Origin: Nostoc sp. FACHB-152
GTDB lineage: Bacteria > Cyanobacteriota > Cyanobacteriia > Cyanobacteriales > Nostocaceae
NCBI RefSeq assembly: GCF_014697475.1
Contig: NZ_JACJRV010000028.1
Coordinates: forward strand, 1-64,000
Length of the DNA: 64,000 nucleotides
Direction of reading: 5' to 3'
The position numbers and the translations under genes are program-made. Below are positions 1 to 64,000 of this stretch, one piece after another; the first letter of the stretch is position 1; each line of letters begins with the position of its first letter. Below the pieces are notes generated by a model that had not been told where the DNA came from, made no database searches, and saw only the letters and a program-made list of their open reading frames with translations.

Positions 1-76
1 TTAAATAGAGCTTATTGCGAATAAATGCTCTTTTTCTTTTACCACAAATTGCTACACTCTTTGTAAGATAAGCATT

Positions 77-781
77 CTAGACCATTTTGTCCCCCCGCAA
101 GCTATTATTTAGCTTTTCTCGAACATATTTTGATATCACATCTGCGGTGATAGCTCCAAACGCTTTGTTTTTTAGCCTTTCTACTAAGGTACTTGTAAAG
201 ACTCCGCTATATGATTCCTCTGAACTAAGAGAAGAAGCCAGAATACAATAGCTGAAACTAGGAGAAAGCCGACTTAAAGCCGAACGTAAAACTTCATATT
301 GAATAGCAAAACCACTATGGCAAGCGTCAATCCAAAGTACCAAATTATTTAAATGTTTGGCATCACCGATCAATTCGCTCAGGCGTTCAAAAGAGAGACC
401 ATATCTTTGTTGATCTAACTCTCCGTTCTTATTCAATAAAAGCTCTGAATCATACGTTCCTAAATATCCTTTGTACCTTTTTTGTTTCTTCGTATCCCCA
501 TCTAAAATCTGATAGCCATGACCAGAGAAATAAATTAAAACGTTTTTGTAGGCTGGCTGAGTCAACAACTCCTCTAGTTTTTGATCAAGAATTTCGCAGG
601 TGATAGGTTGTTTTGTTAACGTAAACTGAGGCAAGACCTTATATTGACTATGATTTAACTCCAGCCATTCCATAACATCTCTAACATCTTCCGTAGGGGT
701 CGCATCTCCTCCAAAATTCTTTAAGCGTTCATCTTGGTATTCGTCAATTCCGACTAAAAAGGCGACCCCTTTCTCTATCAT
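77..781 (-). CDS. Caspase-like peptidase (peptidase C14 / metacaspase p20 fold)
   Basis: This 234-residue protein is essentially one caspase-fold domain. The first strand carries VGIDEYQD (about 10-17), the catalytic histidine lies in YFSGHGY (His88) and the nucleophile in IDACHSG (Cys154). Metacaspases of this fold cleave after Arg or Lys; here the specificity is unknown. No signal peptide or membrane segment is seen, so it should be cytosolic. It lies 43 bp downstream of the hydrolase gene on the same strand, suggesting one operon. There is no recognition or effector domain beyond the peptidase, so its partner probably supplies activation. It sits inside the Tn7-like island and is best read as cargo. 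The family is confident; the biological role is inferred. Confidence 0.85.
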   Translation of the reverse strand: MIEKGVAFLVGIDEYQDERLKNFGGDATPTEDVRDVMEWLELNHSQYKVLPQFTLTKQPITCEILDQKLEELLTQPAYKNVLIYFSGHGYQILDGDTKKQKRYKGYLGTYDSELLLNKNGELDQQRYGLSFERLSELIGDAKHLNNLVLWIDACHSGFAIQYEVLRSALSRLSPSFSYCILASSLSSEESYSGVFTSTLVERLKNKAFGAITADVISKYVREKLNNSLRGDKMV

Positions 782-824
782 ATTTTAATCAACTCCTTAA
801 TTTTTGCCGCTCAACCCAACAAAA

Positions 825-2144
825 CTAAATTCCGATCACCGCGCTCCACACTGCATGAGCTACTTCCGGCTCATCGATGGAGCTATGCGCCCCTCCCAAA
901 CCCGCATCTGGAGAAATTTTGCAAATATATTTACTTGCCTCTAGGTTATAAATCTTACCTGGCTCAAAGTGATACACGCGATCGCAAGGCAACATCTCAA
1001 TATCACTGATTTCCAAGCCATCACCCTGAATTCCGAACGTTCCAATTCCCCCATACCTGGGTGGATCGCCAAAAGCTGGGTCGCTCATCACAATTCCACT
1101 AGCTAGGGGATATAGAGTGCCAATCGCACTATCATGCTCTGACCGAGTTGTGATGATGGGGCCTGCAACCTTGCCATCGGCAATAAACGGATAGAAGTAA
1201 CCCGGCTTACCTTTGGCAACTGGAATGTCTGCACAGTATGACCAGAGAGATAGCGCCCCTTGAATCAACGATAGAGAGTTAACTGGACGAGGTAAAACGC
1301 CTTTCCCCTTCAGACCAGCCAGGGAGGCTGAAACAACAATACACCCAAAACTGTGACCAATTAGATGAAATCGGGTCTGTTCACCCGCCGCCAGCTGGAG
1401 TTGGCTAAGAAACTGAAAGCCTCCACGCTCACCAAACTGACGTGCCCGTGCTTTCATCTTCCAATAAGACAGCGATCTCAGTGGCGAAAATATACGACTG
1501 AGAATAAAACCATCTGACCCATCAAATGGAACAGAGTCCTCATCAATCTCAGTTTCTTTGTAGATCGTTTCAGGATCAAAAGGTTCACGGTCATTACCGG
1601 GTGCTGCTGCTTCGCCCTCGCTACCAAGTGCTGCTTCCTGATTCAAAACTTGGTAAGCTTCAACCGTCTCACCCGATAGTCGCTCTGGAGCCACATCTTC
1701 TAGTGCCTCTGTGACAATAGTCCTTAAAGCATTCCGTGCGGGTTCGGTATCGGCAATTCGCTCTGCATATTCCGAGACGATTGACTCAACAACCGCTTCC
1801 TCTGTTTTAGCCGTTAAAGTTTCATTTCCCCAGGGCAAACTGGGCCAGTGTAACCCAATGAGTAAAGGCTTGAAGTTCGGTCGCACTTGTTTCAGCTTCT
1901 CAATGTCAGCCGTATTTGCTGCCATTGCCGTAATCCATTTTGTGTACTGATTCCGTGCCGCAGGGATATCTCCTAGCCAACCGTGGCTGATAAAGAACAC
2001 ATCAGTGATTGGTTCGTTTGCCAACACCTGAATCAGTGTCTGACTCATCTTCGTGCCATCCGCTTCGTCCCGTTCGTTACCTAAAGCATCAAAGTTAACC
2101 AGATAGTAATGTAGCGAGGTACCAGGGACTAATTCAAATGGCAT
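825..2144 (-). CDS. Alpha/beta hydrolase, likely cargo of the Tn7-like island
   Basis: The 439-residue protein has an alpha/beta-hydrolase layout: an oxyanion-type motif FISHGWLGD (about 51-59) and the nucleophile elbow LIGHSFG with Ser265. A charged, low-conservation insert of about 100 residues (110-215) separates the two. No signal peptide is visible. The substrate cannot be predicted; lipase, esterase and peptidase are all possible. It is the first gene of an operon with the caspase-like peptidase downstream. Pairing of a hydrolase with a caspase resembles bacterial conflict or programmed-death modules, but that is inference from the pairing and from the position on a transposon. Start: the ATG gives the complete first strand and no better upstream start is seen. 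Confidence 0.75.
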   Translation of the reverse strand: MPFELVPGTSLHYYLVNFDALGNERDEADGTKMSQTLIQVLANEPITDVFFISHGWLGDIPAARNQYTKWITAMAANTADIEKLKQVRPNFKPLLIGLHWPSLPWGNETLTAKTEEAVVESIVSEYAERIADTEPARNALRTIVTEALEDVAPERLSGETVEAYQVLNQEAALGSEGEAAAPGNDREPFDPETIYKETEIDEDSVPFDGSDGFILSRIFSPLRSLSYWKMKARARQFGERGGFQFLSQLQLAAGEQTRFHLIGHSFGCIVVSASLAGLKGKGVLPRPVNSLSLIQGALSLWSYCADIPVAKGKPGYFYPFIADGKVAGPIITTRSEHDSAIGTLYPLASGIVMSDPAFGDPPRYGGIGTFGIQGDGLEISDIEMLPCDRVYHFEPGKIYNLEASKYICKISPDAGLGGAHSSIDEPEVAHAVWSAVIGI

Positions 2145-2751
2145 ACTTATAAATTCCTCAAAATCAAATCATTAGCTTGAGTTGTGTACCCTACTTTTAC
2201 ACAAATAAATCATCATATCAACACCGTAAATATACGTACAATTTTATTTTTAACGTACAAAATTACCAGTATCTTTATTACTGCGCTGCGTTTATACCTT
2301 CTGGTGACTGGAGTCCAATGCAAAAGTAAATTGGCTTTGAGAGGTTAGGCGAGTGCCCCATGCTATAGGCATCAAATAGAGTGCGATCGCACTCAAGTGC
2401 AAAGCTGAACCAACAGCTTGAGTATCTAAGAGATGCGATCGCCTTCAAGAGATTTTTTATAGCTATAAGTAGACGGAAGCTAAGTTTGAGTTTGACCTCT
2501 TAAACCGCCTCACTAATTGACCTCTAGTTTTATGACTGCTTAGAAAGGTTTTTTAAATGATTTAAACGGAAATATATTGCCTGAAAAGCACACAGGACTA
2601 TGGTTTGAAAAATTCTACAACTTTTTTATATTTTTACAACAATTTTAGAGGAATAATTCGGTTCAACAATTCATAAAACTATTGAACAATAACCTCTAAG
2701 TAAGTACAGTTGTACCAAGTAAAAGTGCGATCGCTTCCAGAGGTTATTTTT
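2145..2751. other. Long intergenic stretch of the island
   Basis: AT-rich, with HIP1 sites and no intact gene. It holds direct repeats ACGTACAA at 2234-2241 and 2253-2260, a 34-codon open stretch at 2544-2645 lacking a start codon, and short inverted repeats (GTTCAA with TTGAAC, ACCTCT with AGAGGT) between about 2660 and 2745. It looks like eroded mobile DNA. Confidence 0.5.
2182..2204. promoter_or_regulatory. Candidate operator upstream of the hydrolase-caspase operon
   Basis: A perfect 7-bp inverted repeat, TTGTGTA and TACACAA, separated by 9 bp, lies 38 bp upstream of the hydrolase start codon. The spacing and position suit a dimeric repressor site, but which protein would bind is unknown. 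Confidence 0.3.
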
Positions 2752-2904
2752 ATGGTTAGGGGCAGAAGCGAATGGACATAAGCAAAATATAAGCGATACA
2801 TAAAAAAAGGTCGCGGTCGAGGAAGTGGTAAAGATTATAAACATTGGCTTAAAATCTAAGATTTTCCCTCAAAAGGCTGCGTGACAACAGTAATCAGGCT
2901 CTGA
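2752..2904 (+). pseudogene. Remnant of a separate tnsA gene (Tn7-like endonuclease subunit)
   Basis: The frame from the ATG at 2752 reads MVRGRSEWT, stop, AKYKRYIKKGRGRGSGKDY, KHWLKI, stop, DFPSKG, then a final stop at 2902-2904. This closely follows the N-terminus of stand-alone TnsA proteins, where Tn7 TnsA has RRIKEGRGQGHGKDY followed by a WLTVQEVPSSGR-type segment. The two internal TAA codons (2779-2781 and 2857-2859) fall where Glu and Gln codons would be expected, so single substitutions explain them. The nuclease core is gone. The neighbouring active transposase carries its own fused TnsA domain of a different subtype, so this is not a missing part of that gene but the trace of another Tn7-like element. 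Confidence 0.7.
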
Positions 2905-2956
2905 TAAGACTAATGCCAAACTTTTTTAACCATAAATCCTTATTTATACTAAAATT

Positions 2957-3946
2957 CTAAAACTTTAATTCCAGACTAAAATTCCTGAACAATATCTCGC
3001 CCAATTCCTGAAAATCTGACCCAAACAACTGGGATATAGTAATCTTCGCCTTCTCGCACACAGGAATAATCAACTTCACCAAATGATAAGGTTGACTTTG
3101 ATTTGTTGTTGAGGCTATCCTCAACGATTCCATGATTCCCCCTAAATCTCCCAATAGCTTCAAATCCTTTCCAATTGCTTGTTCAAACACGAACCACATT
3201 AATTGTAATTTTCGGGTTAGTTCGATTGGGATAGGTTTATATACTAATTGGGGAGTAAGTGCAATTAATTCGCTAATTCCTTGAATATTAACTCGATATT
3301 TCTCTATTTCTTCTTGGCCTTTAATTTCCTGTCCTAACCACCCGTAACAACTAGAACAAAATCCCGCAGGTGAAAACTTAGTCATTACAGGTAAACGTGA
3401 ACCACAATCAGGACATTCTTGGATTAATCGCTGTTTGTGAATCAAACAAAATTCTACATCCTTAAATGACCATAATAACGGTTCATAGATAGTTTTGTTC
3501 TCCTGCTTCCACTCCTCCCAACAACAAGGACACCAAGCGCGATAGTTGCGAAATAAGCCCTTGTCATAAATCATTCCTTTCCAGCTTAAAAGGGTCAAAA
3601 AGCGTAAATCCTGACGCATTGTTAACTCTTCTAAGACAGTGACTAACTTTGCTGTCATTTCTCGCATTCCGTTGATAGTCGGTTTAGCGTCGCTATTTCC
3701 CAATAGGTGACTCAGATTTTTTGCCAATAGCTCAGATTTATCCTCATCTTTGAGGATAAGTGGCGCAATTTCTCCCATAACGAGCTTTTGAGTGGTTAAA
3801 CAATGCGCCTGCGCCAAACGATGAAGATAGCTACTAAGACTTTCTGCGTAGGGAGTTCCCACCGCCACAGGTTCAAGAGAAAATAACCGACTTCGTTGCG
3901 GTATTTCTGGAGATTTTAGGTTCCAATGTTCTAAGTAAATAGTCAT
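2957..3946 (-). CDS. tniQ: TniQ-family transposition targeting protein (short form)
   Basis: The 329-residue protein opens with the TniQ signature (LEPVAVGTPYAESLSSYLHR, about 25-44) and has a zinc-binding region with Cys139-x2-Cys142, Cys167/His170, Cys178-x2-Cys181 and Cys197-x2-Cys200. TniQ proteins link target recognition to the AAA+ protein TnsC. In type I CRISPR-associated transposons the short TniQ binds Cascade while a longer TnsD-type paralogue recognises the chromosomal site; this protein matches the short class. It is read leftwards, 50 bp after the Xre regulator, probably as one transcript. An AGAGGT ribosome site precedes the ATG. No Cascade genes are visible, so its present partner is unknown. 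Confidence 0.88.
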   Translation of the reverse strand: MTIYLEHWNLKSPEIPQRSRLFSLEPVAVGTPYAESLSSYLHRLAQAHCLTTQKLVMGEIAPLILKDEDKSELLAKNLSHLLGNSDAKPTINGMREMTAKLVTVLEELTMRQDLRFLTLLSWKGMIYDKGLFRNYRAWCPCCWEEWKQENKTIYEPLLWSFKDVEFCLIHKQRLIQECPDCGSRLPVMTKFSPAGFCSSCYGWLGQEIKGQEEIEKYRVNIQGISELIALTPQLVYKPIPIELTRKLQLMWFVFEQAIGKDLKLLGDLGGIMESLRIASTTNQSQPYHLVKLIIPVCEKAKITISQLFGSDFQELGEILFRNFSLELKF

Positions 3947-3996
3947 ACCTCTTGGATTAACCTAAACGCTGGCACTTTAGTTGTAAAAACCAAATT

Positions 3997-4293
3997 TCAA
4001 GAATTAGTTTCTAATTCACTCTTAACCTCAATGCCGTAATTAACAAAGAGATCGGAGACAGATATCTCCAAAGCTGCGGCTAACTTAACAATATTTTTTA
4101 ACGAAGGGTTACGCTCTCCGTTTTCGATACCTGAGATGTAGTTGCGATGAAGCCCTGACTTTTCAGCCAGTTCTTCTTGGGATAAATCTAGCTCTCGCCT
4201 TCGCCGCCTAATTGCTTTGCCAAAGCGGTACTCAATACTGAAGTGTTTCTGTGTCACAAAACAATACTGAACCAGTATCGTCATTAAATCCAT
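3997..4293 (-). CDS. Xre-type helix-turn-helix regulator of the transposon
   Basis: The 98-residue protein contains one HTH_3/Xre domain (about 28-85: RRRRRELDLSQEELAEKSGL, then HRNYISGIENGERNPSL). This fold binds short palindromes and usually represses its own promoter. The gene is divergent from tnsAB with a 119-bp shared control region holding two inverted repeats, and is followed by tniQ. Similar small regulators between the divergent arms of cyanobacterial Tn7-like elements control transposition or cas genes; that role is inferred here. The first 20 or so residues before the HTH are unusual, and an internal start cannot be excluded. Confidence 0.85.
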   Translation of the reverse strand: MDLMTILVQYCFVTQKHFSIEYRFGKAIRRRRRELDLSQEELAEKSGLHRNYISGIENGERNPSLKNIVKLAAALEISVSDLFVNYGIEVKSELETNS

Positions 4294-4314
4294 CTACTAT
4301 CAGTGGATTTTTGC

Positions 4315-4375
4315 ACACTATAAGTGTTATAAAGTTAAGTATCATGGCATCAGATAAGCAAGTTGCTAACTTTAT
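4315..4375. promoter_or_regulatory. Divergent control region with two inverted repeats between xre and tnsAB
   Basis: A palindrome ACACT-ATA-AGTGT lies at 4315-4327. A second perfect 9-bp inverted repeat has its arms at 4329-4337 (ATAAAGTTA) and 4367-4375 (TAACTTTAT). Both sit between the divergent start codons and are natural candidates for Xre operators controlling both arms. Confidence 0.5.
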
Positions 4376-4412
4376 GGTCTTATTTTCATAGAGAAATAAA
4401 ATCAAGCGCAAA

Positions 4413-7127
4413 GTGCTTACTAAGGACTATATGAAAGAGCAATTGGAACAATGGGTTGCTCGCCTTCAAATATCCGAGGCAGGGCAAAAAATTATTGAGA
4501 AAGTTTGCTCATCTGAGCCATCCCGTCGCGTAGGTGGCGGTAGTAAGAATGTTTCGGGACGCTACCCTAGCCGCAAGATGGGAGTCACAATTCAATTTGA
4601 GTCTCATCGGGTTGAACTGCCAATTATCTATCAGTTAGAACACGATGACGATGTTCTAGAATTCTACGATCAACCACCGCAAATTAAACTTGACTATCAA
4701 GCAAGTAACGGACGTAGATTAGGCGTTTTACACACCCCAGATTTCTTTGTCATCCGAACCAATTCGGCTGGTTGGGAAGAGTGTAAAACTGAGCAGGATT
4801 TAAAAAAACTAGCCCAGAAAAACCCCAATCGTTACTTTTACTCTCAAGAAGATAATCAATGGCATTGCCCGCCTGGGGAAGTCTATGCTGACCAATTTGG
4901 GCTTTATTACCGCATTCGTTCAGATCGGGAAATCAATTGGGTTGTGCAACGTAATCTGCAATTTTTAGAAGATTATTATCGCTCAGAATTTCTAGTAGTG
5001 GAAGAAGCGATCGCTCAATCATTACTTGCAACTGTGTCATCTCAACCAGGAATAACTTTAGCAGAAGTACTCAATCGGTCAACAGAAGCTAAATCTGACG
5101 ATATCTACACCTTAATTGCTCAAGAGCGAATCTATTTTGATTTAAATGCTACACCACTTGCGGAACCAGAAAGATGCCTAATCTTTCGTGACGAACAAAC
5201 TGCTAGTGCTTATAGGTTAATGGTTGAGCAGCCAAGTGTAAATCTTCCGGCTATCTCTCCTGTAATCAATATTGCCACTGGAACGCTTGTTAGTTGGGAC
5301 GGCAAAGGTTTAAATATCATTCATGTTGGAGAAACAGAGGTTATACTTGGCGCAGAAAATAATCAGTTAATTGAACTCAAAAAAGTTGTATTTGAGAATC
5401 TGGTTCGTCAAGGAAAAATCACCAGTCTCCAAACACCAGAAAAAACAGCTATTAGCACAGAATCTTGGCAGCGATTTTATCAAGCTAGTCCAGAAGACCA
5501 AGCAGAAGCCCTTGAACGCTACAAAGCTATCGAACCTTACTTAAACGGACATCCCCCAGAAAACAAAACAATACCAGCCCGTACCATTCGTGACTGGAAA
5601 GCTAAATATCTAACTGCAATTCAAAAATACGGTTGCGGCTACATTGGGCTTTTGTCCCATCGCAGTGTCAAAGGTAATCGTCAGCGCAAACTGCCCGAAG
5701 ACACCTTAGCAATTATGGAGAAATTTATTTTAGAAGACTATGAAACGCTTAAACAAAAAAGAATGTGGGAGGTTTACGGGGCTTTAGTTCGAGCTTGCGA
5801 ACAATCTGGTGTAATTACTCCGAGTTACAAAGCATTTACTAAAGAAGTAAAATGCCGTACTGGTTACGAACAGACTAAAAAACGCCAAGGTCGCCGTGCC
5901 GCGTATCAACATGAATCCTTCTATTGGGAACTTACCCAAACTACCCCAAGACACGGCGATCGCCCCTTTGAAATTGGACATATCGACCATACCCAGTTAG
6001 ATGTAGAGCTAGTTTGCTCTCGTACAGGTCGCAATCTTGGCAGACCTTGGGCAACATTTCTTGTAGACACTTACTCACGGCGATTGCTGGCAGTTTACCT
6101 AACGTTTGACTCACCCTCATATCGTTCTTGCTTAATGGTGCTAAGAATTTGTGTCAAGCGTCACGGTAGACTTCCCCAAATTGTAGTCGTAGATAACGGT
6201 ACTGAATTTCATAGCGTTTACTTTGAAACACTACTAGCTACTTTTGAATGTACAAAAAAGCAAAGACCGCCAGCTAAGGCTCGTTTTGGGTCGGTCTGCG
6301 AACGTCTATTTGGAACTTCAAACACTCAATTTGTCCATAACTTACTAGGTAATACGCAAATAACTCGTAATGTGCGCCAAGTCACCAAGTCCGTTAACCC
6401 TAAAAATCAAGCTGTATGGACACTTGGTTTACTTTATGAATATCTTTGTGCTTGGGCTTACGAAGTTTATGATACAGACGAACATCCAGCACTATTCCAA
6501 AGTCCGAGGGATGCGTTTGCAGCGGGTATGGCGATTGGTGGCAGTCGGGTTCACCGCATGATTCCTTACGATGAAAACTTCCAGATTCTTACGCTACCTA
6601 CCACCTCAGAGGGAAAAGCAAAAGTTCAAGTTGGACGCGGCGTAAAAATTAACTACATCTACTACTGGTCTAATAGTTTCCGCGATCCCCAAATTGAAAA
6701 TACCTCTGTGCAGATAAGATATGACCCGTTTAATATTGGTATCGCTTACGCCTTTGTTCGAGGACAGTGGGTACAGTGTACCTCTCAATATTATGTAGAA
6801 CTCCAAGGTCGTTCAGAAAAAGAACTGAAGTTAGCTAGTACCGAGTTACGCAAACGCTCCTCAAATCATGCACAACAATCTCAAGTTTCAGCTAAGAATC
6901 TAGCAGAATTTTTAGCATCGGTAGAAGCTCAAGAAGCTCTATTAGAACAGCGTTCCTATGATACAGAAGCTAAGGAAGTCTTCAGGGTAATTGAGGGCAA
7001 AAAAGCGACAACAAGCCGTAACGAACAACCAAAACTTATTCAAGTTCCTTTTGAAAATACTGAGACTCAAGTAGCTAAATATGAAGCGATCGTCCCAGAA
7101 ACACTTGTAGTATATGAGGACTTTTAA
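4413..7127 (+). CDS. tnsAB: TnsAB: fused TnsA endonuclease and TnsB DDE transposase
   Basis: The 904-residue protein joins two Tn7 activities. Residues 45-200 form a TnsA-like endonuclease domain with Glu76, Asp110 (HTPDFF) and Glu123-Cys-Lys125 (WEECKTE), the E...D...ExK nuclease pattern. Helix-turn-helix regions then lead to an RNase H-fold integrase core with Asp525 (HIDHT), Asp594 (VVDNGTEF) and Glu630 (SVCERLFG), a DDE triad with the usual 35-residue last gap, and a C-terminal beta domain. Both nuclease sites look intact, predicting double-strand cut-and-paste movement. Such fusions are known from type I-B2 and I-D CRISPR-associated transposons and relatives. The GTG at 4413 is used; the ATG at 4431 with AAGGA four bases upstream is an equally good start. 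tnsC follows after 2 bp. Confidence 0.93.
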   Translation: MLTKDYMKEQLEQWVARLQISEAGQKIIEKVCSSEPSRRVGGGSKNVSGRYPSRKMGVTIQFESHRVELPIIYQLEHDDDVLEFYDQPPQIKLDYQASNGRRLGVLHTPDFFVIRTNSAGWEECKTEQDLKKLAQKNPNRYFYSQEDNQWHCPPGEVYADQFGLYYRIRSDREINWVVQRNLQFLEDYYRSEFLVVEEAIAQSLLATVSSQPGITLAEVLNRSTEAKSDDIYTLIAQERIYFDLNATPLAEPERCLIFRDEQTASAYRLMVEQPSVNLPAISPVINIATGTLVSWDGKGLNIIHVGETEVILGAENNQLIELKKVVFENLVRQGKITSLQTPEKTAISTESWQRFYQASPEDQAEALERYKAIEPYLNGHPPENKTIPARTIRDWKAKYLTAIQKYGCGYIGLLSHRSVKGNRQRKLPEDTLAIMEKFILEDYETLKQKRMWEVYGALVRACEQSGVITPSYKAFTKEVKCRTGYEQTKKRQGRRAAYQHESFYWELTQTTPRHGDRPFEIGHIDHTQLDVELVCSRTGRNLGRPWATFLVDTYSRRLLAVYLTFDSPSYRSCLMVLRICVKRHGRLPQIVVVDNGTEFHSVYFETLLATFECTKKQRPPAKARFGSVCERLFGTSNTQFVHNLLGNTQITRNVRQVTKSVNPKNQAVWTLGLLYEYLCAWAYEVYDTDEHPALFQSPRDAFAAGMAIGGSRVHRMIPYDENFQILTLPTTSEGKAKVQVGRGVKINYIYYWSNSFRDPQIENTSVQIRYDPFNIGIAYAFVRGQWVQCTSQYYVELQGRSEKELKLASTELRKRSSNHAQQSQVSAKNLAEFLASVEAQEALLEQRSYDTEAKEVFRVIEGKKATTSRNEQPKLIQVPFENTETQVAKYEAIVPETLVVYEDF

Positions 7128-7129
7128 TT

Positions 7130-8281
7130 ATGACAATACTTGATGCATTTCCTCTTGAACTCCTCACGCAACCAGCTACAGAAAGGCTTGCTTACTTTAA
7201 GGAGAAAACCGTAGCGCATCCTCGGCTTCAAGAAGTCAATGAAATTCTCATGCGAACAATTGCTGAACCCGCAGGAGCCTCATTTATCTTTGTTTATGGC
7301 CCTAGCGGTATCGGTAAAACAACTTTGCGACTCCGTGTTGAGCAGAAATTAACAGAACTAGCATTAGCTAAACTGGAAAGCGATCGCGGTCGTGTTCCTG
7401 CTGTTGGTATTGAAGCTATGGCCCCAGAATCGAGATACTTCAACTGGAAAGAATACTACACACGCGCCTTAATCGCCTTAGAAGAACCCTTAATAGATTA
7501 CAAGTTTGATTACGGTGTGCGTGGTATCTCTCGCGATAATTTTGGCAAAATTAATGTTGAGTCGAAAGTAGTTGCACCTGCTCTACGCAGAGCTTTAGAA
7601 AATGCTCTCATCCATCGTCATCCAGACGTATTTTTTGTAGATGAAGCACAACATTTTGGTAAGGTAGCAAGCGGATACAAGCTACAAGATCAATTAGACT
7701 GTCTCAAATCTTTAGCAAATATGACAGGCATCTTGCACTGTCTATTAGGAACATACGAACTACTTACATTCCGTAATTTGAGCGGTCAACTCTCACGTCG
7801 TAGTGTTGATATTCATTTCCGCCGTTATTGTGCTGACAATCCAGAGGATGTACAGGCTTTTAAAAGTGTATTGTTAACTTTCCAACAGCATATGCCACTA
7901 GCAGAAACTCCAGATTTAGTTAGCCATTGGGAATATTTTTATGAACGTACTTTAGGATGTGTTGGCATACTGAAAGATTGGCTGAGGCGCGTTCTTAAAG
8001 ATGCCCTGGCTCGAGAAGCAACAACAATCACTGTTAAAGACTTACAAAAATGTGAGTTGTCGGTTGCTCAGTGTCAGAAAATGTTCAAAGACATTCAAGA
8101 AGGCGAACGACAATTATCTGAAACAGAACAAGATGTTCAAGACTTACGCTCTGCATTAGGACTTGGCGAAAAACCAATTGTGCTACCCGAAGAAACCCCA
8201 AAAACTAGTCGTCCGCCAGGAAAGGTTGGCAAACGCAAACCTAAAAGAGATCCCATTGGAGTGCCGCAAGATGTTAACTAA
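7130..8281 (+). CDS. tnsC: TnsC AAA+ ATPase, transposition regulator
   Basis: The 383-residue protein carries Walker A GPSGIGKT (57-64) and Walker B VFFVDEAQ (Asp171, Glu172), the AAA+ arrangement of TnsC/TniB ATPases that form filaments on target DNA and pass the target signal from TniQ/TnsD to the transposase. The C-terminal 60 residues are charged and proline/lysine-rich and may be the transposase-contacting tail. It starts 2 bp after tnsAB and overlaps the start of the downstream tniQ/tnsD, so the three form one translationally coupled operon. The ATPase residues look intact. Confidence 0.93.
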   Translation: MTILDAFPLELLTQPATERLAYFKEKTVAHPRLQEVNEILMRTIAEPAGASFIFVYGPSGIGKTTLRLRVEQKLTELALAKLESDRGRVPAVGIEAMAPESRYFNWKEYYTRALIALEEPLIDYKFDYGVRGISRDNFGKINVESKVVAPALRRALENALIHRHPDVFFVDEAQHFGKVASGYKLQDQLDCLKSLANMTGILHCLLGTYELLTFRNLSGQLSRRSVDIHFRRYCADNPEDVQAFKSVLLTFQQHMPLAETPDLVSHWEYFYERTLGCVGILKDWLRRVLKDALAREATTITVKDLQKCELSVAQCQKMFKDIQEGERQLSETEQDVQDLRSALGLGEKPIVLPEETPKTSRPPGKVGKRKPKRDPIGVPQDVN

Positions 8282-9668
8282 TGAACTAACAACATACGAA
8301 TATTGGGACTTAAAAAAGGTTGCTATTCCATCTCGGAGTCATTTGTATCAATTAGAGCCTGTTGGTCTAAGAACACCAATGGTAGAAAGCCTTACAGGAT
8401 ATATAGAAAGATTAGCTGAGGCTCATTGTGTACCTCCAGAGGTATTAATTTCACGAACAATTACACCATTGCTAAAACAAATATTTTTGAAATCTCGAAC
8501 TAGTAGAGATTTACGTTCTCTTTTCGACCGTGCCACAGCTATAAATGGTACAGGAGATATAGCAATAGATTTAGTACAAGCACTTCAAAACCTAACGCTT
8601 ATAGAAGATTTGCACTTGCTGACCCTGCTATTTTGGGCTGAAGTCATTCCCACGCGAAATTTGTTTCGTACCCAAAGTGCTTGGTGTGCTTTATGTTATG
8701 AAGAATGGCGTTTGACTAAGCAAGTAATTTATAAACCATTAATTTGGAATATAAATTCAGTAAAAGCATGTCATTTACACAAAATATATCTGTGTTTCCA
8801 ATGTCCTCACTGTCAGCAGGAATTTCCGCTACTAAGTTGGCGATCGCAACCAGGTTACTGTTCCAAGTGTGGTGGTTGGCTTGGTATGAAACTTGCTGCC
8901 AAGTCATCCTCAGAATATATGGATTGCTTAACTGTCTCTCAAGAAGAATTACAATGGCAAACTTGGATAGTAGAAGTTATTGGAGAATTAATTTCTTCTA
9001 CCCTATCTTTTAATTTTCCACCAGCAAAAGAAGAAATTGCCAAATCTTTGAGTCTGGTCATAGATATAGTAACTGATGGAAATGTAGCAGAGTTTGCCCG
9101 TTTGATGGAAATCCCAAAAAATACTTTATGGATGTGGCAAACAGGTAAAGCTTTACCAGTGCTTGATATGCTTCTCAAAATTTGTTATTGCTTAGAAATA
9201 TCCCTGCTAGATTTGCTAAAACCAGAACAACTTGCTGCTAAATCTTTTAAGAAAATCTCACACAAAACTATTCGGCGATCGGCCGCACAGAGAGTATCTC
9301 CAAAACTTTTCGAGGCTAATCAAGTACAAGATGCTTTGTTAGCAATCCTTGAAAGCAACAACGAGCCACCACCGACAATGGAAGAAGTAGCTACAAGCCT
9401 GGGATATAATAGGCGAACAATTTTCAGGCATTTTCCAGATTTATGCCGTGCTATTTCTGCCAAATACCTTAGTTATGGTAAAGCATGTCACAAAGAAAAG
9501 ATACAGCAGTCTTGCAGAGAAGTTAAGCAGATTGTGCTTAAGTTGCATCATCAAGGAGAATACCCTTCAGAAGCTCGTGTGTCTGAAATAATGGCTCATC
9601 CTGGATATCTCCGTTACAAACAGGTTCGTGCTGCTTTAAATGAAACACGGCGTGAAATTGGAGTGTAA
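8271..9668 (+). CDS. tnsD: Long TniQ/TnsD-type target-selection protein, probably recognising tRNA-Val
   Basis: From the ATG at 8271 the protein has 465 residues; a start at 8163 is possible but would overlap tnsC by 119 bp, against 11 bp for the chosen one. The TniQ domain has its zinc ligands at 139, 142, 167, 170, 178, 181, 197 and 200, the same positions as in the short TniQ of this element. The unique C-terminal half has helix-turn-helix-like segments, for example MEEVATSLGYNRRTIFRHF (370-388), as expected for a sequence-specific TnsD. The gene ends 152 bp before the transposon terminus next to tRNA-Val, so this protein most likely directs insertion there. Function is by family and context. 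Confidence 0.85.
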   Translation: MLTNELTTYEYWDLKKVAIPSRSHLYQLEPVGLRTPMVESLTGYIERLAEAHCVPPEVLISRTITPLLKQIFLKSRTSRDLRSLFDRATAINGTGDIAIDLVQALQNLTLIEDLHLLTLLFWAEVIPTRNLFRTQSAWCALCYEEWRLTKQVIYKPLIWNINSVKACHLHKIYLCFQCPHCQQEFPLLSWRSQPGYCSKCGGWLGMKLAAKSSSEYMDCLTVSQEELQWQTWIVEVIGELISSTLSFNFPPAKEEIAKSLSLVIDIVTDGNVAEFARLMEIPKNTLWMWQTGKALPVLDMLLKICYCLEISLLDLLKPEQLAAKSFKKISHKTIRRSAAQRVSPKLFEANQVQDALLAILESNNEPPPTMEEVATSLGYNRRTIFRHFPDLCRAISAKYLSYGKACHKEKIQQSCREVKQIVLKLHHQGEYPSEARVSEIMAHPGYLRYKQVRAALNETRREIGV

Positions 9669-9732
9669 AGCTATTAAACTTAAAAAGGTAGACTTAGTTA
9701 GCCTCTTTCTCTACAGATGGAAAATTGGAAGC

Positions 9733-9786
9733 ATAACTTTGCCGCCCTTTATTGGAACCATAAGCTTGCCATTGCGGCAAAGTTAT
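9733..9786. repeat. Subterminal inverted repeat, possible TnsB-binding sites
   Basis: A perfect 13-bp inverted repeat has arms ATAACTTTGCCGC (9733-9745) and GCGGCAAAGTTAT (9774-9786). A weaker copy (CCATAAGCTTGCC) lies between at 9759-9771. Tn7-like ends carry several transposase-binding repeats within about 150 bp of the tip, so these are candidates. A hairpin terminator for the tnsABCD operon is the alternative. Confidence 0.4.
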
Positions 9787-9810
9787 GGGTAAAGTCACAA
9801 AAATAATTAG

Positions 9811-9820
9811 TCACTGTACA
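9811..9820. mobile_element. Right terminus of the Tn7-like element (TGTACA tip)
   Basis: Read into the element, the end starts TGTACAGTGACTAATTA, with a second GTGAC 16 bp further in. The TGT...ACA tips and TGTACAGTGAC wording match ends of cyanobacterial Tn7-like transposons. The next five bases outside (9821-9825, AATAA) would be one copy of the 5-bp target duplication. The tRNA-Val 3' end begins 10 bp outside the tip. The opposite end is not in this window. Confidence 0.65.
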
Positions 9821-9830
9821 AATAAACAAT

Positions 9831-9903
<73 letters not shown>

Positions 9904-9966
9904 TTAACCACACAATTATCTAAATTAGCATATTTATCTAATATAAGTCAATAAAAAACTCAGTAT

Positions 9967-11049
9967 TTATAAATCATCTGTTAGTTGTTTTCTTCTAGCA
10001 GTAGCTAAATCAGCAGCTAATTGGATTGCGGCTTTCATACTTGTAGAGTCAGCAATACCCTTACCTGCAATATCAAATGCTGTGCCGTGGTCGGGTGAGG
10101 TACGGACAAATGGCAAACCAATGGAAGTGTTAACGGCTCGGTCAAATGCCATCAGTTTCACGGGAATCAGGCCTTGGTCGTGGTAAAGTGCCAGATAAGC
10201 ATCGGCTGAATTATTTACAGGAGAGTTACCATACCAAGCTTGACCAGGTTTGACCCACATTGTATCTGGTGGTATCGGCCCAGCTAATTGCAATTGTGGG
10301 TGCTTTTGCTGTTCCTCCTTTAACCACGGAATGAACCAATCTAATTCTTCGGTTCCTAACTGTCCCTGTTCGCCACTGTGGGGATTTAAACCTGCGATCG
10401 CAATTCTCGCTTCAAAAATGCCAAAATCTTGCTGTAAACACTCTACTAATAAATCTAGTTTTTTGGTTAACAATTCCGGTGTAAGTGCTTCTGGAACTTG
10501 GCGTAAAGGAATATGGGTAGTAGCTAACAGTGTGCGGAGTGTCCAACCAGTATAGGGCGATCGCGCCACAAATAACATCCCAAATCTTTCCACACCAGAT
10601 TTTTGCGCTAAAAGTTCCGTCTGTCCGGGATAGTTATAACCTGCGGCTTTCCAAGCAGACTTAGCGATGGGGCCTGTGACGATAGCATCAAATTTACCAG
10701 CTAGTGTTTGGGCGATCGCATATTCCATATAAGCGAAACTCGCACTACCACTAGCTGCATTACCTGTACCTATCACAATCTCATCCACAATATTCTGACC
10801 TAATGGCACATCAATCACATTTAAAATATCTGGATTTGCCAAAGGTGCTAAATTACCGCCTAAATTCAACTGTTCATAAATCTGCGCCAGCAAATCCCGA
10901 TTTCCAATCACAGTAATATCATAGTGTTGACTCAATTCTGGGTCTGCCAAAGCTTTGAGAATTACTTCTGGCCCAATTCCTGCGGGGTCTCCCAAAGTCA
11001 CTGCTAAACGTGGAGTATGTTCTGTTTGGTTGTGATTGATTGGATACAT
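9967..11049 (-). CDS. pdxA: 4-hydroxythreonine-4-phosphate dehydrogenase
   Basis: The 360-residue protein oxidises and decarboxylates 4-phosphohydroxy-L-threonine in DXP-dependent pyridoxal phosphate synthesis. Family signatures include [13 protein letters not shown] near the start (18-30), the IVTGPIAK segment, the metal-binding region around LNPHSGE, and [12 protein letters not shown] followed by RTSPDHGTA near the end. Length is normal and no signal peptide is seen. It is the first chromosomal protein gene beyond tRNA-Val and lies on the same strand as the tRNA. Confidence 0.95.
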
Positions 11050-11469
11050 AGAATCAGCACAGTTGGAAATAGAGATTAGAGGCTAGGGGCTAGATAAAAG
11101 AAATTTTTTAGCTATATTGCCAACTTTAATAGATGAACGGCCACCTTGAAAAATTACTACAGAAAAATCATCCAGTCTGAGTCTGCGTCAATCGCGCCTT
11201 TGATTAACCTGATCCCTCAATGCTAGGGATTGTCCATCAAACTAGTTTAGAATTATTTACACAGGTCTAATTCAACCGTAGTTGTTGAGTAGCGCAAGTA
11301 GATCTCACATCTATTCCAGGCTATCTGGGGTAATTAACTGTGTAGCAGGACTGGCAAAAATTAGATTTGAGCAAACAAGTCTAACGTCAGCACACAGCCT
11401 GAGAAACAGAATTCTAAGGTTTAAACCATTAGAATTATTACAAACCATACACAAAGGAGAGTCATCCCA
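11050..11469. other. Intergenic region between divergent pdxA and petM
   Basis: It must hold the promoters for both genes. No confident -35/-10 pair, tRNA or riboswitch was recognised. An AAAGGAG ribosome site ends it, 11 bp before petM. Confidence 0.5.
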
Positions 11470-11574
11470 ATGGGCGGCGAAATTTTTAGTACAGCTTTTC
11501 TGGCTTTTAGTTTAATCTTTGTTGGCTGGGCTATAGGGGCTTTATTGCTGAAAATCCAGGGTGCAGAAGAATAA
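11470..11574 (+). CDS. petM: Cytochrome b6f complex subunit PetM
   Basis: A 34-residue gene, short enough to be missed by ORF length cut-offs. The product starts [17 protein letters not shown] and ends [12 protein letters not shown], the single transmembrane helix and conserved LLKIQGxEE tail of PetM, subunit VII of the cytochrome b6f complex in the thylakoid membrane. An AAAGGAG ribosome site lies 11 bp upstream of the ATG, and a strong terminator hairpin follows 23 bp after the stop. PetM helps stabilise the b6f complex between the photosystems. The next gene, ycf39, also belongs to photosynthesis biogenesis. Confidence 0.95.
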
Positions 11575-11596
11575 TTTCTCTGGAGTCTGAAAAAAT

Positions 11597-11634
11597 AGCG
11601 TGTCCGAACCACGGACAACGCTGTTTCTTTATTT
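11597..11634 (+). terminator. Terminator of petM
   Basis: Stem AGCGT-GTCCG with CGGAC-AACGCT around the loop AACCA, followed by the T-rich run GTTTCTTTATTTT. It isolates petM from ycf39. Confidence 0.8.
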
Positions 11635-11683
11635 TCTGAATATTAATAAACTTCTGAGAAGAGTGTAAACTTTTGTTTACGGA

Positions 11684-11689
11684 TATAAT
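11684..11689 (+). promoter_or_regulatory. Probable -10 box of ycf39
   Basis: TATAAT lies 47 bp upstream of the ycf39 ATG, downstream of the petM terminator. No good -35 box is found at the standard distance, so an activator or a relaxed promoter is likely. Confidence 0.5.
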
Positions 11690-11736
11690 TCTGTTAAGAT
11701 TCATTTCATAAAACTTTAAGATTTAATACAACCCTC

Positions 11737-12726
11737 ATGACATTACTAATCGTCGGTGCCACTGGCACCTTAGGAAGACAAGTGGCTCGTCGTGCTATCG
11801 ATGAGGGGTATAAAGTACGCTGTCTTGTCCGGAGTACTAAAAAAGCTGCTTTCTTAAAAGAGTGGGGTGCAGAACTAGTCGTCGGAGATTTGTGTTACCC
11901 TCAAACCCTCCCAGGTGCATTAGAAGGAGTAACCGCAATTATTGATGCAGCTACTTCTCGTGCTACCGATTCCTTAACTATCAAACAGGTAGACTGGGAA
12001 GGCCAAGTAGCTTTAATTCAAGCTGCAAAAGCTGCGGGTGTAGAACGTTTTATCTTCTTTTCTATAATTGATGCCGATAAATACCCAGAAGTACCGTTGA
12101 TGGAAATCAAGCGGTGTACAGAACTTTTCTTAGCTGAATCTGGGTTAAATTACACCATCTTACGTTTAGCAGGATTCATGCAAGGGTTAATTGGTCAATA
12201 TGGCATACCTATTTTAGAAGGGCAACCAGTTTGGGTAACTGGTGAGTCATCTCCTATTGCCTATATGGATACTCAAGACATAGCTAAATTTGCCGTGCGG
12301 GCTTTGAGTGTGCCAGAAACAGAAAAACAAGCTTTTCCCGTAGTTGGGACTCGTGCTTGGAGTGCAGAAGAAATTATTAACTTGTGTGAACGCTTATCTG
12401 GCAAAGATGCCAAAGTCACACGGATGCCGTTAAACCTATTGCGTACAGTACGCGGATTTGTCCGCTTCTTCCAGTGGGGGTGGAATGTCGCAGACAGACT
12501 AGCATTTACAGAAGTTTTGGCTAGTGGCAGACCTTTAAATGGCCCAATGGATGAAGTATATAAAGTCTTTGGCTTAGATCCAAAAGAAACAACTACCCTG
12601 GAAAGCTACTTACAAGAGTACTTCAATAGGATTATGAAAAAACTTAAGGAGCTAAACTACGAGAAAACCAAGACCAAAAAGCAAAAAAATAAAAGGTCTC
12701 CCTTTAAAAATGTCAATAGTCAATAG
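11737..12726 (+). CDS. ycf39: Ycf39-type NAD(P)-binding photosystem II assembly factor
   Basis: The 329-residue protein is an atypical short-chain dehydrogenase of the NmrA-like class, with GATGTLG (7-13) as the dinucleotide-binding loop. Its length and the segments VRCLVRS and LRLAGFMQGLIGQYG fit Ycf39, the cyanobacterial relative of plant HCF244, which with high-light-inducible proteins helps chlorophyll insertion into the D1 protein during photosystem II assembly. The last 30 residues are Lys/Asn-rich, and the final NVNSQ and stop codon come from heptameric GTCAATA repeats, so the natural tail may be shorter or freely variable. Position next to petM supports the photosynthesis role. Confidence 0.88.
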   Translation: MTLLIVGATGTLGRQVARRAIDEGYKVRCLVRSTKKAAFLKEWGAELVVGDLCYPQTLPGALEGVTAIIDAATSRATDSLTIKQVDWEGQVALIQAAKAAGVERFIFFSIIDADKYPEVPLMEIKRCTELFLAESGLNYTILRLAGFMQGLIGQYGIPILEGQPVWVTGESSPIAYMDTQDIAKFAVRALSVPETEKQAFPVVGTRAWSAEEIINLCERLSGKDAKVTRMPLNLLRTVRGFVRFFQWGWNVADRLAFTEVLASGRPLNGPMDEVYKVFGLDPKETTTLESYLQEYFNRIMKKLKELNYEKTKTKKQKNKRSPFKNVNSQ

Positions 12727-12735
12727 TCAATAGTC
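12712..12735. repeat. STRR: tandem GTCAATA heptamers
   Basis: Three GTCAATA units and a partial fourth overlap the 3' end of ycf39 and supply its stop codon. Degenerate inverted copies (TTGACTTTTGACTTTTGACTA) occur near 12875. Confidence 0.8.
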
Positions 12736-12947
12736 AGCTGAAGTATAAAATTACCTCAGCCATCAAGTAATGGGGCATATACCAAAAAATTTTTTATACT
12801 TCATATTTTTTGGTCAATGGTCAAAATTTCTAACAATGCCGATTTTGTTCCCAGAAGCTAGACTTTAGACCATTGACTTTTGACTTTTGACTAAAATATG
12901 TAACGATTACATAGTACAAAGCATCTGCAAAACTTGGATATTTGAAT

Positions 12948-13865
12948 GTGCCGAAAGCAGGCATTATCTACAATGATGTAAAACCGATAGCGAGTCGCGT
13001 CGCTATCGAACTTAAAGACAAACTCACCGCAGCCGGTTGGGATGTATGTGTCACAACTAGTATCGGTGGCATACTGGGCTACTCAAATCCAGAAAGCCCT
13101 GTATGTCATACCCCCATTGAAGGTTTAACACCGCCTGGTTTTGACTCAGATATGGAGTTTGCGGTGGTACTAGGGGGAGATGGCACTGTTTTAGCAGCTT
13201 CTCGTCAGGTTGCCTCCAGTGGTATACCACTGTTAACGGTGAATACTGGCCATATGGGGTTTTTAACAGAAACTTACCTCAATCAACTGCCCCAAGCCAT
13301 TGAACAAGCAATGACAGGGCAGTATGAAATCGAAGAACGGGCAATGCTGACCGTGAAGGTATTGCGAGGGGAGTCGGTATTATGGGAAGCCCTATGCTTA
13401 AACGAAATGGTGTTGCATCGGGAACCGTTAACCAGTATGTGCCATTTTGAAATTGCCATAGGTCGTCATGCAGCAGTGGATATTGCTGCTGATGGGGTAA
13501 TTGTTTCTACACCTACTGGTTCTACGGCTTATTCACTTAGTGCTGGTGGCCCAGTAGTTACGCCTGGAGTACCTGTTTTACAATTAGTACCGATTTGTCC
13601 GCACTCCTTAGCGTCTAGGGCTTTGGTGTTTCCAGACACAGAAACAGTCAGCGTCTACCCTGTGAATATTCCGCGTTTGGTGATGGTTGTAGATGGTAAT
13701 GCAGGATGTTACGTCTTCCCAGAAGATCGGGTATATTTAGAGCGATCGCAATATAGTGTCCGATTTATTCGCCTGCAACCACCAGAGTTTTTCCGCATCT
13801 TACGAGAAAAACTTGGATGGGGTCTACCGCACATAGCCAAACCGACCTCAGTGGAGTTACCTTAA
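12948..13865 (+). CDS. nadK: NAD kinase
   Basis: With the GTG start at 12948 the protein has 305 residues beginning [10 protein letters not shown]; the in-frame TTG two codons earlier is a less likely alternative. NAD kinase phosphorylates NAD to NADP with ATP. Family marks are VVLGGDGT (about 73-80, catalytic GGDG), [10 protein letters not shown], and the glycine-rich [20 protein letters not shown]. Cyanobacteria usually have two NAD kinases; this 305-residue type is one of them. It lies between ycf39 and an nblR-like regulator, with STRR repeats on both sides, so it is probably transcribed alone. Confidence 0.95.
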
Positions 13866-13999
13866 TGCTTAGTCAATAGTCAAGTAGTCAAAATTGTTTC
13901 TTGTGTTTTTTTCCGAATTTCTACTTTAAAAATGGAATTGGGAAACAGCAAGTATAGTGTTTTTCATTTTGCTGCTCTTGACTATTGACTATTGACTCA
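13866..13999. repeat. STRR repeats flanking the nadK-regulator gap
   Basis: GTCAATAGTCAAGTAGTCAA at the left and the inverted TTGACTATTGACTATTGACT at the right can pair into a long imperfect hairpin covering most of the gap. Confidence 0.7.
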
Positions 14000-14016
14000 T
14001 CATATGTGGCTTACTT

Positions 14017-14703
14017 ATGACAATTGCTCACAGTCCCTGTGTTTTAGTAATTGAAACAGATGAGAGTCTAGCAAATCAGCTATCTTGTGATTTGCAAGAA
14101 GCAGGTTATGACTCAATTTTGGCTCACGATGCCGCTACTGGGTTGCAACACTGTCGTGATTTGCAGCCTGCTTTAATAGTTTTAGACCGGATGCTAGCGG
14201 GAGAATCGGGACTTTCATTATGTAAAAATTTGAGAAGTGCGGGTCTGCGTTCTCCTGTGCTGGTATTAATGGCCAGAGATACAGTTGACGACCGTGTAGC
14301 CTGTCTAGAAGCCGGAGCCGATGACTACATTCTCAAACCTTATCGCTCAGAAGAATTTTTAAAATTAATTCGGATATATTTAAAACCTGATATTGATACT
14401 ACAGAGCAGTTACGCTTTGGAGAATTAGTTTTAGACATATCAACCCGTCGTGCCATTCACAACGGACGGGTGATTGATTTGACAATGAAAGAATTTGAGT
14501 TATTAAAATTTTTAATGGAACATCCTCGTGAAGTTTTAACTCGTGAACAAATACTAGAAAATGTCTGGGGTTACGATTTTATGGGTGAGTCGAATGTTAT
14601 AGAAGTATACATTCGTTACCTCCGCTTAAAAATTGAAGATGAAGGTCAAAAGCGGCTAATTCAAACAGTGCGCGGTGTAGGTTATGTTTTGCGAGAGTCT
14701 TAA
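14017..14703 (+). CDS. OmpR-family response regulator, NblR-like
   Basis: The 228-residue protein has a receiver domain (8-120) with phosphoacceptor position Asp57 (VLDRML) and Lys107 (ILKPY), and a winged-helix DNA-binding domain (130-227) with RLIQTVRGVGYVL. The usual switch Thr/Ser after the fourth strand is Met85 (LVLMARD). NblR, which controls phycobilisome bleaching and stress survival, is known for activity that does not depend on phosphorylation, and gene context after nadK would suit it. I consider NblR the best match but not proven; RpaA/RpaB-type regulators keep the Thr. Confidence 0.75.
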   Translation: MTIAHSPCVLVIETDESLANQLSCDLQEAGYDSILAHDAATGLQHCRDLQPALIVLDRMLAGESGLSLCKNLRSAGLRSPVLVLMARDTVDDRVACLEAGADDYILKPYRSEEFLKLIRIYLKPDIDTTEQLRFGELVLDISTRRAIHNGRVIDLTMKEFELLKFLMEHPREVLTREQILENVWGYDFMGESNVIEVYIRYLRLKIEDEGQKRLIQTVRGVGYVLRES

Positions 14704-14727
14704 AGCCTAAACCTGACAGTGCCACTC

Positions 14728-14766
14728 AAAAACTCCTATTCTTCAACAGGGTAGGAGTTTTAATTT
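14728..14766 (+). terminator. Terminator of the response regulator gene
   Basis: Arms AAAACTCCTA and TAGGAGTTTT with a 13-base loop, followed by TAATTTT, 25 bp after the stop codon. Confidence 0.8.
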
Positions 14767-14859
14767 TGAATATGTCTATCTACCTCCGTTACCAAAAGAA
14801 CACTAAAAGAAGTGGGCTTTCTGCAATAAATTCTGTAAAATCAAAATTTAAATAATAAA

Positions 14860-15402
14860 ATGGCAAATTTTATGATAAGTTGGCTAAGTTTACTCCCAGT
14901 AGTGTTGAGTCTGTTACTGATGGGGTGTTCTACGCAAACAACTGCTAAAACCCCCGCAAATACACAAACTGCCCCAGTTCAAGCCCCAGCCAACCTCGGT
15001 CAAACACTACCAATTTCGGCTAAGGCTGTTGTTCCTAACGGTACAACAATTGACTTGGAAGTAGCACTGACTCCAGAACAACAAGCAAAAGGTTTGATGT
15101 ATCGACCGGCTTTACCAAATAATCGCGGTATGTTATTCAAGTTCCCTTCGGCACAGCCTGTTCAGTTTTGGATGAAGAATGTACCTGTAGCTTTAGATAT
15201 GGTGTTTTTACAAAATGGAGTAGTGAAGTATATTGAGGCGGCTGCCCCTCCTTGTGCCAGTGAACCCTGCTCTACTTATGGCCCTAATGTACCAATCGAT
15301 ACTGTTATTGAGTTACGTGCAGGAAGAGCCAGCGAATTAAAGTTACAGCCAGGTAATAAGGTAAAAATCAAATTTTTAGCTAACAGTAATTTACGCAAAT
15401 AA
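14860..15402 (+). CDS. DUF192 lipoprotein
   Basis: The 180-residue protein begins with a membrane signal and lipobox (LLLMGC, Cys23), then a Thr/Pro/Ala-rich linker, then a DUF192 domain (about 55-175) with GLMYRPALPNNRGMLFKF and PVQFWMKNVPVALDMVF. It should be lipid-anchored on the outer face of the cytoplasmic or thylakoid membrane. DUF192 proteins are small beta-barrels of unclear function, sometimes linked to carbohydrate or metal contexts. A weak terminator-like hairpin follows the stop (15409-15435). Confidence 0.85.
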   Translation: MANFMISWLSLLPVVLSLLLMGCSTQTTAKTPANTQTAPVQAPANLGQTLPISAKAVVPNGTTIDLEVALTPEQQAKGLMYRPALPNNRGMLFKFPSAQPVQFWMKNVPVALDMVFLQNGVVKYIEAAAPPCASEPCSTYGPNVPIDTVIELRAGRASELKLQPGNKVKIKFLANSNLRK

Positions 15403-15928
15403 AAGCTAAATGCCTTGTACAGTTAGCTATACAAGGTTTCAATGCATATATTTTTTGTAAAAAAAACTGTTAAGTAAAGATGAAATAACAAATTGTATCT
15501 AAAGCATCTAATATGATGACAAAGATAGTAAAGAATACTACTTAAGAGGTAAAATAACAATTTAAAAGATTCATGGCGAAAAATCCTCCTTTTGACGTAA
15601 GTGTAAATAGTAGTTCATAGGAGAGCATTAGCAATGGAATCTTTGTTACTCAATGTGTAATTAAATAAAACACTGAAGCAACTTCAGGATGAAACCAATT
15701 TAACTTGCAGGACGTGCTACTAGAAAACTGAGCAAACCGATGATTATCAAGCTGAAATTTCCCAGTTTTCTCGAAAAAAGCGTTCTATTTGCGGAATCTC
15801 AAGCAATATTTTGGGATCATAATCCGGTAATTGCACAGTCACAGATGAAGTAGTAGCTGCGGACAAAATGAGAAATGGTAAATCCATATATGACGACTAT
15901 ACATACTAGACAAGGAGGTGAGTTACAA
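15403..15928. other. Gap between DUF192 and DUF2949 genes
   Basis: Apart from the 46-codon candidate it holds a 9-bp inverted repeat AGAAAACTG/CAGTTTTCT (about 15722-15770) and two very short frames with start codons (at 15573 and 15634). A long leader for the DUF2949 gene is possible. Nothing else was recognised. Confidence 0.4.
15747..15887 (-). CDS. Candidate small protein of 46 residues
   Basis: On the reverse strand an ATG at 15887 opens a frame beginning MDLPFLILSAATTSSVTVQ and ending ERFFRENWEISA. The composition (many acidic and hydrophobic residues, no rare codon run) looks protein-like, but no clear ribosome site precedes it and no family was recognised. It is divergent from the DUF2949 gene. 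It may be a chance frame. Confidence 0.3.
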   Translation of the reverse strand: MDLPFLILSAATTSSVTVQLPDYDPKILLEIPQIERFFRENWEISA

Positions 15929-16123
15929 ATGTCATCATCTACATATTCACGTTTGATTCATTTTTTGCAGGAAGATTTGTCAATTTCGGCAGCATCTCTT
16001 GCAGTCGCTTTACGGCATCGGGAACAAGATCCTGGGCCTTTGCCGATGATTCTTTGGCAGTATGGTTTGATTACTATGGAACAGTTAGAGCAAATTTACG
16101 ACTGGCTAGAGACTGTAGTATAG
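15929..16123 (+). CDS. DUF2949 small conserved cyanobacterial protein
   Basis: The 64-residue protein starts at the ATG at 15929, which has a near-perfect ribosome site (AAGGAGGT) 9 bp upstream; an upstream in-frame ATG at 15875 lacks one. The body LIHFLQEDLSISAASLAVAL and LWQYGLITMEQLEQIYDWLE fits DUF2949, a family confined to cyanobacteria and without known function. It is all helical and cytosolic by prediction. A strong terminator follows. Confidence 0.85.
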   Translation: MSSSTYSRLIHFLQEDLSISAASLAVALRHREQDPGPLPMILWQYGLITMEQLEQIYDWLETVV

Positions 16124-16238
16124 ATATAAAAGCTCATGCAGGATAATTGATGTATGCCACATCCACTCTGTCTGGTGCCTAAGTTAAGAGATAGAAAAAT
16201 TGTTTTTTGCCAATCTAACTATTTAAATACAATTTAAA

Positions 16239-16280
16239 AGAGCGAGTTATAAACAGTGATTTAACTCGCTCTTTGATTTT
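16239..16280 (+). terminator. Terminator after the DUF2949 gene
   Basis: Perfect 11-bp arms AGAGCGAGTTA and TAACTCGCTCT followed by TTGATTTT. The rest of the gap to 16464 holds only G/A-rich and C/T-rich heptamer-like repeats. Confidence 0.85.
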
Positions 16281-16464
16281 GGCTATGTGTCTCAAGTTTT
16301 AATTGATGACTTATGACCCAATACCTTTCGGCTAAAGGGGAAAGGGGAAGGGGAAAAAGTAGAATAAAACCTTTAACCCTTACCCTTTAACCTTTTCCCA
16401 ACACCAGATTACAAGTTAAAAATGCTTAACCGAACAGTATTGACTTCTGACCAATAATTAAGCA

Positions 16465-17616
16465 CTACTGAGCCAATACTCTGGCTGCTGCCGCTACACC
16501 AGCACCGGGGGTAAAGTTTTCGTAACCTAGTTCTAGCAACACAACTTCTAGAGATGCTATGCAGCTAAGGATATCGCGATCGCTGACAAAGCCCAAGTGA
16601 CCAATCCGGAAAATTTTATTTTTCAGATGGTCTTGACCACCAGCTAAGGCAATATCAAAACGCTTGTTCATCAACGAGCGAATTTTATCCGCTTCAATAC
16701 CTACTGGTGCTACTGCTGTAATTGCTGGACTAGCACAGTTATCTGCGGCAAACAATGGCAAATTCAACCCTTTAATAGCAGCGCGAGTAGCATTCTTTTG
16801 GCGTTCATGTCGCCCAAAGATGGACTCTAAACCTTCTTCTTTCATCATCCCCAAGGTGGTATGCAGTGCCACAATTAAATTGACAGGGGGGGTGAAAGGT
16901 GTGGTATTTTTGTCGGCAGATTTTTTGTATTTGCCTAAATCTAGATAATATTTCGGCAATTTAGCTGTTTTGTATGCTTCCCAAGCTTTATTGCTCACAG
17001 AAACAAAACCTAACCCTGGGGGAATCATGTATCCTTTTTGAGAACCAGAAGCTACTACATCTAGTCCCCAAGCATCCACAGGCAAATTAAATGCGCCTAA
17101 ACTAGTCACCGCATCCACAATAATTAGCGCTTGACCATGTTCTTTCACGTGGCGGTTGATAGTTTCTAAGTCATTGAGAACACCAGTTGATGTTTCACTA
17201 TGGGTAATAATGACGGCTTTGATTTCTTTGGCGGTGTCTGCTTGTAGTTTTTCGGCAAACTGCGCTGGGTCTAAAGGTTTACCCCATTCCGCAGTAATGG
17301 TTTCGACATTTAAACCATAGGCTTGGCCGACTTCTGCCCAACGTTCACCAAATTTACCATTACAGCCAACCAAAATGCGATCGCCTGGAGAAAGAAAGTT
17401 AACTATCCCCGCCTCGACTGCACCTGTACCGCTAACATTCAGCATCAGTACATCATTTTCAGTTTGGTGCAACCATTTCAGATTGGCAAACACTTCTGCC
17501 AGTAAATTACTAAATTCACTGGTACGGTGGCCAATAGGGTGCTTGGCTAAAGCTAGTAAAGCCGCTTCTGGCACCGGGGTGGGGCCAGGAATCATCAGCA
17601 TCAGCTTATCTTGCAT
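16465..17616 (-). CDS. Class V aminotransferase (alanine/serine-glyoxylate type)
   Basis: The 383-residue PLP enzyme has IPGPTPVPEAAL at the N-terminus, the cofactor contacts SGTGAVEAG (62-70) and DAVTSLGAF (168-176), and the PLP lysine in SGSQKGYM (Lys194). Such enzymes transaminate glyoxylate with alanine or serine in photorespiration. In Anabaena this protein was historically labelled the 42-kDa subunit of a soluble hydrogenase; the sequence plainly shows an aminotransferase. It is probably a single-gene transcript. Confidence 0.92.
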   Translation of the reverse strand: MQDKLMLMIPGPTPVPEAALLALAKHPIGHRTSEFSNLLAEVFANLKWLHQTENDVLMLNVSGTGAVEAGIVNFLSPGDRILVGCNGKFGERWAEVGQAYGLNVETITAEWGKPLDPAQFAEKLQADTAKEIKAVIITHSETSTGVLNDLETINRHVKEHGQALIIVDAVTSLGAFNLPVDAWGLDVVASGSQKGYMIPPGLGFVSVSNKAWEAYKTAKLPKYYLDLGKYKKSADKNTTPFTPPVNLIVALHTTLGMMKEEGLESIFGRHERQKNATRAAIKGLNLPLFAADNCASPAITAVAPVGIEADKIRSLMNKRFDIALAGGQDHLKNKIFRIGHLGFVSDRDILSCIASLEVVLLELGYENFTPGAGVAAAARVLAQ

Positions 17617-18020
17617 ATGTTTGTCCTAGTAAGCAAATAAAAGTTAAAAGTTTGCGGGATGGTTAATTCTAGAGCAAAAACTATACATAGTCATATGCAC
17701 ATACAGTTTAATTTAGCTCCAGTATTTTTTGTATTCTTTAAATCCATAGAAATTGTTGGTCAGCTTGACCTTTACAATTTGAGAACTCTAGATAACCTAA
17801 TCTTCTTTAAGGAAATTCCACCAGACGCATCAATCTTCGCATCTGATATGTATAAGCTTATTTTCAGCTAACAACAAGGAGACATCTAAGTTTATTACCC
17901 AGTTTGTTTAAGTTTTATAGCGGCGATTCTCTAGAATCTCACAAATTGGGGTACAGGTACAATGAATTATCAAATTTTTGTAGAGACGTAGCATTGCTAC
18001 GTCTCTACTGGTGTAATCAC
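17617..18020. other. Gap upstream of the aminotransferase gene
   Basis: It contains the aminotransferase promoter region and a palindromic repeat at 17980-18008. A 70-codon frame at 17659-17871 has no ribosome site and reads like non-coding AT-rich DNA, so it is not called. Confidence 0.5.
17980..18008. repeat. Palindromic interspersed repeat (GTAGAGACGTAGC type)
   Basis: Perfect 13-bp arms, GTAGAGACGTAGC and GCTACGTCTCTAC, around ATT. A sister copy lies at 46405-46427. This is a known style of REP/MITE-like element in Nostocales. Placed just beyond the 3' end of the sugar-binding protein gene, it could also act as a transcription stop. Confidence 0.75.
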
Positions 18021-19313
18021 TTATTTTCCCCAAATTAAATCTAAACGCTCTTGTGCTTTTTTCAAAGCTCCTTGGGGAGATTCACCTAACAATGTAGCTT
18101 CAATTGCTCGGCCAAGACTATCAGATAAACGACTATAACCAGCTAAAGTAGGTCTTGCACGTGCCACAGGCATTTGCTCTAAAAACACTTTCATCCAAGG
18201 TTTTTGGTTAATGTATTGCTGATAAGCTGTACTTTGGGCAGCTTTTAGATTCACTGGTAAAAATCCTGTACCAATTGCCCATTCGGTTTGAAATTCTTCA
18301 CTTAAAACATACTCTAAAAACTTGAGTGCAGCTTTCTCTTTCTCTGGCGTGGTTTTCATCACATAAAAATTGCCTGTACCTGTGACTGTTGCTGGACGAA
18401 CATCATTAGGAATAGGAAAAACTTGATAATCAACGTTAGATTTAGTGATATAAGTCCAAGGCCCGGTAATTTGCATCGCTACCCGACCCCCAATAAAAGC
18501 ATCTTCTTCATAGCCACGTTCTGGAGGAGAAAGAGTAGCTGAACCATCTTTTAACAAGTCTTGCCAAAACTGTAAAGCATGAACCGTTTGAGGGTTATTT
18601 AAGTTGGGTTGGCCATTAGTGACAACCTCACCACCAGCACTCAATAAAAAGGGAAACCAACTAAAAACAGTCCATTCTCCCTTACCCAAAGGGAGCAACA
18701 TCCCATACTGTTCTGGCCTTTTGTCACCATTGCGGTCTAAAGTCAATTTTTTGGCTACTTGTCGCAATTCTGCCCAAGTTTTGGGTGTATCTGTAATACC
18801 CGCAGCTTTAAAAAGTTTGGGGCGGTAAAAAATGCCTATATTACTCGTATACAGTGGTAATGACCATAAATGTCCATCTAATGTTAATTCTTCTAACAGG
18901 TTAGGGCTAATTTCTGATTTAAGAGGTGATTGGTCTAGCCAACCTTCTAAAGGTCGAATTGCCCCTAGTTCCACAAACTGACCAGTAACTTGTGGGTAAA
19001 AGGAGAGAATATCTGGCGGTACTTTACCGACAACTGCTGTTAAAATCTTTGGCAGTTGTTGATCGAGTTGACCAGCATAGATAGACTCCACCTGTACATC
19101 AGTATGAGTCTGGTTGAATTTATCTACCAATTTTTGAAATACATCACGATTTACAGGAGGATTAATAGCGTGCCATAGTGTCAGATGAATAACGTGGTTA
19201 TCTTGCTGTACAGTCCTCTGGCAACTCGATAAAAATATCACACATCCACTTAATATAGTGAGCAAAATCGCCAGTTGGCTTGTGGAATAAAGAAATCGGC
19301 GAATGAATTTCAT
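18021..19313 (-). CDS. ABC sugar transporter substrate-binding lipoprotein
   Basis: Starting from the ATG at 19313 (430 residues; ten further residues are possible), the protein has a signal peptide ending in a lipobox-like LSSC, then a family 1 extracellular solute-binding fold: VIHLTLWHAINPPVNRDVF, TGTGNFYVMKTTPEKEKAAL. It resembles maltose or glycerol-phosphate (UgpB/MalE) binding proteins and should sit outside the cytoplasmic membrane. No permease or ATPase genes adjoin it, so its transporter partners are elsewhere. The sugar cannot be predicted. Confidence 0.85.
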   Translation of the reverse strand: MKFIRRFLYSTSQLAILLTILSGCVIFLSSCQRTVQQDNHVIHLTLWHAINPPVNRDVFQKLVDKFNQTHTDVQVESIYAGQLDQQLPKILTAVVGKVPPDILSFYPQVTGQFVELGAIRPLEGWLDQSPLKSEISPNLLEELTLDGHLWSLPLYTSNIGIFYRPKLFKAAGITDTPKTWAELRQVAKKLTLDRNGDKRPEQYGMLLPLGKGEWTVFSWFPFLLSAGGEVVTNGQPNLNNPQTVHALQFWQDLLKDGSATLSPPERGYEEDAFIGGRVAMQITGPWTYITKSNVDYQVFPIPNDVRPATVTGTGNFYVMKTTPEKEKAALKFLEYVLSEEFQTEWAIGTGFLPVNLKAAQSTAYQQYINQKPWMKVFLEQMPVARARPTLAGYSRLSDSLGRAIEATLLGESPQGALKKAQERLDLIWGK

Positions 19314-19593
19314 AAATGGTGATAAAAAAATAATAGGTTTCATAGTTGGTGTGTAGTCAGATTCAACAAATGTATTATTGCAAACAGTATTGATCTATTT
19401 GTAAATTACTGATATTTCTGTAAGTTTGAGCTATAGCTATTAGCTAATTTTTACTATTTGTAGAGAATTAAAAATTTAAGTATTTAGAAATATTATTAAT
19501 ATGCTAAGTATTCATAAAAATCTTATGCATAAGTAAAAAATATAGCGCATATAGTAACATAATAACTGCTAAGTTAATTTTATAAGATAGTTT

Positions 19594-20343
19594 ATGCCAA
19601 ATTTTCCTACCCCTAGCTTTTTGGACAATTATTTGCAAAACTCGTTTTATTTGAAGCAACATCTCCAAGAATTTTTAAATTTAGAGCCAGAGATTCTCGA
19701 TAATAAATTAATAAACAAACGTGAGGAGATTCAAGATTTAGGACACAAAGATTTTGACTGGGAACAAGTCAATGCTTTTTATAGTGAAAAGGTTGGGGAA
19801 CTTTATTTATTTGAACTTGGTGCATGGCATTTAGAAAGTCATGAATACATTGGAGATACTTTAAGATTAATTGCCGACCATGCCCAAGGTATAGTTTTAG
19901 ATTTTGGTGGTGGAATTGGCACTCATACAATTGGGGCTGCAATGTCGCCCAACGTAAAGCAAGTAATTTATTGCGATCTGAATCCTGTTAACCTTGATTT
20001 TGTAAAGTATCGAGCTAAAAAAATGGGATTATTACACAAAATAACTTGTTATCAAAAAATGCCAGCCCAAGAACAAGAAGTATTTGATACTATTTTATGT
20101 TTTGATGTTTTAGAACATTTACCAGAGCCTAGTCAGCAGTTATTAAAATTTCATCAAGCTTTGACGGCTCAGGGAAAAATTATTATGAATTGGTATTTTT
20201 TTAAAGGTTTCAACTATGAGTTTCCCTTCCATTTAGACGATCCAAAAGTTATTGATCGCTTCTTTGGGACACTGCAAAATAAACTATTAGAAGTATTTCA
20301 TCCTTATCTGATTACAGCCCGTTGCTACCGTAAGCATAATTAA
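19594..20343 (+). CDS. SAM-dependent class I methyltransferase
   Basis: The 249-residue protein has motif I VLDFGGGIGTH (101-111), an acidic strand-2 end (VIYCDLN) and motif IV TILCFDVLEHL, typical of class I methyltransferases. The 90-residue N-terminal part is helical and without a recognised domain. It precedes a glycosyltransferase by 47 bp on the same strand, so the two probably act on one glycan, glycolipid or secondary product. Substrate unknown. Confidence 0.85.
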   Translation: MPNFPTPSFLDNYLQNSFYLKQHLQEFLNLEPEILDNKLINKREEIQDLGHKDFDWEQVNAFYSEKVGELYLFELGAWHLESHEYIGDTLRLIADHAQGIVLDFGGGIGTHTIGAAMSPNVKQVIYCDLNPVNLDFVKYRAKKMGLLHKITCYQKMPAQEQEVFDTILCFDVLEHLPEPSQQLLKFHQALTAQGKIIMNWYFFKGFNYEFPFHLDDPKVIDRFFGTLQNKLLEVFHPYLITARCYRKHN

Positions 20344-20390
20344 CAGCAGGGAAATAGCTTGTAGCTTGATTAATTTCATTCAAAAAATCA

Positions 20391-21470
20391 ATGGCAGACA
20401 AATCACACAAAATATTAATTATGTCCACACCAGTTGGTGCGATCGGTAGTGGATTGGGAGGCGGGGTAGAATTAAATGTATTAAATTTCGCCAAAGAACT
20501 ACAGCGAAGAGGACACCAAATAGAGATTGTGGCTCCACAGGGTTCGGTTTGTTCTTTACCGATTACAGAAATTCCGGGCGCAATCCAAATACCGGCCCAA
20601 AATCAGTTGCGGGTTGACCCGGTTTTAATACCCTGTAATTCTGTGTTGGCGAATATGTGGGATTATGCCCGGCAAGCGCAAGCAAATTATGATGTGATTT
20701 TGAATTTTGCTTATGACTGGTTGCCTTTGTATTTAACGTCTTTTTTTAACTGTCCGATCGCTCATTTCATCAGTATGAGTTCATTGACAGATGCAATGGA
20801 TAGAGTTATTGAAAAGGTAGCGAATGAGTTTCCTGGTAGCGTTGCTGTTCAAGGCAAAGTTCAGGCAGATACTTTTACATTTGCTGAGAAATTTGTTTAT
20901 GTCCGTAATTGCGTAGATGTATCTGCTTATCAGTTCTGTAGTCAACCTAGTAATTCTTTAGCTTGGATAGGCAGGATAGCATCAGAAAAAGGTTTAGAGG
21001 ATGCAGTCGCTGCTTCTCAAATTACAGGTATTTCTCTGAAGATTTTTGGACTGTTGCAAGATACAGCTTATTGGCAACAAATTCATCAACAATATCCTGA
21101 AGCTCCAATAGAATATATGGGATTTTTGCCGACCTATGAGCTACAACAGCACTTAGGTAAGTGTAGAGCTTTATTAGCAACGCCCCGATGGATCGATGCT
21201 TACCCAACAGTCGCCTTAGAAGCAATGGCTTGTGGAGTACCAGTAATAGCTTATCGCCGAGGTGGATTAGCTGAAATTGTAGAGGATGGTAACACAGGTT
21301 TTTTAGTAGAACCCGATCGCGTTCCAGGTTTAGTAGAAGCTATTCATCGTCTTGATAAAATCGATCGCCTAGCTTGTCGTCAGCGTGCAGAAGATGAGTA
21401 TTCTTTAGAAGCTATGGGCGATCGCTTAGAAAAATGGTTTGCTGACATTTTGAGCCATCAGAGCAAATAA
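20391..21470 (+). CDS. Glycosyltransferase family 4
   Basis: The 359-residue protein has a GT-B fold: N-terminal STPVGAIGSGLGGGVELNVL (glycine-rich acceptor loop), central SLAWIGRIASEKGLEDAV, and C-terminal LEAMACGVPVIAYRRGG with the donor-binding Glu residues. It transfers a sugar from a nucleotide-sugar to an unknown acceptor in the cytosol. It is coupled to the methyltransferase upstream. Confidence 0.9.
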   Translation: MADKSHKILIMSTPVGAIGSGLGGGVELNVLNFAKELQRRGHQIEIVAPQGSVCSLPITEIPGAIQIPAQNQLRVDPVLIPCNSVLANMWDYARQAQANYDVILNFAYDWLPLYLTSFFNCPIAHFISMSSLTDAMDRVIEKVANEFPGSVAVQGKVQADTFTFAEKFVYVRNCVDVSAYQFCSQPSNSLAWIGRIASEKGLEDAVAASQITGISLKIFGLLQDTAYWQQIHQQYPEAPIEYMGFLPTYELQQHLGKCRALLATPRWIDAYPTVALEAMACGVPVIAYRRGGLAEIVEDGNTGFLVEPDRVPGLVEAIHRLDKIDRLACRQRAEDEYSLEAMGDRLEKWFADILSHQSK

Positions 21471-21480
21471 GCTGTCAGCA

Positions 21481-21771
21481 TTAATCAGGAGCAACCACTC
21501 TCTCCGCGATATGATGGTTGAGCGACCAACGGTGATCCACAGGCATAGAAGAAACCTGACAAATTTGTTCTAGCCGTTTTTGTTGGACTGCGGCTTTGCG
21601 GAGAGTAATAATTAGCTGATTTACCTGATTTCGTAAATCTGGATTCTGATTGACTGCTAACATAGTTTGTCTTTCTAAAAGTTGCAGTATCAGCTCGTAG
21701 TGAATGGGTGACGGCAGAGGAATTTGCTCCATGTGGCTTAATATTGCAGATGTATAATTTGTATTCATCAA
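21481..21771 (-). CDS. DUF5340 small cyanobacterial protein
   Basis: A 96-residue, mostly helical protein with PLPSPIHYELILQLLERQTM and QVNQLIITLRKAAVQQKRLE. It fits the cyanobacterial DUF5340 family, of unknown function. Two ATG codons stand at the start; the second would drop one residue. It is convergent with the glycosyltransferase gene, their ends 10 bp apart. Confidence 0.75.
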   Translation of the reverse strand: MMNTNYTSAILSHMEQIPLPSPIHYELILQLLERQTMLAVNQNPDLRNQVNQLIITLRKAAVQQKRLEQICQVSSMPVDHRWSLNHHIAERVVAPD

Positions 21772-21916
21772 AATTTATCTCTTGCTATGAATTGTTACAC
21801 AAGAAACAAATTTTTAGTTGTAGGGTGTATGTATTTAGGAATTAAGTTTTAGCAAAGAGGTAAGTAATACGGTAGAGATGATGTTGCCGTCAGCACAGAG
21901 CAATATAGCATCGCCT

Positions 21917-22807
21917 TTAATAACTTTTAGGTAAGAGTTGGGCGATCGCTACTTCTGGATCTGGTTTTTTGACTAATGATTCGCCAATCAACACGGCAGC
22001 TGCACCTGCTTTTTCTACTATACTTAAATCGTCGGGGGTATGTAGACCCGATTCACTGACAACTAAGATATTTCGTTCACGTAATTGCTCACCCCTAGCT
22101 TCTAAAAGTTGGCACGTAGTTTGTAAGTCTACGGTGAAATCTTCTAGATTGCGGTTGTTAATCCCCACTAAGGAAACACCATCTAAAGCTAGTACCCGAT
22201 CGAGTTCTTCTAAGCTGTGGACTTCAATCAAAGCTGCCATATTCAGGGCTTTAGCAATTTTGATGAAATATTGTAAGTCTTGGTCACTGAGGATAGCTGC
22301 AATTAATAAAACCGCATCTGCACCATAAATCCGGGCTAAATACATCTGGTAAGGATAAATAATAAATTCCTTACACAATAAAGGTATATCAACGGTGGCG
22401 CGTACCTTAGCTAAGTTGTCAAAGCTGCCTTGAAAAAATTTAACATCCGTCAATACAGAAATACAACTAGCACCACCTTGCTGGTAGGATAGAGCGATCG
22501 CTACAGGGTCAAAATCCTCCCGTAAAACACCCTTACTCGGTGAAGCTTTTTTGACTTCGGCAATCAACGCTGGTTTTGTCTTACCTTGTTTAAGGGCGGC
22601 AACAAAATCCAAAGTTGGCGGTGCAGAAAGTGCTTGTTTTTGCAACTCTATCAACGGCTGCTTTTCTCGCATTTGGTCAACTTCAACTTCTTTTTGCCAG
22701 ACAATTTCTTCCAAAATATTGTTGGGTGCTGCATCTGGCAGGGCAACCTGATAGCGCAATATGGATACATCTATAGCTGGGCTAGGTGGACGGCGACGGA
22801 TTTGCAT
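21917..22807 (-). CDS. trpC: Indole-3-glycerol phosphate synthase
   Basis: The 296-residue TIM-barrel enzyme closes the indole ring in tryptophan synthesis. Marks are [33 protein letters not shown], the catalytic [23 protein letters not shown] and [11 protein letters not shown]. The 40-residue N-terminal extension is common in cyanobacterial TrpC. It lies 79 bp downstream of lpd on the same strand, separated by an STRR hairpin, so co-transcription is possible. Confidence 0.96.
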
Positions 22808-22812
22808 ATAAC

Positions 22813-22886
22813 TATGAAGTGTGAAGTGTGAAGTATGAAAAGTAAAGGATGAAGTTTATATTTCAGACTTCATCCTTCATACTTTT
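22813..22886. repeat. STRR hairpin between lpd and trpC
   Basis: TGAAGTGTGAAGTATGAA-type units pair with the inverted ACTTCATCCTTCATACTTT units, forming a long imperfect stem. A near-identical arrangement lies at 54024-54090 between cruF and cruG. Confidence 0.75.
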
Positions 22887-24314
22887 TTAAGCTACTGCCC
22901 GTTTATAGGCTTCATCTAGGACTTCCGAGAGGGTGGGGTGGGCATGAACTAGATGGGCGAGGGTGTGGACAGATTGACGGTTAGCGACGGCGGCGGAGGC
23001 TTCGTGAATTAAGTCAGAAGCGTGCATCCCGAAGATGTGAACGCCTAAAACTTCACCTGTGTCTTTGCGATAGATTACCTTAGCAATACCGTCGGCTTCG
23101 TTTTCTGCCAACGCCTTGGAGTTACCTTTGAAGTAACTCTTACTAGTACCAACTTCAAAACCTTCTGCTTGTCCCAATTCTTTAGCGGCGGTTTCTGTTA
23201 AACCAACGTAGCTAACTTCTGGGTGGGTGAAGGCGGCGGCGGGGATGCTGCGATAATCTACAGTACGCGATCGCCCGACGATATTTTCGACAGCGACAAT
23301 ACCTTGGGCAGAAGCAGCGTGAGCTAACATCATTTTGCCATTGGCATCACCGATTGCCCAAAGATGTGGCACAACTTCACCTGCACTCAGCACTGCCATG
23401 CGATCGTCTACAGGGATAAAGTTGCGTCTATCTAATTCCACACCCACAGATTCTAAACCGAGGTTTTGGGTAGCAGGGATGCGTCCTGTAGCTACCAAGC
23501 AAGCATCGACTTCCAAGACTTCTAAATCTTCCTTGGTTTTGAAGTCGGCTAACTCAATTACCACTGGCGAACCAGGAATGACTCGTTTCGCGTAAATGCC
23601 GACTTTAGTTTCAATATCGCGGGGGGTAATTAATACCCGTTCAGCGAGTTTGGCAATGTCGCGGTCAAACCCTGGCATTAGCTGATCTAGGGCTTCAATC
23701 ATCGTGATTTCACTGCCCAAAGCCGAATAAACATCAGAAAATTCCAAGCCGATGTAACCGCTACCAATAATTGCCACCCAAGGCGGTAGAGATTCAAGTT
23801 TTACGCCTTGGTCACTGGTAAAAACTGTTTTGCCGTCTACTTCAATCCCTGGAGGGACAAAGGGAACTGAACCAGGCGACAGAATAATGTCTTTAGCGGT
23901 GATGGTTTTTTCACTGCCATCGCCCGTGACAGTGACTTTCTGTGTACCTGCGATTTTGCCCCAGCCCCGAATGATATCAACACCCAGACGCTTGAGGCTA
24001 TTGGTTAAATCGCCTTGAATTTTCGAGACTAGATTGCCGGCATGATTAGCGATCGCTTGGCGATCGAACTCCACATTGCCAATTTGAATGCCCAGTGACT
24101 TGAGGTGGTGGGCATTGCGTAACTCCCGCACACGTCCTGCTGCTGCTAACAAAGCTTTTGATGGAATACAGCCCCTGTTGACACAGGTTCCTCCCATATC
24201 TGCTGCTTCGATAATCGCCGTTTTCAAACCGCAGCTTACCGCGTGTAGGGCTGCGCCATGCCCGCCTACACCCGCACCAATAATTACTAAATCGTAATCA
24301 AATCCTTGACTCAC
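22887..24314 (-). CDS. lpdA: Dihydrolipoamide dehydrogenase
   Basis: The 475-residue flavoprotein has the FAD loop [15 protein letters not shown] (11-25), redox cysteines [13 protein letters not shown] (Cys44, Cys49), the NAD loop [27 protein letters not shown], and the C-terminal His-Glu pair in [13 protein letters not shown]. It is the E3 component reoxidising lipoamide in pyruvate dehydrogenase and related complexes. No lipoyl domain is attached. Confidence 0.95.
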
Positions 24315-24824
24315 GTTAGTTTCCCCGTGTGCTTCGCCTATCTATTCTCAACTTGACTAGCAATCCTGACAACCCCTTGAGGTTGGGAGTGGCTAAATCA
24401 ACTATTATGATTCACGCTAGCAGGCGAATAGATAAATTTATTAACAATTTTAGTAAACATTATTTACTTATTTAATTTTATACTGATGTAGCTAATTTTT
24501 TTTGAAGAGTGTAATAGCTCATTCAGGTTGTAAAAATAGTTGCTCACCTTTGACACTCTTTTATTTTTTGTTACATCAATAAATTACCCAAAAATCTTAG
24601 TTAATTAGTATTAGAAACTACTAAGAAATATCAGTGTAGAAATCAATTAAATGTTGAAGTAATCATTTTATCGGCTGCTTTATTGTACTAGTATCGTATT
24701 GTTTGAAATTTCCGAAACAGCCTAATGGGTATGACTGGGAATTCAAATATGGGTATAAGCCAAAAAGCCAACCTGAATTTTAAATTCATATTTACGCATA
24801 GGATTTTCGCACTTCGTCTGCCCG
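24315..24824. other. Gap between lpdA and the SWIM protein gene
   Basis: A 510-bp AT-rich divergent promoter region. No RNA gene, repeat array or small protein gene was recognised. Confidence 0.5.
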
Positions 24825-26600
24825 ATGTCTATTCCCAAAATCAGTGAATTTACCATCCGTCGTTACGCTAACGCCAAGTCTTACCAACGAGGTGAGGCTT
24901 ATTTTGAGTCAGGTGCTGTTGATACCATTACTCGGCGCGGTAATCTGCTACAGGCAGAAGTTGATGGCAGTGAAGCTAGACCTTACCGTGTCAACCTCAG
25001 TTTTGATGGTCATAGTTTAACCTCGGCAAATTGTACCTGTGCCTACAACTTTGACGGATGGTGTAAACACATTGTGGCAACTATGCTAGTTTGTGTCCGC
25101 CAGCCAGAAATTATTGAGCATCGTCCGACATTGGCGCAATTACTAGATCGTCTAGATCATGTGCAAACTCAACGGCTAGTGCAAGAATTAGTAGCAGAAC
25201 AGCCGCAGCTGATTGAAGCGATAGATCGTCATGTCACCTGGATGACAAATACTGTTGCCCAGCCAAAAAAGCTAAAATCCCTGCGTCAAAATATTATTGA
25301 TACGAATCCTGTGCGTCGGCAAGTACGGCAAATCATCCACGAAGCTGTGCGCTATTTTGAGGATGGGTGTGAAGAAGACCCAATTTCAGAAGAATTGTTG
25401 AGTTTAGTACAGAGTGCGGTAAATTGGAGCGAGCAGGGAGAAGGTAAAAAAGCGATCGCAGTTTTAGAGGCAATTACTTCTACCTGTATCGAAAATTGGT
25501 ACGAAGTAGCGGAGTATGGTGCTGAATATGACGAAATTGCTTGGGAATTAAATAATGCTTGGTGTGAAGCTATTCTCTCGGCTGAACTCACTCCGGAAGA
25601 AAAAATTGATACCCAGGTAAATTTGGAAGTTTGGCAAGATGAATGGGAGGTCGATTTTAGTCTAAGTTTAGAGGCTTTGCGCCAAGGTTGGGATTACCCG
25701 CCATTAGTACAAGTCCTCCAAGGCAAGATTTGCGAAAGGGGAGCATGGGAAGCAACAATTCCAGATTATGCCGATGAATTGGCTTTAATTCGGCTCAAAA
25801 TTCTTGAACGTCAAGAGCGTTATCAAGAATACTTGTATCTTGCCGAGGCGGAAGGGCAAACTCGACAATACTTAACGATGCTAGGCAGACTCGGTAGGGT
25901 AGAAGAAGCCTTAGAAGCTGCCCAAAGTGAAATGAATTCAATGGAAGAAGCCTTTGCTTTAGGGAAGACTCTCAAAGAACAGGGAGCATTGCAGCAAGCA
26001 TTACATATTGCTCAACTTGGCTTGCAATTATCGGGTAATTGTCAGTATGACTTAGGAATTTGGACAAGTGAGTTAGCCCAGAAGTTAGGCAACAAAACAA
26101 CAGCTTTACAGGCAAAAAAGATAGCTTTTCAGGCTCACCCATCTTTAGAAGACTACCAAAATATTCAAGATTTGGCTGGCGAAGAATGGGAAACCGTTAA
26201 AGCCGACTTGCTCAAGATTCTCCGTGTCTATAGTAGTTGGGAAACTAGCCCCGTCAAGGTAGATATTTTCTTACAAGAAGGACTGATAGATGATGCAATT
26301 GCGATCGCAAATGAACTGAGTGAATATCAGAGTGATATTATTCATCGTGTCATGAATTCTGCCATTCCCTATCGTCCTGAATGGGTGATTAGCCATGCTT
26401 CTCGCCGTGCCGAATCAATTATGAATGCAGGGAAAGCCGAATATTATGATGCCGCAGTCGAGTGGTTAAAAAAAGCCCGCGCCGCTTATTTAGCATCAAA
26501 TAGACAAGCTGACTGGTCAAAATATCGAGCCAAATTAATGGCAACCCACGCCCGCAAGCGGAAATTGATGGGAATGTTACAGCAAAGAGAGATGGAATAA
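24825..26600 (+). CDS. SWIM zinc-finger protein with helical repeats
   Basis: The 591-residue protein begins with a SWIM domain: Cys70-x-Cys72 (NCTCAYN) and Cys80-x-His82 (WCKHIVA). The remainder (110-590) is all-helical, TPR-like, Glu/Ala/Leu-rich, for example QALHIAQLGLQLSGNCQYDL. SWIM domains bind DNA or proteins; bacterial versions often neighbour SWI2/SNF2 helicases, but none is adjacent here. Cytosolic; function not established. Confidence 0.85.
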   Translation: MSIPKISEFTIRRYANAKSYQRGEAYFESGAVDTITRRGNLLQAEVDGSEARPYRVNLSFDGHSLTSANCTCAYNFDGWCKHIVATMLVCVRQPEIIEHRPTLAQLLDRLDHVQTQRLVQELVAEQPQLIEAIDRHVTWMTNTVAQPKKLKSLRQNIIDTNPVRRQVRQIIHEAVRYFEDGCEEDPISEELLSLVQSAVNWSEQGEGKKAIAVLEAITSTCIENWYEVAEYGAEYDEIAWELNNAWCEAILSAELTPEEKIDTQVNLEVWQDEWEVDFSLSLEALRQGWDYPPLVQVLQGKICERGAWEATIPDYADELALIRLKILERQERYQEYLYLAEAEGQTRQYLTMLGRLGRVEEALEAAQSEMNSMEEAFALGKTLKEQGALQQALHIAQLGLQLSGNCQYDLGIWTSELAQKLGNKTTALQAKKIAFQAHPSLEDYQNIQDLAGEEWETVKADLLKILRVYSSWETSPVKVDIFLQEGLIDDAIAIANELSEYQSDIIHRVMNSAIPYRPEWVISHASRRAESIMNAGKAEYYDAAVEWLKKARAAYLASNRQADWSKYRAKLMATHARKRKLMGMLQQREME

Positions 26601-26697
26601 AGCCTTTCAATCCTGTTTTCTACTGTATGTTCAAACAGTTGATGCTATGGGAAATATAGGTAATATCTATACCTAAAGTTTCTCAGTAATACCTGTC

Positions 26698-28662
26698 ATG
26701 CCCTATCCTCTATTACGTGACTTGTTTCAAGTTAGGCAATACAAATCTGTGCTAAAAAAGCAACTACCTAATTTGAAAACACCACTGATTTTGATTGGCT
26801 CTACTTTAGTAATAGGCATAGTTGGTATTACTAGTTACTTGGTAGTCAAAGAATTAATTGTTCAACAACTTCAGGAAAAAGCTCTGCTTCAAGTACGTCA
26901 AGGAACTGATGAGATTGATCAATGGTTAGCAATTTGCTCTACGGAAATTCAAACTATTGCGAATACAGAAGTGGCGCGTTCCTTAAATTGGGCTGTTATT
27001 CAACCATATTTAAAGGCAGAAATTAAGCACACTGATAGATTTTTTAAAATTGCAGTTTCGCTACCTAACGGTTCCTATTACAACAGTGAGGTAGGTAAAA
27101 CTGATACCAACAACAAAGATCGGGATTTTATTCAAAAAGCACTAGCAGGACAAGTCAACATATCAGATCCCTTCATCAGCAGGACTACTGGAATTCCTTC
27201 TGTGGCAATTGCTGCTCCTATTCGTCAAAGTTATGACATTAAAAGTCGTCCTATTGCAGTGTTAAACGGTAGCTTGAAAGTAGACCGAATTACTCAAGTA
27301 GTTAATAAACTGCAATACGGTAATGGTAGTTACGCATTTGCACTTAACTCCAAGGGAGAGCCAATTATTCATCCTAATTCTGCGCTGATGTCAACGCAAG
27401 AAAAACCTGCCCCCAGTTTTCTACAGTCAACTGATTCTAACTTAGCGACACTTGCTAGTCGGATGGTGAACAAAGAGCAAGGAATTGAACTCATTCCTAT
27501 TGATGGCACTAAAAAATATGTTGCTTATTTTCATCTCAAACAAGCAAATTGGTCGATAGCATTGGTTATCCCGCGTGAAAATATTGAATCTCAACTACAC
27601 GCGCTGAATTTACTTGCTTCCATATTGGGTGGACTGCTGGGAATTGCAACAATTATTGCTTGGCGACAAATACAACTATCTCAACGAGCCAAAATGCAGG
27701 TTGTACTGCTTAGTCAACAACGCAAAACATTGCAACAGCAAGCACAAGAACTGGAGCAAACTTTAAAAGAATTACAACAAACTCAAGCTCAGTTGATTCA
27801 ATCTGAAAAAATGTCTAGCTTGAGTCAGTTAGTAGCAGGAGTAGCACATGAAATTAATAACCCAGTCAGCTTTATTTATAGTAATATTACTCCTGCGAAT
27901 GAATACCTCCAAGATTTGCTGAGATTACTGCAACTTTACCAACATCACTATCCCCAACCAGTACCAGAAATTCAAGATGAGGTAGAAGCTATTGAATTAA
28001 ATTTTTTGATAGAAGACTTGCCGAAATTGCTAACTTCGATGGCAGTTGGAGCCGATAGAATTAAACAAATTGTGCTATCTCTGCGAAATTTCTCACGCTT
28101 AGATGAGGCAGAAATAAAAAAAGTAAACATCCATGAAGGTATTGATAGTACACTCATGTTTTTAGAGAACCGTCTCCAAGCTACACCAGATTATCCAGCA
28201 ATTGAAGCTATCAAAGAATATGCTGACTTGCCACTGGTGGAATGCTACCCTGGAGAACTTAATCAGGTGTTTATCAATCTTCTAACAAACGCAATTGATG
28301 CCATACAAGAGTCATTTGTTAATCGTCCTACCCACCAGCATCAAGATGAAGAAATTGCGTCTACTTCATTAATTAGGAAAAAAGGTCAAATTCGCATTCA
28401 AACTGAACTTAATGCTGATAAACAAATAGTTATTCGCATTGCTGATAATGGAATTGGAATTCCTAAAAATTTACAAAAACAAGTATTTAATCCCTTTTTT
28501 ACTACTAAACCTGTTGGGAAAAGTACAGGACTAGCTTTATCTATCAGTTACCAGATTGTTACTGAAAAACATCAGGGTAAATTGCAGTTTACTTCCACTT
28601 TTGGTAAAGGTACAGAGTTTGTCATGGCAATTCCTTTAAAGCAGGTGATAGGTGATAAGTGA
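26698..28662 (+). CDS. Membrane sensor histidine kinase with extracellular Cache domain
   Basis: Of 654 residues, transmembrane helices lie at about 28-52 and 302-322, enclosing a double-Cache-like sensor (60-295: FFKIAVSLPNGSYYN, RDFIQKALAGQVNISDP). A coiled coil (335-372) leads to the phosphoacceptor helix VAGVAHEINNPVSF (His384) and an ATPase domain with LNQVFINLLTNAIDAI, ADNGIGIP and STGLALSI. It is a hybrid-free kinase of the HisKA class; no response regulator gene adjoins. The final VIGDK and stop come from STRR repeats. Confidence 0.92.
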   Translation: MPYPLLRDLFQVRQYKSVLKKQLPNLKTPLILIGSTLVIGIVGITSYLVVKELIVQQLQEKALLQVRQGTDEIDQWLAICSTEIQTIANTEVARSLNWAVIQPYLKAEIKHTDRFFKIAVSLPNGSYYNSEVGKTDTNNKDRDFIQKALAGQVNISDPFISRTTGIPSVAIAAPIRQSYDIKSRPIAVLNGSLKVDRITQVVNKLQYGNGSYAFALNSKGEPIIHPNSALMSTQEKPAPSFLQSTDSNLATLASRMVNKEQGIELIPIDGTKKYVAYFHLKQANWSIALVIPRENIESQLHALNLLASILGGLLGIATIIAWRQIQLSQRAKMQVVLLSQQRKTLQQQAQELEQTLKELQQTQAQLIQSEKMSSLSQLVAGVAHEINNPVSFIYSNITPANEYLQDLLRLLQLYQHHYPQPVPEIQDEVEAIELNFLIEDLPKLLTSMAVGADRIKQIVLSLRNFSRLDEAEIKKVNIHEGIDSTLMFLENRLQATPDYPAIEAIKEYADLPLVECYPGELNQVFINLLTNAIDAIQESFVNRPTHQHQDEEIASTSLIRKKGQIRIQTELNADKQIVIRIADNGIGIPKNLQKQVFNPFFTTKPVGKSTGLALSISYQIVTEKHQGKLQFTSTFGKGTEFVMAIPLKQVIGDK

Positions 28663-28667
28663 TAGGG

Positions 28668-28742
28668 GACAGGTTTATAAAGTTTTTAGGTTTTTATATG
28701 GTCATCTGTCATCACAAATGACCAATGACAAATGACCAATAT
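28668..28742. repeat. STRR cluster (GTGATAG and ATGACCA types)
   Basis: GTGATAAGTGATAGGGGACA follows the kinase stop codon; GTCATCTGTCATCACAAATG and ACCAATGACAAATGACCAAT lie downstream. They fill the convergent gap before the aminotransferase gene. Confidence 0.65.
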
Positions 28743-28750
28743 TAACAACC

Positions 28751-29917
28751 CTAAATCCTTGAGCGCACAAATTTTTCTAACCTATCCAATCCTTTTTCGA
28801 TGGTGGCTAAATCGGTGGCGTAGGAAAGGCGGATATTGTCATCTGCACCAAAGGCAATTCCGGGAATAACTGCAACTTGATGTTCTTCTATTAAGGCGTT
28901 GCAAAAGTCTAAAGATTTGAGTCCGGTTTTGCTGATGTCGGGAAACAGATAAAATGCGCCGTCTGGTTTGGGACAATAGAGACCAGGAATAGCATTGATT
29001 CTCTCTAACATGACTTGTCGCCGTTTGGTGAAAGCTTGAAGCATTTCGGCTACACAGTCTTGAGAATCTTGTAAAGCTGCGATCGCACCATATTGGGCAA
29101 AAGTACAAACATTCGATGTACTATGGCCTTGAATGGAATTGGCTGCTTTGATAGCTTCTACTGGCCCGGCTAAATAACCCAGTCGCCAACCTGTCATCGA
29201 GTAAGCTTTGGCAAACCCATTACTAATAAAAGTCCGGTCAAAAATTTCCTTACCTAGAGAACCAATGCTAATGTGTTCTGCACCGTCGTAGAGAATTTTT
29301 TCGTAAATCTCATCGGAAACCACAAGGATATCTGCATCAACTATTACCTCTGCCAAAGCTTTAATTTCATCTGGCGTGTAAACCATCCCAGTCGGGTTGG
29401 ATGGGGAGTTGAGGACAAATAACTTAGTTTTGGGGGTAATGGCTTGGCGCAGTTGTTGAGGTGTAATTTTATAGCCTGTGGAAGCATCGGTGTTGACAAT
29501 TACTGATACACCACCTACCAAAGTTACCATTTCCGGATAACTGAGCCAATAGGGAGCCGGGATAATTACCTCATCACCTGGATCGATCAACGCCACAATC
29601 AGATTGTACAAAGAATGTTTACCGCCATTAGTGACGATGACATTTTCTGCCTTGTAATCTAAACCATTATCATTTTTCAGCTTCTGGGCGATCGCTTCCC
29701 TTAACTTTGGTTCTCCTGCGGCGGGGCCATATTTGGTTTTGCCTTCTGCCAAAGCTTTGGTGGCTGCGGCTTTGATATGTGCTGGGGTGTCAAAATCTGG
29801 TTCTCCAGCACTAAAACTACAAACATCTATACCTTCTGCCTTCATGGCCTTAGCTTTAGCTGCGATCGCTAAGGTTAGAGAAGGCTTTACCTGACTTACT
29901 CTTGCTGCCAGTTTCAT
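28751..29917 (-). CDS. aspC: Aspartate aminotransferase (class I, prokaryotic type)
   Basis: The 388-residue PLP enzyme has [11 protein letters not shown] (35-45), [20 protein letters not shown] and the PLP lysine in [18 protein letters not shown] (Lys237). It fits the 1-beta subgroup, which interconverts aspartate and glutamate and, in some species, forms prephenate-derived arogenate. Both activities are possible here. Confidence 0.93.
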
Positions 29918-30096
29918 TCTTACTTATTCTTCGGCAAATCTCTAACTTACTTAAGGATATCCCAGAAATCCTACCGAGTTTTGCCTTTTAGGGAATTCCT
30001 TAATATAGGACTAAGGGTATTGGGGTATAGAGGAGCAGAGGCGCAGGGGAGAGGTTACTGTTCATTCTCCCTATCCCCCCGCTCTCTTGCATACCT

Positions 30097-31800
30097 TCAC
30101 GGTGAAGTTAAAATACAGTCCGCTTTTAATACAGAAAAGTTCTCTGTTTCTATAACAGAACAGCGAGATACTAATTTGGCGATCGCCGGAATTTTCCCTT
30201 GTTCTAAATTATCTAAAGCTTCAGCAAACACTGGTTGAAAACTTTTTAGCCAGGTTTTTTTTGTTAAATACTCAGGTTGAAAAGCTGTGCGTTCCAGTAA
30301 CCAAAAATCTACGCCATAATTTTGAATCAATTGTTTTGCTGCTGTTATGTCAAGACTGTATTGGCTGCGAATCAAATCGATACTGCGTTGGCGAATTTGG
30401 GAGTAATAACCGATATGGAACGGAAGCGCATATTCTCTACCAACCAAAATAGGTCTTTGACCAAAAGTTGGAATATTATCTGCCTCATCCGCGAGAGTAG
30501 CAACCAAGGTTTCTTTAGGCTGCTGTTGCAGGAATTTATATAAATTTAACTCTCTAGATACTCTGTAATCTGTAGTTGGGAAACGTCCTGACAAATTAGG
30601 ATATAGAAAAAGTGCAGCCGCTACAAATATTGTCAATCCTAATCTCCAAAATCTGCGTTTTCTTCCCGCAGCATTCATTTGTTGATTAGCCAAGAAAAAC
30701 TTATCTAACATTACCGTTAAAGTAATACCACTAGCGATCGCCATGACAATTCGTATTGTATGAACTATATATCGCGTTGGGAAAAACAGCTTTAGTAATA
30801 AGGCATGAGCGGCAAAATATAAAATTAAAGATACTATGACAATTTGTAATAATAGCTTGATTTTACTGTTAACTAATCTAATTAGAGGAAAGCGATCGCA
30901 ATGTTGCAATACCATTGGAAAAAACAATCCCATCCAAATAAAAGGCGGCAGCAACGGTGGTAATATACCGCTATGTTGTCCAATCAACCAAAATTTCCAG
31001 GGATTGTCATTAAAAAAAGGATGCCTGCCATCTGGCCAGTATTCTGGCATTGTTAAGGCTTGAGTACCACTAACACTTGGCCCATATTGAGCAGCCATGA
31101 AAGCGTAAGGCAATATTGCTAAAAATCCTAATCCTAAGATTGTGGCAAGTAAAATATAATTTTTGGGCATCCGCAGGAGTAAAATCCCTAGACAAATGAA
31201 TAGCAGTATTGGATAAAATAATCCTGCAAACACAATTACCAAACAGATACTAACCCAAGATTCGCGCACAAGATAGTAAAGAAAAGCTAATATCAAAGGG
31301 TATAAAAAAGACCTAGGCGTAGCAGAAACCAAGTCACTTTTAAACCAGAGACTTTGATTTAGTAGCAAAGTACTAATAAAAGCCGCAAGTGGAACTGGAA
31401 ATATTTCCAGACACAGCCAAAAACAATAGCTTGTTATAATCAAACCTAAAAAAATAGGTAAGATTTTACTCAGCAATAGAGGATTAATGCCTAGATAAGC
31501 CATTAGCTTATAAACACTGGCATATCCTAACGGCGTAATCGATTTGAAATAATCAGCTATTAAATCATTATGAAATAATTCAGAATCGACAAACCTCTGC
31601 ATCCAAAATACGTATTCTCTTGCATCATCTTGAACAACATATTCACTTTTGAAAGCTTTCTGTAGTCCCAGGTAGCCGTAAAATATTCCAAATCCCAAAC
31701 TGAGAATTAACCACAATAAAACTGATATAGAAGTACTTCTGTTGTTAGCAAAAGATGTAGGCTTAATTGTTGCAATTAAAAATTTATGCAGAGATGACAT
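30097..31800 (-). CDS. Large multi-spanning membrane protein, possible GT-C-type glycosyltransferase
   Basis: With the ATG at 31800 the protein has 567 residues; a longer frame from 31899 adds 33 non-hydrophobic residues and is less likely. It has about ten transmembrane segments (for example VLLWLILSLGFGIFYGYLGL and LPIFLGLIITSYCFWLCLEI) and a soluble C-terminal part. An early periplasmic loop with acidic residues (YVVQDDAREYVFW) resembles the DD or DxD motif of GT-C lipid-sugar-dependent transferases. No family was recognised with confidence. Probably a surface polysaccharide or lipid glycosylation enzyme. Confidence 0.65.
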   Translation of the reverse strand: MSSLHKFLIATIKPTSFANNRSTSISVLLWLILSLGFGIFYGYLGLQKAFKSEYVVQDDAREYVFWMQRFVDSELFHNDLIADYFKSITPLGYASVYKLMAYLGINPLLLSKILPIFLGLIITSYCFWLCLEIFPVPLAAFISTLLLNQSLWFKSDLVSATPRSFLYPLILAFLYYLVRESWVSICLVIVFAGLFYPILLFICLGILLLRMPKNYILLATILGLGFLAILPYAFMAAQYGPSVSGTQALTMPEYWPDGRHPFFNDNPWKFWLIGQHSGILPPLLPPFIWMGLFFPMVLQHCDRFPLIRLVNSKIKLLLQIVIVSLILYFAAHALLLKLFFPTRYIVHTIRIVMAIASGITLTVMLDKFFLANQQMNAAGRKRRFWRLGLTIFVAAALFLYPNLSGRFPTTDYRVSRELNLYKFLQQQPKETLVATLADEADNIPTFGQRPILVGREYALPFHIGYYSQIRQRSIDLIRSQYSLDITAAKQLIQNYGVDFWLLERTAFQPEYLTKKTWLKSFQPVFAEALDNLEQGKIPAIAKLVSRCSVIETENFSVLKADCILTSP

Positions 31801-32006
31801 TACTGATATAGCAATCCTATTTAATTTACAAACTACTCGTGGCGCAGGCAATAGATTGGTTTGGATATCATTTAAGTTTGCTATATCAAATCCTAGCAAT
31901 AACTAACAAGCATCTAGCCAAACATCATATCACTCGATTATTTAGATGATGTTTGAAAAGTTTTAGGGAGTCAAAAAATAAGCCAGTCGCTTCAGTATAA
32001 TACGGC

Positions 32007-32129
32007 TCATTGCAAGACTGACCACATATCAACTTCACGCTTGCGTTCACCGGGTTTTGCCTCTGGAATCAAGTCACTGAGAAATTCATATTGGTCACGG
32101 GTCAGATTGCTGGTGTGAACTTTACTCAT
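32007..32129 (-). pseudogene. 5' fragment of an IS5/IS4-like transposase
   Basis: The reverse strand encodes MSKVHTSNLTRDQYEFLSDL, then IPEAKPGERKREVDMWSVLQ, then a stop. This is the start of an IS5-superfamily (DUF4096-type) transposase, cut after 40 codons. No inverted repeats or catalytic part remain. Confidence 0.75.
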
Positions 32130-32285
32130 CTCACTCTCTCGGTGCTGTTTACTATTCATTCACAGCTTATACTAAGAGAGCTTTTTTACACCCTGCCTGA
32201 CTTTTCAAACACCCTCTTAGGTTACTAAAATCTTTACTGTACAAGTGCTTGTCACTGTACAATAATTAGCAATAAATAAAAAATT

Positions 32286-32320
32286 AAGCATCAAGGCGAA
32301 AATTTCACCTTATGCTTTTT
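32286..32320 (-). terminator. Terminator of the 32342-32986 gene
   Basis: Arms AAGCATCAAGGCGAAA and TTTCACCTTATGCTT make a nearly perfect stem. On the reverse strand a T-rich stretch (TTAATTTTTTATT) follows; on the forward strand it is followed by TTT, so it may work both ways. Confidence 0.75.
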
Positions 32321-32341
32321 CAAATTCCAAATATTTTATTG

Positions 32342-32986
32342 TTAATGCATTTCGTCGTATTCTGGTGCTTCTACTCGTCTAGCTTCGCCACGAGAAGGGG
32401 GCAGAAACTCAGCGCGACGAACGGGAACTAAAGGCGTTGTTGAGCCTTGATAAGGATGAATAACCTGTACTGTACGGGTAGGACGGTTACGTGGGCCAAA
32501 CAAAGCCAATACTCCAGCGACAACTATACCGCCACCAACCGTGAGTGTTGCACCTCCCACAGCCCAAACGATTGGTGATGACCACCAAGCAGCATTTTGA
32601 GGCTGAAACGCTTCAGATGCTACTTTTTGGTTGTTTTGCTGGGCTAATAGCAACTGCTGGGCGTTCTGATTATCAAATAGTCGTTGGTTTGCGCCTCTTA
32701 GCTGTTCATTATCGGTTTTTAAACGATTCAATTCAGCTTTTAACTGATCAACTTCTGCCCGTATCTCAGGGTTAAGTGCAGTGGGTGGCTGTGTATTCGG
32801 ATAGGGTTGCTGTCCGTAAGGAGGGTATTGCGCGGGTGGCTGCATTACCTGAGGTGCCATTACCGTGGGGATTTGGGGTGCAACAGCAAAATTAGGTTGT
32901 AAGGGAGTATTTGTTCCCTTGAGCAAAACAAGAGCCGCCAGCCCAGCCACAGCGACTCCACCGATAAATGCCATACTCTCACTCAT
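32342..32986 (-). CDS. Membrane protein with coiled coil, unknown function
   Basis: The 214-residue protein has an N-terminal membrane segment (about 5-23, MAFIGGVAVAGLAALVLL), a Pro/Gln-rich linker (28-70), a coiled coil (75-115, IRAEVDQLKAELNRLKTDN), a second membrane segment (140-163) and a basic, proline-containing tail. No family was recognised. The layout suggests a scaffold or anchoring protein spanning the membrane twice. It has its own terminator and no operon partner. Confidence 0.7.
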   Translation of the reverse strand: MSESMAFIGGVAVAGLAALVLLKGTNTPLQPNFAVAPQIPTVMAPQVMQPPAQYPPYGQQPYPNTQPPTALNPEIRAEVDQLKAELNRLKTDNEQLRGANQRLFDNQNAQQLLLAQQNNQKVASEAFQPQNAAWWSSPIVWAVGGATLTVGGGIVVAGVLALFGPRNRPTRTVQVIHPYQGSTTPLVPVRRAEFLPPSRGEARRVEAPEYDEMH

Positions 32987-33296
32987 CGCCTTTGCCCCTC
33001 AACTGCGACGTTCTTTTTTGTGACTGACACACTCTCACACTCATAGTTTTTTGCTTACTCAACTTTACCTAATACTTTAAGTATAAGCGGCAGTATTAGC
33101 TAGTTTTTTTACAGCCTGCAATCTGCTGTTAATATTCAAGACTATAAACGTCAAATTGTCTACTAAACCAAGGTAAAAAAACTATACTGTTATACTTTCT
33201 TAATCTACTTTTTCTTAAAGAGTCAATGGTCAGTGGTCATTTGTCCTTTGTTCTTCTCTCCTCTGCCCCCCTGCCTCTTCCCCCACTCCCTATTCC
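32987..33296. other. Gap between two genes on the reverse strand
   Basis: Promoter region for the preceding membrane protein, then C/T-rich STRR-like heptamers (CCCTATT types) at 33225-33298 that also supply part of the trpA stop context. Nothing else recognised. Confidence 0.5.
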
Positions 33297-34094
33297 CTAT
33301 TTAACCAGAGCAGCTTTTAAACTTTGGCAAAATTGAGCGATCGCACTTAGTCCTTCTTCAGGAGTACCTTCTGCAAGACGCTTGACAAAAGCACTACCAA
33401 CAATTGCTGCATCGGCTCCCCATTCTTTTACCTGACGGGCTTGTTCAATTTGGGAAATCCCAAATCCTACACCAATTGGTTTGTCAGTGACATTACGAAT
33501 TTGTTGCAGTAAATCTGATACCCGCGATTCGATTTGTGATCGCATCCCGGTGACACCAGTCACACTAACCAAATAGATAAATCCTTGGGAAGCACGGGCG
33601 ATGGCTTCGATTCTGTCAGCAGAACTAGTAGGTGCTATCAATAATGTTAAATCAATCCCCATCTCTCCAGCCGGCTTTAACAAACCAGCAGCTTCCTCAA
33701 GGGGTAAATCAGGTACTACCAACCCTGCTACCCCAGCCGCCGCAATTTGCTGAAGAAAATTTTCAATTCCGCGATGCAAAATCGGGTTGTAATAACAAAA
33801 CAGAATAATTGGTGCTTGCAGGCTGGGAGTTATTTCTTGCAGCATTTCCAGCACTGCTTCTAATTTCGTTCCTTTTTGCAAAGCACGGGTAGCTGCCGCC
33901 TGAATTACTGGCCCATCCGCCAGAGGATCAGAATAAGGAACACCCAATTCAATCATGTCAGCACCACTGCTATCTAAAATTTTCAAAGCAGATGCGGTGG
34001 TTGCTAAATCTGGGTCACCAGCAGTAATAAACGGAATCAGAGCGCACTCTTGATTCCGTCTTAAGATTTCAAAGCGATCAGAAATGGCAGTCAT
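33297..34094 (-). CDS. trpA: Tryptophan synthase alpha chain
   Basis: The 265-residue TIM barrel cleaves indole-3-glycerol phosphate to indole for the beta chain. Marks: [13 protein letters not shown] with the family motif, [19 protein letters not shown] (catalytic Glu and Asp), [14 protein letters not shown], and GFGISQ. It stands downstream of ndhL and DUF3007, a conserved cyanobacterial gene order, but is separated from them by about 250 bp of repeats. Confidence 0.96.
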
Positions 34095-34113
34095 AAGTCA
34101 AAAGTCAAAAGTC

Positions 34114-34335
34114 AAGGGGAGCCAGCGCGTTGCGGAGGTTTCCTCCGTTGTAGCGACTGGCGTTCAATAGTCAAAAGAATTAATTAGAAACTAGAAAACT
34201 GGGAATCCTTATGGAAGTCAATATGTCTTATCCCCGGAATCAGGAATAAAAAGTAGAAAATTCTGAAAAATTTCCCTATTGCCTGTTCCCTGTTCCCTGT
34301 TCCCTTCTTCAATGACTATTGACTATTGACTCATA
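34114..34335. repeat. Palindromic and heptameric repeats between DUF3007 and trpA
   Basis: A REP-like palindrome around GCGTTGCGGAGG and CCTCCGTTGTAGCG (34128-34155) is followed by STRRs: TTCCCTG units (34282-34305) and GACTATTGACTATTGACTCA (34313-34332). Confidence 0.7.
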
Positions 34336-34346
34336 AAACGATCACT

Positions 34347-34658
34347 TTACACCTGAGATTGCTTTTCTTGTTCAATCTCAGCTTGAATTTTTTCTAGTTC
34401 TTCGGGTGTAAGTTCGTCCAGCCGCTTTTGGAAAAAAGCTTGTTCATACTCTTCCCGTTGTTGATGGTAGGTCATATTTTGATTGACAGCGCGGAAAAGA
34501 TAAGTGCCTAACCAACCAATCAACCCAATCATTAGCACAGCTTGGCTCCATATCCCAGCTTGTTGGCTATCTAAACCAAATAGCTGTAATCCCACATAAG
34601 CCAAGCCGCCAGCAATAAAAATACCCAAGCCAATTCCAATAGCGTCAATGCGTCGCAT
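34347..34658 (-). CDS. DUF3007 membrane protein
   Basis: A 103-residue protein with two transmembrane helices (8-27 and 37-57) and a charged coiled C-terminus (HQQREEYEQAFFQKRLDELT). DUF3007 is conserved in cyanobacteria and plastid-bearing organisms, typically next to ndhL, hence a suspected link to the thylakoid NDH-1 complex. It lies 24 bp downstream of ndhL in the same operon. Confidence 0.85.
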   Translation of the reverse strand: MRRIDAIGIGLGIFIAGGLAYVGLQLFGLDSQQAGIWSQAVLMIGLIGWLGTYLFRAVNQNMTYHQQREEYEQAFFQKRLDELTPEELEKIQAEIEQEKQSQV

Positions 34659-34682
34659 GAGAGTTATGACCTACCAATCTCG

Positions 34683-34895
34683 TTAGACTTCAATTTTTCG
34701 CGGTTGTGGTCGGAGATTTACAAAAGGTGATAGAACTAACAAACCGGGAAAGAAAAAGAAAACCAAAAAGTACATAAAAGCACGCTCAAATGAGCTAGCT
34801 ACATACCAGCGCAGTTTGAGGTAAAACAGTACAGCCACGGGGATGACTAATAGATAAGCTCCAGCCAAACTCAGATACAGCAGGGCTACGATCAT
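34683..34895 (-). CDS. ndhL: NAD(P)H-quinone oxidoreductase subunit L
   Basis: The 70-residue protein has two transmembrane helices (about 3-25 and 37-58) joined by [19 protein letters not shown], the NdhL signature. NdhL (also named IctA) is a small membrane subunit of the cyanobacterial NDH-1 complex needed for respiration, cyclic electron flow and inorganic carbon uptake. It heads the ndhL-DUF3007-(trpA) cluster. Confidence 0.93.
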
Positions 34896-35252
34896 AGATT
34901 TTTTCTCTTTATAGACAAGGCCATTCAGTGCATCTGTTTCCCATCATAGGCTGAACGTGCAGCCACAGGAAAGTCAAACTATAAAGCTTTTTTATAACTG
35001 TCCAAAAATTCCGCACTTTTACCTGGACAAAACTCAGGATGATGCTACAATAGCAAAGCCAGTATCAAATCGGCGTGCTTGTTCACTCAGATTTTAAGAT
35101 ACCTGTCTAATGTGAATTGCTAAGAAAAAAGCAGCGATCGCATAACCTAGACAAAATTTCTGAAATCTAGTTGCCAAAAATGCACAATTGATGTTGGATA
35201 GATAAGGAGGTATTTGCTGCCTCCAAAAAATAACTGACTCCTAAGTAAATCT
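34896..35252. other. Divergent region between ndhL and tRNA-Leu
   Basis: Promoters for both directions are expected. No further gene was recognised. An AAGGAGG-like stretch near 35205 precedes no usable frame. Confidence 0.45.
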
Positions 35253-35608
35253 GGGGGTGTGGCGGAATGGCAGACGCTACGGACTTAGCTAACTGAGCCT
35301 TGATCGAGAAATCTTTCAAGTGTCAGCTCTCAAACTCAGGGAAACCTAAATCTGTTTCCAGACAAGGCAATCCTGAGCCAAGCCCAAAAATTTTAGATCT
35401 TGGACTCCATTTAAATCCAAAATCAAAAATTAAAGGGAAGGTGCAGAGACTCGACGGGAGCTACCCTAACGTAAAGTCGAGGGTAAAGGGAGAGTCCAAT
35501 TCTCAAAGCCCAAGGTAGATAAAACTACTAGGCAGTAGTGAAAGCTGCAAGAGAATGAAAATCCGTTGACCTTAAACGGTCGTGAGGGTTCAAGTCCCTC
35601 CACCCCCA
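35253..35608 (+). tRNA. trnL-UAA: tRNA-Leu(UAA) interrupted by a group I intron
   Basis: Exon 1 (35253-35286) gives GGGGGTG acceptor and D arm and ends in GGACTT; exon 2 (35558-35608) begins AAAATCCG and ends CACCCCCA. Joining restores the anticodon loop CTTAAAA with anticodon TAA. The split after the first anticodon base is the position conserved in cyanobacteria and plastids. CCA is not encoded. Confidence 0.96.
35287..35557 (+). ncRNA. Self-splicing group I intron of tRNA-Leu(UAA)
   Basis: A 271-nt intron ending in G, as group I introns do. Conserved core parts are visible: the Q element AATCCTGAGCCAAGCC (35369-35384), R element GGTGCAGAGACTCGACGGGA (35441-35460) and S element AAAGTCGAGGGTA (35472-35484). 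It has no endonuclease gene; a 72-codon frame across it is a shadow. Between Q and R lies an AT-rich expansion of heptamer-like units (ATCCAAA, ATCAAAA), the usual variable P6b stem. Confidence 0.93.
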
Positions 35609-35762
35609 TTAAAAAACAAAAATTAGCATAGTCTAGATTGTGACTTTACCTATTGTATAGTGACTAGTTGTTCATCGCATTAATTCTGCTGGGTGAAACT
35701 TGGTTCTATTCCTTATCTTTTTCTTTCCCTTTCGCGTACTTTGCGCCCTTTGCGGTTCGTTA

Positions 35763-36179
35763 TTATTCAAAAACATATTTTTCAGCTACTTTCCAATAGC
35801 GTGAGAACCGCTTTAAATCGATATAACCTTCATACTCAAAAAATGGTTCTACTGCTAAAACTTCCAATTCCAAAGAAGCTTCGATTTCAGCGCAGATATT
35901 ATCAAATCTGGGGCTAGGGCTTTCGGCTGTGATTACTAAATTAGCATTATGCTCTTTAGCAAAAGCTAAAATTTCCTGTGCCACATTACCACGCCGGATT
36001 TCTACTGGTAACTCTAGCAAGCATTCATAAATAAAGGCAATGCGTTTTAGACTTAATTGCCATTCTTCAATCAAAGCATCATCCCAAACCCAAATTGCCG
36101 GGGCATCGGGGTATTCTTGAAGTGCAGGGTTGGATGGACTAAGACAGTCTCCGTGTACCCAAATAATTGGTTTACTCAT
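35763..36179 (-). CDS. Photolyase N-terminal-like (Rossmann) domain protein
   Basis: The 138-residue protein matches only the alpha/beta domain of photolyases and cryptochromes: IIWVHGDCLSPSNPALQEYP, AIWVWDDALIEEW, LKRIAFIYECLLEL, EIRRGNVAQEIL. It lacks the FAD domain, which is encoded by the gene directly upstream; the two overlap by 4 bp (ATGA), giving tight translational coupling. The pair would form a two-chain photolyase-like protein with the domain order reversed at gene level. Whether it repairs DNA or acts as a light sensor is unknown. Confidence 0.75.
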   Translation of the reverse strand: MSKPIIWVHGDCLSPSNPALQEYPDAPAIWVWDDALIEEWQLSLKRIAFIYECLLELPVEIRRGNVAQEILAFAKEHNANLVITAESPSPRFDNICAEIEASLELEVLAVEPFFEYEGYIDLKRFSRYWKVAEKYVFE

Positions 36180-37018
36180 TTTTTACCTCTCTTACCACGT
36201 TGCCAACTTTGACTATTAGGTTTCTGATTAAATTCACCTTTAGGAAATAGCCGTTGTTCTAATTCTTCATAGCTACCTTCAAAGTCACAATGACCATAAA
36301 GCGGACATTTCTGACAGTAAATTCCTTTCGTGTAGCGTTCTAAGTTCTCACGGTTGAAAAAATATGGTTTATGGCTAAAAGTGCTAGCAACCCACTGCCA
36401 AGACATATTATTACTTGCAGGATCACCATCTAAAAGATGTTCTAAAAACCATTTAGCACCTGTTTGCCAACGAATGCGCCGCCAATGGACGATATAAGCC
36501 GCCAGCCACATCCGGCTATGGTTGTGTAAGTAGCCAGTTTCACGCATCTCCTGGCTGAAACTATCAATGCACACTCTCCCTGTGCTACCTTCTTTAATAT
36601 CTTGAGGTAACTCTGTGGTGTAGTCTTGGGGCGTATAACCAGTTTTATATTCTTCTTGGTCTTGCCAAATATTATCGCCTAGCTTGACATACAACCTCTG
36701 CCAATAGTCACGCCAGCCTAATTCATTAATGAGCTTTGTGGTATCGTCTGGATGTTTAGAGTTATCAAGCACGTAATCTCTAATTTCTGCTAGGCTCAAA
36801 ACTCCATAGCGAATGTAGGGTGAAAGTTTTGTGACTGCGCCTGTTAAAAAATTACGTGATTTGCTATAGGCAGCTGGGTCTACTTTTTGTAACACTTTTT
36901 GAGCGGCTTTGCGTCCCCCTATAGTATCGCTGATATGGTTATCTCGTTCTGCGGCTTGAGGAAACTGTTCACGCAGATAAGCTATCAACTCATCCCGGTT
37001 AGTAAATTTACGTTGCAT
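36176..37018 (-). CDS. Stand-alone FAD-binding domain of the photolyase/cryptochrome family
   Basis: The 280-residue protein corresponds to the helical FAD domain: TKLSPYIRYGVLSLAEI (FAD phosphate contact), LGWRDYWQRLY, HNHSRMWLAAYIVH, and DGDPASNNMSWQWVASTFSH. C-terminal cysteines (CQKCPLYGHC) could hold an Fe-S cluster or zinc, as in FeS-type relatives. It lacks its own antenna/Rossmann domain, which the overlapping downstream gene seems to supply. Confidence 0.85.
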   Translation of the reverse strand: MQRKFTNRDELIAYLREQFPQAAERDNHISDTIGGRKAAQKVLQKVDPAAYSKSRNFLTGAVTKLSPYIRYGVLSLAEIRDYVLDNSKHPDDTTKLINELGWRDYWQRLYVKLGDNIWQDQEEYKTGYTPQDYTTELPQDIKEGSTGRVCIDSFSQEMRETGYLHNHSRMWLAAYIVHWRRIRWQTGAKWFLEHLLDGDPASNNMSWQWVASTFSHKPYFFNRENLERYTKGIYCQKCPLYGHCDFEGSYEELEQRLFPKGEFNQKPNSQSWQRGKRGKK

Positions 37019-37225
37019 GAATTGTAATTTTTGATGTTAAGTATATATAAAAGTCTAGGTGGACAATCAAGGTGACGATGACTTCAATCAGGTGTGTTTG
37101 CGGTTTGATTGTATATCGTCTATATCAATTATTAACAAATATTAAGCTAAAAGCAGAATTTAGCAGGGAAGCGATCGCCTGCTCCAGGTAAAATTTTGAG
37201 GCGCGTAATTTTTCTCACTCGGATA

Positions 37226-37714
37226 ATGAGCAATATTCCCCAAGTTGGACAACCTGCACCGAATTTCTCTAACCCAGACCAAAACGGCAATTTAGTTACT
37301 TTAGATGATTTTCAAGGTCAGTGGGTTGTCCTTTATTTTTATCCCAAAGATGACACCCCAGGTTGCACCACAGAAGCTAAAGACTTTACTCAATTGAACC
37401 CAGAATTTAGCAAATTAGGAGCAAAAATTTTAGGCGTAAGTCCCGACTCAGGGAAGTCTCATTGCAAATTTATTGATAAATATAGCTTGTCAATAACCTT
37501 ATTAAGTGACCCAGACCATCAACTAGCAGAGGCTTATGGTGCTTGGCAGTTGAAAAAATTTATGGGTAAAGAATATATGGGAATTGTTCGCTCAACTTTC
37601 CTGATAGCACCTGATAGGAATATAGTTTATGCTTGGCCAAATGTAAAAGCAAAAGCTCATGCTGAAGCTGTATTCACAAAATTGCAAGAATTGATTAATA
37701 AGCTAGAAACGTAG
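37226..37714 (+). CDS. Peroxiredoxin Q (bacterioferritin comigratory protein type)
   Basis: With the ATG at 37226 the protein has 162 residues; the upstream TTG at 37196 adds ten unlikely ones. The peroxidatic site is YFYPKDDTPGCTTEAKDF (Cys47). The resolving Cys five residues later seen in many PrxQ proteins is absent; another Cys stands at 80 (KSHCKF). It reduces hydroperoxides with thioredoxin in the cytosol. NADAR gene follows after 15 bp, probably one transcript. Confidence 0.92.
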   Translation: MSNIPQVGQPAPNFSNPDQNGNLVTLDDFQGQWVVLYFYPKDDTPGCTTEAKDFTQLNPEFSKLGAKILGVSPDSGKSHCKFIDKYSLSITLLSDPDHQLAEAYGAWQLKKFMGKEYMGIVRSTFLIAPDRNIVYAWPNVKAKAHAEAVFTKLQELINKLET

Positions 37715-37729
37715 TAGATTCATCATTTT

Positions 37730-38161
37730 ATGACTATTTATTTTTATAGCATCCGTGAACAATACGGCTGCTTCTCTAACTTTTCGCCCCACGGCTTTGT
37801 ATTAGATGATTTGTACTGGTATACGAGTGAACATTATTTTCAAGCACAAAAGTTTGTCGGTACTGTTCATTTAGAACAAATTCGTCTAGCAAAAACGCCT
37901 AAAGATGCTGCGAATATGGGACGCGAAAGAAGCCGTCCTCTGCGTCCAGACTGGGAGCAAGTAAAAGACAATATTATGAAACAAGCGGTGTTACGCAAAT
38001 TTGAAACTCATACGGATATCAAGGAAATTCTACTTTATACAGGTAATGCAGAAATTATTGAAAATTCGCCTATTGATTACTACTGGGGTTGTGGGGCCGA
38101 TGGTAGCGGTAAAAATATGTTAGGGATAATTTTAATGGAGGTGCGAGATATCCTGCGTTGA
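37730..38161 (+). CDS. NADAR-family protein (DUF1768, YbiA-like)
   Basis: The 143-residue protein has IREQYGCFSNFSPHGFVLDD, WYTSEHYFQAQKF and DYYWGCGADGSGKNMLG, the hallmarks of the NADAR/YbiA fold. Family members are N-glycosidases acting on damaged riboflavin intermediates or on ADP-ribosylated bases; some occur in phage-defence islands. Here it follows a peroxiredoxin, favouring a metabolite-repair role. Length is typical. Confidence 0.9.
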   Translation: MTIYFYSIREQYGCFSNFSPHGFVLDDLYWYTSEHYFQAQKFVGTVHLEQIRLAKTPKDAANMGRERSRPLRPDWEQVKDNIMKQAVLRKFETHTDIKEILLYTGNAEIIENSPIDYYWGCGADGSGKNMLGIILMEVRDILR

Positions 38162-38427
38162 CGCTGACAGCCTCAAGGCCAAGAACTTTATTGTAAAATA
38201 ATTTGTCGTTGTAATTATTAGTTCTTGCAGATATAGCAAAATATATATTTTAGGGATAACTATCTCCAAGTGTTACATCCATTAAGATAGCTACTTTGTC
38301 TAGCATCTGAATTATACACAAATACTAAGCCTTTAACGTTTTTATAGATGTTAGCTTAGACTGTCAAAAAGCGTATTTTTTGTAGATTTGAGTTGAGAGT
38401 AGGAATCCTTCAAAGGAGGAAAAAACT

Positions 38428-38769
38428 ATGTCTTTATCAACCAATGTCAAGAAATATTGCAAGTGGTTTTGGGATGAAACCCTGGGCGGTGAGTTCGATG
38501 CTTGGGGTACTAGCACCTATTTTCTAGAAATTGGTCATAATTTGTATCCCGTAAGACAGATAGAAGTCTACGAAAACGGCAACGTACTGTTTTATGACAG
38601 TAATCACTTTTTAGATGATTACGGAATGTTATGTGATCAGCCGATAGAAGAAAGAGATATTCAAGAATTTGGCATCACTAGAGCAGAATTTGAACAAGTA
38701 TGGAATACAAAAAGTCCCATGAATAGATTAGGCTTAGTAGTACAGTCCGGGTTTAAGTTATGTGGATGA
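38428..38769 (+). CDS. Small conserved-looking protein, possibly DUF6881-like
   Basis: The 113-residue protein begins after a strong ribosome site (AAAGGAGG, 10 bp upstream). Features are VRQIEVYENGNVLFYDSNHF and ITRAEFEQVW near the end, a pattern reminiscent of DUF6881. It is acidic, aromatic-rich and cytosolic. Function unknown; the family call is tentative. Confidence 0.6.
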   Translation: MSLSTNVKKYCKWFWDETLGGEFDAWGTSTYFLEIGHNLYPVRQIEVYENGNVLFYDSNHFLDDYGMLCDQPIEERDIQEFGITRAEFEQVWNTKSPMNRLGLVVQSGFKLCG

Positions 38770-38927
38770 TAGCTAATTATTTGCTAAATGATTTTAAATG
38801 GTAATGGCGATCGCTTAGATGAACAATTGCCACACATACCAAACCAGCAGTCATCCGTTGTGTATGAAAGATAAACCTGAATTTTGGGCAAACTTGATTT
38901 ATTAGCCCACTTAACAGGAATTGGTCG

Positions 38928-40010
38928 ATGTCAGACGGTGAATGGAAAAATAACATCAACAATACCTCTCCCGCGCCAGTGCCTGCAACCAAGCTCAAAA
39001 CCATCAAGCGCAACACCATTACCCATGAATTTGACCAAAATGCGTCTGGAGAGATGGTACTGGCTGAAAAAAATGATGCTCAAATATTAGAAGCATCTAA
39101 ATTGCTCCGACAAGGAGTGCAACAGCAGCAAGCTGGAGACTTAATAGCGGCGTTGAAGTCGTTGCAAAGGTCTTTAGAGTTATTTCAGGCAGTTGGTGAT
39201 ATACAGCAACAAGAGCAGGCTTTATCTTTATTAGCAGTAGTAACTTACGCTTCTGGAGATTATAAAAGCACTATTTCTTACGCCCAGCAGTGTCTAGCCT
39301 TAAAAAAAGATACACCCAATTTATCTGTGCAGATGCAGGCATTTTCGCATTTAGGTAATGCTTACCGTCATCTGAACGACTATAACAAAGCTATTAAATA
39401 TTTAGAAGACTGCTTAAAAATTACTCAAAAATTGCAAGATAAGCGAAGTCAGGTTGCAGCCTTAAATAATTTGGGATTAGTGTATAAAGCTGCGGGCAAT
39501 TTTATCCAGGCCATTGAGTATCAAGAGCAAAGCTTAAAAATTGTCGAAGAACTTCAAGATAACTGGGGCATAGAACAGGTACTGAAGAACTTGGGTAATG
39601 CTTGGTATGCTTTGGACAATTATCCCAAAGCGATCGCTTATTATGAACAGTGTGTCAAAATAGCACGCCTTCTCAACAACCCTCGCAGTGCTGTTCAGGT
39701 ACTCAAAAATTTAGGCAACGCTTGTTATGCCACCAGTGATTATCGCAAAGCAATTACTTATTATGAAGAGCGTTTGCAATTAGCCAGAGAACTAAAAGAC
39801 AAGCGTAGCGAAGAACAATCTTTAGGTAGTTTAGGGGTGACTAGTGAAGCCTTAGGAGATTATAAAAGAGCCATTAAATATTATGAACAAAGATTACTCC
39901 TAGCTAGGAGCATTAAAGACCGACGCATTGAAGAAGAAACCCTTGCTAGCCTCAAAGTTGCTTGCTATGCCTTAGGTGATTACGCTAAGGCCATGCAATA
40001 TCAACAGTAA
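38928..40010 (+). CDS. Tetratricopeptide-repeat protein
   Basis: The 360-residue protein has a 50-residue polar N-terminus and then about seven TPR units of 40 residues (Kinesin-light-chain type), for example NNLGLVYKAAGNFIQAIEYQ and LGNAWYALDNYPKAIAYYEQ. Such proteins are protein-binding scaffolds. No enzyme or DNA-binding domain is attached. Cytosolic; partner unknown. Confidence 0.85.
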   Translation: MSDGEWKNNINNTSPAPVPATKLKTIKRNTITHEFDQNASGEMVLAEKNDAQILEASKLLRQGVQQQQAGDLIAALKSLQRSLELFQAVGDIQQQEQALSLLAVVTYASGDYKSTISYAQQCLALKKDTPNLSVQMQAFSHLGNAYRHLNDYNKAIKYLEDCLKITQKLQDKRSQVAALNNLGLVYKAAGNFIQAIEYQEQSLKIVEELQDNWGIEQVLKNLGNAWYALDNYPKAIAYYEQCVKIARLLNNPRSAVQVLKNLGNACYATSDYRKAITYYEERLQLARELKDKRSEEQSLGSLGVTSEALGDYKRAIKYYEQRLLLARSIKDRRIEEETLASLKVACYALGDYAKAMQYQQ

Positions 40011-40173
40011 ACAGTTATCAGTTAACTGTTTACTCTAATTACTGCTTTCACTGTTAACGGTAATTCGCTGCTAAAATGGAACTCGTGCTAATCTTCAGTA
40101 TTCAGCAATAAAAAGCTCTAGCAAGATTTTACTGAAATTAACATCAGGTGCTGACCCCAACAAGCGTATTTCC

Positions 40174-40857
40174 ATGAGCAGCGAAATTCAACTCAGCCTC
40201 TTCGATGAGTCAAGCTCAAATCCCACAGAGCTAATTCCTACAGATGGTAAAATTCCCATACCTGCGGGAACCTATACCCACATGAGCGAGTTAGCCCAGC
40301 ACTGTAACCAGTGTCAGCGTTGCGAATTAGGGCAAACTCGCACTCATGCAGTAGTAGGAAGGGGTAATCTCAACGCCGAAATCATGATTGTGGGCGAAGC
40401 ACCAGGTCAAAACGAAGACGAAACAGGCTTACCATTTGTCGGCAGATCTGGGCAATTATTAGAGAAAATTTTAGCATCGGTCAAACTGACTACTGAAGAC
40501 GATGTTTACATTGCCAACATCAATAAATGTAGACCACCCAATAACCGGGTTCCTACCCCTAGCGAAATGGCAGCTTGCTTACCATATTTACTAGAACAAA
40601 TTCGCCTAGTTGATCCCAAAATTATTTTGTTAACAGGCGCAACAGCACTCAAAGGTTTAACAGGCGAAAAGCAAGCAATTACAAAAATTCGTGGACAATG
40701 GATAGAGTGGGAAGGACGTTTGTGTATGCCAATTTTCCACCCTTCATACTTATTGCGTAATCCATCAAAGGAAAAAGGCAGTCCTAAATGGTTAATGTGG
40801 CAAGATATCCAGGCGGTGCGTGCTAAGTATGATGAAATTAAGCAAAGTCTTTCATGA
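40174..40857 (+). CDS. Family 4 uracil-DNA glycosylase with an Fe-S cluster
   Basis: The 227-residue protein has the cluster cysteines Cys47-x2-Cys50, Cys119 (NINKCRPPNNR) and Cys135 (AACLPYL), the catalytic loop GEAPGQNEDETGLPFVGRSG (75-94) and HPSYLLRNPS. It removes uracil from DNA in base-excision repair. The first 35 residues are a polar extension. Confidence 0.93.
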   Translation: MSSEIQLSLFDESSSNPTELIPTDGKIPIPAGTYTHMSELAQHCNQCQRCELGQTRTHAVVGRGNLNAEIMIVGEAPGQNEDETGLPFVGRSGQLLEKILASVKLTTEDDVYIANINKCRPPNNRVPTPSEMAACLPYLLEQIRLVDPKIILLTGATALKGLTGEKQAITKIRGQWIEWEGRLCMPIFHPSYLLRNPSKEKGSPKWLMWQDIQAVRAKYDEIKQSLS

Positions 40858-40939
40858 AGCTAAAATTTAGCTTGACTGTTTCAATAACTGCCGTTCCTGC
40901 AATATTCTACTACAAAGTAATAATTGGAGAGCGTAAATA

Positions 40940-41149
40940 ATGCAGACTGATGACAGTTTAAAGCAAAGGCTAGTAGAAAAAATCAGCCGAATGTCGGTTG
41001 AACAAATTTTGTTAATTGACAAGTTTATAGATTCCTTAGCTCAAAAAGATTCAGACCAAATGCTTATCCTAGCAGCGGCAAAGCTAGCTGAACCAGCTTT
41101 GCAAAAAATCTGGGATAATCCTGATGATGCTGAATATGACAAACTTTAA
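40940..41149 (+). CDS. Probable antitoxin of a MazF/PemK-type pair
   Basis: A 69-residue acidic protein (KQRLVEKISRMSVEQILLID, then LAQKDSDQMLILAAAKLAEP). It overlaps the toxin start by 14 bp, the standard coupled layout, with GGAGAG 10 bp upstream of its ATG. It lacks an obvious DNA-binding fold; the identification rests on position and size. Confidence 0.75.
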   Translation: MQTDDSLKQRLVEKISRMSVEQILLIDKFIDSLAQKDSDQMLILAAAKLAEPALQKIWDNPDDAEYDKL

Positions 41150-41474
41150 CTTCGGAGATATTGTTTTAGTACCCTTTCCTTTTACTGACCAAACTACTAC
41201 TAAAAAACGTCCCGCGATAGTTATCAGTTCTATTGAGTATCAACGTGAGCGTTCAGATTTGATAGTAATAGCTGTAACCAGTCAAACTAACCCAGCAACA
41301 TCTTTTGGCGAAATAAATATAACTAAGTGGCAAGCAGCTGGACTAATTAAACCTTCCATTATTAAACCAGTTTTGACAACTATTGATAAAGAACTAGTGA
41401 TTAAAACATTAGGACGGCTTGAAGAAATAGATTGCCAAGAATTACAAAATCTTCTACAAATTATTTTAGGATGA
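41136..41474 (+). CDS. MazF/PemK-family endoribonuclease toxin
   Basis: The start at 41136 gives 112 residues with FGDIVLVPFPFTDQTTTKKR, PAIVISSIEY, IAVTSQ and KPVLTTIDKELVIKTLGRL, the CcdB/PemK beta-barrel. Such toxins cut mRNA when the antitoxin decays. A longer in-frame start at 41124 is possible. The pair sits among housekeeping genes, not in an evident mobile island. Confidence 0.88.
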   Translation: MTNFNFGDIVLVPFPFTDQTTTKKRPAIVISSIEYQRERSDLIVIAVTSQTNPATSFGEINITKWQAAGLIKPSIIKPVLTTIDKELVIKTLGRLEEIDCQELQNLLQIILG

Positions 41475-41500
41475 TGAGCGATCGCATCCCCTATAAAAGC

Positions 41501-42124
41501 TTAAACCCTAGTTCGGATACGTACACTTCCTGCTTGACAATCCCGCAACCAAGCTTTAATCCCTTGGGCAACTGTACCATTACTACTATCTCGTGGCGGT
41601 GTTGGTGGTTGTTGTTTTGGATAGCCGCCAGTTTGGGTAAACATTAATACTAAACGCCAACCAAGTTTAGTTTTTGTTAGAAATACCCAATGAAATTCTT
41701 CTAATTCAATTGCTTTTCCATCTTTATATTGCCGAGCTAAAGTAGTAAAAAAAACTTGCTCAACTTCTTCTGCACTTTTTTGATCGTATGTACTATTGCC
41801 AGCAGGATTTAAGGGTAGAGGTTGAAATTCAGGTCTTCCTGCAATAAACATATAACTGTAAAGATCACTGCTTCTGCGGAGACGGCGACCACGTTGGCTG
41901 GCGCGGTTAGTATAGCTAGGTAAATCGCGTAGAAGTTGAGTAGTTAATGTTTCTAAATTTTGTTCATGGCAAGCAAACTTCTCACCCCGATTTATTTGTG
42001 TAGAAGGAGTGAGGGTTTGTGACAATGCTGAGTTATTAGTACTACTAACAATTACCAGCCAGAAAGCCGAAGTTATAACAATTGGGAGGAGAGAGTAGGG
42101 AATAGGGGAAGAAACTTTTTTCAT
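41501..42124 (-). CDS. Exported protein of unknown function
   Basis: The 207-residue protein has a signal peptide (about 1-34, IVITSAFWLVIVSSTNNSAL) and a soluble domain with QLLRDLPSYTNRASQRGRRL, LYSYMFIAGRPEFQPLPL and EFHWVFLTKTKLGWRLVLMF. It should be periplasmic or in the thylakoid lumen. The pattern is common in cyanobacterial hypothetical proteins; no family name is offered. Confidence 0.7.
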   Translation of the reverse strand: MKKVSSPIPYSLLPIVITSAFWLVIVSSTNNSALSQTLTPSTQINRGEKFACHEQNLETLTTQLLRDLPSYTNRASQRGRRLRRSSDLYSYMFIAGRPEFQPLPLNPAGNSTYDQKSAEEVEQVFFTTLARQYKDGKAIELEEFHWVFLTKTKLGWRLVLMFTQTGGYPKQQPPTPPRDSSNGTVAQGIKAWLRDCQAGSVRIRTRV

Positions 42125-42212
42125 GCTGAGTTTTGCAATTTTCCCGTAAGTAATTGACTGACTTAAAAAAGTATTGAGTCCAAAAACTAGCCCCTAATCC
42201 CTAACTTCTAGC

Positions 42213-42923
42213 TCATATTGTGGTTAACTCATCAGAAATTTTCTTCCAGGCTAACTCAGGTTCAGCAGCAGCAGTGATAGGACGACCTATTACTAAATAG
42301 TCTGCACCAGCTTGGATAGCTTGTGAAGGAGTGAGCGATCGCTTTTGGTCGCCTTTATCTGCCCAAGTTGGACGCACACCAGGACAAACTAGCAAAAACT
42401 CATCCCCACAAGTCTGTCGCAACTGTGCCACTTCTTGAGGCGAACATACAGCCCCATCTAACCCTGATTCTTTTGCCATCAGTGCCATTTCTAGAGCGAA
42501 TTCTGGCAACTCTAGAGGAATTTTTAAATCAAAAGCTAACTGTCTGGCAGAAATACTCGTCAACAAGGTAATGGCAATTAATTTCGGCGGTTGCACACCA
42601 GCTTGGGCTGCACCAGCTTGGGCTGCTTCGGTAGCGGCTTTGAGGGCATCTTTACCGGCTGTCGCATGAATTGTCAATAAGTCCACCCCGTAACGCGATG
42701 CACTCCGACAAGCACCAGCCACAGTATTAGGGATGTCGTGGAATTTTAAATCTAAGAAAATGCGCTTTTCCCTAGACTTTAAAAACTCCAATATTTGCGG
42801 CCCAACGCTGGTAAACAACTCTAAACCAACCTTCCAAAAGCTGACTGATTCTAGCTTATCTACCAGAGCGATCGCACTTTCTAAATCCGGCACATCCAAA
42901 GGGACAATTATTTTATTAATCAC
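42213..42923 (-). CDS. pyrF: Orotidine 5'-phosphate decarboxylase
   Basis: The 236-residue TIM barrel makes UMP in pyrimidine synthesis. The catalytic Asp-x-Lys-x-x-Asp is in [13 protein letters not shown], and [15 protein letters not shown] is the phosphate loop region. Length is normal. It lies downstream of tyrS with an STRR block between them. Confidence 0.96.
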
Positions 42924-43017
42924 AGTGAACAGTGAGCAGTGAGCGTGAACAGTGAGCAGTGAACAGTGAGCAGTGAACAGTGAGCAGTGATTATTTATCT
43001 GATAACTGATAACTGAT
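42921..43017. repeat. STRR block (GTGAACA / GTGAGCA and TGATAAC units)
   Basis: About nine GTGA(A/G)CA heptamers followed by CTGATAACTGATAACTGATT, filling the whole pyrF-tyrS gap and abutting the tyrS stop codon. Confidence 0.85.
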
Positions 43018-44214
43018 TTAAGGTACTAAACGCACAAACTTATTTTTACCAACTTGCAGCACACGTCCGTATAATTCACTAGGTTCTGGGAAAGTAGTAT
43101 CAATATCGGTAATGCGATCGCCATCTAAGCGTACACCACCTTCTTGAATTTTGCGCCGACCTTCGCCTGTGCTTTTACACAAGCCACTGGCGTTGAGTAG
43201 AAACGCTAACTTGGCAGGAAACTGGGGTACACCAGCGAGAGAAAATTCTGGCACAGCACCTTCTTTACCACCGCTTTTAGCTGCTTCTTTGGCTTCATTT
43301 GCCGCTTGTTCGCCGTGGTATTGTTTGACCACTTCCCAAGCTAAAAGCATCTGGCGATCGCGCGGATTTTCTGGCAATTTATCTAAAGGTAAATCTGTCA
43401 GCAGTTCAAAATACTGTTCCAGCAAATTATCGGGAACCCCTTGCAACTTCTGATATTTTTGTCCTGGGTGTTCCGACAAGCCAACATAATTCCCCAGAGA
43501 TTTCGACATTTTTTGTACGCCATCTGTACCAATTAAAATTGGCAACAGTACGCCAAATTGGGGTTTTTGTCCAAAGTGACGTTGCAAATCTCTGCCGACA
43601 GCAATGTTAAACTTTTGGTCAGTTCCCCCTAATTCCACATCTGCCTCAACAGCCACAGAATCATAACCCTGCATTAACGGATAAAGGAACTCATGCAAGA
43701 AAATTGGATTCTCTTTTTTGTAGCGTTCAGCAAATCCCTCTTTGGCAAGCATTTGGCTTACCGTCATAGTAGAGAGTAACTCTAAAATTTTTCCTAAATT
43801 AAGCTGGGAAAGCCATTCGGAGTTATAACGTACCTCTAACCGTCCGGGTGTGTCAAAATCCAAAATAGGACGCACTTGATCTAAGTAAGTCTGGGCATTT
43901 TGTGCCACATCAGCCTCTGTCAGCTGACGACGCACTTCCGATTTACCTGTAGGGTCGCCAATGCGTGCTGTAAAATCACCAATAATTAGAACTGCTGTAT
44001 GACCAGCATCTTGAAACGCTCGCAGTTTTCGTACTGGTATGCTATGACCAAAGTGAATATCAGCACCCGTAGGGTCAATTCCCAACTTCACCCTGAGAGG
44101 TCTGTTAGTATTTGCTAGACGCTTTTCTAAACTTTCAATTTCGCTATCAATATCAGTAGGTTGTGGGAATACTTCCACTATGCCACGATGTAGCCAAGAA
44201 AAATCATGCGCCAT
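43018..44214 (-). CDS. tyrS: Tyrosyl-tRNA synthetase
   Basis: From the ATG at 44214 the product has 398 residues and starts [11 protein letters not shown]; the open frame runs 70 codons further but that part is not synthetase-like. The HIGH-type motif is HFGHS, the KMSKS motif is KMSKSLG, and an S4 RNA-binding domain closes the protein ([16 protein letters not shown]). Class I synthetase charging tRNA-Tyr. The gene is divergent from the penicillin-binding protein gene. Confidence 0.95.
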
Positions 44215-44388
44215 AATAGGAGATTCGTTTTTTACTACACTTTTTATTTGAGAAGTTAAGTTAGTTATGTTCACTGGCGATTTGTCCGATCTTTCATCTG
44301 CCAAACTAATATAATTGCAAAAAATTAACCATCTTGATGCATTTTGATGAATTACAGTTAAATCTACAAGTGAGGAAGTGATAACGTC

Positions 44389-46311
44389 GTGTCGTCTAGG
44401 ACTCTTGAAAATAAGCAACCACAACGTCGGCCTTCATCGGGTTTTGAGTTTTTAAAAGGAGTTGGTCAGATTACTGGCGGTACTCTTTTATCAATAACCA
44501 TGCTGACAAGCTCTATTGTAGCTGGAGGGCTAGTTGGTTTAGCGATTAGTTTCCGTAATTTACCGGATGTTAGGCAACTACGTAACTTTTTGCCTTCAGA
44601 AACGACTTATATTTATGACATTAAAGGAAAACTGTTAGCCAGTGTCCACGGGGAAGCTAACCGTGAAGTTGTACCACTAGATAGAATTTCGCCCAATTTA
44701 AAACGGGCGGTACTAGCTAGTGAAGACAGCCATTTTTATTATCATCATGGTATTAATCCTACAGGTGTTGGTCGGGCGATCGTAGTTAACGCTGTAGCTG
44801 GTGGTGTGAAAGAAGGTGGTTCTACCATCACCATGCAGTTGGTCAAAAATCTGTTTTTGTCGCAAAAACGCGCCATTACCCGTAAACTAGCTGAGGCCGT
44901 GTTGGCAATTCGCCTAGAACAAATTTTGTCCAAAGACCAGATATTAGAAATGTACCTCAATCAAGTTTATTGGGGTCACAATAATTATGGTGTACAAACA
45001 GCAGCCCGCAGTTACTTTGATAAATCAGCCGAAACCTTAACTATTGCTGAATCTGCCATGATGGCAGGCTTAATTCAAGCACCAGAAGAATTCAGCCCGT
45101 TTGCTAGTATGAAGCTGGCAAAACAGAAGCAAAAAGAAGTGCTAGGGCGGATGCTGGAATTGAAGTGGATTACCCAGCAAGAATATGATGATGCCCTGAA
45201 GCAAGAAATCAAACTAGGCAGAATTCGGTCTTTCCAAGGTAGTGCCTTACCTTATGTCAGCAATACAGTGGCGCAGGAGTTGGCGAAAAAGTTTGGTCGT
45301 GATGCCTTACTCAAAGGTGGAATGCGCGTACAAACCACAGTTGATGCCAAATTCCAAATTATGGCAGAAGATACTGTGAAAAAGTGGCATAAAACCCTCA
45401 GTGGGCAAGGATTATCAAAAAATCAAATTGCTTTGGTAGCGATTGATCCGCGTACCCATTTTGTGAAGGCACTAGTAGGTGGTGTAGATCCTAAGGCCAG
45501 TGAATTCAACCGTGCTACTCAAGCTCTGCGTCAGCCAGGATCTTCTTTTAAGCCGTTTGTTTACTATACGGCCTTTGCTACTGGTAAGTATGGGCCAGAT
45601 ACAACAGTAATTGATGCGCCGGTGAGCTATCGAGATGGTGACGGTTGGTACTTTCCGAGAAACTATGATGGTAGTTTCGGGGGCGCGATGACAATTCGTA
45701 AAGCTCTATCCGTATCTCGCAACATCCCTGTAATCAAGCTGGGTAAGTCTGTAGGGATGTCTAAGGTTATAGAAACCTGCCGGACTTTAGGCATTATGAG
45801 TCCAATGGAACCTGTCACTTCTTTACCTTTAGGTGCGATTGGCGTTACACCATTGGAAATGGCTAGTGCCTATGCCACTTTTGCTAATTACGGCTGGCAG
45901 TCACAACCAACTATTATTGCTCGGATCACTGATAGTAGTGGCAATGTTTTGCTAGACAATACACCCAAACCCAAGCTAGTTCTTGATCCTTGGGCATCGG
46001 CAGCAATTATCGATACCATGACATCTGTAATTACTGAAGGGACTGGTAAAAATGCTGCCATAGGTCGTCCTGCTGCTGGCAAGACAGGTACAACATCCTC
46101 AGAAAAGGATATTTGGTTTGTTGGTACAGTACCTCAGCTAACCACTGCTGTCTGGGTGGGTAGAGATGATAATAGACAGTTAGCCCACGGTGCTACTGGC
46201 GGTGTTATGGTAGCTCCCATCTGGAAGGATTTTATGACTCAGGCACTTAAAGGTGTTCCTGTGGAAAAATTTAAGCCGCCTTCTAAGTTTCCTCGTCCTA
46301 AGTCAAATTAA
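44389..46311 (+). CDS. Class A penicillin-binding protein (PBP1A-like)
   Basis: The 640-residue bifunctional enzyme starts with GTG. A membrane anchor (about 27-55) is followed by a glycosyltransferase domain with Glu112 ([13 protein letters not shown]) and [16 protein letters not shown], and a transpeptidase domain with the active serine in GSSFKPF (Ser385), SRN and AGKTGTTS. It polymerises and crosslinks peptidoglycan. No C-terminal PASTA or long tail is present. Confidence 0.94.
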
Positions 46312-46497
46312 TTTTAGATTTTAAATTTTGGATTTTGGATTGGTAATTAACGTCTGATGTGAATTATTCAAATCAAGGAAATATCAAGAATTATCTTTCC
46401 TTTGGAGACGTTGCAATGCAACGTCTCTACAACGATAAATCAAGGGTTTTAGCTCCTAATCCACATAATGCGTAATTAATCTAAAATCTAAAATTCT
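46312..46497. repeat. Inverted AT-rich heptamer repeats around a palindromic element
   Basis: TTTTAGATTTTAAATTTTGG at the left faces ATCTAAAATCTAAAATTCTC at the right. Inside lies the palindrome GAGACGTTGCA/TGCAACGTCTC (46405-46427), sister of the repeat at 17980. Confidence 0.75.
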
Positions 46498-46821
46498 CTA
46501 GGGTTGTTTTTCGAGTTCCGCTTTCATCCGTTCTAGGGTGAAATGCATTTGATCAAACATCTGTTGTGGCGTAATTCCAAATTGACCTAACTGGGTTTTT
46601 AGTTGTTCTACTGTCATCTGCGCCATAAAATCTTCTGATAGCTCGAAACGCTTCATAAAGATGCGATAGCGATCCATCATGGCTTCCATTTGCTCAATAA
46701 ACAGTTTTTTGCCTTCACGGTCAAATTTGCCATAATTGTTACCAAGCTTGATTAATGCTTGATAATCTTCAAACAGATGTTTTGCTTCTTGCTGAACTAT
46801 CTCAGAGTCAAAGAATCCCAT
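46498..46821 (-). CDS. DUF1825 cyanobacterial protein
   Basis: A 107-residue all-helical protein starting MGFFDSEIVQQEAKHLFEDY and containing LFIEQMEAMMDRYRIFMKRF. It fits DUF1825, conserved in cyanobacteria with unknown function. It is soluble and probably transcribed alone. Confidence 0.88.
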   Translation of the reverse strand: MGFFDSEIVQQEAKHLFEDYQALIKLGNNYGKFDREGKKLFIEQMEAMMDRYRIFMKRFELSEDFMAQMTVEQLKTQLGQFGITPQQMFDQMHFTLERMKAELEKQP

Positions 46822-46958
46822 GTTGCTTCCACTTAACTGAGTGCTGACCCTCAGTCGCTTATAGTGATGCTTATATTTTTATTCTAGTCTAGGGGATATA
46901 TATATAAAACAAACTTCGGTTAATGTACGGTTTTTCACCGAAATTCCAACACTTGACT

Positions 46959-47861
46959 TTAGTTGCTTTCTATTCTGGGAACAAACTTGCTTAATAAAGC
47001 GGCAATACCTACTGCTTTCGCCATTGATTTAGGATGAATGCTGTTGTTGGCATTAATTTTTAGCTTATGAGCATACTTTAAAGCTATGAGATTTTGTGGG
47101 TTAAGTTTCAGTGCTTGTCGGGTGTAAACTTTTGCCATGCCTAAAAGATTTTGATGGAAATGTACTAATCCTAATAAGGCATAAAAATCGCTGTTGTTTG
47201 GCTCTAATTTAATAGCATCGCGCAACTCGCCTACAGCTAGTGTCCATTTTTTTTGTTTGCAATATTGAATGGCTCTTTGGTAGTGGCGTTGAGCATAGTT
47301 GATGGGAACTGGTGGGATATTTATATCTGACTGATGTTGAACTTGGGAAATTACCACCGTGGGGACTGGAGGAATTGATGGCTGGGGTTTCTGCAAGCCC
47401 AAATAAGCTAAATTCAGTTGGTTTAACTGTTGAGTTAATTGGTAGGTTTGCTGTAGCGATGTATATTGGCTTTCAGCATAGGAAGCGATCGCTTGTTCAT
47501 AAACACTCGCGGCTGCTTGTGCAGATGCTTTCAGTAGTTTTTCGACCACGAGATTTTGTGCAGACGCAGCTTTTGATTGCCAAGCTTTGGCTTCTAAACG
47601 CAATGTCGCTACAGTTTCTGCACGTTTTTGTGTATGCTTGACTTGTTCGTAAGCTGGATTAATCAAGCTAGTAAATATGGCTGTGGCTAATTTTTGGTTT
47701 GCATCACTACTTTGAACATAGCGATCGGGATGCAGTTGTTTAGCTAAGGCACGATAGCATTTACTAATCTGACGCTCATCAGCAGTTACAGGTATTCCTA
47801 ATACAGCGAAAGGGTCAGATAGTAGTTTTAGCCATGCTGATGGGAGCGCATTCTGAGACAT
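46959..47861 (-). CDS. J-domain protein with C-terminal TPRs
   Basis: The 300-residue protein has an N-terminal J domain (15-70) with the HPD motif in KQLHPDRYV (44-46), a helical middle rich in Gln and Ala, and TPR units near the C-terminus (YALLGLVHFHQNLLGMAKVY). J domains stimulate the ATPase of Hsp70/DnaK; the TPRs would choose clients. Cytosolic. Confidence 0.9.
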   Translation of the reverse strand: MSQNALPSAWLKLLSDPFAVLGIPVTADERQISKCYRALAKQLHPDRYVQSSDANQKLATAIFTSLINPAYEQVKHTQKRAETVATLRLEAKAWQSKAASAQNLVVEKLLKASAQAAASVYEQAIASYAESQYTSLQQTYQLTQQLNQLNLAYLGLQKPQPSIPPVPTVVISQVQHQSDINIPPVPINYAQRHYQRAIQYCKQKKWTLAVGELRDAIKLEPNNSDFYALLGLVHFHQNLLGMAKVYTRQALKLNPQNLIALKYAHKLKINANNSIHPKSMAKAVGIAALLSKFVPRIESN

Positions 47862-48020
47862 CGTAGTCAGATTCGCAAATGAAAACTTTAAGATAGCATC
47901 AGAATATATTTAGATGTTGGCTGTTCACCAAGACTACACAATGCTGATTTTATCTAGCTATTTTGCTACGATCGCTGTTTAATTGTGAAAACTGTGAAAG
48001 TGGTAAATTTATAGTAAATT

Positions 48021-48395
48021 ATGTTAACTAAGCGCAAAAGTCGAAGTATCGCTGCTATTTTAGCTTTTTCTGGGACGCTGACCATTTCTGGATTACATAA
48101 GTTTTATTTAGGGCAGCCTTTATGGGGAATTTTATATGTTCTGCTTTCTTGGACACCTATCCCCAAGGTGGCTAGTGCGATTGAAGGTGTTTGGTATTTA
48201 GCCCAAGATGAGGAAGCTTTTGACCGCAATTTTAATCAAGGCAAGTCAGCAGTTAAGTTTTCTCAGCAGACTAGCAATCAAGTAGAAACTATAGCTAGTG
48301 CTTTGCGTGAGTTGGATGCACTACGCCAAGATGGTTTAATTTCTGAGTACGAATTTGAGCAAAAACGCCGCCAGCTGCTTGACCAAATTTCTTGA
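48021..48395 (+). CDS. TM2-domain membrane protein with SHOCT-like tail
   Basis: The 124-residue protein has two transmembrane helices (10-30, 35-58) of the TM2 type (GLHKFYLGQPLWGILYVLLS) and a C-terminal SHOCT-like motif (LDALRQDGLISEYEFEQKRR). Its stop codon overlaps the next start (TGATG), so the two are coupled. Function unknown. Confidence 0.85.
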   Translation: MLTKRKSRSIAAILAFSGTLTISGLHKFYLGQPLWGILYVLLSWTPIPKVASAIEGVWYLAQDEEAFDRNFNQGKSAVKFSQQTSNQVETIASALRELDALRQDGLISEYEFEQKRRQLLDQIS

Positions 48396-48943
48396 TGCAA
48401 TTGAAAATGATGAACAACTGGCTACCTTTAAACTTCAAGTTGCAAAAACTTCGGGCTAAACTGCTCAATGATCCTTATTATCGATTGCAATCTGGGGAAG
48501 AAATTCAAATAGCGGCACAATTAGGTATCCGCATTGATGCTAATCAAGCGACAGTAGATGATTGGTTACGCTTACCAGGATTGTCGATTCACCAAGCGCG
48601 ATCGCTTGTAGAATTGTCGCGTTCGGGTGTTAAATTTTATTGTATTGAAGATATTGCAGCAGCTTTAAGTTTGCCAGTGCAGCGCATCAAGCCTTTAGAG
48701 CCACTGCTGAGTTTTGTTTATTATGATCACGAATCTTTGGTTGATCCTACCCATTTAGTCAACCCAAACACGGCGACAGTTGAGACGTTAGCAAAAATAC
48801 CATATATGGATTTGTCTCTTGCCCAAGCAGTGATTGAAAATAGAGTAGCCAGCGGCCCATATCGTAATGTAGCTGATTTTCAACGACGATTGCAATTACC
48901 TGCTGAGGCGATCGCTCAATTAATGTATTTTTTGCGGTTTTAA
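48395..48943 (+). CDS. ComEA-like helix-hairpin-helix protein
   Basis: The 182-residue protein carries two helix-hairpin-helix regions, VDDWLRLPGLSIHQARSLVE (about 50-70) and VNPNTATVETLAKIPYMDLS (about 120-140), as in ComEA/PsbU-type DNA-binding domains. There is no signal peptide, so a cytosolic role is likely rather than DNA uptake. It is translationally coupled to the TM2 protein upstream. Confidence 0.83.
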   Translation: MQLKMMNNWLPLNFKLQKLRAKLLNDPYYRLQSGEEIQIAAQLGIRIDANQATVDDWLRLPGLSIHQARSLVELSRSGVKFYCIEDIAAALSLPVQRIKPLEPLLSFVYYDHESLVDPTHLVNPNTATVETLAKIPYMDLSLAQAVIENRVASGPYRNVADFQRRLQLPAEAIAQLMYFLRF

Positions 48944-49036
48944 CCTTTTTAAACGCGGAGGATCGCTGAGGTAAACGCAAAGTAACGCGGAGTTTTTTAA
49001 TCCCCATGCATTGGATGCTGGGGAAAATTTCAATAA

Positions 49037-49642
49037 TTAAATCAAGCCAATACGGTTGAGAGGCCAAAAGCGAAATACTGCCCGACCAATAATATTTTGT
49101 CTTGGTAAAAAGCCCCAGTAGCGGGAGTCATTACTGTCGTTGCGGTTATCTCCCATGACAAAAAACTGGTCTGCTGGGACTTGTACGGGTGGGAATGGTT
49201 GATTTGGTGGTTCTGCAATATAGTCTTCTTGCAGAAGTTGACCGTTGAGATAAACTTTACCATTGGCTACCTTGATAATTTCTCCAGGTAGCCCAATGAC
49301 CCGCTTGATAAAAGCTTGATTTTTGGGATAACCACGGCGTTGCAGTTCTTCAGGTGGCTGAAAAACGATAATATCCCCAGTTGTGGGCGGTTGAAAATGG
49401 TAAGAAAGCTTTTCTACTACTAAGCGATCGCCTTCATATAAAGTAGGAACCATCGATTCCGAAGGAATGTAGCGGGGTTCGGCAACAAAAGTCCTGATTA
49501 ACACTGCCAAACATAACGCGATCGCTACCAAAATCAAATTTTCCCGCCAACTACGCCATCCTTTTGGTGACGCAGGCGTTTCTTGTGCATCAGTTTCCTG
49601 AGGAATCATAAAGGTTTTCAGCCAGTTCAAAAATTGGGACAA
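49037..49642 (-). CDS. lepB: Signal peptidase I
   Basis: The 201-residue protein has one membrane helix (35-53), the catalytic serine in PSESMVPTL (Ser63), the general-base lysine in FIKRVIGLPGE (Lys113), and FVMGDNRNDSNDSRYWGFLP near the end. It removes signal peptides of exported and lumenal proteins. Length and single anchor fit cyanobacterial LepB. Confidence 0.95.
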   Translation of the reverse strand: MSQFLNWLKTFMIPQETDAQETPASPKGWRSWRENLILVAIALCLAVLIRTFVAEPRYIPSESMVPTLYEGDRLVVEKLSYHFQPPTTGDIIVFQPPEELQRRGYPKNQAFIKRVIGLPGEIIKVANGKVYLNGQLLQEDYIAEPPNQPFPPVQVPADQFFVMGDNRNDSNDSRYWGFLPRQNIIGRAVFRFWPLNRIGLI

Positions 49643-50222
49643 CTACCTTGATTATTTTAAGACTCAAGGTAAGCTCGTTGGGTTTGTGTATAACCCATGT
49701 AAATACTAATATTATGCTGGCTGCGATCGCCTAAGACACTCTGTAAAGTTCTTGCCTTGTAATTCATCGCCATAACAGCCATGACTCATCAATTATCATT
49801 AATTCACCTTGCCTAAATTTAATTACCAGTTCCTACTCATCTAGAGGACTCATATTTGATTTTGAATAAAATCAGTACATTGTTACTTGCCTTCTTTTGG
49901 GTTACCTATTGCCTGCCCCCACCAGTAGTTTGTAAATCAAATAGGATTGCTATATATCTGCGATTAAATATTTTTCCTATATTTCACTGATGTGAAAATC
50001 TACATATCATAAAACTTACCTATTTTGTATTATCTAATTTACACTATTTATCTAAAAATAATTCAATCAATATTACCTAATATATATTGAAAAGCTAAAC
50101 AAGTATATTTAATATGGTTCTTAACAGTTCTTAAAAACTGTTTTTACTAATAAACTTACGATTTAAGTTCCTACAAATTGTGGGAGTGATGTCGTTTCTT
50201 TCTGGACGAAACAGGACAATAT
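49643..50222. other. Divergent gap between lepB and the PEP-CTERM gene
   Basis: About 580 bp, very AT-rich. It contains a small hairpin AACAGTT/AACTGTT at 50123-50142, possibly a regulatory or attenuator element of the PEP-CTERM gene. No other gene recognised. Confidence 0.45.
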
Positions 50223-50903
50223 ATGTTTAGTTCAAATATTGGCTGGCTTATTCCCGCAGCCCTAACTGTAGTTAGTTTAGGGTCGAATATACAAAGTGCA
50301 ACAGCGCAGATTTCATATAATACCTATACATTTAGCAATAACTACAATACAACAGTTACTATTGATCCGACTTTTAGACCGGACTTAGGTATTGTCAGAG
50401 CAACCATTACAGGTAAAAGTGTAGAACCTGCGCCTTATGGTTTGGATTTTTTTACGAGCAACACTTATGGCAAGTTGCAACCTAGTGAAAATCCTTCTAT
50501 CACCAAATATGCCTTTAATTCAGATGCTAACGTGTTTGGGTTAGAGGGACAACAAGTATTTTCTGATAGGTATTACGGCGGTGCTAATGAATTATTTGGC
50601 AAAGCAAGTGATAGTGCAGAAATTAATTTTGCAGAAGGCACTATTAAAGGTGGTGGTAATATAACTATCTTTGGTGGAACAGGTTTATTTGAGAATGTTA
50701 CAGGTACTATAAGTTTTACGCAACAAGATAAACTTGGGCCGCCTGGTGTACCTTCACAGGGGTTAGCTACACTGAATTTTAGTTTGCAAACACCCCAGCA
50801 AGTACCAGAACCATCAGCCACCCTCAGCTTAATTATTATGGGTATAACTGGAGTTGGTTCTCTAATTAGCCGGCATAGTAGTAAAAATACTTTAGGTTCA
50901 TAA
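50223..50903 (+). CDS. Exported PEP-CTERM sorting-domain protein
   Basis: The 226-residue protein has a signal peptide ending near ATAQ (about 29), a beta-rich body (ITIFGGTGLFENVTGTISF) and a C-terminal PEP-CTERM segment VPEPSATLSLIIMGITGVG then LISRHSS. The PEP motif, membrane helix and basic end are the substrate signal of exosortase/PEP-CTERM systems, linked to surface polysaccharide. Exosortase is not in the window. Confidence 0.88.
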   Translation: MFSSNIGWLIPAALTVVSLGSNIQSATAQISYNTYTFSNNYNTTVTIDPTFRPDLGIVRATITGKSVEPAPYGLDFFTSNTYGKLQPSENPSITKYAFNSDANVFGLEGQQVFSDRYYGGANELFGKASDSAEINFAEGTIKGGGNITIFGGTGLFENVTGTISFTQQDKLGPPGVPSQGLATLNFSLQTPQQVPEPSATLSLIIMGITGVGSLISRHSSKNTLGS

Positions 50904-51039
50904 AAACTTTTTGTAGCACTATCAATCTTTTGCTATTTATCCTTTCGCTCTTTTATTAGTTCATGCAAAGCACTGATAAAGGAGCGATATTTATATTGCT
51001 ATCAAGGGGTCTAGACTTTGACCAATGGCATTGCAAGGG

Positions 51040-51076
51040 AAAAATCTGAACAGGAAATGTCTCTGCTCAGATTTTT
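51040..51076 (+). terminator. Terminator downstream of the PEP-CTERM gene
   Basis: Arms AAAAATCTGA and TCAGATTTTT flank a 17-base loop, 136 bp after the stop codon; the T5 end fits an intrinsic terminator, and it is symmetrical. Confidence 0.65.
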
Positions 51077-51226
51077 GGTGCTGTTCTGTGTCACTATATA
51101 ACTTCAGCTGCCTTGACCCGGATTACGCAAATCTCTAAAAAATAATTTGAGAATTTTTTGATTTTTTTTCGCAGACCTCAAAGCCACTAATTTTCGCTAA
51201 TCCCACGGTTTCTGGCTACCAAAACC

Positions 51227-51256
51227 TTGACTTACATCTATTGAATAAATTATAAT
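51227..51256 (+). promoter_or_regulatory. Sigma70-type promoter of rplU-rpmA
   Basis: TTGACT (51227-51232), an 18-bp spacer and a perfect TATAAT (51251-51256) lie about 150 bp upstream of rplU. The leader between them may carry translational control. Confidence 0.8.
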
Positions 51257-51406
51257 CTTAGATTGTCTGTCTAATTCCTGCTCGGATCAGGTAGACACAT
51301 CACAAAGGCTAGCAAAGTGCGATCGCCCAAGCCAAGGTCAATCGCTTTATTTTTCAGAAGATAATGGCTAGCTACCTGTACGGCAACTTCAAGGACAATT
51401 TAATTG

Positions 51407-51805
51407 ATGACTTACGCAATTATTGAAACTGGCGGTAAACAACTCAGAGTTGAGCCAGGTCGTTTTTATGACATTGAGCTACTAACTGCTCAACCAGATG
51501 AAAAAGTTACAATAAATTCGGTACTACTAGTACAGCACGATGGCGGACTAAGCATTGGTCAGCCGTTAGTCACCGGGGCAACTGTAGAAGGGACAATTCT
51601 GCGGCATTTGAGAGGCCGCAAAGTCTTAGTATACAAAATGAAGCCAAAGAAGAAAACCCGTAAAAAGCGGGGGCATCGTCAAGAAATTACCAGACTGTTA
51701 ATTAATTCTATTACTCTCAATGGTCAGGTATTTTCTGCCCCAGAAACAGCAACTGCTGAAACTGCTGTAACTGAAGATTCTCCTGCGGAAACTGCTGCTG
51801 AATAA
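51407..51805 (+). CDS. rplU: 50S ribosomal protein L21
   Basis: 132 residues from the ATG at 51407 (a TTG one codon earlier is possible). [20 protein letters not shown] and [17 protein letters not shown] are the L21 signatures. The C-terminal 25 residues, rich in Ala, Thr and Glu, are a cyanobacterial extension. It binds 23S rRNA. rpmA follows after 28 bp. Confidence 0.97.
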
Positions 51806-51833
51806 TTACCTATAACAAAAACAAGAGGAAATT

Positions 51834-52115
51834 ATGGCTCATAAGAAAGGTACAGGTAGTACACGTAACGGCCGCGACTCTAATGCCCAGCGTTTGGGAG
51901 TAAAGCGTTACGGTGGTCAAGTTGTCCGTGCTGGAAATATCCTAGTGCGTCAACGCGGAACTAAATTCCACCCTGGTAACAATGTTGGTATCGGCTGTGA
52001 TGATACTTTGTTTGCTTTAGTTGACGGTGTAGTTACCTTTGAAAGAAAAGGTAAATCTCGGAAAAAAGTTAGTGTTTACCCACCTGCGGTAACAACAGAA
52101 GCAGTAGCTAGCTAA
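51834..52115 (+). CDS. rpmA: 50S ribosomal protein L27
   Basis: 93 residues starting [20 protein letters not shown]. The N-terminal tail reaches the peptidyl-transferase centre; here it starts directly with the mature AHKKG form, without the cleaved extension of Firmicutes. AGGAAA precedes the ATG. Same operon as rplU. Confidence 0.97.
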
Positions 52116-52253
52116 CGATATTAGGTCACAGGTCACAGGGGATAGATGAGAGAGTGAAAACTCTGATGATTTCTAAGTTTATTCTCTCCTTATGTCCTCA
52201 CTGTCTTGGCTGTTACTATGTGACCTAGTTATACATTACTCATCATCAATGAT

Positions 52254-52288
52254 AAAAATGAGGGTTGGTAATTCCCACCCTCATTTTT
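52254..52288 (+). terminator. Terminator of rplU-rpmA
   Basis: Arms AAAAATGAGGGTTGG and CCCACCCTCATTTTT around a short loop; symmetrical, so it may also stop the convergent gene at 52323. Confidence 0.85.
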
Positions 52289-52322
52289 GCTATATTTAAT
52301 AGATTTTTAATAGCAATATTAC

Positions 52323-52769
52323 TTACCACAAGTGTGTAAGCTGTGATAACTCTATGTGTGCCGCCGCACCGCCAGCCATACCTGCCAATGAAAATAAGGA
52401 TGTCAACAAAAAAGCTTGTTCTTCCTTAAATCCAGATGTTTGAAAATCAATTCTTGCTAGTACGGCAGCAGCAATAATTAACAAGGTATCTAAGAAGAGG
52501 CGAAACCACGCAACCATCAGAAAAAACAAAAATGCCCCGAAAACTGCAACCAGAAAACTTCTACTACTGGATTTCAAAAATATGGTGGAATAATTTGCCA
52601 CAGTAGACAAGGGAGCAGTTAGACTTCCTATCAATAATAATATGGCAATTATAACCACTGTCCAGATATACCAACGAGTATGGGTTTCGGATAAAACCCA
52701 GCCCAGGGTACTGTAACTAATCAGTACCAGGAGTAAGGACATCCAGGGAAGTCGTTTGAAAAATAACAT
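52323..52769 (-). CDS. Small multi-spanning membrane protein
   Basis: The 148-residue protein has about four transmembrane helices (10-25, 30-48, 68-100, 120-140), for example FLVAVFGAFLFFLMVAWFRL. No family was recognised. It is convergent with the ribosomal operon. Confidence 0.7.
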   Translation of the reverse strand: MLFFKRLPWMSLLLVLISYSTLGWVLSETHTRWYIWTVVIIAILLLIGSLTAPLSTVANYSTIFLKSSSRSFLVAVFGAFLFFLMVAWFRLFLDTLLIIAAAVLARIDFQTSGFKEEQAFLLTSLFSLAGMAGGAAAHIELSQLTHLW

Positions 52770-53114
52770 GAGTTGGTTTTGCCTTCAGCAGCTAAAGCGG
52801 TATGTTCAATTATGCACGGAGTTTAGCAGCTGCTATGGCTGTCTTGCATAAGCCTGTTTGATGGAGAGAGTAAAGGTTATAGCCAACTACAAAAAACCTA
52901 TCTTGAAGTTGGATAGATGGGGACAGCAATGACTTAGACTATTACTTTATCATCCTATTTTTTCTAGAGGCAATCAATAGGCTGTTATGCTCTGGTCGGG
53001 AGTTCCATAAATTTACAAAGAATTGCGGTACCAAGTAGTTAAATATTTTCGTAAACATTTGTAAACTGTTAGCAGCAGAGTAGCAAAGTATCACATCTTG
53101 ATTAAGGAATTGTC
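52770..53114. other. Divergent gap upstream of cruF
   Basis: Promoter region for cruF and the small membrane protein. No RNA gene or repeat was recognised. Confidence 0.5.
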
Positions 53115-54023
53115 ATGAAACAACTTGTTGTTGCAGAGCGCGTATGCCTCATTGGTCATATCGTGTCAATGGTGTTTGGATTAGTAGGTATATTGCTGGT
53201 TGTACCTAATGCCGAAGTTGTTTTTCACCTGTCTGAGGTAGGACAAACTGCCATGCAGTGGAGTATGGCAGGCGGTGGTGTAGTTTATATGATTTTGGGT
53301 GCCGCAGCAGTATTGCTATATGCTTCGCGGACATTGGGTATTGGTCGTGCTTTAGCGTTTATGCTGCCTGCTGTATTTATCTCGTTAACCAGCGAACTAT
53401 TAGGAACCAGCACAGGCTTTCCTTTTGGACACTACACCTATTTAAGTGGCTTAGGTTATAAAATTGCAGGTTTAGTTCCCTTTACAATTCCCCTATCTTG
53501 GTTTTATTTGGGTTGTGTGTCTTATTTGCTAGCCCGTGCAGGTTTAGAAGTAGATACAAAACCCAGCCTGTGGCGACATATGGGTGCGATTGGTTTGGGT
53601 TCTTTGCTGCTAACCTCTTGGGATTTTGTGCTTGACCCAGCAATGAGCCAAACAGCTTTACCCTTCTGGTACTGGCATCAACCAGGTGCTTTCTTTGGTA
53701 TGCCCTATCAAAACTTTGCTGGTTGGTGGGGTACTGGTACAGTGTTTATGACCGTGGCAGCTTTGTTGTGGAGAAATCAGCCAATTAAATTTGAGCGATC
53801 GCAACTCAATTTACCCTTAGCAGTCTATTTAGGAAACTTTGGCTTCGCTACAGTTATGAGCTTGGCTGCTGGATTCTCTATTCCTGTATTGCTTGGTTTG
53901 GTGCTAGGGGTTGCTCCTGCTGTTGCCTTTTGGTGGAAAGCATCAGCTGTACCTGCTCAAATTAAGGTTGAGCCAGCAACTCAAGAAGTCTCAGTCGCTA
54001 GCGTCAAAGTAGCTTTGAAGTAA
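53115..54023 (+). CDS. cruF: Carotenoid 1',2'-hydratase CruF
   Basis: The 302-residue protein has about seven transmembrane helices and the segment LTSELLGTSTGFPFGHYTYL followed by FTIPLSWFYLGCVSYLLA, matching the CruF/bisanhydrobacterioruberin hydratase family (DUF422). It adds water to the psi-end of gamma-carotene-type intermediates on the way to myxol glycosides. The Glu, Asp and His residues in TSELLGTSTGFPFGHY are probable catalytic ones. cruG lies 78 bp downstream. Confidence 0.9.
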   Translation: MKQLVVAERVCLIGHIVSMVFGLVGILLVVPNAEVVFHLSEVGQTAMQWSMAGGGVVYMILGAAAVLLYASRTLGIGRALAFMLPAVFISLTSELLGTSTGFPFGHYTYLSGLGYKIAGLVPFTIPLSWFYLGCVSYLLARAGLEVDTKPSLWRHMGAIGLGSLLLTSWDFVLDPAMSQTALPFWYWHQPGAFFGMPYQNFAGWWGTGTVFMTVAALLWRNQPIKFERSQLNLPLAVYLGNFGFATVMSLAAGFSIPVLLGLVLGVAPAVAFWWKASAVPAQIKVEPATQEVSVASVKVALK

Positions 54024-54090
54024 GTATGAATTATGAAGGATGAAGTATGAAGTATGAAACATAAGACTTCATACTTCACACTTCACGCTT
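54024..54090. repeat. STRR hairpin between cruF and cruG
   Basis: Units like TATGAAGGATGAAGTATGAA pair with inverted ACTTCATACTTCACACTTCA, a near copy of the block at 22813. It may stabilise or interrupt the cruFG transcript. Confidence 0.75.
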
Positions 54091-54101
54091 TAGTAAATTG
54101 A

Positions 54102-55304
54102 TTGCAAAGTATTTTTACCGTGGACAACGCTTTGACAGTAGAAAGCGCCATAACGCTTATATTGCTACTTATCCAACTACCAGCAACGGCGATTCTGCTG
54201 TCGCGTCTGCTTAAAGGCCCAAGAAGACTACCGCCTATTCAACCACAACAACCAACACCGGATTTGTTGGGTAATGTTAGCGTTGTCATTCCTACCTTGA
54301 ACGAAGCTGGGCGCATCAGTCCTTTATTATCAGGTTTGAGTCAGCAAAGCTACGAGGTTCGAGAAATCATTGTTGTAGACAGTAATTCCCAAGATGGCAC
54401 TCCTGACTTGGTAAAAGCTGCACAGCAAAAAGATCCTCGCTTTCGGGTGATGACTGATGACCCCCTACCTACTGGTTGGGTAGGCCGTCCTTGGGCGTTG
54501 CATAGCGGCTTTTTGAACACGTCAGAAAATAGCGAGTGGTTTTTGGGGATGGATGCTGATACTCAACCACATCCAGGTTTAGTTGCTGGTTTGGTGAAGG
54601 TAGCCCAAGCCCAAGGGTATGATTTGGTTTCCCTCTCACCCCAATTTATCCTGCAATATCCGGGTGAGTGTTTATTACAACCAGCTTTATTAATGACTTT
54701 GTTATATCGCTTTGACCCAGCCGGAATTACAACCGAACAGCCAGAAAGAGTGATGGCAAATGGACAGTGTTTTTTATGCCGTCGCTCTGTGTTAGCTGCT
54801 GTGGGTGGTTATCGTAGTGCTAGTAGTTCTTTTTGCGATGATGTCACCTTAGCTCGATATATTGCTGCTCAGGGATTTAAGGTAGGGTTTTTAGATGGTG
54901 CCAAGGTGTATAAGGTACGGATGTATGAGGGAGCGTTAGAAACTTGGAAAGAATGGGGGCGCAGCCTTGACCTGAAAGATGCATCGAATTCTGCTCAAAT
55001 TTGGGGGGATTTATGGCTACTTTCCGCAGTTCAAGGTCTGCCGCTACTGATTGTACTCGGCGGCTTGATACTTCCCCTGCCTACCCTGCTGCCTGTGCGT
55101 TTATTGCTGGGGTTGAATGCCTTTCTGCTGCTAATTCGCTTTGGAATGTTATTGGCGATCGCACCTTCTTATGATCGCACAGCTGCTAAGGGTGGCTGGT
55201 TATTTTGGTTGTCACCATTGGCTGATCCTCTAGCAGTGCTGCGTATCTTCTTATCTGCATTCCGCACTCCCAAGGAATGGCGAGGAAGAAAGTATGGAAC
55301 ATAA
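54102..55304 (+). CDS. cruG: 2'-O-glycosyltransferase CruG
   Basis: The 400-residue family 2 glycosyltransferase has an N-terminal membrane helix (15-35), VVIPTLNEAGRISPLLSGLS, DSNSQDGTPDLV, GMDADTQPHPGL (DxD) and two C-terminal membrane helices (300-345). CruG attaches a sugar to the 2'-hydroxyl of myxol-type carotenoids. Adjacency to cruF is decisive for the call. It starts with TTG; a GTG eight codons later is an alternative. Confidence 0.88.
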   Translation: MQSIFTVDNALTVESAITLILLLIQLPATAILLSRLLKGPRRLPPIQPQQPTPDLLGNVSVVIPTLNEAGRISPLLSGLSQQSYEVREIIVVDSNSQDGTPDLVKAAQQKDPRFRVMTDDPLPTGWVGRPWALHSGFLNTSENSEWFLGMDADTQPHPGLVAGLVKVAQAQGYDLVSLSPQFILQYPGECLLQPALLMTLLYRFDPAGITTEQPERVMANGQCFLCRRSVLAAVGGYRSASSSFCDDVTLARYIAAQGFKVGFLDGAKVYKVRMYEGALETWKEWGRSLDLKDASNSAQIWGDLWLLSAVQGLPLLIVLGGLILPLPTLLPVRLLLGLNAFLLLIRFGMLLAIAPSYDRTAAKGGWLFWLSPLADPLAVLRIFLSAFRTPKEWRGRKYGT

Positions 55305-55372
55305 GATGAGGGAATGGGGAGTGATGAGTGATCAGGAATTTTCTCTTCCCTACTCCCTACTCCCTATTCCCT
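55305..55372. repeat. STRR block (CTCCCTA / TTCCCTA units)
   Basis: Tandem CTACTCCCTACTCCCTATTC-type heptamers between cruG and the RNase H gene; on the reverse strand they form the end of the RNase H frame. Confidence 0.7.
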
Positions 55373-56276
55373 ATTCTTCTTCACCTCCAACGCGATCTCC
55401 TCGTTCAAGTTCCCAAAGAATTTGATTACCTTCGCGTCTGACGCGTGACACAATCCAGTTCCGCCAGCGCCACTGATCTCCCCTGCTAGTGACGGCACTG
55501 GCGTGGACATCCATCAAATCTGCTAGTTCAGAACTAGTAATTAAGTAGCCTTTTTCAGCAATTTCATCAGCGATACGTAGAGTTTCAACCAAGTTGCGGA
55601 GTTGCCCAACCCTGATTTCAGGGGTTGTTGTGTCTGTAGCCGCAGTGTTTGCGGTGGATGGTTCCATAACGGTTATATCTGATGCAGAAGTAATGGTTTC
55701 CGGTTTTATTTTGTTAATTATTGTCGAGTGTGCCTGATCTTCGTAAACTTTAGCTACATTTATTTCATTAGAAGTTAGTAAAGTTTTGTGAGCATCGGCA
55801 AGAGATAGTTCCTTGAGAGATGGAATTTTACCATTAGCAAATCCACGGGCGATCACATCACAGCGTTCATTACCAACATTACCAGAATGTCCCCGGACGT
55901 ATTGCCAACTTACTAAGCGATTATTTAATTCATCTAAAATTTCCAAAAGGTCTTGATTTTGAACGGGATTACCATCTGATTTTTTCCAACCTTTTTTTTT
56001 CCAACCTTTTACCCATTTGGTAACACAGTTAATCAGATATTCGCTATCGGTATAAAGAGTAATAGGTTGAGATTGTCCACAAGCATGGAAATATTTTAAG
56101 GCTGCGATCGCCGCTTGCATCTCCATTTTATTATTGGTGGTGTGCGGTGAGGCATCGCCCATTTCGTGAACTGAGCCATCGTTGAAATAAACTACAACAC
56201 CCCAACCGCCAGGGCCAGGGTTTCCAGTACAAGCACCATCGGTGTATATGCTTTGAATTATACGTTGGGTAGACAT
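55371..56276 (-). CDS. rnhA: Ribonuclease HI with a C-terminal extension
   Basis: Of 301 residues, 1-150 are RNase HI with Asp13 (YTDGACTGNPGPG), Glu52 (KMEMQAA), Asp77 (YTDSEY), His130 (RGHSGNVGNERCD) and Asp140. It degrades RNA in RNA-DNA hybrids. Residues 215-300 form a second, helical-basic region (RNLVETLRIADEIAEKGYLI, DVHASAVTSRGDQWRWRNWI) that looks like a winged-helix nucleic-acid-binding domain. A Thr/Ala-rich linker joins them. The last Glu codons and stop come from repeats. Confidence 0.92.
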   Translation of the reverse strand: MSTQRIIQSIYTDGACTGNPGPGGWGVVVYFNDGSVHEMGDASPHTTNNKMEMQAAIAALKYFHACGQSQPITLYTDSEYLINCVTKWVKGWKKKGWKKSDGNPVQNQDLLEILDELNNRLVSWQYVRGHSGNVGNERCDVIARGFANGKIPSLKELSLADAHKTLLTSNEINVAKVYEDQAHSTIINKIKPETITSASDITVMEPSTANTAATDTTTPEIRVGQLRNLVETLRIADEIAEKGYLITSSELADLMDVHASAVTSRGDQWRWRNWIVSRVRREGNQILWELERGDRVGGEEE

Positions 56277-56577
56277 GATCAGGATATCGAAACCGCATTG
56301 GTACGCCGAGAGAATTCTGTGGACACATCAGCCGCTTCCCGCAGGTTGCAGAGTCAGCCTTCGCGCAGAACTCCGGTAGGATAAAAAGCACGAAAATTTA
56401 GCGGCAAAAGATGGGTAGAACTATATAGGTTACTGCCATAAAAATCAAGTGGACTGGAGACACACTAAATATTTTTTTGATAATCTCCTTAGTCAACAAC
56501 TATTTTAGTTAAACATATAAAAATATGAAGCTGCGTTGTTATGTAGCGCAACGCATTATCTTTTTATTATTTATTAA

Positions 56578-56609
56578 GGTGCATTAGCCTACAGCATAAC
56601 ACACCCTGC
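56578..56609. repeat. Interspersed repeat (GGTGCATT...AACACACCCT type)
   Basis: Resembles the copy at 62746-62777 (GGTGCGTTGCGC and ACAACACACCC); a dispersed cyanobacterial repeat family. Confidence 0.6.
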
Positions 56610-56696
56610 ATTTTAGGTTTTTGCGATTGAAATACTTAATTTTAATCAATTAAATATCTCAAAAACAGTGCTTAACTGATAAAAAATAAGTTATAC

Positions 56697-56827
56697 AAAA
56701 GGGCATCTAATTATTTAGATGCCCGTCATGTAGGAAACCCCAAAAGGGTTGTCCTTACACCTTCCCAACTATCAGCAACATTGGTGAATTTGTGATGAGC
56801 AAATTCACCAAACTCACAGTCACAAAT
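56697..56827 (-). ncRNA. Candidate structured small RNA with intrinsic terminator
   Basis: On the reverse strand four stems follow one another: TCACATTTGTGA, then a perfect 10-bp stem GGTGAATTTG/CAAATTCACC (56783-56809), then AACCC/GGGTT extended by outer pairs (56730-56757), then the terminator GGGCATCTA/TAGATGCCC (56701-56724) ended by TTTT. A possible -10 box (TACTAT, 56839-56834) lies upstream. No family was recognised. It could also be a structured 3' untranslated region of the gene ending at 57029. Confidence 0.5.
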
Positions 56828-57024
56828 GTGAATATAGTAATCTTATTAACTAGAAAACCTGAATGCCTCCAGTGTAACCACTGAAAAATATCCAGGTCAT
56901 AGTAGGGAGGAGGCAATAGGCAGCAGAGCATTGGAAATAGAGATTAAGTCAGCCTTTAAAACTTGATATTTATAGAAGTAAGTGTTTTTAACTCTTGGCA
57001 GAAATATAAAATAAGAGACAACTG

Positions 57025-57052
57025 TTGCCTATTGCCTATTGCCTATTGCCTT
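57025..57052. repeat. STRR: GCCTATT heptamers
   Basis: About three and a half TTGCCTA units; read on the reverse strand they encode the final IGNRQ and stop codon of the ligase-like gene. Confidence 0.85.
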
Positions 57053-58333
57053 GTTTTGATGAAATACAACTCCACAAATAGCAGCTAAAAATAACCATGA
57101 GAGCGTATTTACTCGAAAATCAAATATGGTTACATCTACTGTATTGAAAAGTCCCCACTCCCCAAACACCAAGAGATAACTGAAAAAAATTAATTTATCT
57201 GATTTAGCTAAATAATTTGATTGCCGCAAAAGTTGAATACCTGCAATTAATATCCAAGCCAATAAGCCACAAAACAAAAGAGTTGTCAGAAATCCAGTTT
57301 CAGCAGATAACATTAAAAACAAGTTGTGGGGATGACCTAAGTCAGTTTGCATTTTTGTTTTGTAGAGTGCAGAGAAACTACGTAAACCCCAACCTGTCCA
57401 AGGATGCTGCTGTGCCAAGTTCCAGGCAAACTCCCATTGAGTTTTCCGCATTAAAGCTACTGGTCTATCTGGATACATTTGATCATTTAGCCGCGCCCAG
57501 AAGAAAGCAGGTACAATTTGGCGAAAAATTTGAGCAATGGATGAAGGTGCAAAAGCTGCTAAGAGAACGCTACTAACGATAGCGACAACGCCAGCAACAA
57601 GGATACGCCAACCTTGATAAAGTGCGTAGGCTAAACAAGCAATCATCGCGATCGCCCATCCGTTACGCGAGTTAGTTAAAATCAGAGCGGCAAAATTGGC
57701 AATGATAGTTAAGGTGAGGAAGAGAAGTGGGGAGTTTTTTTTACCTCTTAAGGGCAATTTTTCTAGGCACAGCCCTAAACTGAGGGTAAAAACTATAGAC
57801 AAATAAGCTGCAAAAATATTAGCGTGCATAAAAATTGCCGCCATCCGTCCAGGCGGTTCTCCCCCAGGGGCGATCGCCCAATCTAAGACAATCCATAAAA
57901 ACTGGAACTTCAAAGCCCAACCGAAAAACAATTGCCCAAAGCCCATCATTACTAGGGCTACAGAACCAATTACTAAAATCCAAGCTATTTGCCGCAATTG
58001 GGCGATTGTTTGAATTAAGCTACTTAAGCCACTAAATACAAAAAAGTAAGGTAGTAAATTAAATAACCCCAAGAAAGCATCAACTTTATTGACCGCAAAT
58101 GCCGCAGTAATTATGAGTAATAAACTCAAAAGGGCAAATCCTTGATTAAGGGGGCGGCGAATAATTGCGGGGTATTGTCGCAGCCAAGTTATTAAAGCTG
58201 CTAAAGCGATCGCTACAAACCCCAAAAACGGACTTAGTGGAAAAACCAAAAGCCCGATTTGGAGAGAATTCCAAGCAAATTGTAAGCGAGGGTTGGGATG
58301 GTTAAAAGCTATTTTCAAGCTGGCTCCCAACAT
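57029..58333 (-). CDS. O-antigen ligase/polymerase-like membrane protein (IctB-like)
   Basis: The 434-residue protein has about ten transmembrane helices and the Wzy_C/O-antigen ligase segment AWNLAQQHPWTGWGLRSFSA followed by DLGHPHNLFLMLSAETGFL. Such proteins ligate or polymerise surface glycans; cyanobacterial IctB belongs to the same fold. No sugar-synthesis genes adjoin, so the role is open. It overlaps the YaaW-family gene upstream by 19 bp, implying one operon. Confidence 0.85.
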   Translation of the reverse strand: MLGASLKIAFNHPNPRLQFAWNSLQIGLLVFPLSPFLGFVAIALAALITWLRQYPAIIRRPLNQGFALLSLLLIITAAFAVNKVDAFLGLFNLLPYFFVFSGLSSLIQTIAQLRQIAWILVIGSVALVMMGFGQLFFGWALKFQFLWIVLDWAIAPGGEPPGRMAAIFMHANIFAAYLSIVFTLSLGLCLEKLPLRGKKNSPLLFLTLTIIANFAALILTNSRNGWAIAMIACLAYALYQGWRILVAGVVAIVSSVLLAAFAPSSIAQIFRQIVPAFFWARLNDQMYPDRPVALMRKTQWEFAWNLAQQHPWTGWGLRSFSALYKTKMQTDLGHPHNLFLMLSAETGFLTTLLFCGLLAWILIAGIQLLRQSNYLAKSDKLIFFSYLLVFGEWGLFNTVDVTIFDFRVNTLSWLFLAAICGVVFHQNKAIGNRQ

Positions 58334-59148
58334 TCATCACGCGTGAGTCGAATTTGTGCTAATGCAAAGATTGTAGGAATGATGCGACCATAGTTAGTAG
58401 CGATCGCTCTCCAACCTAAATCTGCCAAAAACCAAGTCCACATCACCGGGCCGACAAAGGCAAACATCGTGCGGACTGCGCCATAACGGGCTGCACTCAT
58501 AGTCATACCCTGCCTAGCCATTTGCATGGCGACATAGGTTTCAAATTGAATTGTTGAACCTGAGATGGCAGCTTGTTTAGCTACTTGATAAGTAGCTAAG
58601 TGTATGGCAAATTGTCGGGCAATTTGTTTTAGGACAAATGGTTGCAGCACCGAAGTCACAGCTAATGCACTACCACCTTTGAACAGCAATCCTAAGGGAT
58701 CACGCTGCAACATCAAGGGTAGAGGTTCTTTCAGTTCGGTTTTCGCCAGATGATGTTGTACTTTGACTGTCAACTTTTGTTTGTCTTTTTCTGGCAGTTT
58801 TTTCCATACCTGCCCCAGCAGATGCAAAAATACTTCTGCTTCTAAATCAACAGTTGTTAAATGAGTAGAGTAAGGAATTTTTAAATATTTACATACTTGA
58901 ACTAACGCTTGGCGGTAAGTTACTTGGTTTGTACGTCCCCGCAATACTGTCACCCCATCTGCTGCCAAAAACCGAAAGCGTTCTTCAAGAGAGTCTAACC
59001 AAGCTTGACGGTTTTGGCTTTGAATTTCGATAGGTTCGGGTGTCTGAACATAATCTAGAGGATTTAACTTCCGACTAAATAAAATTGCCGTTAAATCTTG
59101 CAATTCATCATCCGTTGCTAGCTCTAAAGCCGCCCTGAGTTCATCCAA
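58315..59148 (-). CDS. YaaW-family protein (DUF3944/UPF0174)
   Basis: The 277-residue protein has LELATDDELQDLTAILFSRK at the start, VDLEAEVFLHLLGQVWKKLP and a hydrophobic Ala/Gly-rich C-terminal region with two or three weak membrane helices (190-265), as in E. coli YaaW. Function is unknown; a stress or membrane role has been suspected for relatives. Confidence 0.8.
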   Translation of the reverse strand: MDELRAALELATDDELQDLTAILFSRKLNPLDYVQTPEPIEIQSQNRQAWLDSLEERFRFLAADGVTVLRGRTNQVTYRQALVQVCKYLKIPYSTHLTTVDLEAEVFLHLLGQVWKKLPEKDKQKLTVKVQHHLAKTELKEPLPLMLQRDPLGLLFKGGSALAVTSVLQPFVLKQIARQFAIHLATYQVAKQAAISGSTIQFETYVAMQMARQGMTMSAARYGAVRTMFAFVGPVMWTWFLADLGWRAIATNYGRIIPTIFALAQIRLTRDECWEPA

Positions 59149-59293
59149 TTTCCTTTCCTCCCGTATGTGCCGCTTCTCTGTAACTTATTCTACTATTAGC
59201 TTTTGGCGGCCATTAGTAGTCTTTGTATCCTTCATCATCTGTATTTTGTCATTGGATAATAACTAAGGATGAATAATTAAGGACTCTTAACTA

Positions 59294-60331
59294 ATGATAG
59301 ATGTTGCCGTGATTGGTGCTGGGATGGCGGGTTTAGTTTGCGCCCAGCAGTTAAGGCAAGCTGGGTATTCGGTGTTAGTGGTGGATAAATCTCGTGGTTT
59401 GGGAGGAAGAGTGGCCACACGCCGCTTGCATGACACCTGGGCAGATCATGGGGCTTGTTATCTGAAGCCCAAGGGCGAATTTTTCGGACAGTTTGTAGAG
59501 TTATTGTATAGTCGCCAAGTTGTAAAAGTTTGGGCTGAAGAAATTCAAAACACTGCACCTCGCTATATTGCATCTGCGGGGATGAGTGCGATCGCCAAAT
59601 TTCTGGCGCAAGGTTTGGATGTGTTGCTGAACCAACGTGTCATTGCTATTCACCCAACACCCGATCATACTTGGCGACTTACCTTAGAATCTAGCGATGA
59701 AGAATTAATCGCTAAAGCTGTGGTCATAGCAATTCCTGCACCCCAGGCTTTGATGTTGTTAGAACCATTGGGTGAAGATTTATTAGGGACAGAATTTTTA
59801 AATAACTTGCGTTCTGTGGAATTTGCTGCTTGTATTAGTGCGATCGCTGGCTATCCTGCTGATTCTAAACTACTACCAGATTGGACAGATCAAACTTTCC
59901 TTAATCATCCGGTTTTGGGATGGATTGGCTTAGATAGTAGCAAACGCCCTCACCCTGAACAACCCGTGTTTGTAGTGCAAAGTAGTGCTAGCTTCGCCCA
60001 ACTGCATCTAGAATCCACAGATTTACAACCAGTCGCACAGGAAATGTTGCTGCAAGCTGCTAATATCCTGGGGCTTCCTTGGCTAGAGGCACCCGAATGG
60101 ATGCAAGTACATCGTTGGCGTTATGCTTTTCCTAGCCATCCTTGGCAGGAAACTGTCTTATCTGCCAGCACTTCTCTGCCATTAGTTTGTTGTGGCGATT
60201 GGTGTGGCGGCAATCTTGTTGAAGGTGCAATGCTTTCGGGATTAGCTGCATCTGAGCAAATTAATAACTACCTCCATCAGGTAGATTTTTCAAATGTGAA
60301 CTTTTTCCAAATTTTTACCGATTCTTTGTGA
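59294..60331 (+). CDS. FAD-dependent oxidoreductase (renalase/amine-oxidase-like)
   Basis: The 345-residue protein has the FAD loop VAVIGAGMAGLVCAQQLRQA (4-23), DKSRGLGGRVATRR and a C-terminal FAD contact CCGDWCGGNLVEGAMLSGLA. It matches the NAD(P)/FAD-dependent renalase-like family of cyanobacteria. Substrate unknown. It is divergent from the YaaW gene. Confidence 0.85.
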   Translation: MIDVAVIGAGMAGLVCAQQLRQAGYSVLVVDKSRGLGGRVATRRLHDTWADHGACYLKPKGEFFGQFVELLYSRQVVKVWAEEIQNTAPRYIASAGMSAIAKFLAQGLDVLLNQRVIAIHPTPDHTWRLTLESSDEELIAKAVVIAIPAPQALMLLEPLGEDLLGTEFLNNLRSVEFAACISAIAGYPADSKLLPDWTDQTFLNHPVLGWIGLDSSKRPHPEQPVFVVQSSASFAQLHLESTDLQPVAQEMLLQAANILGLPWLEAPEWMQVHRWRYAFPSHPWQETVLSASTSLPLVCCGDWCGGNLVEGAMLSGLAASEQINNYLHQVDFSNVNFFQIFTDSL

Positions 60332-60344
60332 ATATGCACTGAGT

Positions 60345-60450
60345 ATTTATAAACGTAGACGCGTAGCGGCTTGCCGCAGGCTAATGCCAAGAACGCATAG
60401 ACGAGCCTTCTTCGGCTTCCCACAGGGTAGAACGCCAAGGAAGAGCGAAA
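60345..60450. repeat. REP/MITE-like degenerate repeat
   Basis: GTAGACGCGTAGCGGCTTGC then CGCAGGCTA, and GAGCCTTCTTCGGCTTCCCA, are GC-rich palindromic modules set in AT-rich DNA, a pattern of dispersed Nostocales repeats. Confidence 0.6.
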
Positions 60451-60599
60451 CTAATTAAGTGCAAGTTTATAGAGAATTGGTATTAAACAAAACTATCAGG
60501 AGCTTTTTGCAAAGAAGTTATCCTAGCCCAGAGTAACTTATACCAATTTGCCAAAGAATAAGACAAATATGTTGGATAAGAGCGCATAGCTGTGCGCCC

Positions 60600-61376
60600 C
60601 TACTTGTTGGGAAACTTTTTCTCGCGCACTTCTTCAGAATAATCCTGCACGGCTTTGGTGATCATTTCTCGCAGATTAGTGTAAGTCTTGGCGAATGGTG
60701 GTTGCTTGGCGGAAAGCCCAAGGACATCTGAGGTCACTAACACCTGTCCATCACAGTACAACCCTGCACCAATACCAATTGTCGGAATGCTCAGTTTTTG
60801 AGTAATCTGCATTGCCAAATCTATGGGGATATGTTCTAACACAATAGAAAATACACCTGCTTGTTCTAAAGCGATCGCTTCGTTTAAAATTCTCTGGGCT
60901 TGTTCTTCGGTTTTTCCCTGCTGACGTAAACCCAATTGATGCACTGACTGTGGTGTTAAACCTACATGACCCATCACAGGAATTCCGGCTTCTACTAAAC
61001 GGGCTATTGTGTCTACCATTGCTGGGTAGCCGCCTTCTAATTTGACTGCCTTTGCGCCTGTTTCTTTTAATATCCTGCCGGCTGAGTGCATCGCTTGGGC
61101 AATGCTTTCTTGATAGGTTAAAAACGGTAAATCAACGACAACTAAAGCACGTTTGGTTCCACGACATACAGCTTTGGCATGAAATAACATTTCCTCTAAA
61201 GTAATGGGGAGTGTGGTTTCATAACCTAGAACCACTGCCATTGAGTCCCCTACCAAGATTAAGTCTACACCAGCTGCATCGAGGAGTTGGGCGATCGCAT
61301 AATCCCAAGCGGTTAACGCCACAATCGAACGTCCCTGTTGTTTCCATTGAATTAATTGCTGGGTAGTAATTGCCAT
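60600..61376 (-). CDS. panB: 3-methyl-2-oxobutanoate hydroxymethyltransferase
   Basis: The 258-residue TIM barrel makes ketopantoate for coenzyme [41 protein letters not shown] (metal-binding Asp), KLEGG and [15 protein letters not shown] are diagnostic. It starts with ATG and lies downstream of the propeller gene only on the map, since an STRR block intervenes at its 5' side. Confidence 0.96.
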
Positions 61377-61378
61377 AG

Positions 61379-61460
61379 AGGTTACAGGTTAGAGGTTACA
61401 GGGTATAGATGATAAGTGACAGTTGTTTACTGTAACCTGTCACCTATCACCTGTCCCCTC
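61379..61460. repeat. STRR hairpin upstream of panB
   Basis: GAGGTTACAGGTTAGAGGTT units face the inverted TGTAACCTGTCACCTATCAC units, forming a long imperfect stem between the propeller gene and panB. Confidence 0.75.
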
Positions 61461-62577
61461 ATTTCACAGCACGACTGAAAGCAAGATGGGGTTTTGCACC
61501 GTTCATTTTGGGCATTAACCAAGCTAAACCTTCACTAGTACCAATCCATAATTTATTACCGATATCAGGTACTAAAGCAAGCACCCGGCTAGAAGGAAGC
61601 CCCGCAACTTGATCTAACAATGCGCCTGTATTTGGATTTAATCGTAACAAACCATTGGTTGTCCCTACCCAAACACTACCATCTTGGGCAAAATTGACAG
61701 TTGTGACATTCCGCCCCCGCAGTGGAGTCACTGACCGCAACACTTTGTCAGTTTTTGGGTCAATAACTAAAAGACTATTCGCCATTCCTGCCCAAATTAA
61801 TCCTTCGGGACTAATAGCTAAAGCTTGCACAGTCGTACCTGGTAAGCCGTCAATCCGCTTCATAATGTAAGCATTGGCTGTATTCACCCGTACTAGACCA
61901 TCTAAAGTACCTACCCAAAGTTGCCCTTCAGCATCTAAGGTTAAAGCATTAGCACTCACCCCAGGTAAGTTTTTCACTGTCGTCATAATTAAGCCTTGGT
62001 CGGGGCTAATTAAGGCTAAACCGTTATCAGTCCCTGCCCACAAGTAGCCCCGTTTGTCAACTAACATCGACAATACCCGTTTAGAAGGTAAAAACAAATT
62101 CTGCGCTGTAATTTCGTTAGTCCCAGAATCTACGCGCATCAGTCCTTCATAAGTTCCTACCCACAGACGACCTACTTTGTCTTGAGCTAAAGCACCGATA
62201 GCAACATTAGGTAAACTTACACGCGCTAATATCTTACCTGTCTTGGGGTCGATCCGTGATAACCCCCGCCAAGAACCGACCCAAAGATTACCTTTAAAAT
62301 CTTTCAATAAGTTGCTAACACGATAATCTGTTTCTATCGACTTTTCTTCTATGATGCGCTGGTTTGGTAAAGGATCGATTTGCGGTGGTGGTGGCGCAAC
62401 TGGATAATTAGGAGCTAATTCAGATGGTTTAATATCTGAAGCTTTGCGTGGTGGAATATTATTAGTTGTTTGCGCCTTGGCTGGTGTCATCAATACAAGG
62501 CCAATGTTCGGTAAAGTTATTAACCCCAGCAAAATATAAGTAATCAAAAAACTAGTACGCTTGTGAAACAATACCAC
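61459..62577 (-). CDS. Exported beta-propeller protein (two-component regulator propeller repeats)
   Basis: The 372-residue protein has a signal peptide (about 1-35), a proline-rich linker (55-75: VAPPPPQIDPLP), and six or seven propeller blades of about 40 residues with the recurrent LWVGT/ADGLxRV pattern (for example GRLWVGTYEGLMRVDSGT). Reg_prop repeats usually sense ligands at kinase N-termini, but no kinase is attached, so this is a stand-alone periplasmic propeller. Function unknown. Confidence 0.85.
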   Translation of the reverse strand: MVLFHKRTSFLITYILLGLITLPNIGLVLMTPAKAQTTNNIPPRKASDIKPSELAPNYPVAPPPPQIDPLPNQRIIEEKSIETDYRVSNLLKDFKGNLWVGSWRGLSRIDPKTGKILARVSLPNVAIGALAQDKVGRLWVGTYEGLMRVDSGTNEITAQNLFLPSKRVLSMLVDKRGYLWAGTDNGLALISPDQGLIMTTVKNLPGVSANALTLDAEGQLWVGTLDGLVRVNTANAYIMKRIDGLPGTTVQALAISPEGLIWAGMANSLLVIDPKTDKVLRSVTPLRGRNVTTVNFAQDGSVWVGTTNGLLRLNPNTGALLDQVAGLPSSRVLALVPDIGNKLWIGTSEGLAWLMPKMNGAKPHLAFSRAVK

Positions 62578-62817
62578 GGTGACATTTCCTCAAGAGACAG
62601 TAAGTATAGCCATTGCCTAAACTGGCTGGCGGTTACACTCAGTGTTCCCCTTGTTGGTCTTGTTTAAATCGTCTTCATGAATTTTTTCTAGTAATAGGGA
62701 GTAGCATCTGTTATGCCGTAGGCTAACGCGCCTAAAATTTTTCATGGTGCGTTGCGCTTTGCGACAACACACCCTACTGTTACCTATTTCCTATTGCCTA
62801 TTGCCTATTGCCTCTCA
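62578..62817. repeat. Gap with a dispersed repeat and STRRs
   Basis: GGTGCGTTGCGCTTTGCGAC then AACACACCCTAC at 62746-62777 is a dispersed repeat; CCTATTGCCTATTGCCTATT (from 62791) is an STRR next to the gloB stop codon. Confidence 0.65.
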
Positions 62818-63591
62818 CTAAAACTTATCTTTCATTCCCCGAATGCGGGCAAATGTTTGCACCGGATCATGACTTTTAGTTGCTGCTTGTAGGGCTGGTT
62901 CTTGCCAACGCAAAAATGGATTTGTGCGCTTTTCCTCTCCCAAGAAGGAGGGGACAGTTGCTTCTCCTTGGGTACGCGAAGCTTTTACTTGTGCATAGCG
63001 GTTTTGTAAGTCTGTATTCTCACCATCTACGGTAAGAGCAAATTTTAAATTGTTTAAGGTGTATTCGTGCGCGCACCAGACACGGGTATTATCTGGCAGG
63101 GCGCGGAGTTTTTCTAAGGATGACACCATTTGTGTAGGTGTACCTTCAAACAAGCGACCGCAACCACCAGCAAATAACGTATCACCACAGAACAATTCTC
63201 CAGGTTCATCGGTGGTGCTGGGTGGAAAGTAGTAAGCAATATGGGCGCGAGTATGTCCAGGAACAAAAATTACCTCAGCAGTGCGATCGCCAAATTTGAC
63301 GCGATCGCCTTGTTGCAAAAATACTTGCTGTCCTGGAATTCTACCTTGATCCTCTGCTCCACCATATACTGTCAGGTTGGGGAAATGTTGCATTAATTGC
63401 TGATTACCACCGACATGATCGTGATGGTGGTGCGTATTAAAAATAGCTATTAAATCAGCCTTAAGTTCTTCAAGTTTACTTAATACAGGTGCTGCTTCGG
63501 CTGGGTCTACAACTGCGGCAATATTTTGTTGACAATTGTATAGTAAAAATACGTAGTTGTCTGAGAGTGCCTCAAGACGGAATATCTGCAT
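62818..63591 (-). CDS. gloB: Hydroxyacylglutathione hydrolase (glyoxalase II)
   Basis: The 257-residue metallo-beta-lactamase-fold enzyme has the metal motif [11 protein letters not shown] (52-62), [31 protein letters not shown] and [13 protein letters not shown]. It hydrolyses S-lactoylglutathione in methylglyoxal detoxification. All metal ligands are present and length is typical. Confidence 0.95.
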
Positions 63592-64000
63592 TTCCTCTAA
63601 CTCCCTTGATAAGTTGCTGTTTGGTAATCTGCAAACTTAGTCCTCAGTAAATACCTGAGCTACTTGTATCAGCACTGTCAACAATTTATGTTTTATTTTT
63701 TCTAACTATGACAGTTCATAAATTATGATAATATACAACCGTACTAATACGTAGAATATAGTAAATTTTATTCAAAATTATCAGTAAAATTTCTCTGGAA
63801 ATCAAGTAAATACGAGTCTAAATTTGGGTTGTTATTTTTATATTAAAAACAGAAAACCTGTACATTCAAATTTTAAGTAAAAATTTTATCCAATAATTTT
63901 TTATTTAAAATTTGATTATATAGTTTCTCACAAAAAAATCCAAAAATTAAAATATTGTGAGTCCAGAAAAAAGCAAAAATCAATTGAAAGTTTCAATCCT
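63592..64000. other. AT-rich end of the window, possible CRISPR edge
   Basis: Very AT-rich DNA with no gene. The last 11 bases, GTTTCAATCCT, equal the common outer edge of cyanobacterial CRISPR repeats in reverse orientation, but no full repeat can be seen. Confidence 0.3.

Follow-up and report, generated by a model that had tools for sequence, protein, structure and literature searches.

The start of contig NZ_JACJRV010000028.1 of Nostoc sp. FACHB-152 (assembly GCF_014697475.1) carries a Tn7-like transposon next to a tRNA-Val(GAC) gene, raising the question of the lineage to which this element belongs, how its target is chosen and whether its insertion could still be guided by RNA. The window, by which we mean the whole stretch of DNA analysed, consists of positions 1–64,000 of the contig (64,000 nt). 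Our main reading, to which we assign a probability of about 80%, is that this is an I-B2 Tn7-like transposon, cut by the contig start, that homes to tRNA-Val(GAC), has an exchangeable tnsD cassette and has probably lost its RNA-guided arm.

All the transposition genes expected from the original prediction were recovered with Pfam and PDB matches. On the minus strand, tniQ (2957..3946) encodes a short TniQ of 329 aa (Pfam TniQ, 1e-21; PDB 8fcu TniQ, E 6.6e-201), and a gene for an XRE-type HTH regulator of 98 aa (3997..4293; Pfam HTH_3, 2.4e-20), absent from the original prediction, is divergent from tnsAB; tblastn detected the regulator in 10 of 15 related loci, with 89–97% identity. On the plus strand, tnsAB (4413..7127) encodes a fused TnsA-TnsB protein (Pfam TnsA N, TnsA C, rve and Mu-C; PDB 9bw1), the start of which may be the ATG at 4431, because the PDB match begins at residue 7. 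It is followed by tnsC (7130..8281), encoding an AAA+ regulator of 383 aa (Pfam AAA_22 and TniB; PDB 8fcu TnsC, E 1.4e-234), and by tnsD (8271..9668), encoding a long TniQ-family homing selector of 465 aa of the tRNA-Val(GAC) class (Pfam TniQ, 2.6e-16; PDB 8v32 TnsD, E 1.8e-165), most likely starting at the ATG at 8271 and overlapping tnsC. The transposase residues were intact, as predicted: TnsAB has a D..ECK motif (from 4734), which we take to be the TnsA-type nuclease motif, and D, D and E residues at 5976, 6186 and 6288, presumably the DDE triad, and the intact TnsC motifs at 7298 and 7628 are presumably Walker A and Walker B. The transposase is thus possibly active. Two minus-strand genes are probable cargo, judging from their position: a caspase-like (peptidase C14) gene (77..781; Pfam, 4.4e-07) and an ORF of 439 aa (825..2144), for which no Pfam match was obtained at E 0.01. 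Comparison with plasmid records yielded 43 matches, with 60–80% identity throughout, none of which covered 80% of the query.

The best solved-structure matches for all four transposition proteins belonged to a single set of entries (8fcu, 8v32, 9bw1 and others), which we take to be those of PmcCAST. The matched PDB TnsD chain was identical, over the stretch checked, to the TnsD of locus L034 from a lichen symbiont, Nostoc sp. 'Peltigera membranacea cyanobiont' 210A, presumably the source strain of PmcCAST (Tn7744). TnsAB, TnsC, TniQ and the XRE regulator are 92%, 90%, 89% and 94% identical, respectively, to those of L034, with the same gene order and terminus, and the distance from the terminus to the tRNA is similar (30 nt for this element and 31 nt for L034). 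By contrast, TnsD is only 54% identical, and L034 adjoins tRNA-Val(TAC) rather than tRNA-Val(GAC). The fused TnsA-TnsB with both active-site motifs, the combination of TnsC, short TniQ and long TnsD, and the spacing of terminus and tRNA are all core features of I-B2 elements, and the predicted assignment to the fused-TnsAB I-B2 (PmcCAST) lineage is strongly supported by these sequence comparisons. Type V-K CASTs have Cas12k and a separate TnsB, and are not known to have TnsA; membership of this type was rejected, as TnsAB is fused here, and the likeness to ShCAST is limited to a relic end at 9801–9820 that differs from the element's own end. Type I-D CASTs (CyCAST and McCAST) have a TniQ/TnsD pair, and their TnsAB is fused (PMC11406308); for CyCAST, homing to a point 30–33 nt downstream of a tRNA gene has been described (PMC10293859). 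However, the I-D and I-B2 types are only about 50% identical in TnsAB and TnsC, and the former has an I-D Cascade, according to the same source (PMC10293859); with a core 90–92% identical to the PmcCAST locus, the element was not placed in I-D. Contacts between the TniQ of PmcCAST and Cascade have been described (PMC11406308), and the short TniQ of this element is the counterpart of that protein.

Window position 1 is the start of the contig and lies within the element, the left end of which is absent from the 64-kb window. The first 101 bases of the contig form a repeat with 27 occurrences across the genome, and at least 16 of these are contig ends. The only other exact match to the terminus in this genome (C169:36424), of left-end type, lies on a different contig; five looser matches with two or three mismatches were also found, the one examined being that on contig C140. 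About 71 bp of left-end homology is retained at C169:36424, with no cas6 match behind it, and its 5-bp flank does not match that of the right end in the window. Window positions 1–3000 had no 20-mer in common with the compared parts of C169, and joining of the two contigs through the contig-end sequence was rejected, the 101-base end being a repeat with 27 copies. The element is cut by the contig start, with its right end and the candidate left end at C169:36424 on separate contigs. Among 14 elements with both flanks compared (G486 and the 53-bp elements were left out), three had exactly matching 5-bp flanks, three (G060, G066 and G169) had four matching bases when offset by one position, and eight were unmatched.

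The original prediction implied a complete CRISPR-associated element, which was not borne out. No match to I-B2 Cas8 was found in the 8.6 Mb assembly (190 contigs, rated 100% complete), although the Cas8 queries gave matches for 12 of 16 further genomes, and Cas7 was likewise without a match in this assembly, with the same query matching in all four other genomes; Cas5 and Cas6 were compared over selected locus stretches. L034 differs in this respect, its left end adjoining type I-B Cascade genes. The closest counterparts by target, the Val(GAC) I-B2 elements of Nostoc desertorum CM1-VF14 (L036/L127), Nostoc carneum NIES-2107 (L040/L128) and genome G013 (L182), share the tRNA and the TnsD class (about 85% identity), but Cas8 is present in their genomes. 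For L040, TnsD matched only in pieces, and one TAG lies within the Cas8 frame in the corresponding genome. The 25-mer CRISPR repeat of L127 is missing from the window; it is evidently variable, as the exact 25-mer occurs in only two of 257 loci. With neither an I-B2 Cas8 nor a Cas7 gene found, RNA-guided transposition is not supported, and the RNA-guided arm has probably been lost in Nostoc sp. FACHB-152, to judge from the assembly, with TniQ remaining. As the genome is in 190 contigs, the Cas genes could be absent by chance, and the element might be a complete I-B2 CAST with its Cascade genes and CRISPR array in unassembled sequence. The intact and 89% conserved TniQ, the cas6-cas8-cas7-cas5 genes adjoining the left end in relatives at the same tRNA (L127 and L128) and the start of the contig at a repeat inside the element are consistent with this possibility. 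We nonetheless consider it unlikely, given the rating of the assembly, the success of the same queries in related genomes and the left-end remnant at C169:36424 with no cas6 behind it.

The second part of the main reading concerns tnsD. Sliding identity values for five related elements showed the region 3151–8150 of the window to be 84–98% identical to all five, with edge bins at 78–86% (2901–3150) and 79–88% (8151–8400). In the tnsD bins (8401–9650), identity was 87–94% for L036, which is at the same tRNA, and fell to 42–70% for the four elements located beside other tRNAs; it returned to 96–98% in the last 50 bp, from position 9750. These values delimit, with approximate borders, a region of low identity to elements at other tRNAs comprising tnsD and the right-end spacer (8300..9745, plus strand). 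L036 is 96.3% identical to L034 in TnsAB and 56.3% in TnsD, whereas it is 92.7% and 85.3% identical, respectively, to the window.

TnsD class was consistent with the adjacent tRNA, of type Val(GAC), Val(UAC), Ala(GGC) or Leu(UAA), at 18 of the 19 right ends with TnsD sequence. Without the four reference rows, agreement was found for 14 of 15 right ends, which are not independent, because several elements are near-identical, and four of which retain only 35–139 TnsD residues in the longest match. The exception, L212, lies at tRNA-Val(GAC) with a 30-residue scrap of Leu-class TnsD. Eight termini called tRNA-Ser(aga) by ARAGORN with introns were counted as Leu(UAA), because all share their 3' exon with L037, for which the ARAGORN call is Leu(taa); Rfam also detected a group I intron, like that of L037, in three of them (L032, L039 and L166), and the exon was the basis for relabelling the other five. 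The class comparisons omit L044 (63% TnsAB identity) and L041 (no right end), and L035, with one changed base in its right end, is absent from the terminus-spacing and TnsD/tRNA counts. In the TnsD tree (36 rows, 30 labelled by tRNA), seven label changes were required, versus a mean of 17.4 for shuffled labels, with none of the 200 shuffles as low. The row L030 is a candidate pairing, its TnsD being taken from L166, another contig of the same genome, on which there is no TnsC or TnsAB. Among distant elements, one TnsD clade had mixed targets (L193, L195, L196 and L204). The position of the element and the match between TnsD and tRNA in relatives support the predicted homing of this TnsD to tRNA-Val(GAC).

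The drop in identity across tnsD, together with the match between TnsD and tRNA, indicates that tnsD acts as a homing cassette that can be exchanged. Approximately unbiased (AU) tests on the core DNA rejected the Val(GAC) elements as a single clade (p-AU 1.9e-7; protein core, p 0.002), but not the Val(TAC) and Leu groups (DNA, p 0.33 and 0.13; protein, 0.38 and 0.18, respectively); the core trees were poorly resolved, each with a single starred branch. The TnsD classes might instead be old vertical lineages that diverged rapidly under selection for new targets, with no cassette exchange. Within a class, too, TnsD evolves more rapidly than TnsAB (85% versus 93% identity between the window and L036), and the TnsD tree places the two Val classes as sisters (95/92). 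However, the core of L036 groups with the Val(TAC) elements (100/100), its TnsD belonging to the Val(GAC) class; the Leu-class TnsD of L032 shares 84% identity with that of L037 and 89% with that of L039, for TnsAB identities of only 75.5% and 76.6%, respectively; and the drop in identity is sharply delimited, with recovery at the right end. Purely vertical descent of TnsD is, thus, improbable, slightly more so than an unassembled Cascade, and we retain the interpretation of tnsD as an exchangeable cassette.

The position of the right end required correction. The conserved end of the lineage, TGTGACTTTACCCATAACTTTGCC, terminates at 9799, 30 nt from the 3' end of the putative homing target, tRNA-Val(GAC) (9830..9903, minus strand; ARAGORN and Rfam tRNA), rather than at the predicted terminus, 10 bp from this gene. 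The right end (9732..9799, minus strand) contains an inverted repeat (9732–9745/9774–9787), its terminus is common to relatives, and its repeated CATAACTTTGCCGC motifs are probably TnsB sites. With up to three mismatches, the terminal 24-mer was present in all 13 genomes that yielded the related loci, and the reversed 24-mer, used as a control, had no match. The distance between terminus and tRNA was 29–32 nt for all 28 termini with a tRNA no more than 45 nt away. Outside the element, the segment 9801..9820 (minus strand) looks like the relic end of a type V-K transposon, an attribution made from its end sequence: TGTACAGTGACTAAT, at 9806–9820, is identical over 15/15 nt to the 3' tail of a right-end primer for ShCAST (PMC9527255). 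V-K-type ends adjoin tRNA-Val(GAC) in 16 of 29 relatives, 14 of the 29 having such an end without an I-B2 pattern match, i.e. no match within four mismatches; the relatives' sequence examined covered 30 of 80 genomes in one set and 30 loci in another. By eye, L145 has an I-B2 end variant with one base missing, and related ends occupy the corresponding position in L135, L150 and L152. No transposase or Cas12k was recognised on reading the translations behind the relic ends of L163 and L164. The original prediction named as a refutation the presence of the same DNA at tRNA-Val in strains lacking the transposon genes, and such an occurrence was found for the 20 nt at 9801–9820 only. TGTACA is a terminal form of Tn7-like elements, and L036 and L040 also carry the V-K-like sequence between terminus and tRNA, but a terminus at 9820, with the 21 nt 9800–9820 as part of the element, can be dismissed almost entirely, given that same-lineage elements at other tRNAs end at TGTGAC without those 21 nt, that 14 of the 29 relatives have V-K-type ends at tRNA-Val(GAC) without an I-B2 pattern match, and that TGTGAC as the boundary yields exact 5-bp duplications in three related elements.

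The same window contains a tRNA-Leu(UAA) gene (35252..35609, plus strand; ARAGORN with introns) with a group I intron (Rfam, 35277–35508), and tRNA-Leu(UAA) is the partner of another TnsD class. A relic end of the I-B2 lineage, TGTGACTTTACC (35639..35650, plus strand), was read in the sequence 29 nt past this tRNA, directly followed by a V-K-like end relic (35654..35668, plus strand; 2 mismatches of 15). Four V-K-like end matches were found in the window, versus 2.16 expected by chance, so the identification of this second relic rests on its place beside the tRNA. The compact Leu-class elements of Anabaena subtropica FACHB-260 (L037) and Atlanticothrix silvestris CENA357 (L039) have a fused TnsAB, TnsC and TnsD, as here, with an identical terminal 24-mer 30 nt from tRNA-Leu(UAA). 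They differ in having about 9.2–9.3 kb between their ends and in TnsAB (76% identity), and no match to a separate TniQ or XRE regulator was found within the loci compared.

By homology to PmcCAST, TnsD would recognise the tRNA-Val(GAC) gene and recruit TnsC, which would position the fused TnsAB cut-and-paste transposase, such that the right end inserts about 30 nt downstream of the tRNA. The insertion point would have fallen about 20 nt into a V-K-type transposon end that was already present, if this was the order of the insertions. The cassette of tnsD and right-end spacer would decide which tRNA gene is used, varying among otherwise near-identical elements, and recombination may be the route of its exchange. 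In a broader model, for which we consider the chances to be even, the I-B2 transposons would have a common chassis into which homing cassettes are plugged. Four or more tRNA-specific forms of tnsD (Val-GAC, Val-UAC, Ala-GGC and Leu-UAA) would be swapped through homologous recombination between tnsC and the right end; the mostly unmatched flanks (3/14 exact) would mark hybrids combining left and right ends of different insertions, and some carriers would be homing only.

In the fused-TnsAB subfamily, TnsD proteins for different tRNA genes and exchanged TniQ partners have been reported (PMC11406308, citing Hsieh and Peters). Target-selector exchange is, thus, already known in general, and the tnsD series described here is a sharp, testable case. 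No description of four tRNA classes on one I-B2 core was found in the literature searched, of which parts were available, and Hsieh and Peters may contain one. As these elements have near-identical transposases and differ in the homing selector, a TnsD-to-tRNA code becomes testable through straightforward swaps, and could be read with the help of solved structures, which exist for close relatives of TnsAB, TnsC and TnsD. The boundary of the element moves from 9820 to 9799, and tRNA-Val(GAC) emerges as a landing site for two different kinds of transposon. If the proposed model is correct, one transposase lineage colonises several tRNA genes through swapped tnsD genes, and some carriers, such as this one, would have dropped the RNA-guided arm and would live by homing alone.

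The window covers bases 1-64,000 of contig C112, one of the 190 contigs that make up an 8.6 Mb assembly. It carries tniQ (2957-3946, minus strand), an XRE regulator gene (3997-4293, minus), a fused tnsAB (4413-7127, plus), tnsC (7130-8281, plus) and tnsD (8271-9668, plus), all identified from open reading frames and Pfam, with tRNA-Val(GAC) (9830-9903, minus) 3' of tnsD. The active-site and Walker motifs of the transposition proteins are all intact in the window sequence; the reading frames, Pfam and this motif check bear out the original prediction of a fused TnsAB, TnsC and two TniQ-family proteins with intact motifs beside tRNA-Val(GAC). One set of entries, which we take to be PmcCAST, provided the nearest solved structures for all four transposition proteins, and its TnsD chain is identical, over the stretch compared, to the TnsD of L034, the PmcCAST locus of Nostoc sp. 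'Peltigera membranacea cyanobiont' 210A, at tRNA-Val(TAC). The window is near-identical to L034 in TnsAB (92.4%), TnsC (90.3%), TniQ (89.4%) and the XRE gene (93.8%), whereas TnsD is divergent (only 54%).

This divergence is confined to a block. In a binned alignment with five relatives, identity was 84-98% across 3151-8150, with 78-86% in the first bin and 79-88% in the border bin (8151-8400). Across 8401-9650 it was 42-70% in four elements at other tRNAs and 87-94% in L036 (Nostoc desertorum CM1-VF14), at the same tRNA as the window, returning to 96-98% over the 50 bp from 9750. L036 shows this most clearly, its TnsAB being 96.3% identical to that of L034 and its TnsD 56.3% identical to that of L034 and 85.3% to that of the window. 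Because of this mosaic, we infer an exchange of tnsD by homologous recombination. In a comparison of ten rows, TnsD formed classes (identity ≥84% within, ≤56% between) pairing with tRNA-Val(GAC), tRNA-Val(TAC), tRNA-Ala(GGC) and tRNA-Leu(UAA). Of the right ends beside a tRNA, 28 in number, 19 retain recognisable TnsD sequence and nine have none, and the best-matching class corresponded to the adjoining tRNA in 18 of the 19. Since four of these rows were the references, only the remaining agreement (14/15) counts, and these 15 right ends are not independent of each other, several retaining only pieces of TnsD. The sole mismatch, L212, has a 30-residue TnsD scrap.

Core DNA rejected a single clade of Val(GAC) elements (p-AU 1.9e-7); the Val(TAC) and Leu groups were not rejected as clades by this poorly resolved core tree. 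Leu-class TnsD of L032 was 84% and 89% identical to that of L037 (Anabaena subtropica) and L039 (Atlanticothrix silvestris), respectively, although the TnsAB proteins of these two share only about 76% identity with the L032 protein, a pattern that vertical descent would hardly produce. In a wider TnsD tree (36 rows, 30 tRNA-labelled, three labels assigned by hand), the tRNA label changed seven times; shuffling the labels gave a mean of 17.4 changes. Distant elements included one TnsD clade of mixed tRNA targets, so the TnsD-tRNA code is not universal.

The right end of the relatives terminates at TGTGACTTTACCCATAACTTTGCC. This 24-mer was found with ≤3 mismatches in 13/13 genomes of related loci (reversed control, no matches), and within the family 68 of 217 genomes contain its first 17 bases without mismatch, with no hits for the control. 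Among 56 distinct termini examined, 27 adjoin a tRNA gene, at 29-32 nt in every case; in a further comparison, all 28 termini with a tRNA ≤45 nt away fell in the same range. For the type I-D CyCAST, the insertion point is 30-33 nt downstream of the tRNA gene (PMC10293859). Flanks were compared, with the boundary set at TGTGAC, for 14 related elements whose two ends share a contig: three have an exact 5-bp target duplication, three a match displaced by one base and eight no match.

In the window, the last base of the 24-mer is 9799. The predicted terminus at 9820 was not supported, this position being the outer base of TGTACAGTGACTAATTATTT, whose first 15 bases are identical to the 3' tail of a right-end primer of ShCAST (type V-K; PMC9527255). 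Such V-K-type ends (≤3 mismatches in 16 nt) adjoin tRNA-Val(GAC) in 16 of 29 relatives with sequence, drawn from 79 searched, and 14 of the 16 have no I-B2 pattern match alongside; among relatives without that match, inspection by eye showed a variant of the I-B2 end in L145 and related ends in L135, L150 and L152. The insertion point of the I-B2 element thus probably lay within an older V-K-type end, about 20 nt in from its outer base. Two further V-K-like ends occur in this genome, at C57:30208 and at C114:96643, the latter 23 nt from tRNA-Leu(CAA).

A similar stacking of I-B2-type and V-K-type ends is proposed, with reserve, at a second tRNA gene of the window, tRNA-Leu(UAA) (35252-35609). 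TGTGACTTTACC starts at 35639, 29 nt beyond the gene, followed by a V-K-like end at 35654 (2 mismatches). Loose V-K-like matches across the window (4 vs 2.16 expected) did not exceed chance, so this match counts only for its position.

Five 53-bp mini-elements are each built from a back-to-back pair of I-B2-type termini (G072 C7:76575-76627, G081 C1:3821383-3821435, G416 C2:4620088-4620140, G069 C1:6596883-6596935 and G066 C81:804-856), and in three the distance to tRNA-Val(GAC) is 30-31 nt. Such structures may be scars of internal deletions, or very small mobile elements in their own right.

In the PmcCAST locus, as at L127 (N. desertorum) and L128 (Nostoc carneum NIES-2107), cas6-cas8-cas7-cas5 adjoin the left end, whereas neither Cas8 nor Cas7 queries matched the genome of this strain. 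The Cas7 query matched 4/4 other genomes and the Cas8 query 12/16 (seven full-query, the rest partial), with none in G025, G056, G067 and G068, the first and last apparently one and the same record. In a weak test, the CRISPR repeat of L127 was absent from the window. The 20-base terminus recurs exactly only once more in the genome, at C169:36424. That copy is of left-end type and resembles other left ends over about 71 bp; no cas6 match lay behind it, and its flank did not match that of the window's right end. An assembly gap is a less likely explanation for the missing Cascade genes than their loss, which we favour.

The genome contains a second Tn7-like element (C169:17012-35782, 18.8 kb, TTAAA flanking both ends), with TnsA (186 aa) and TnsB (723 aa) in separate, slightly overlapping frames, unlike the fused window homologue, two TniQ/TnsD-like proteins and, from translations, an apparent type I restriction-modification set as cargo. 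Further TnsAB homologues lie at C135:15903-18452 (48% identical to that of the window) and C170:27285-29858 (45%). Window positions 1-101 occur 27 times in the genome, with no fewer than 16 of these copies at contig ends, and probably mark one edge of an insertion sequence present in many copies, here beside a caspase-like gene. The small RNA NsiR9 (Rfam RF02594) matched 56701-56833, barely over the gathering threshold.

By homology to PmcCAST, TnsD would bind the tRNA gene and recruit TnsC, and TnsAB would then be positioned for cut-and-paste insertion. Four TnsD classes on one I-B2 core were not found described in the literature searched, the main primary paper lying outside the search. According to PMC11406308, TnsD proteins of the fused-TnsAB subfamily serve different tRNA genes and TniQ partners are exchanged promiscuously; the general principle is therefore already known for this subfamily.
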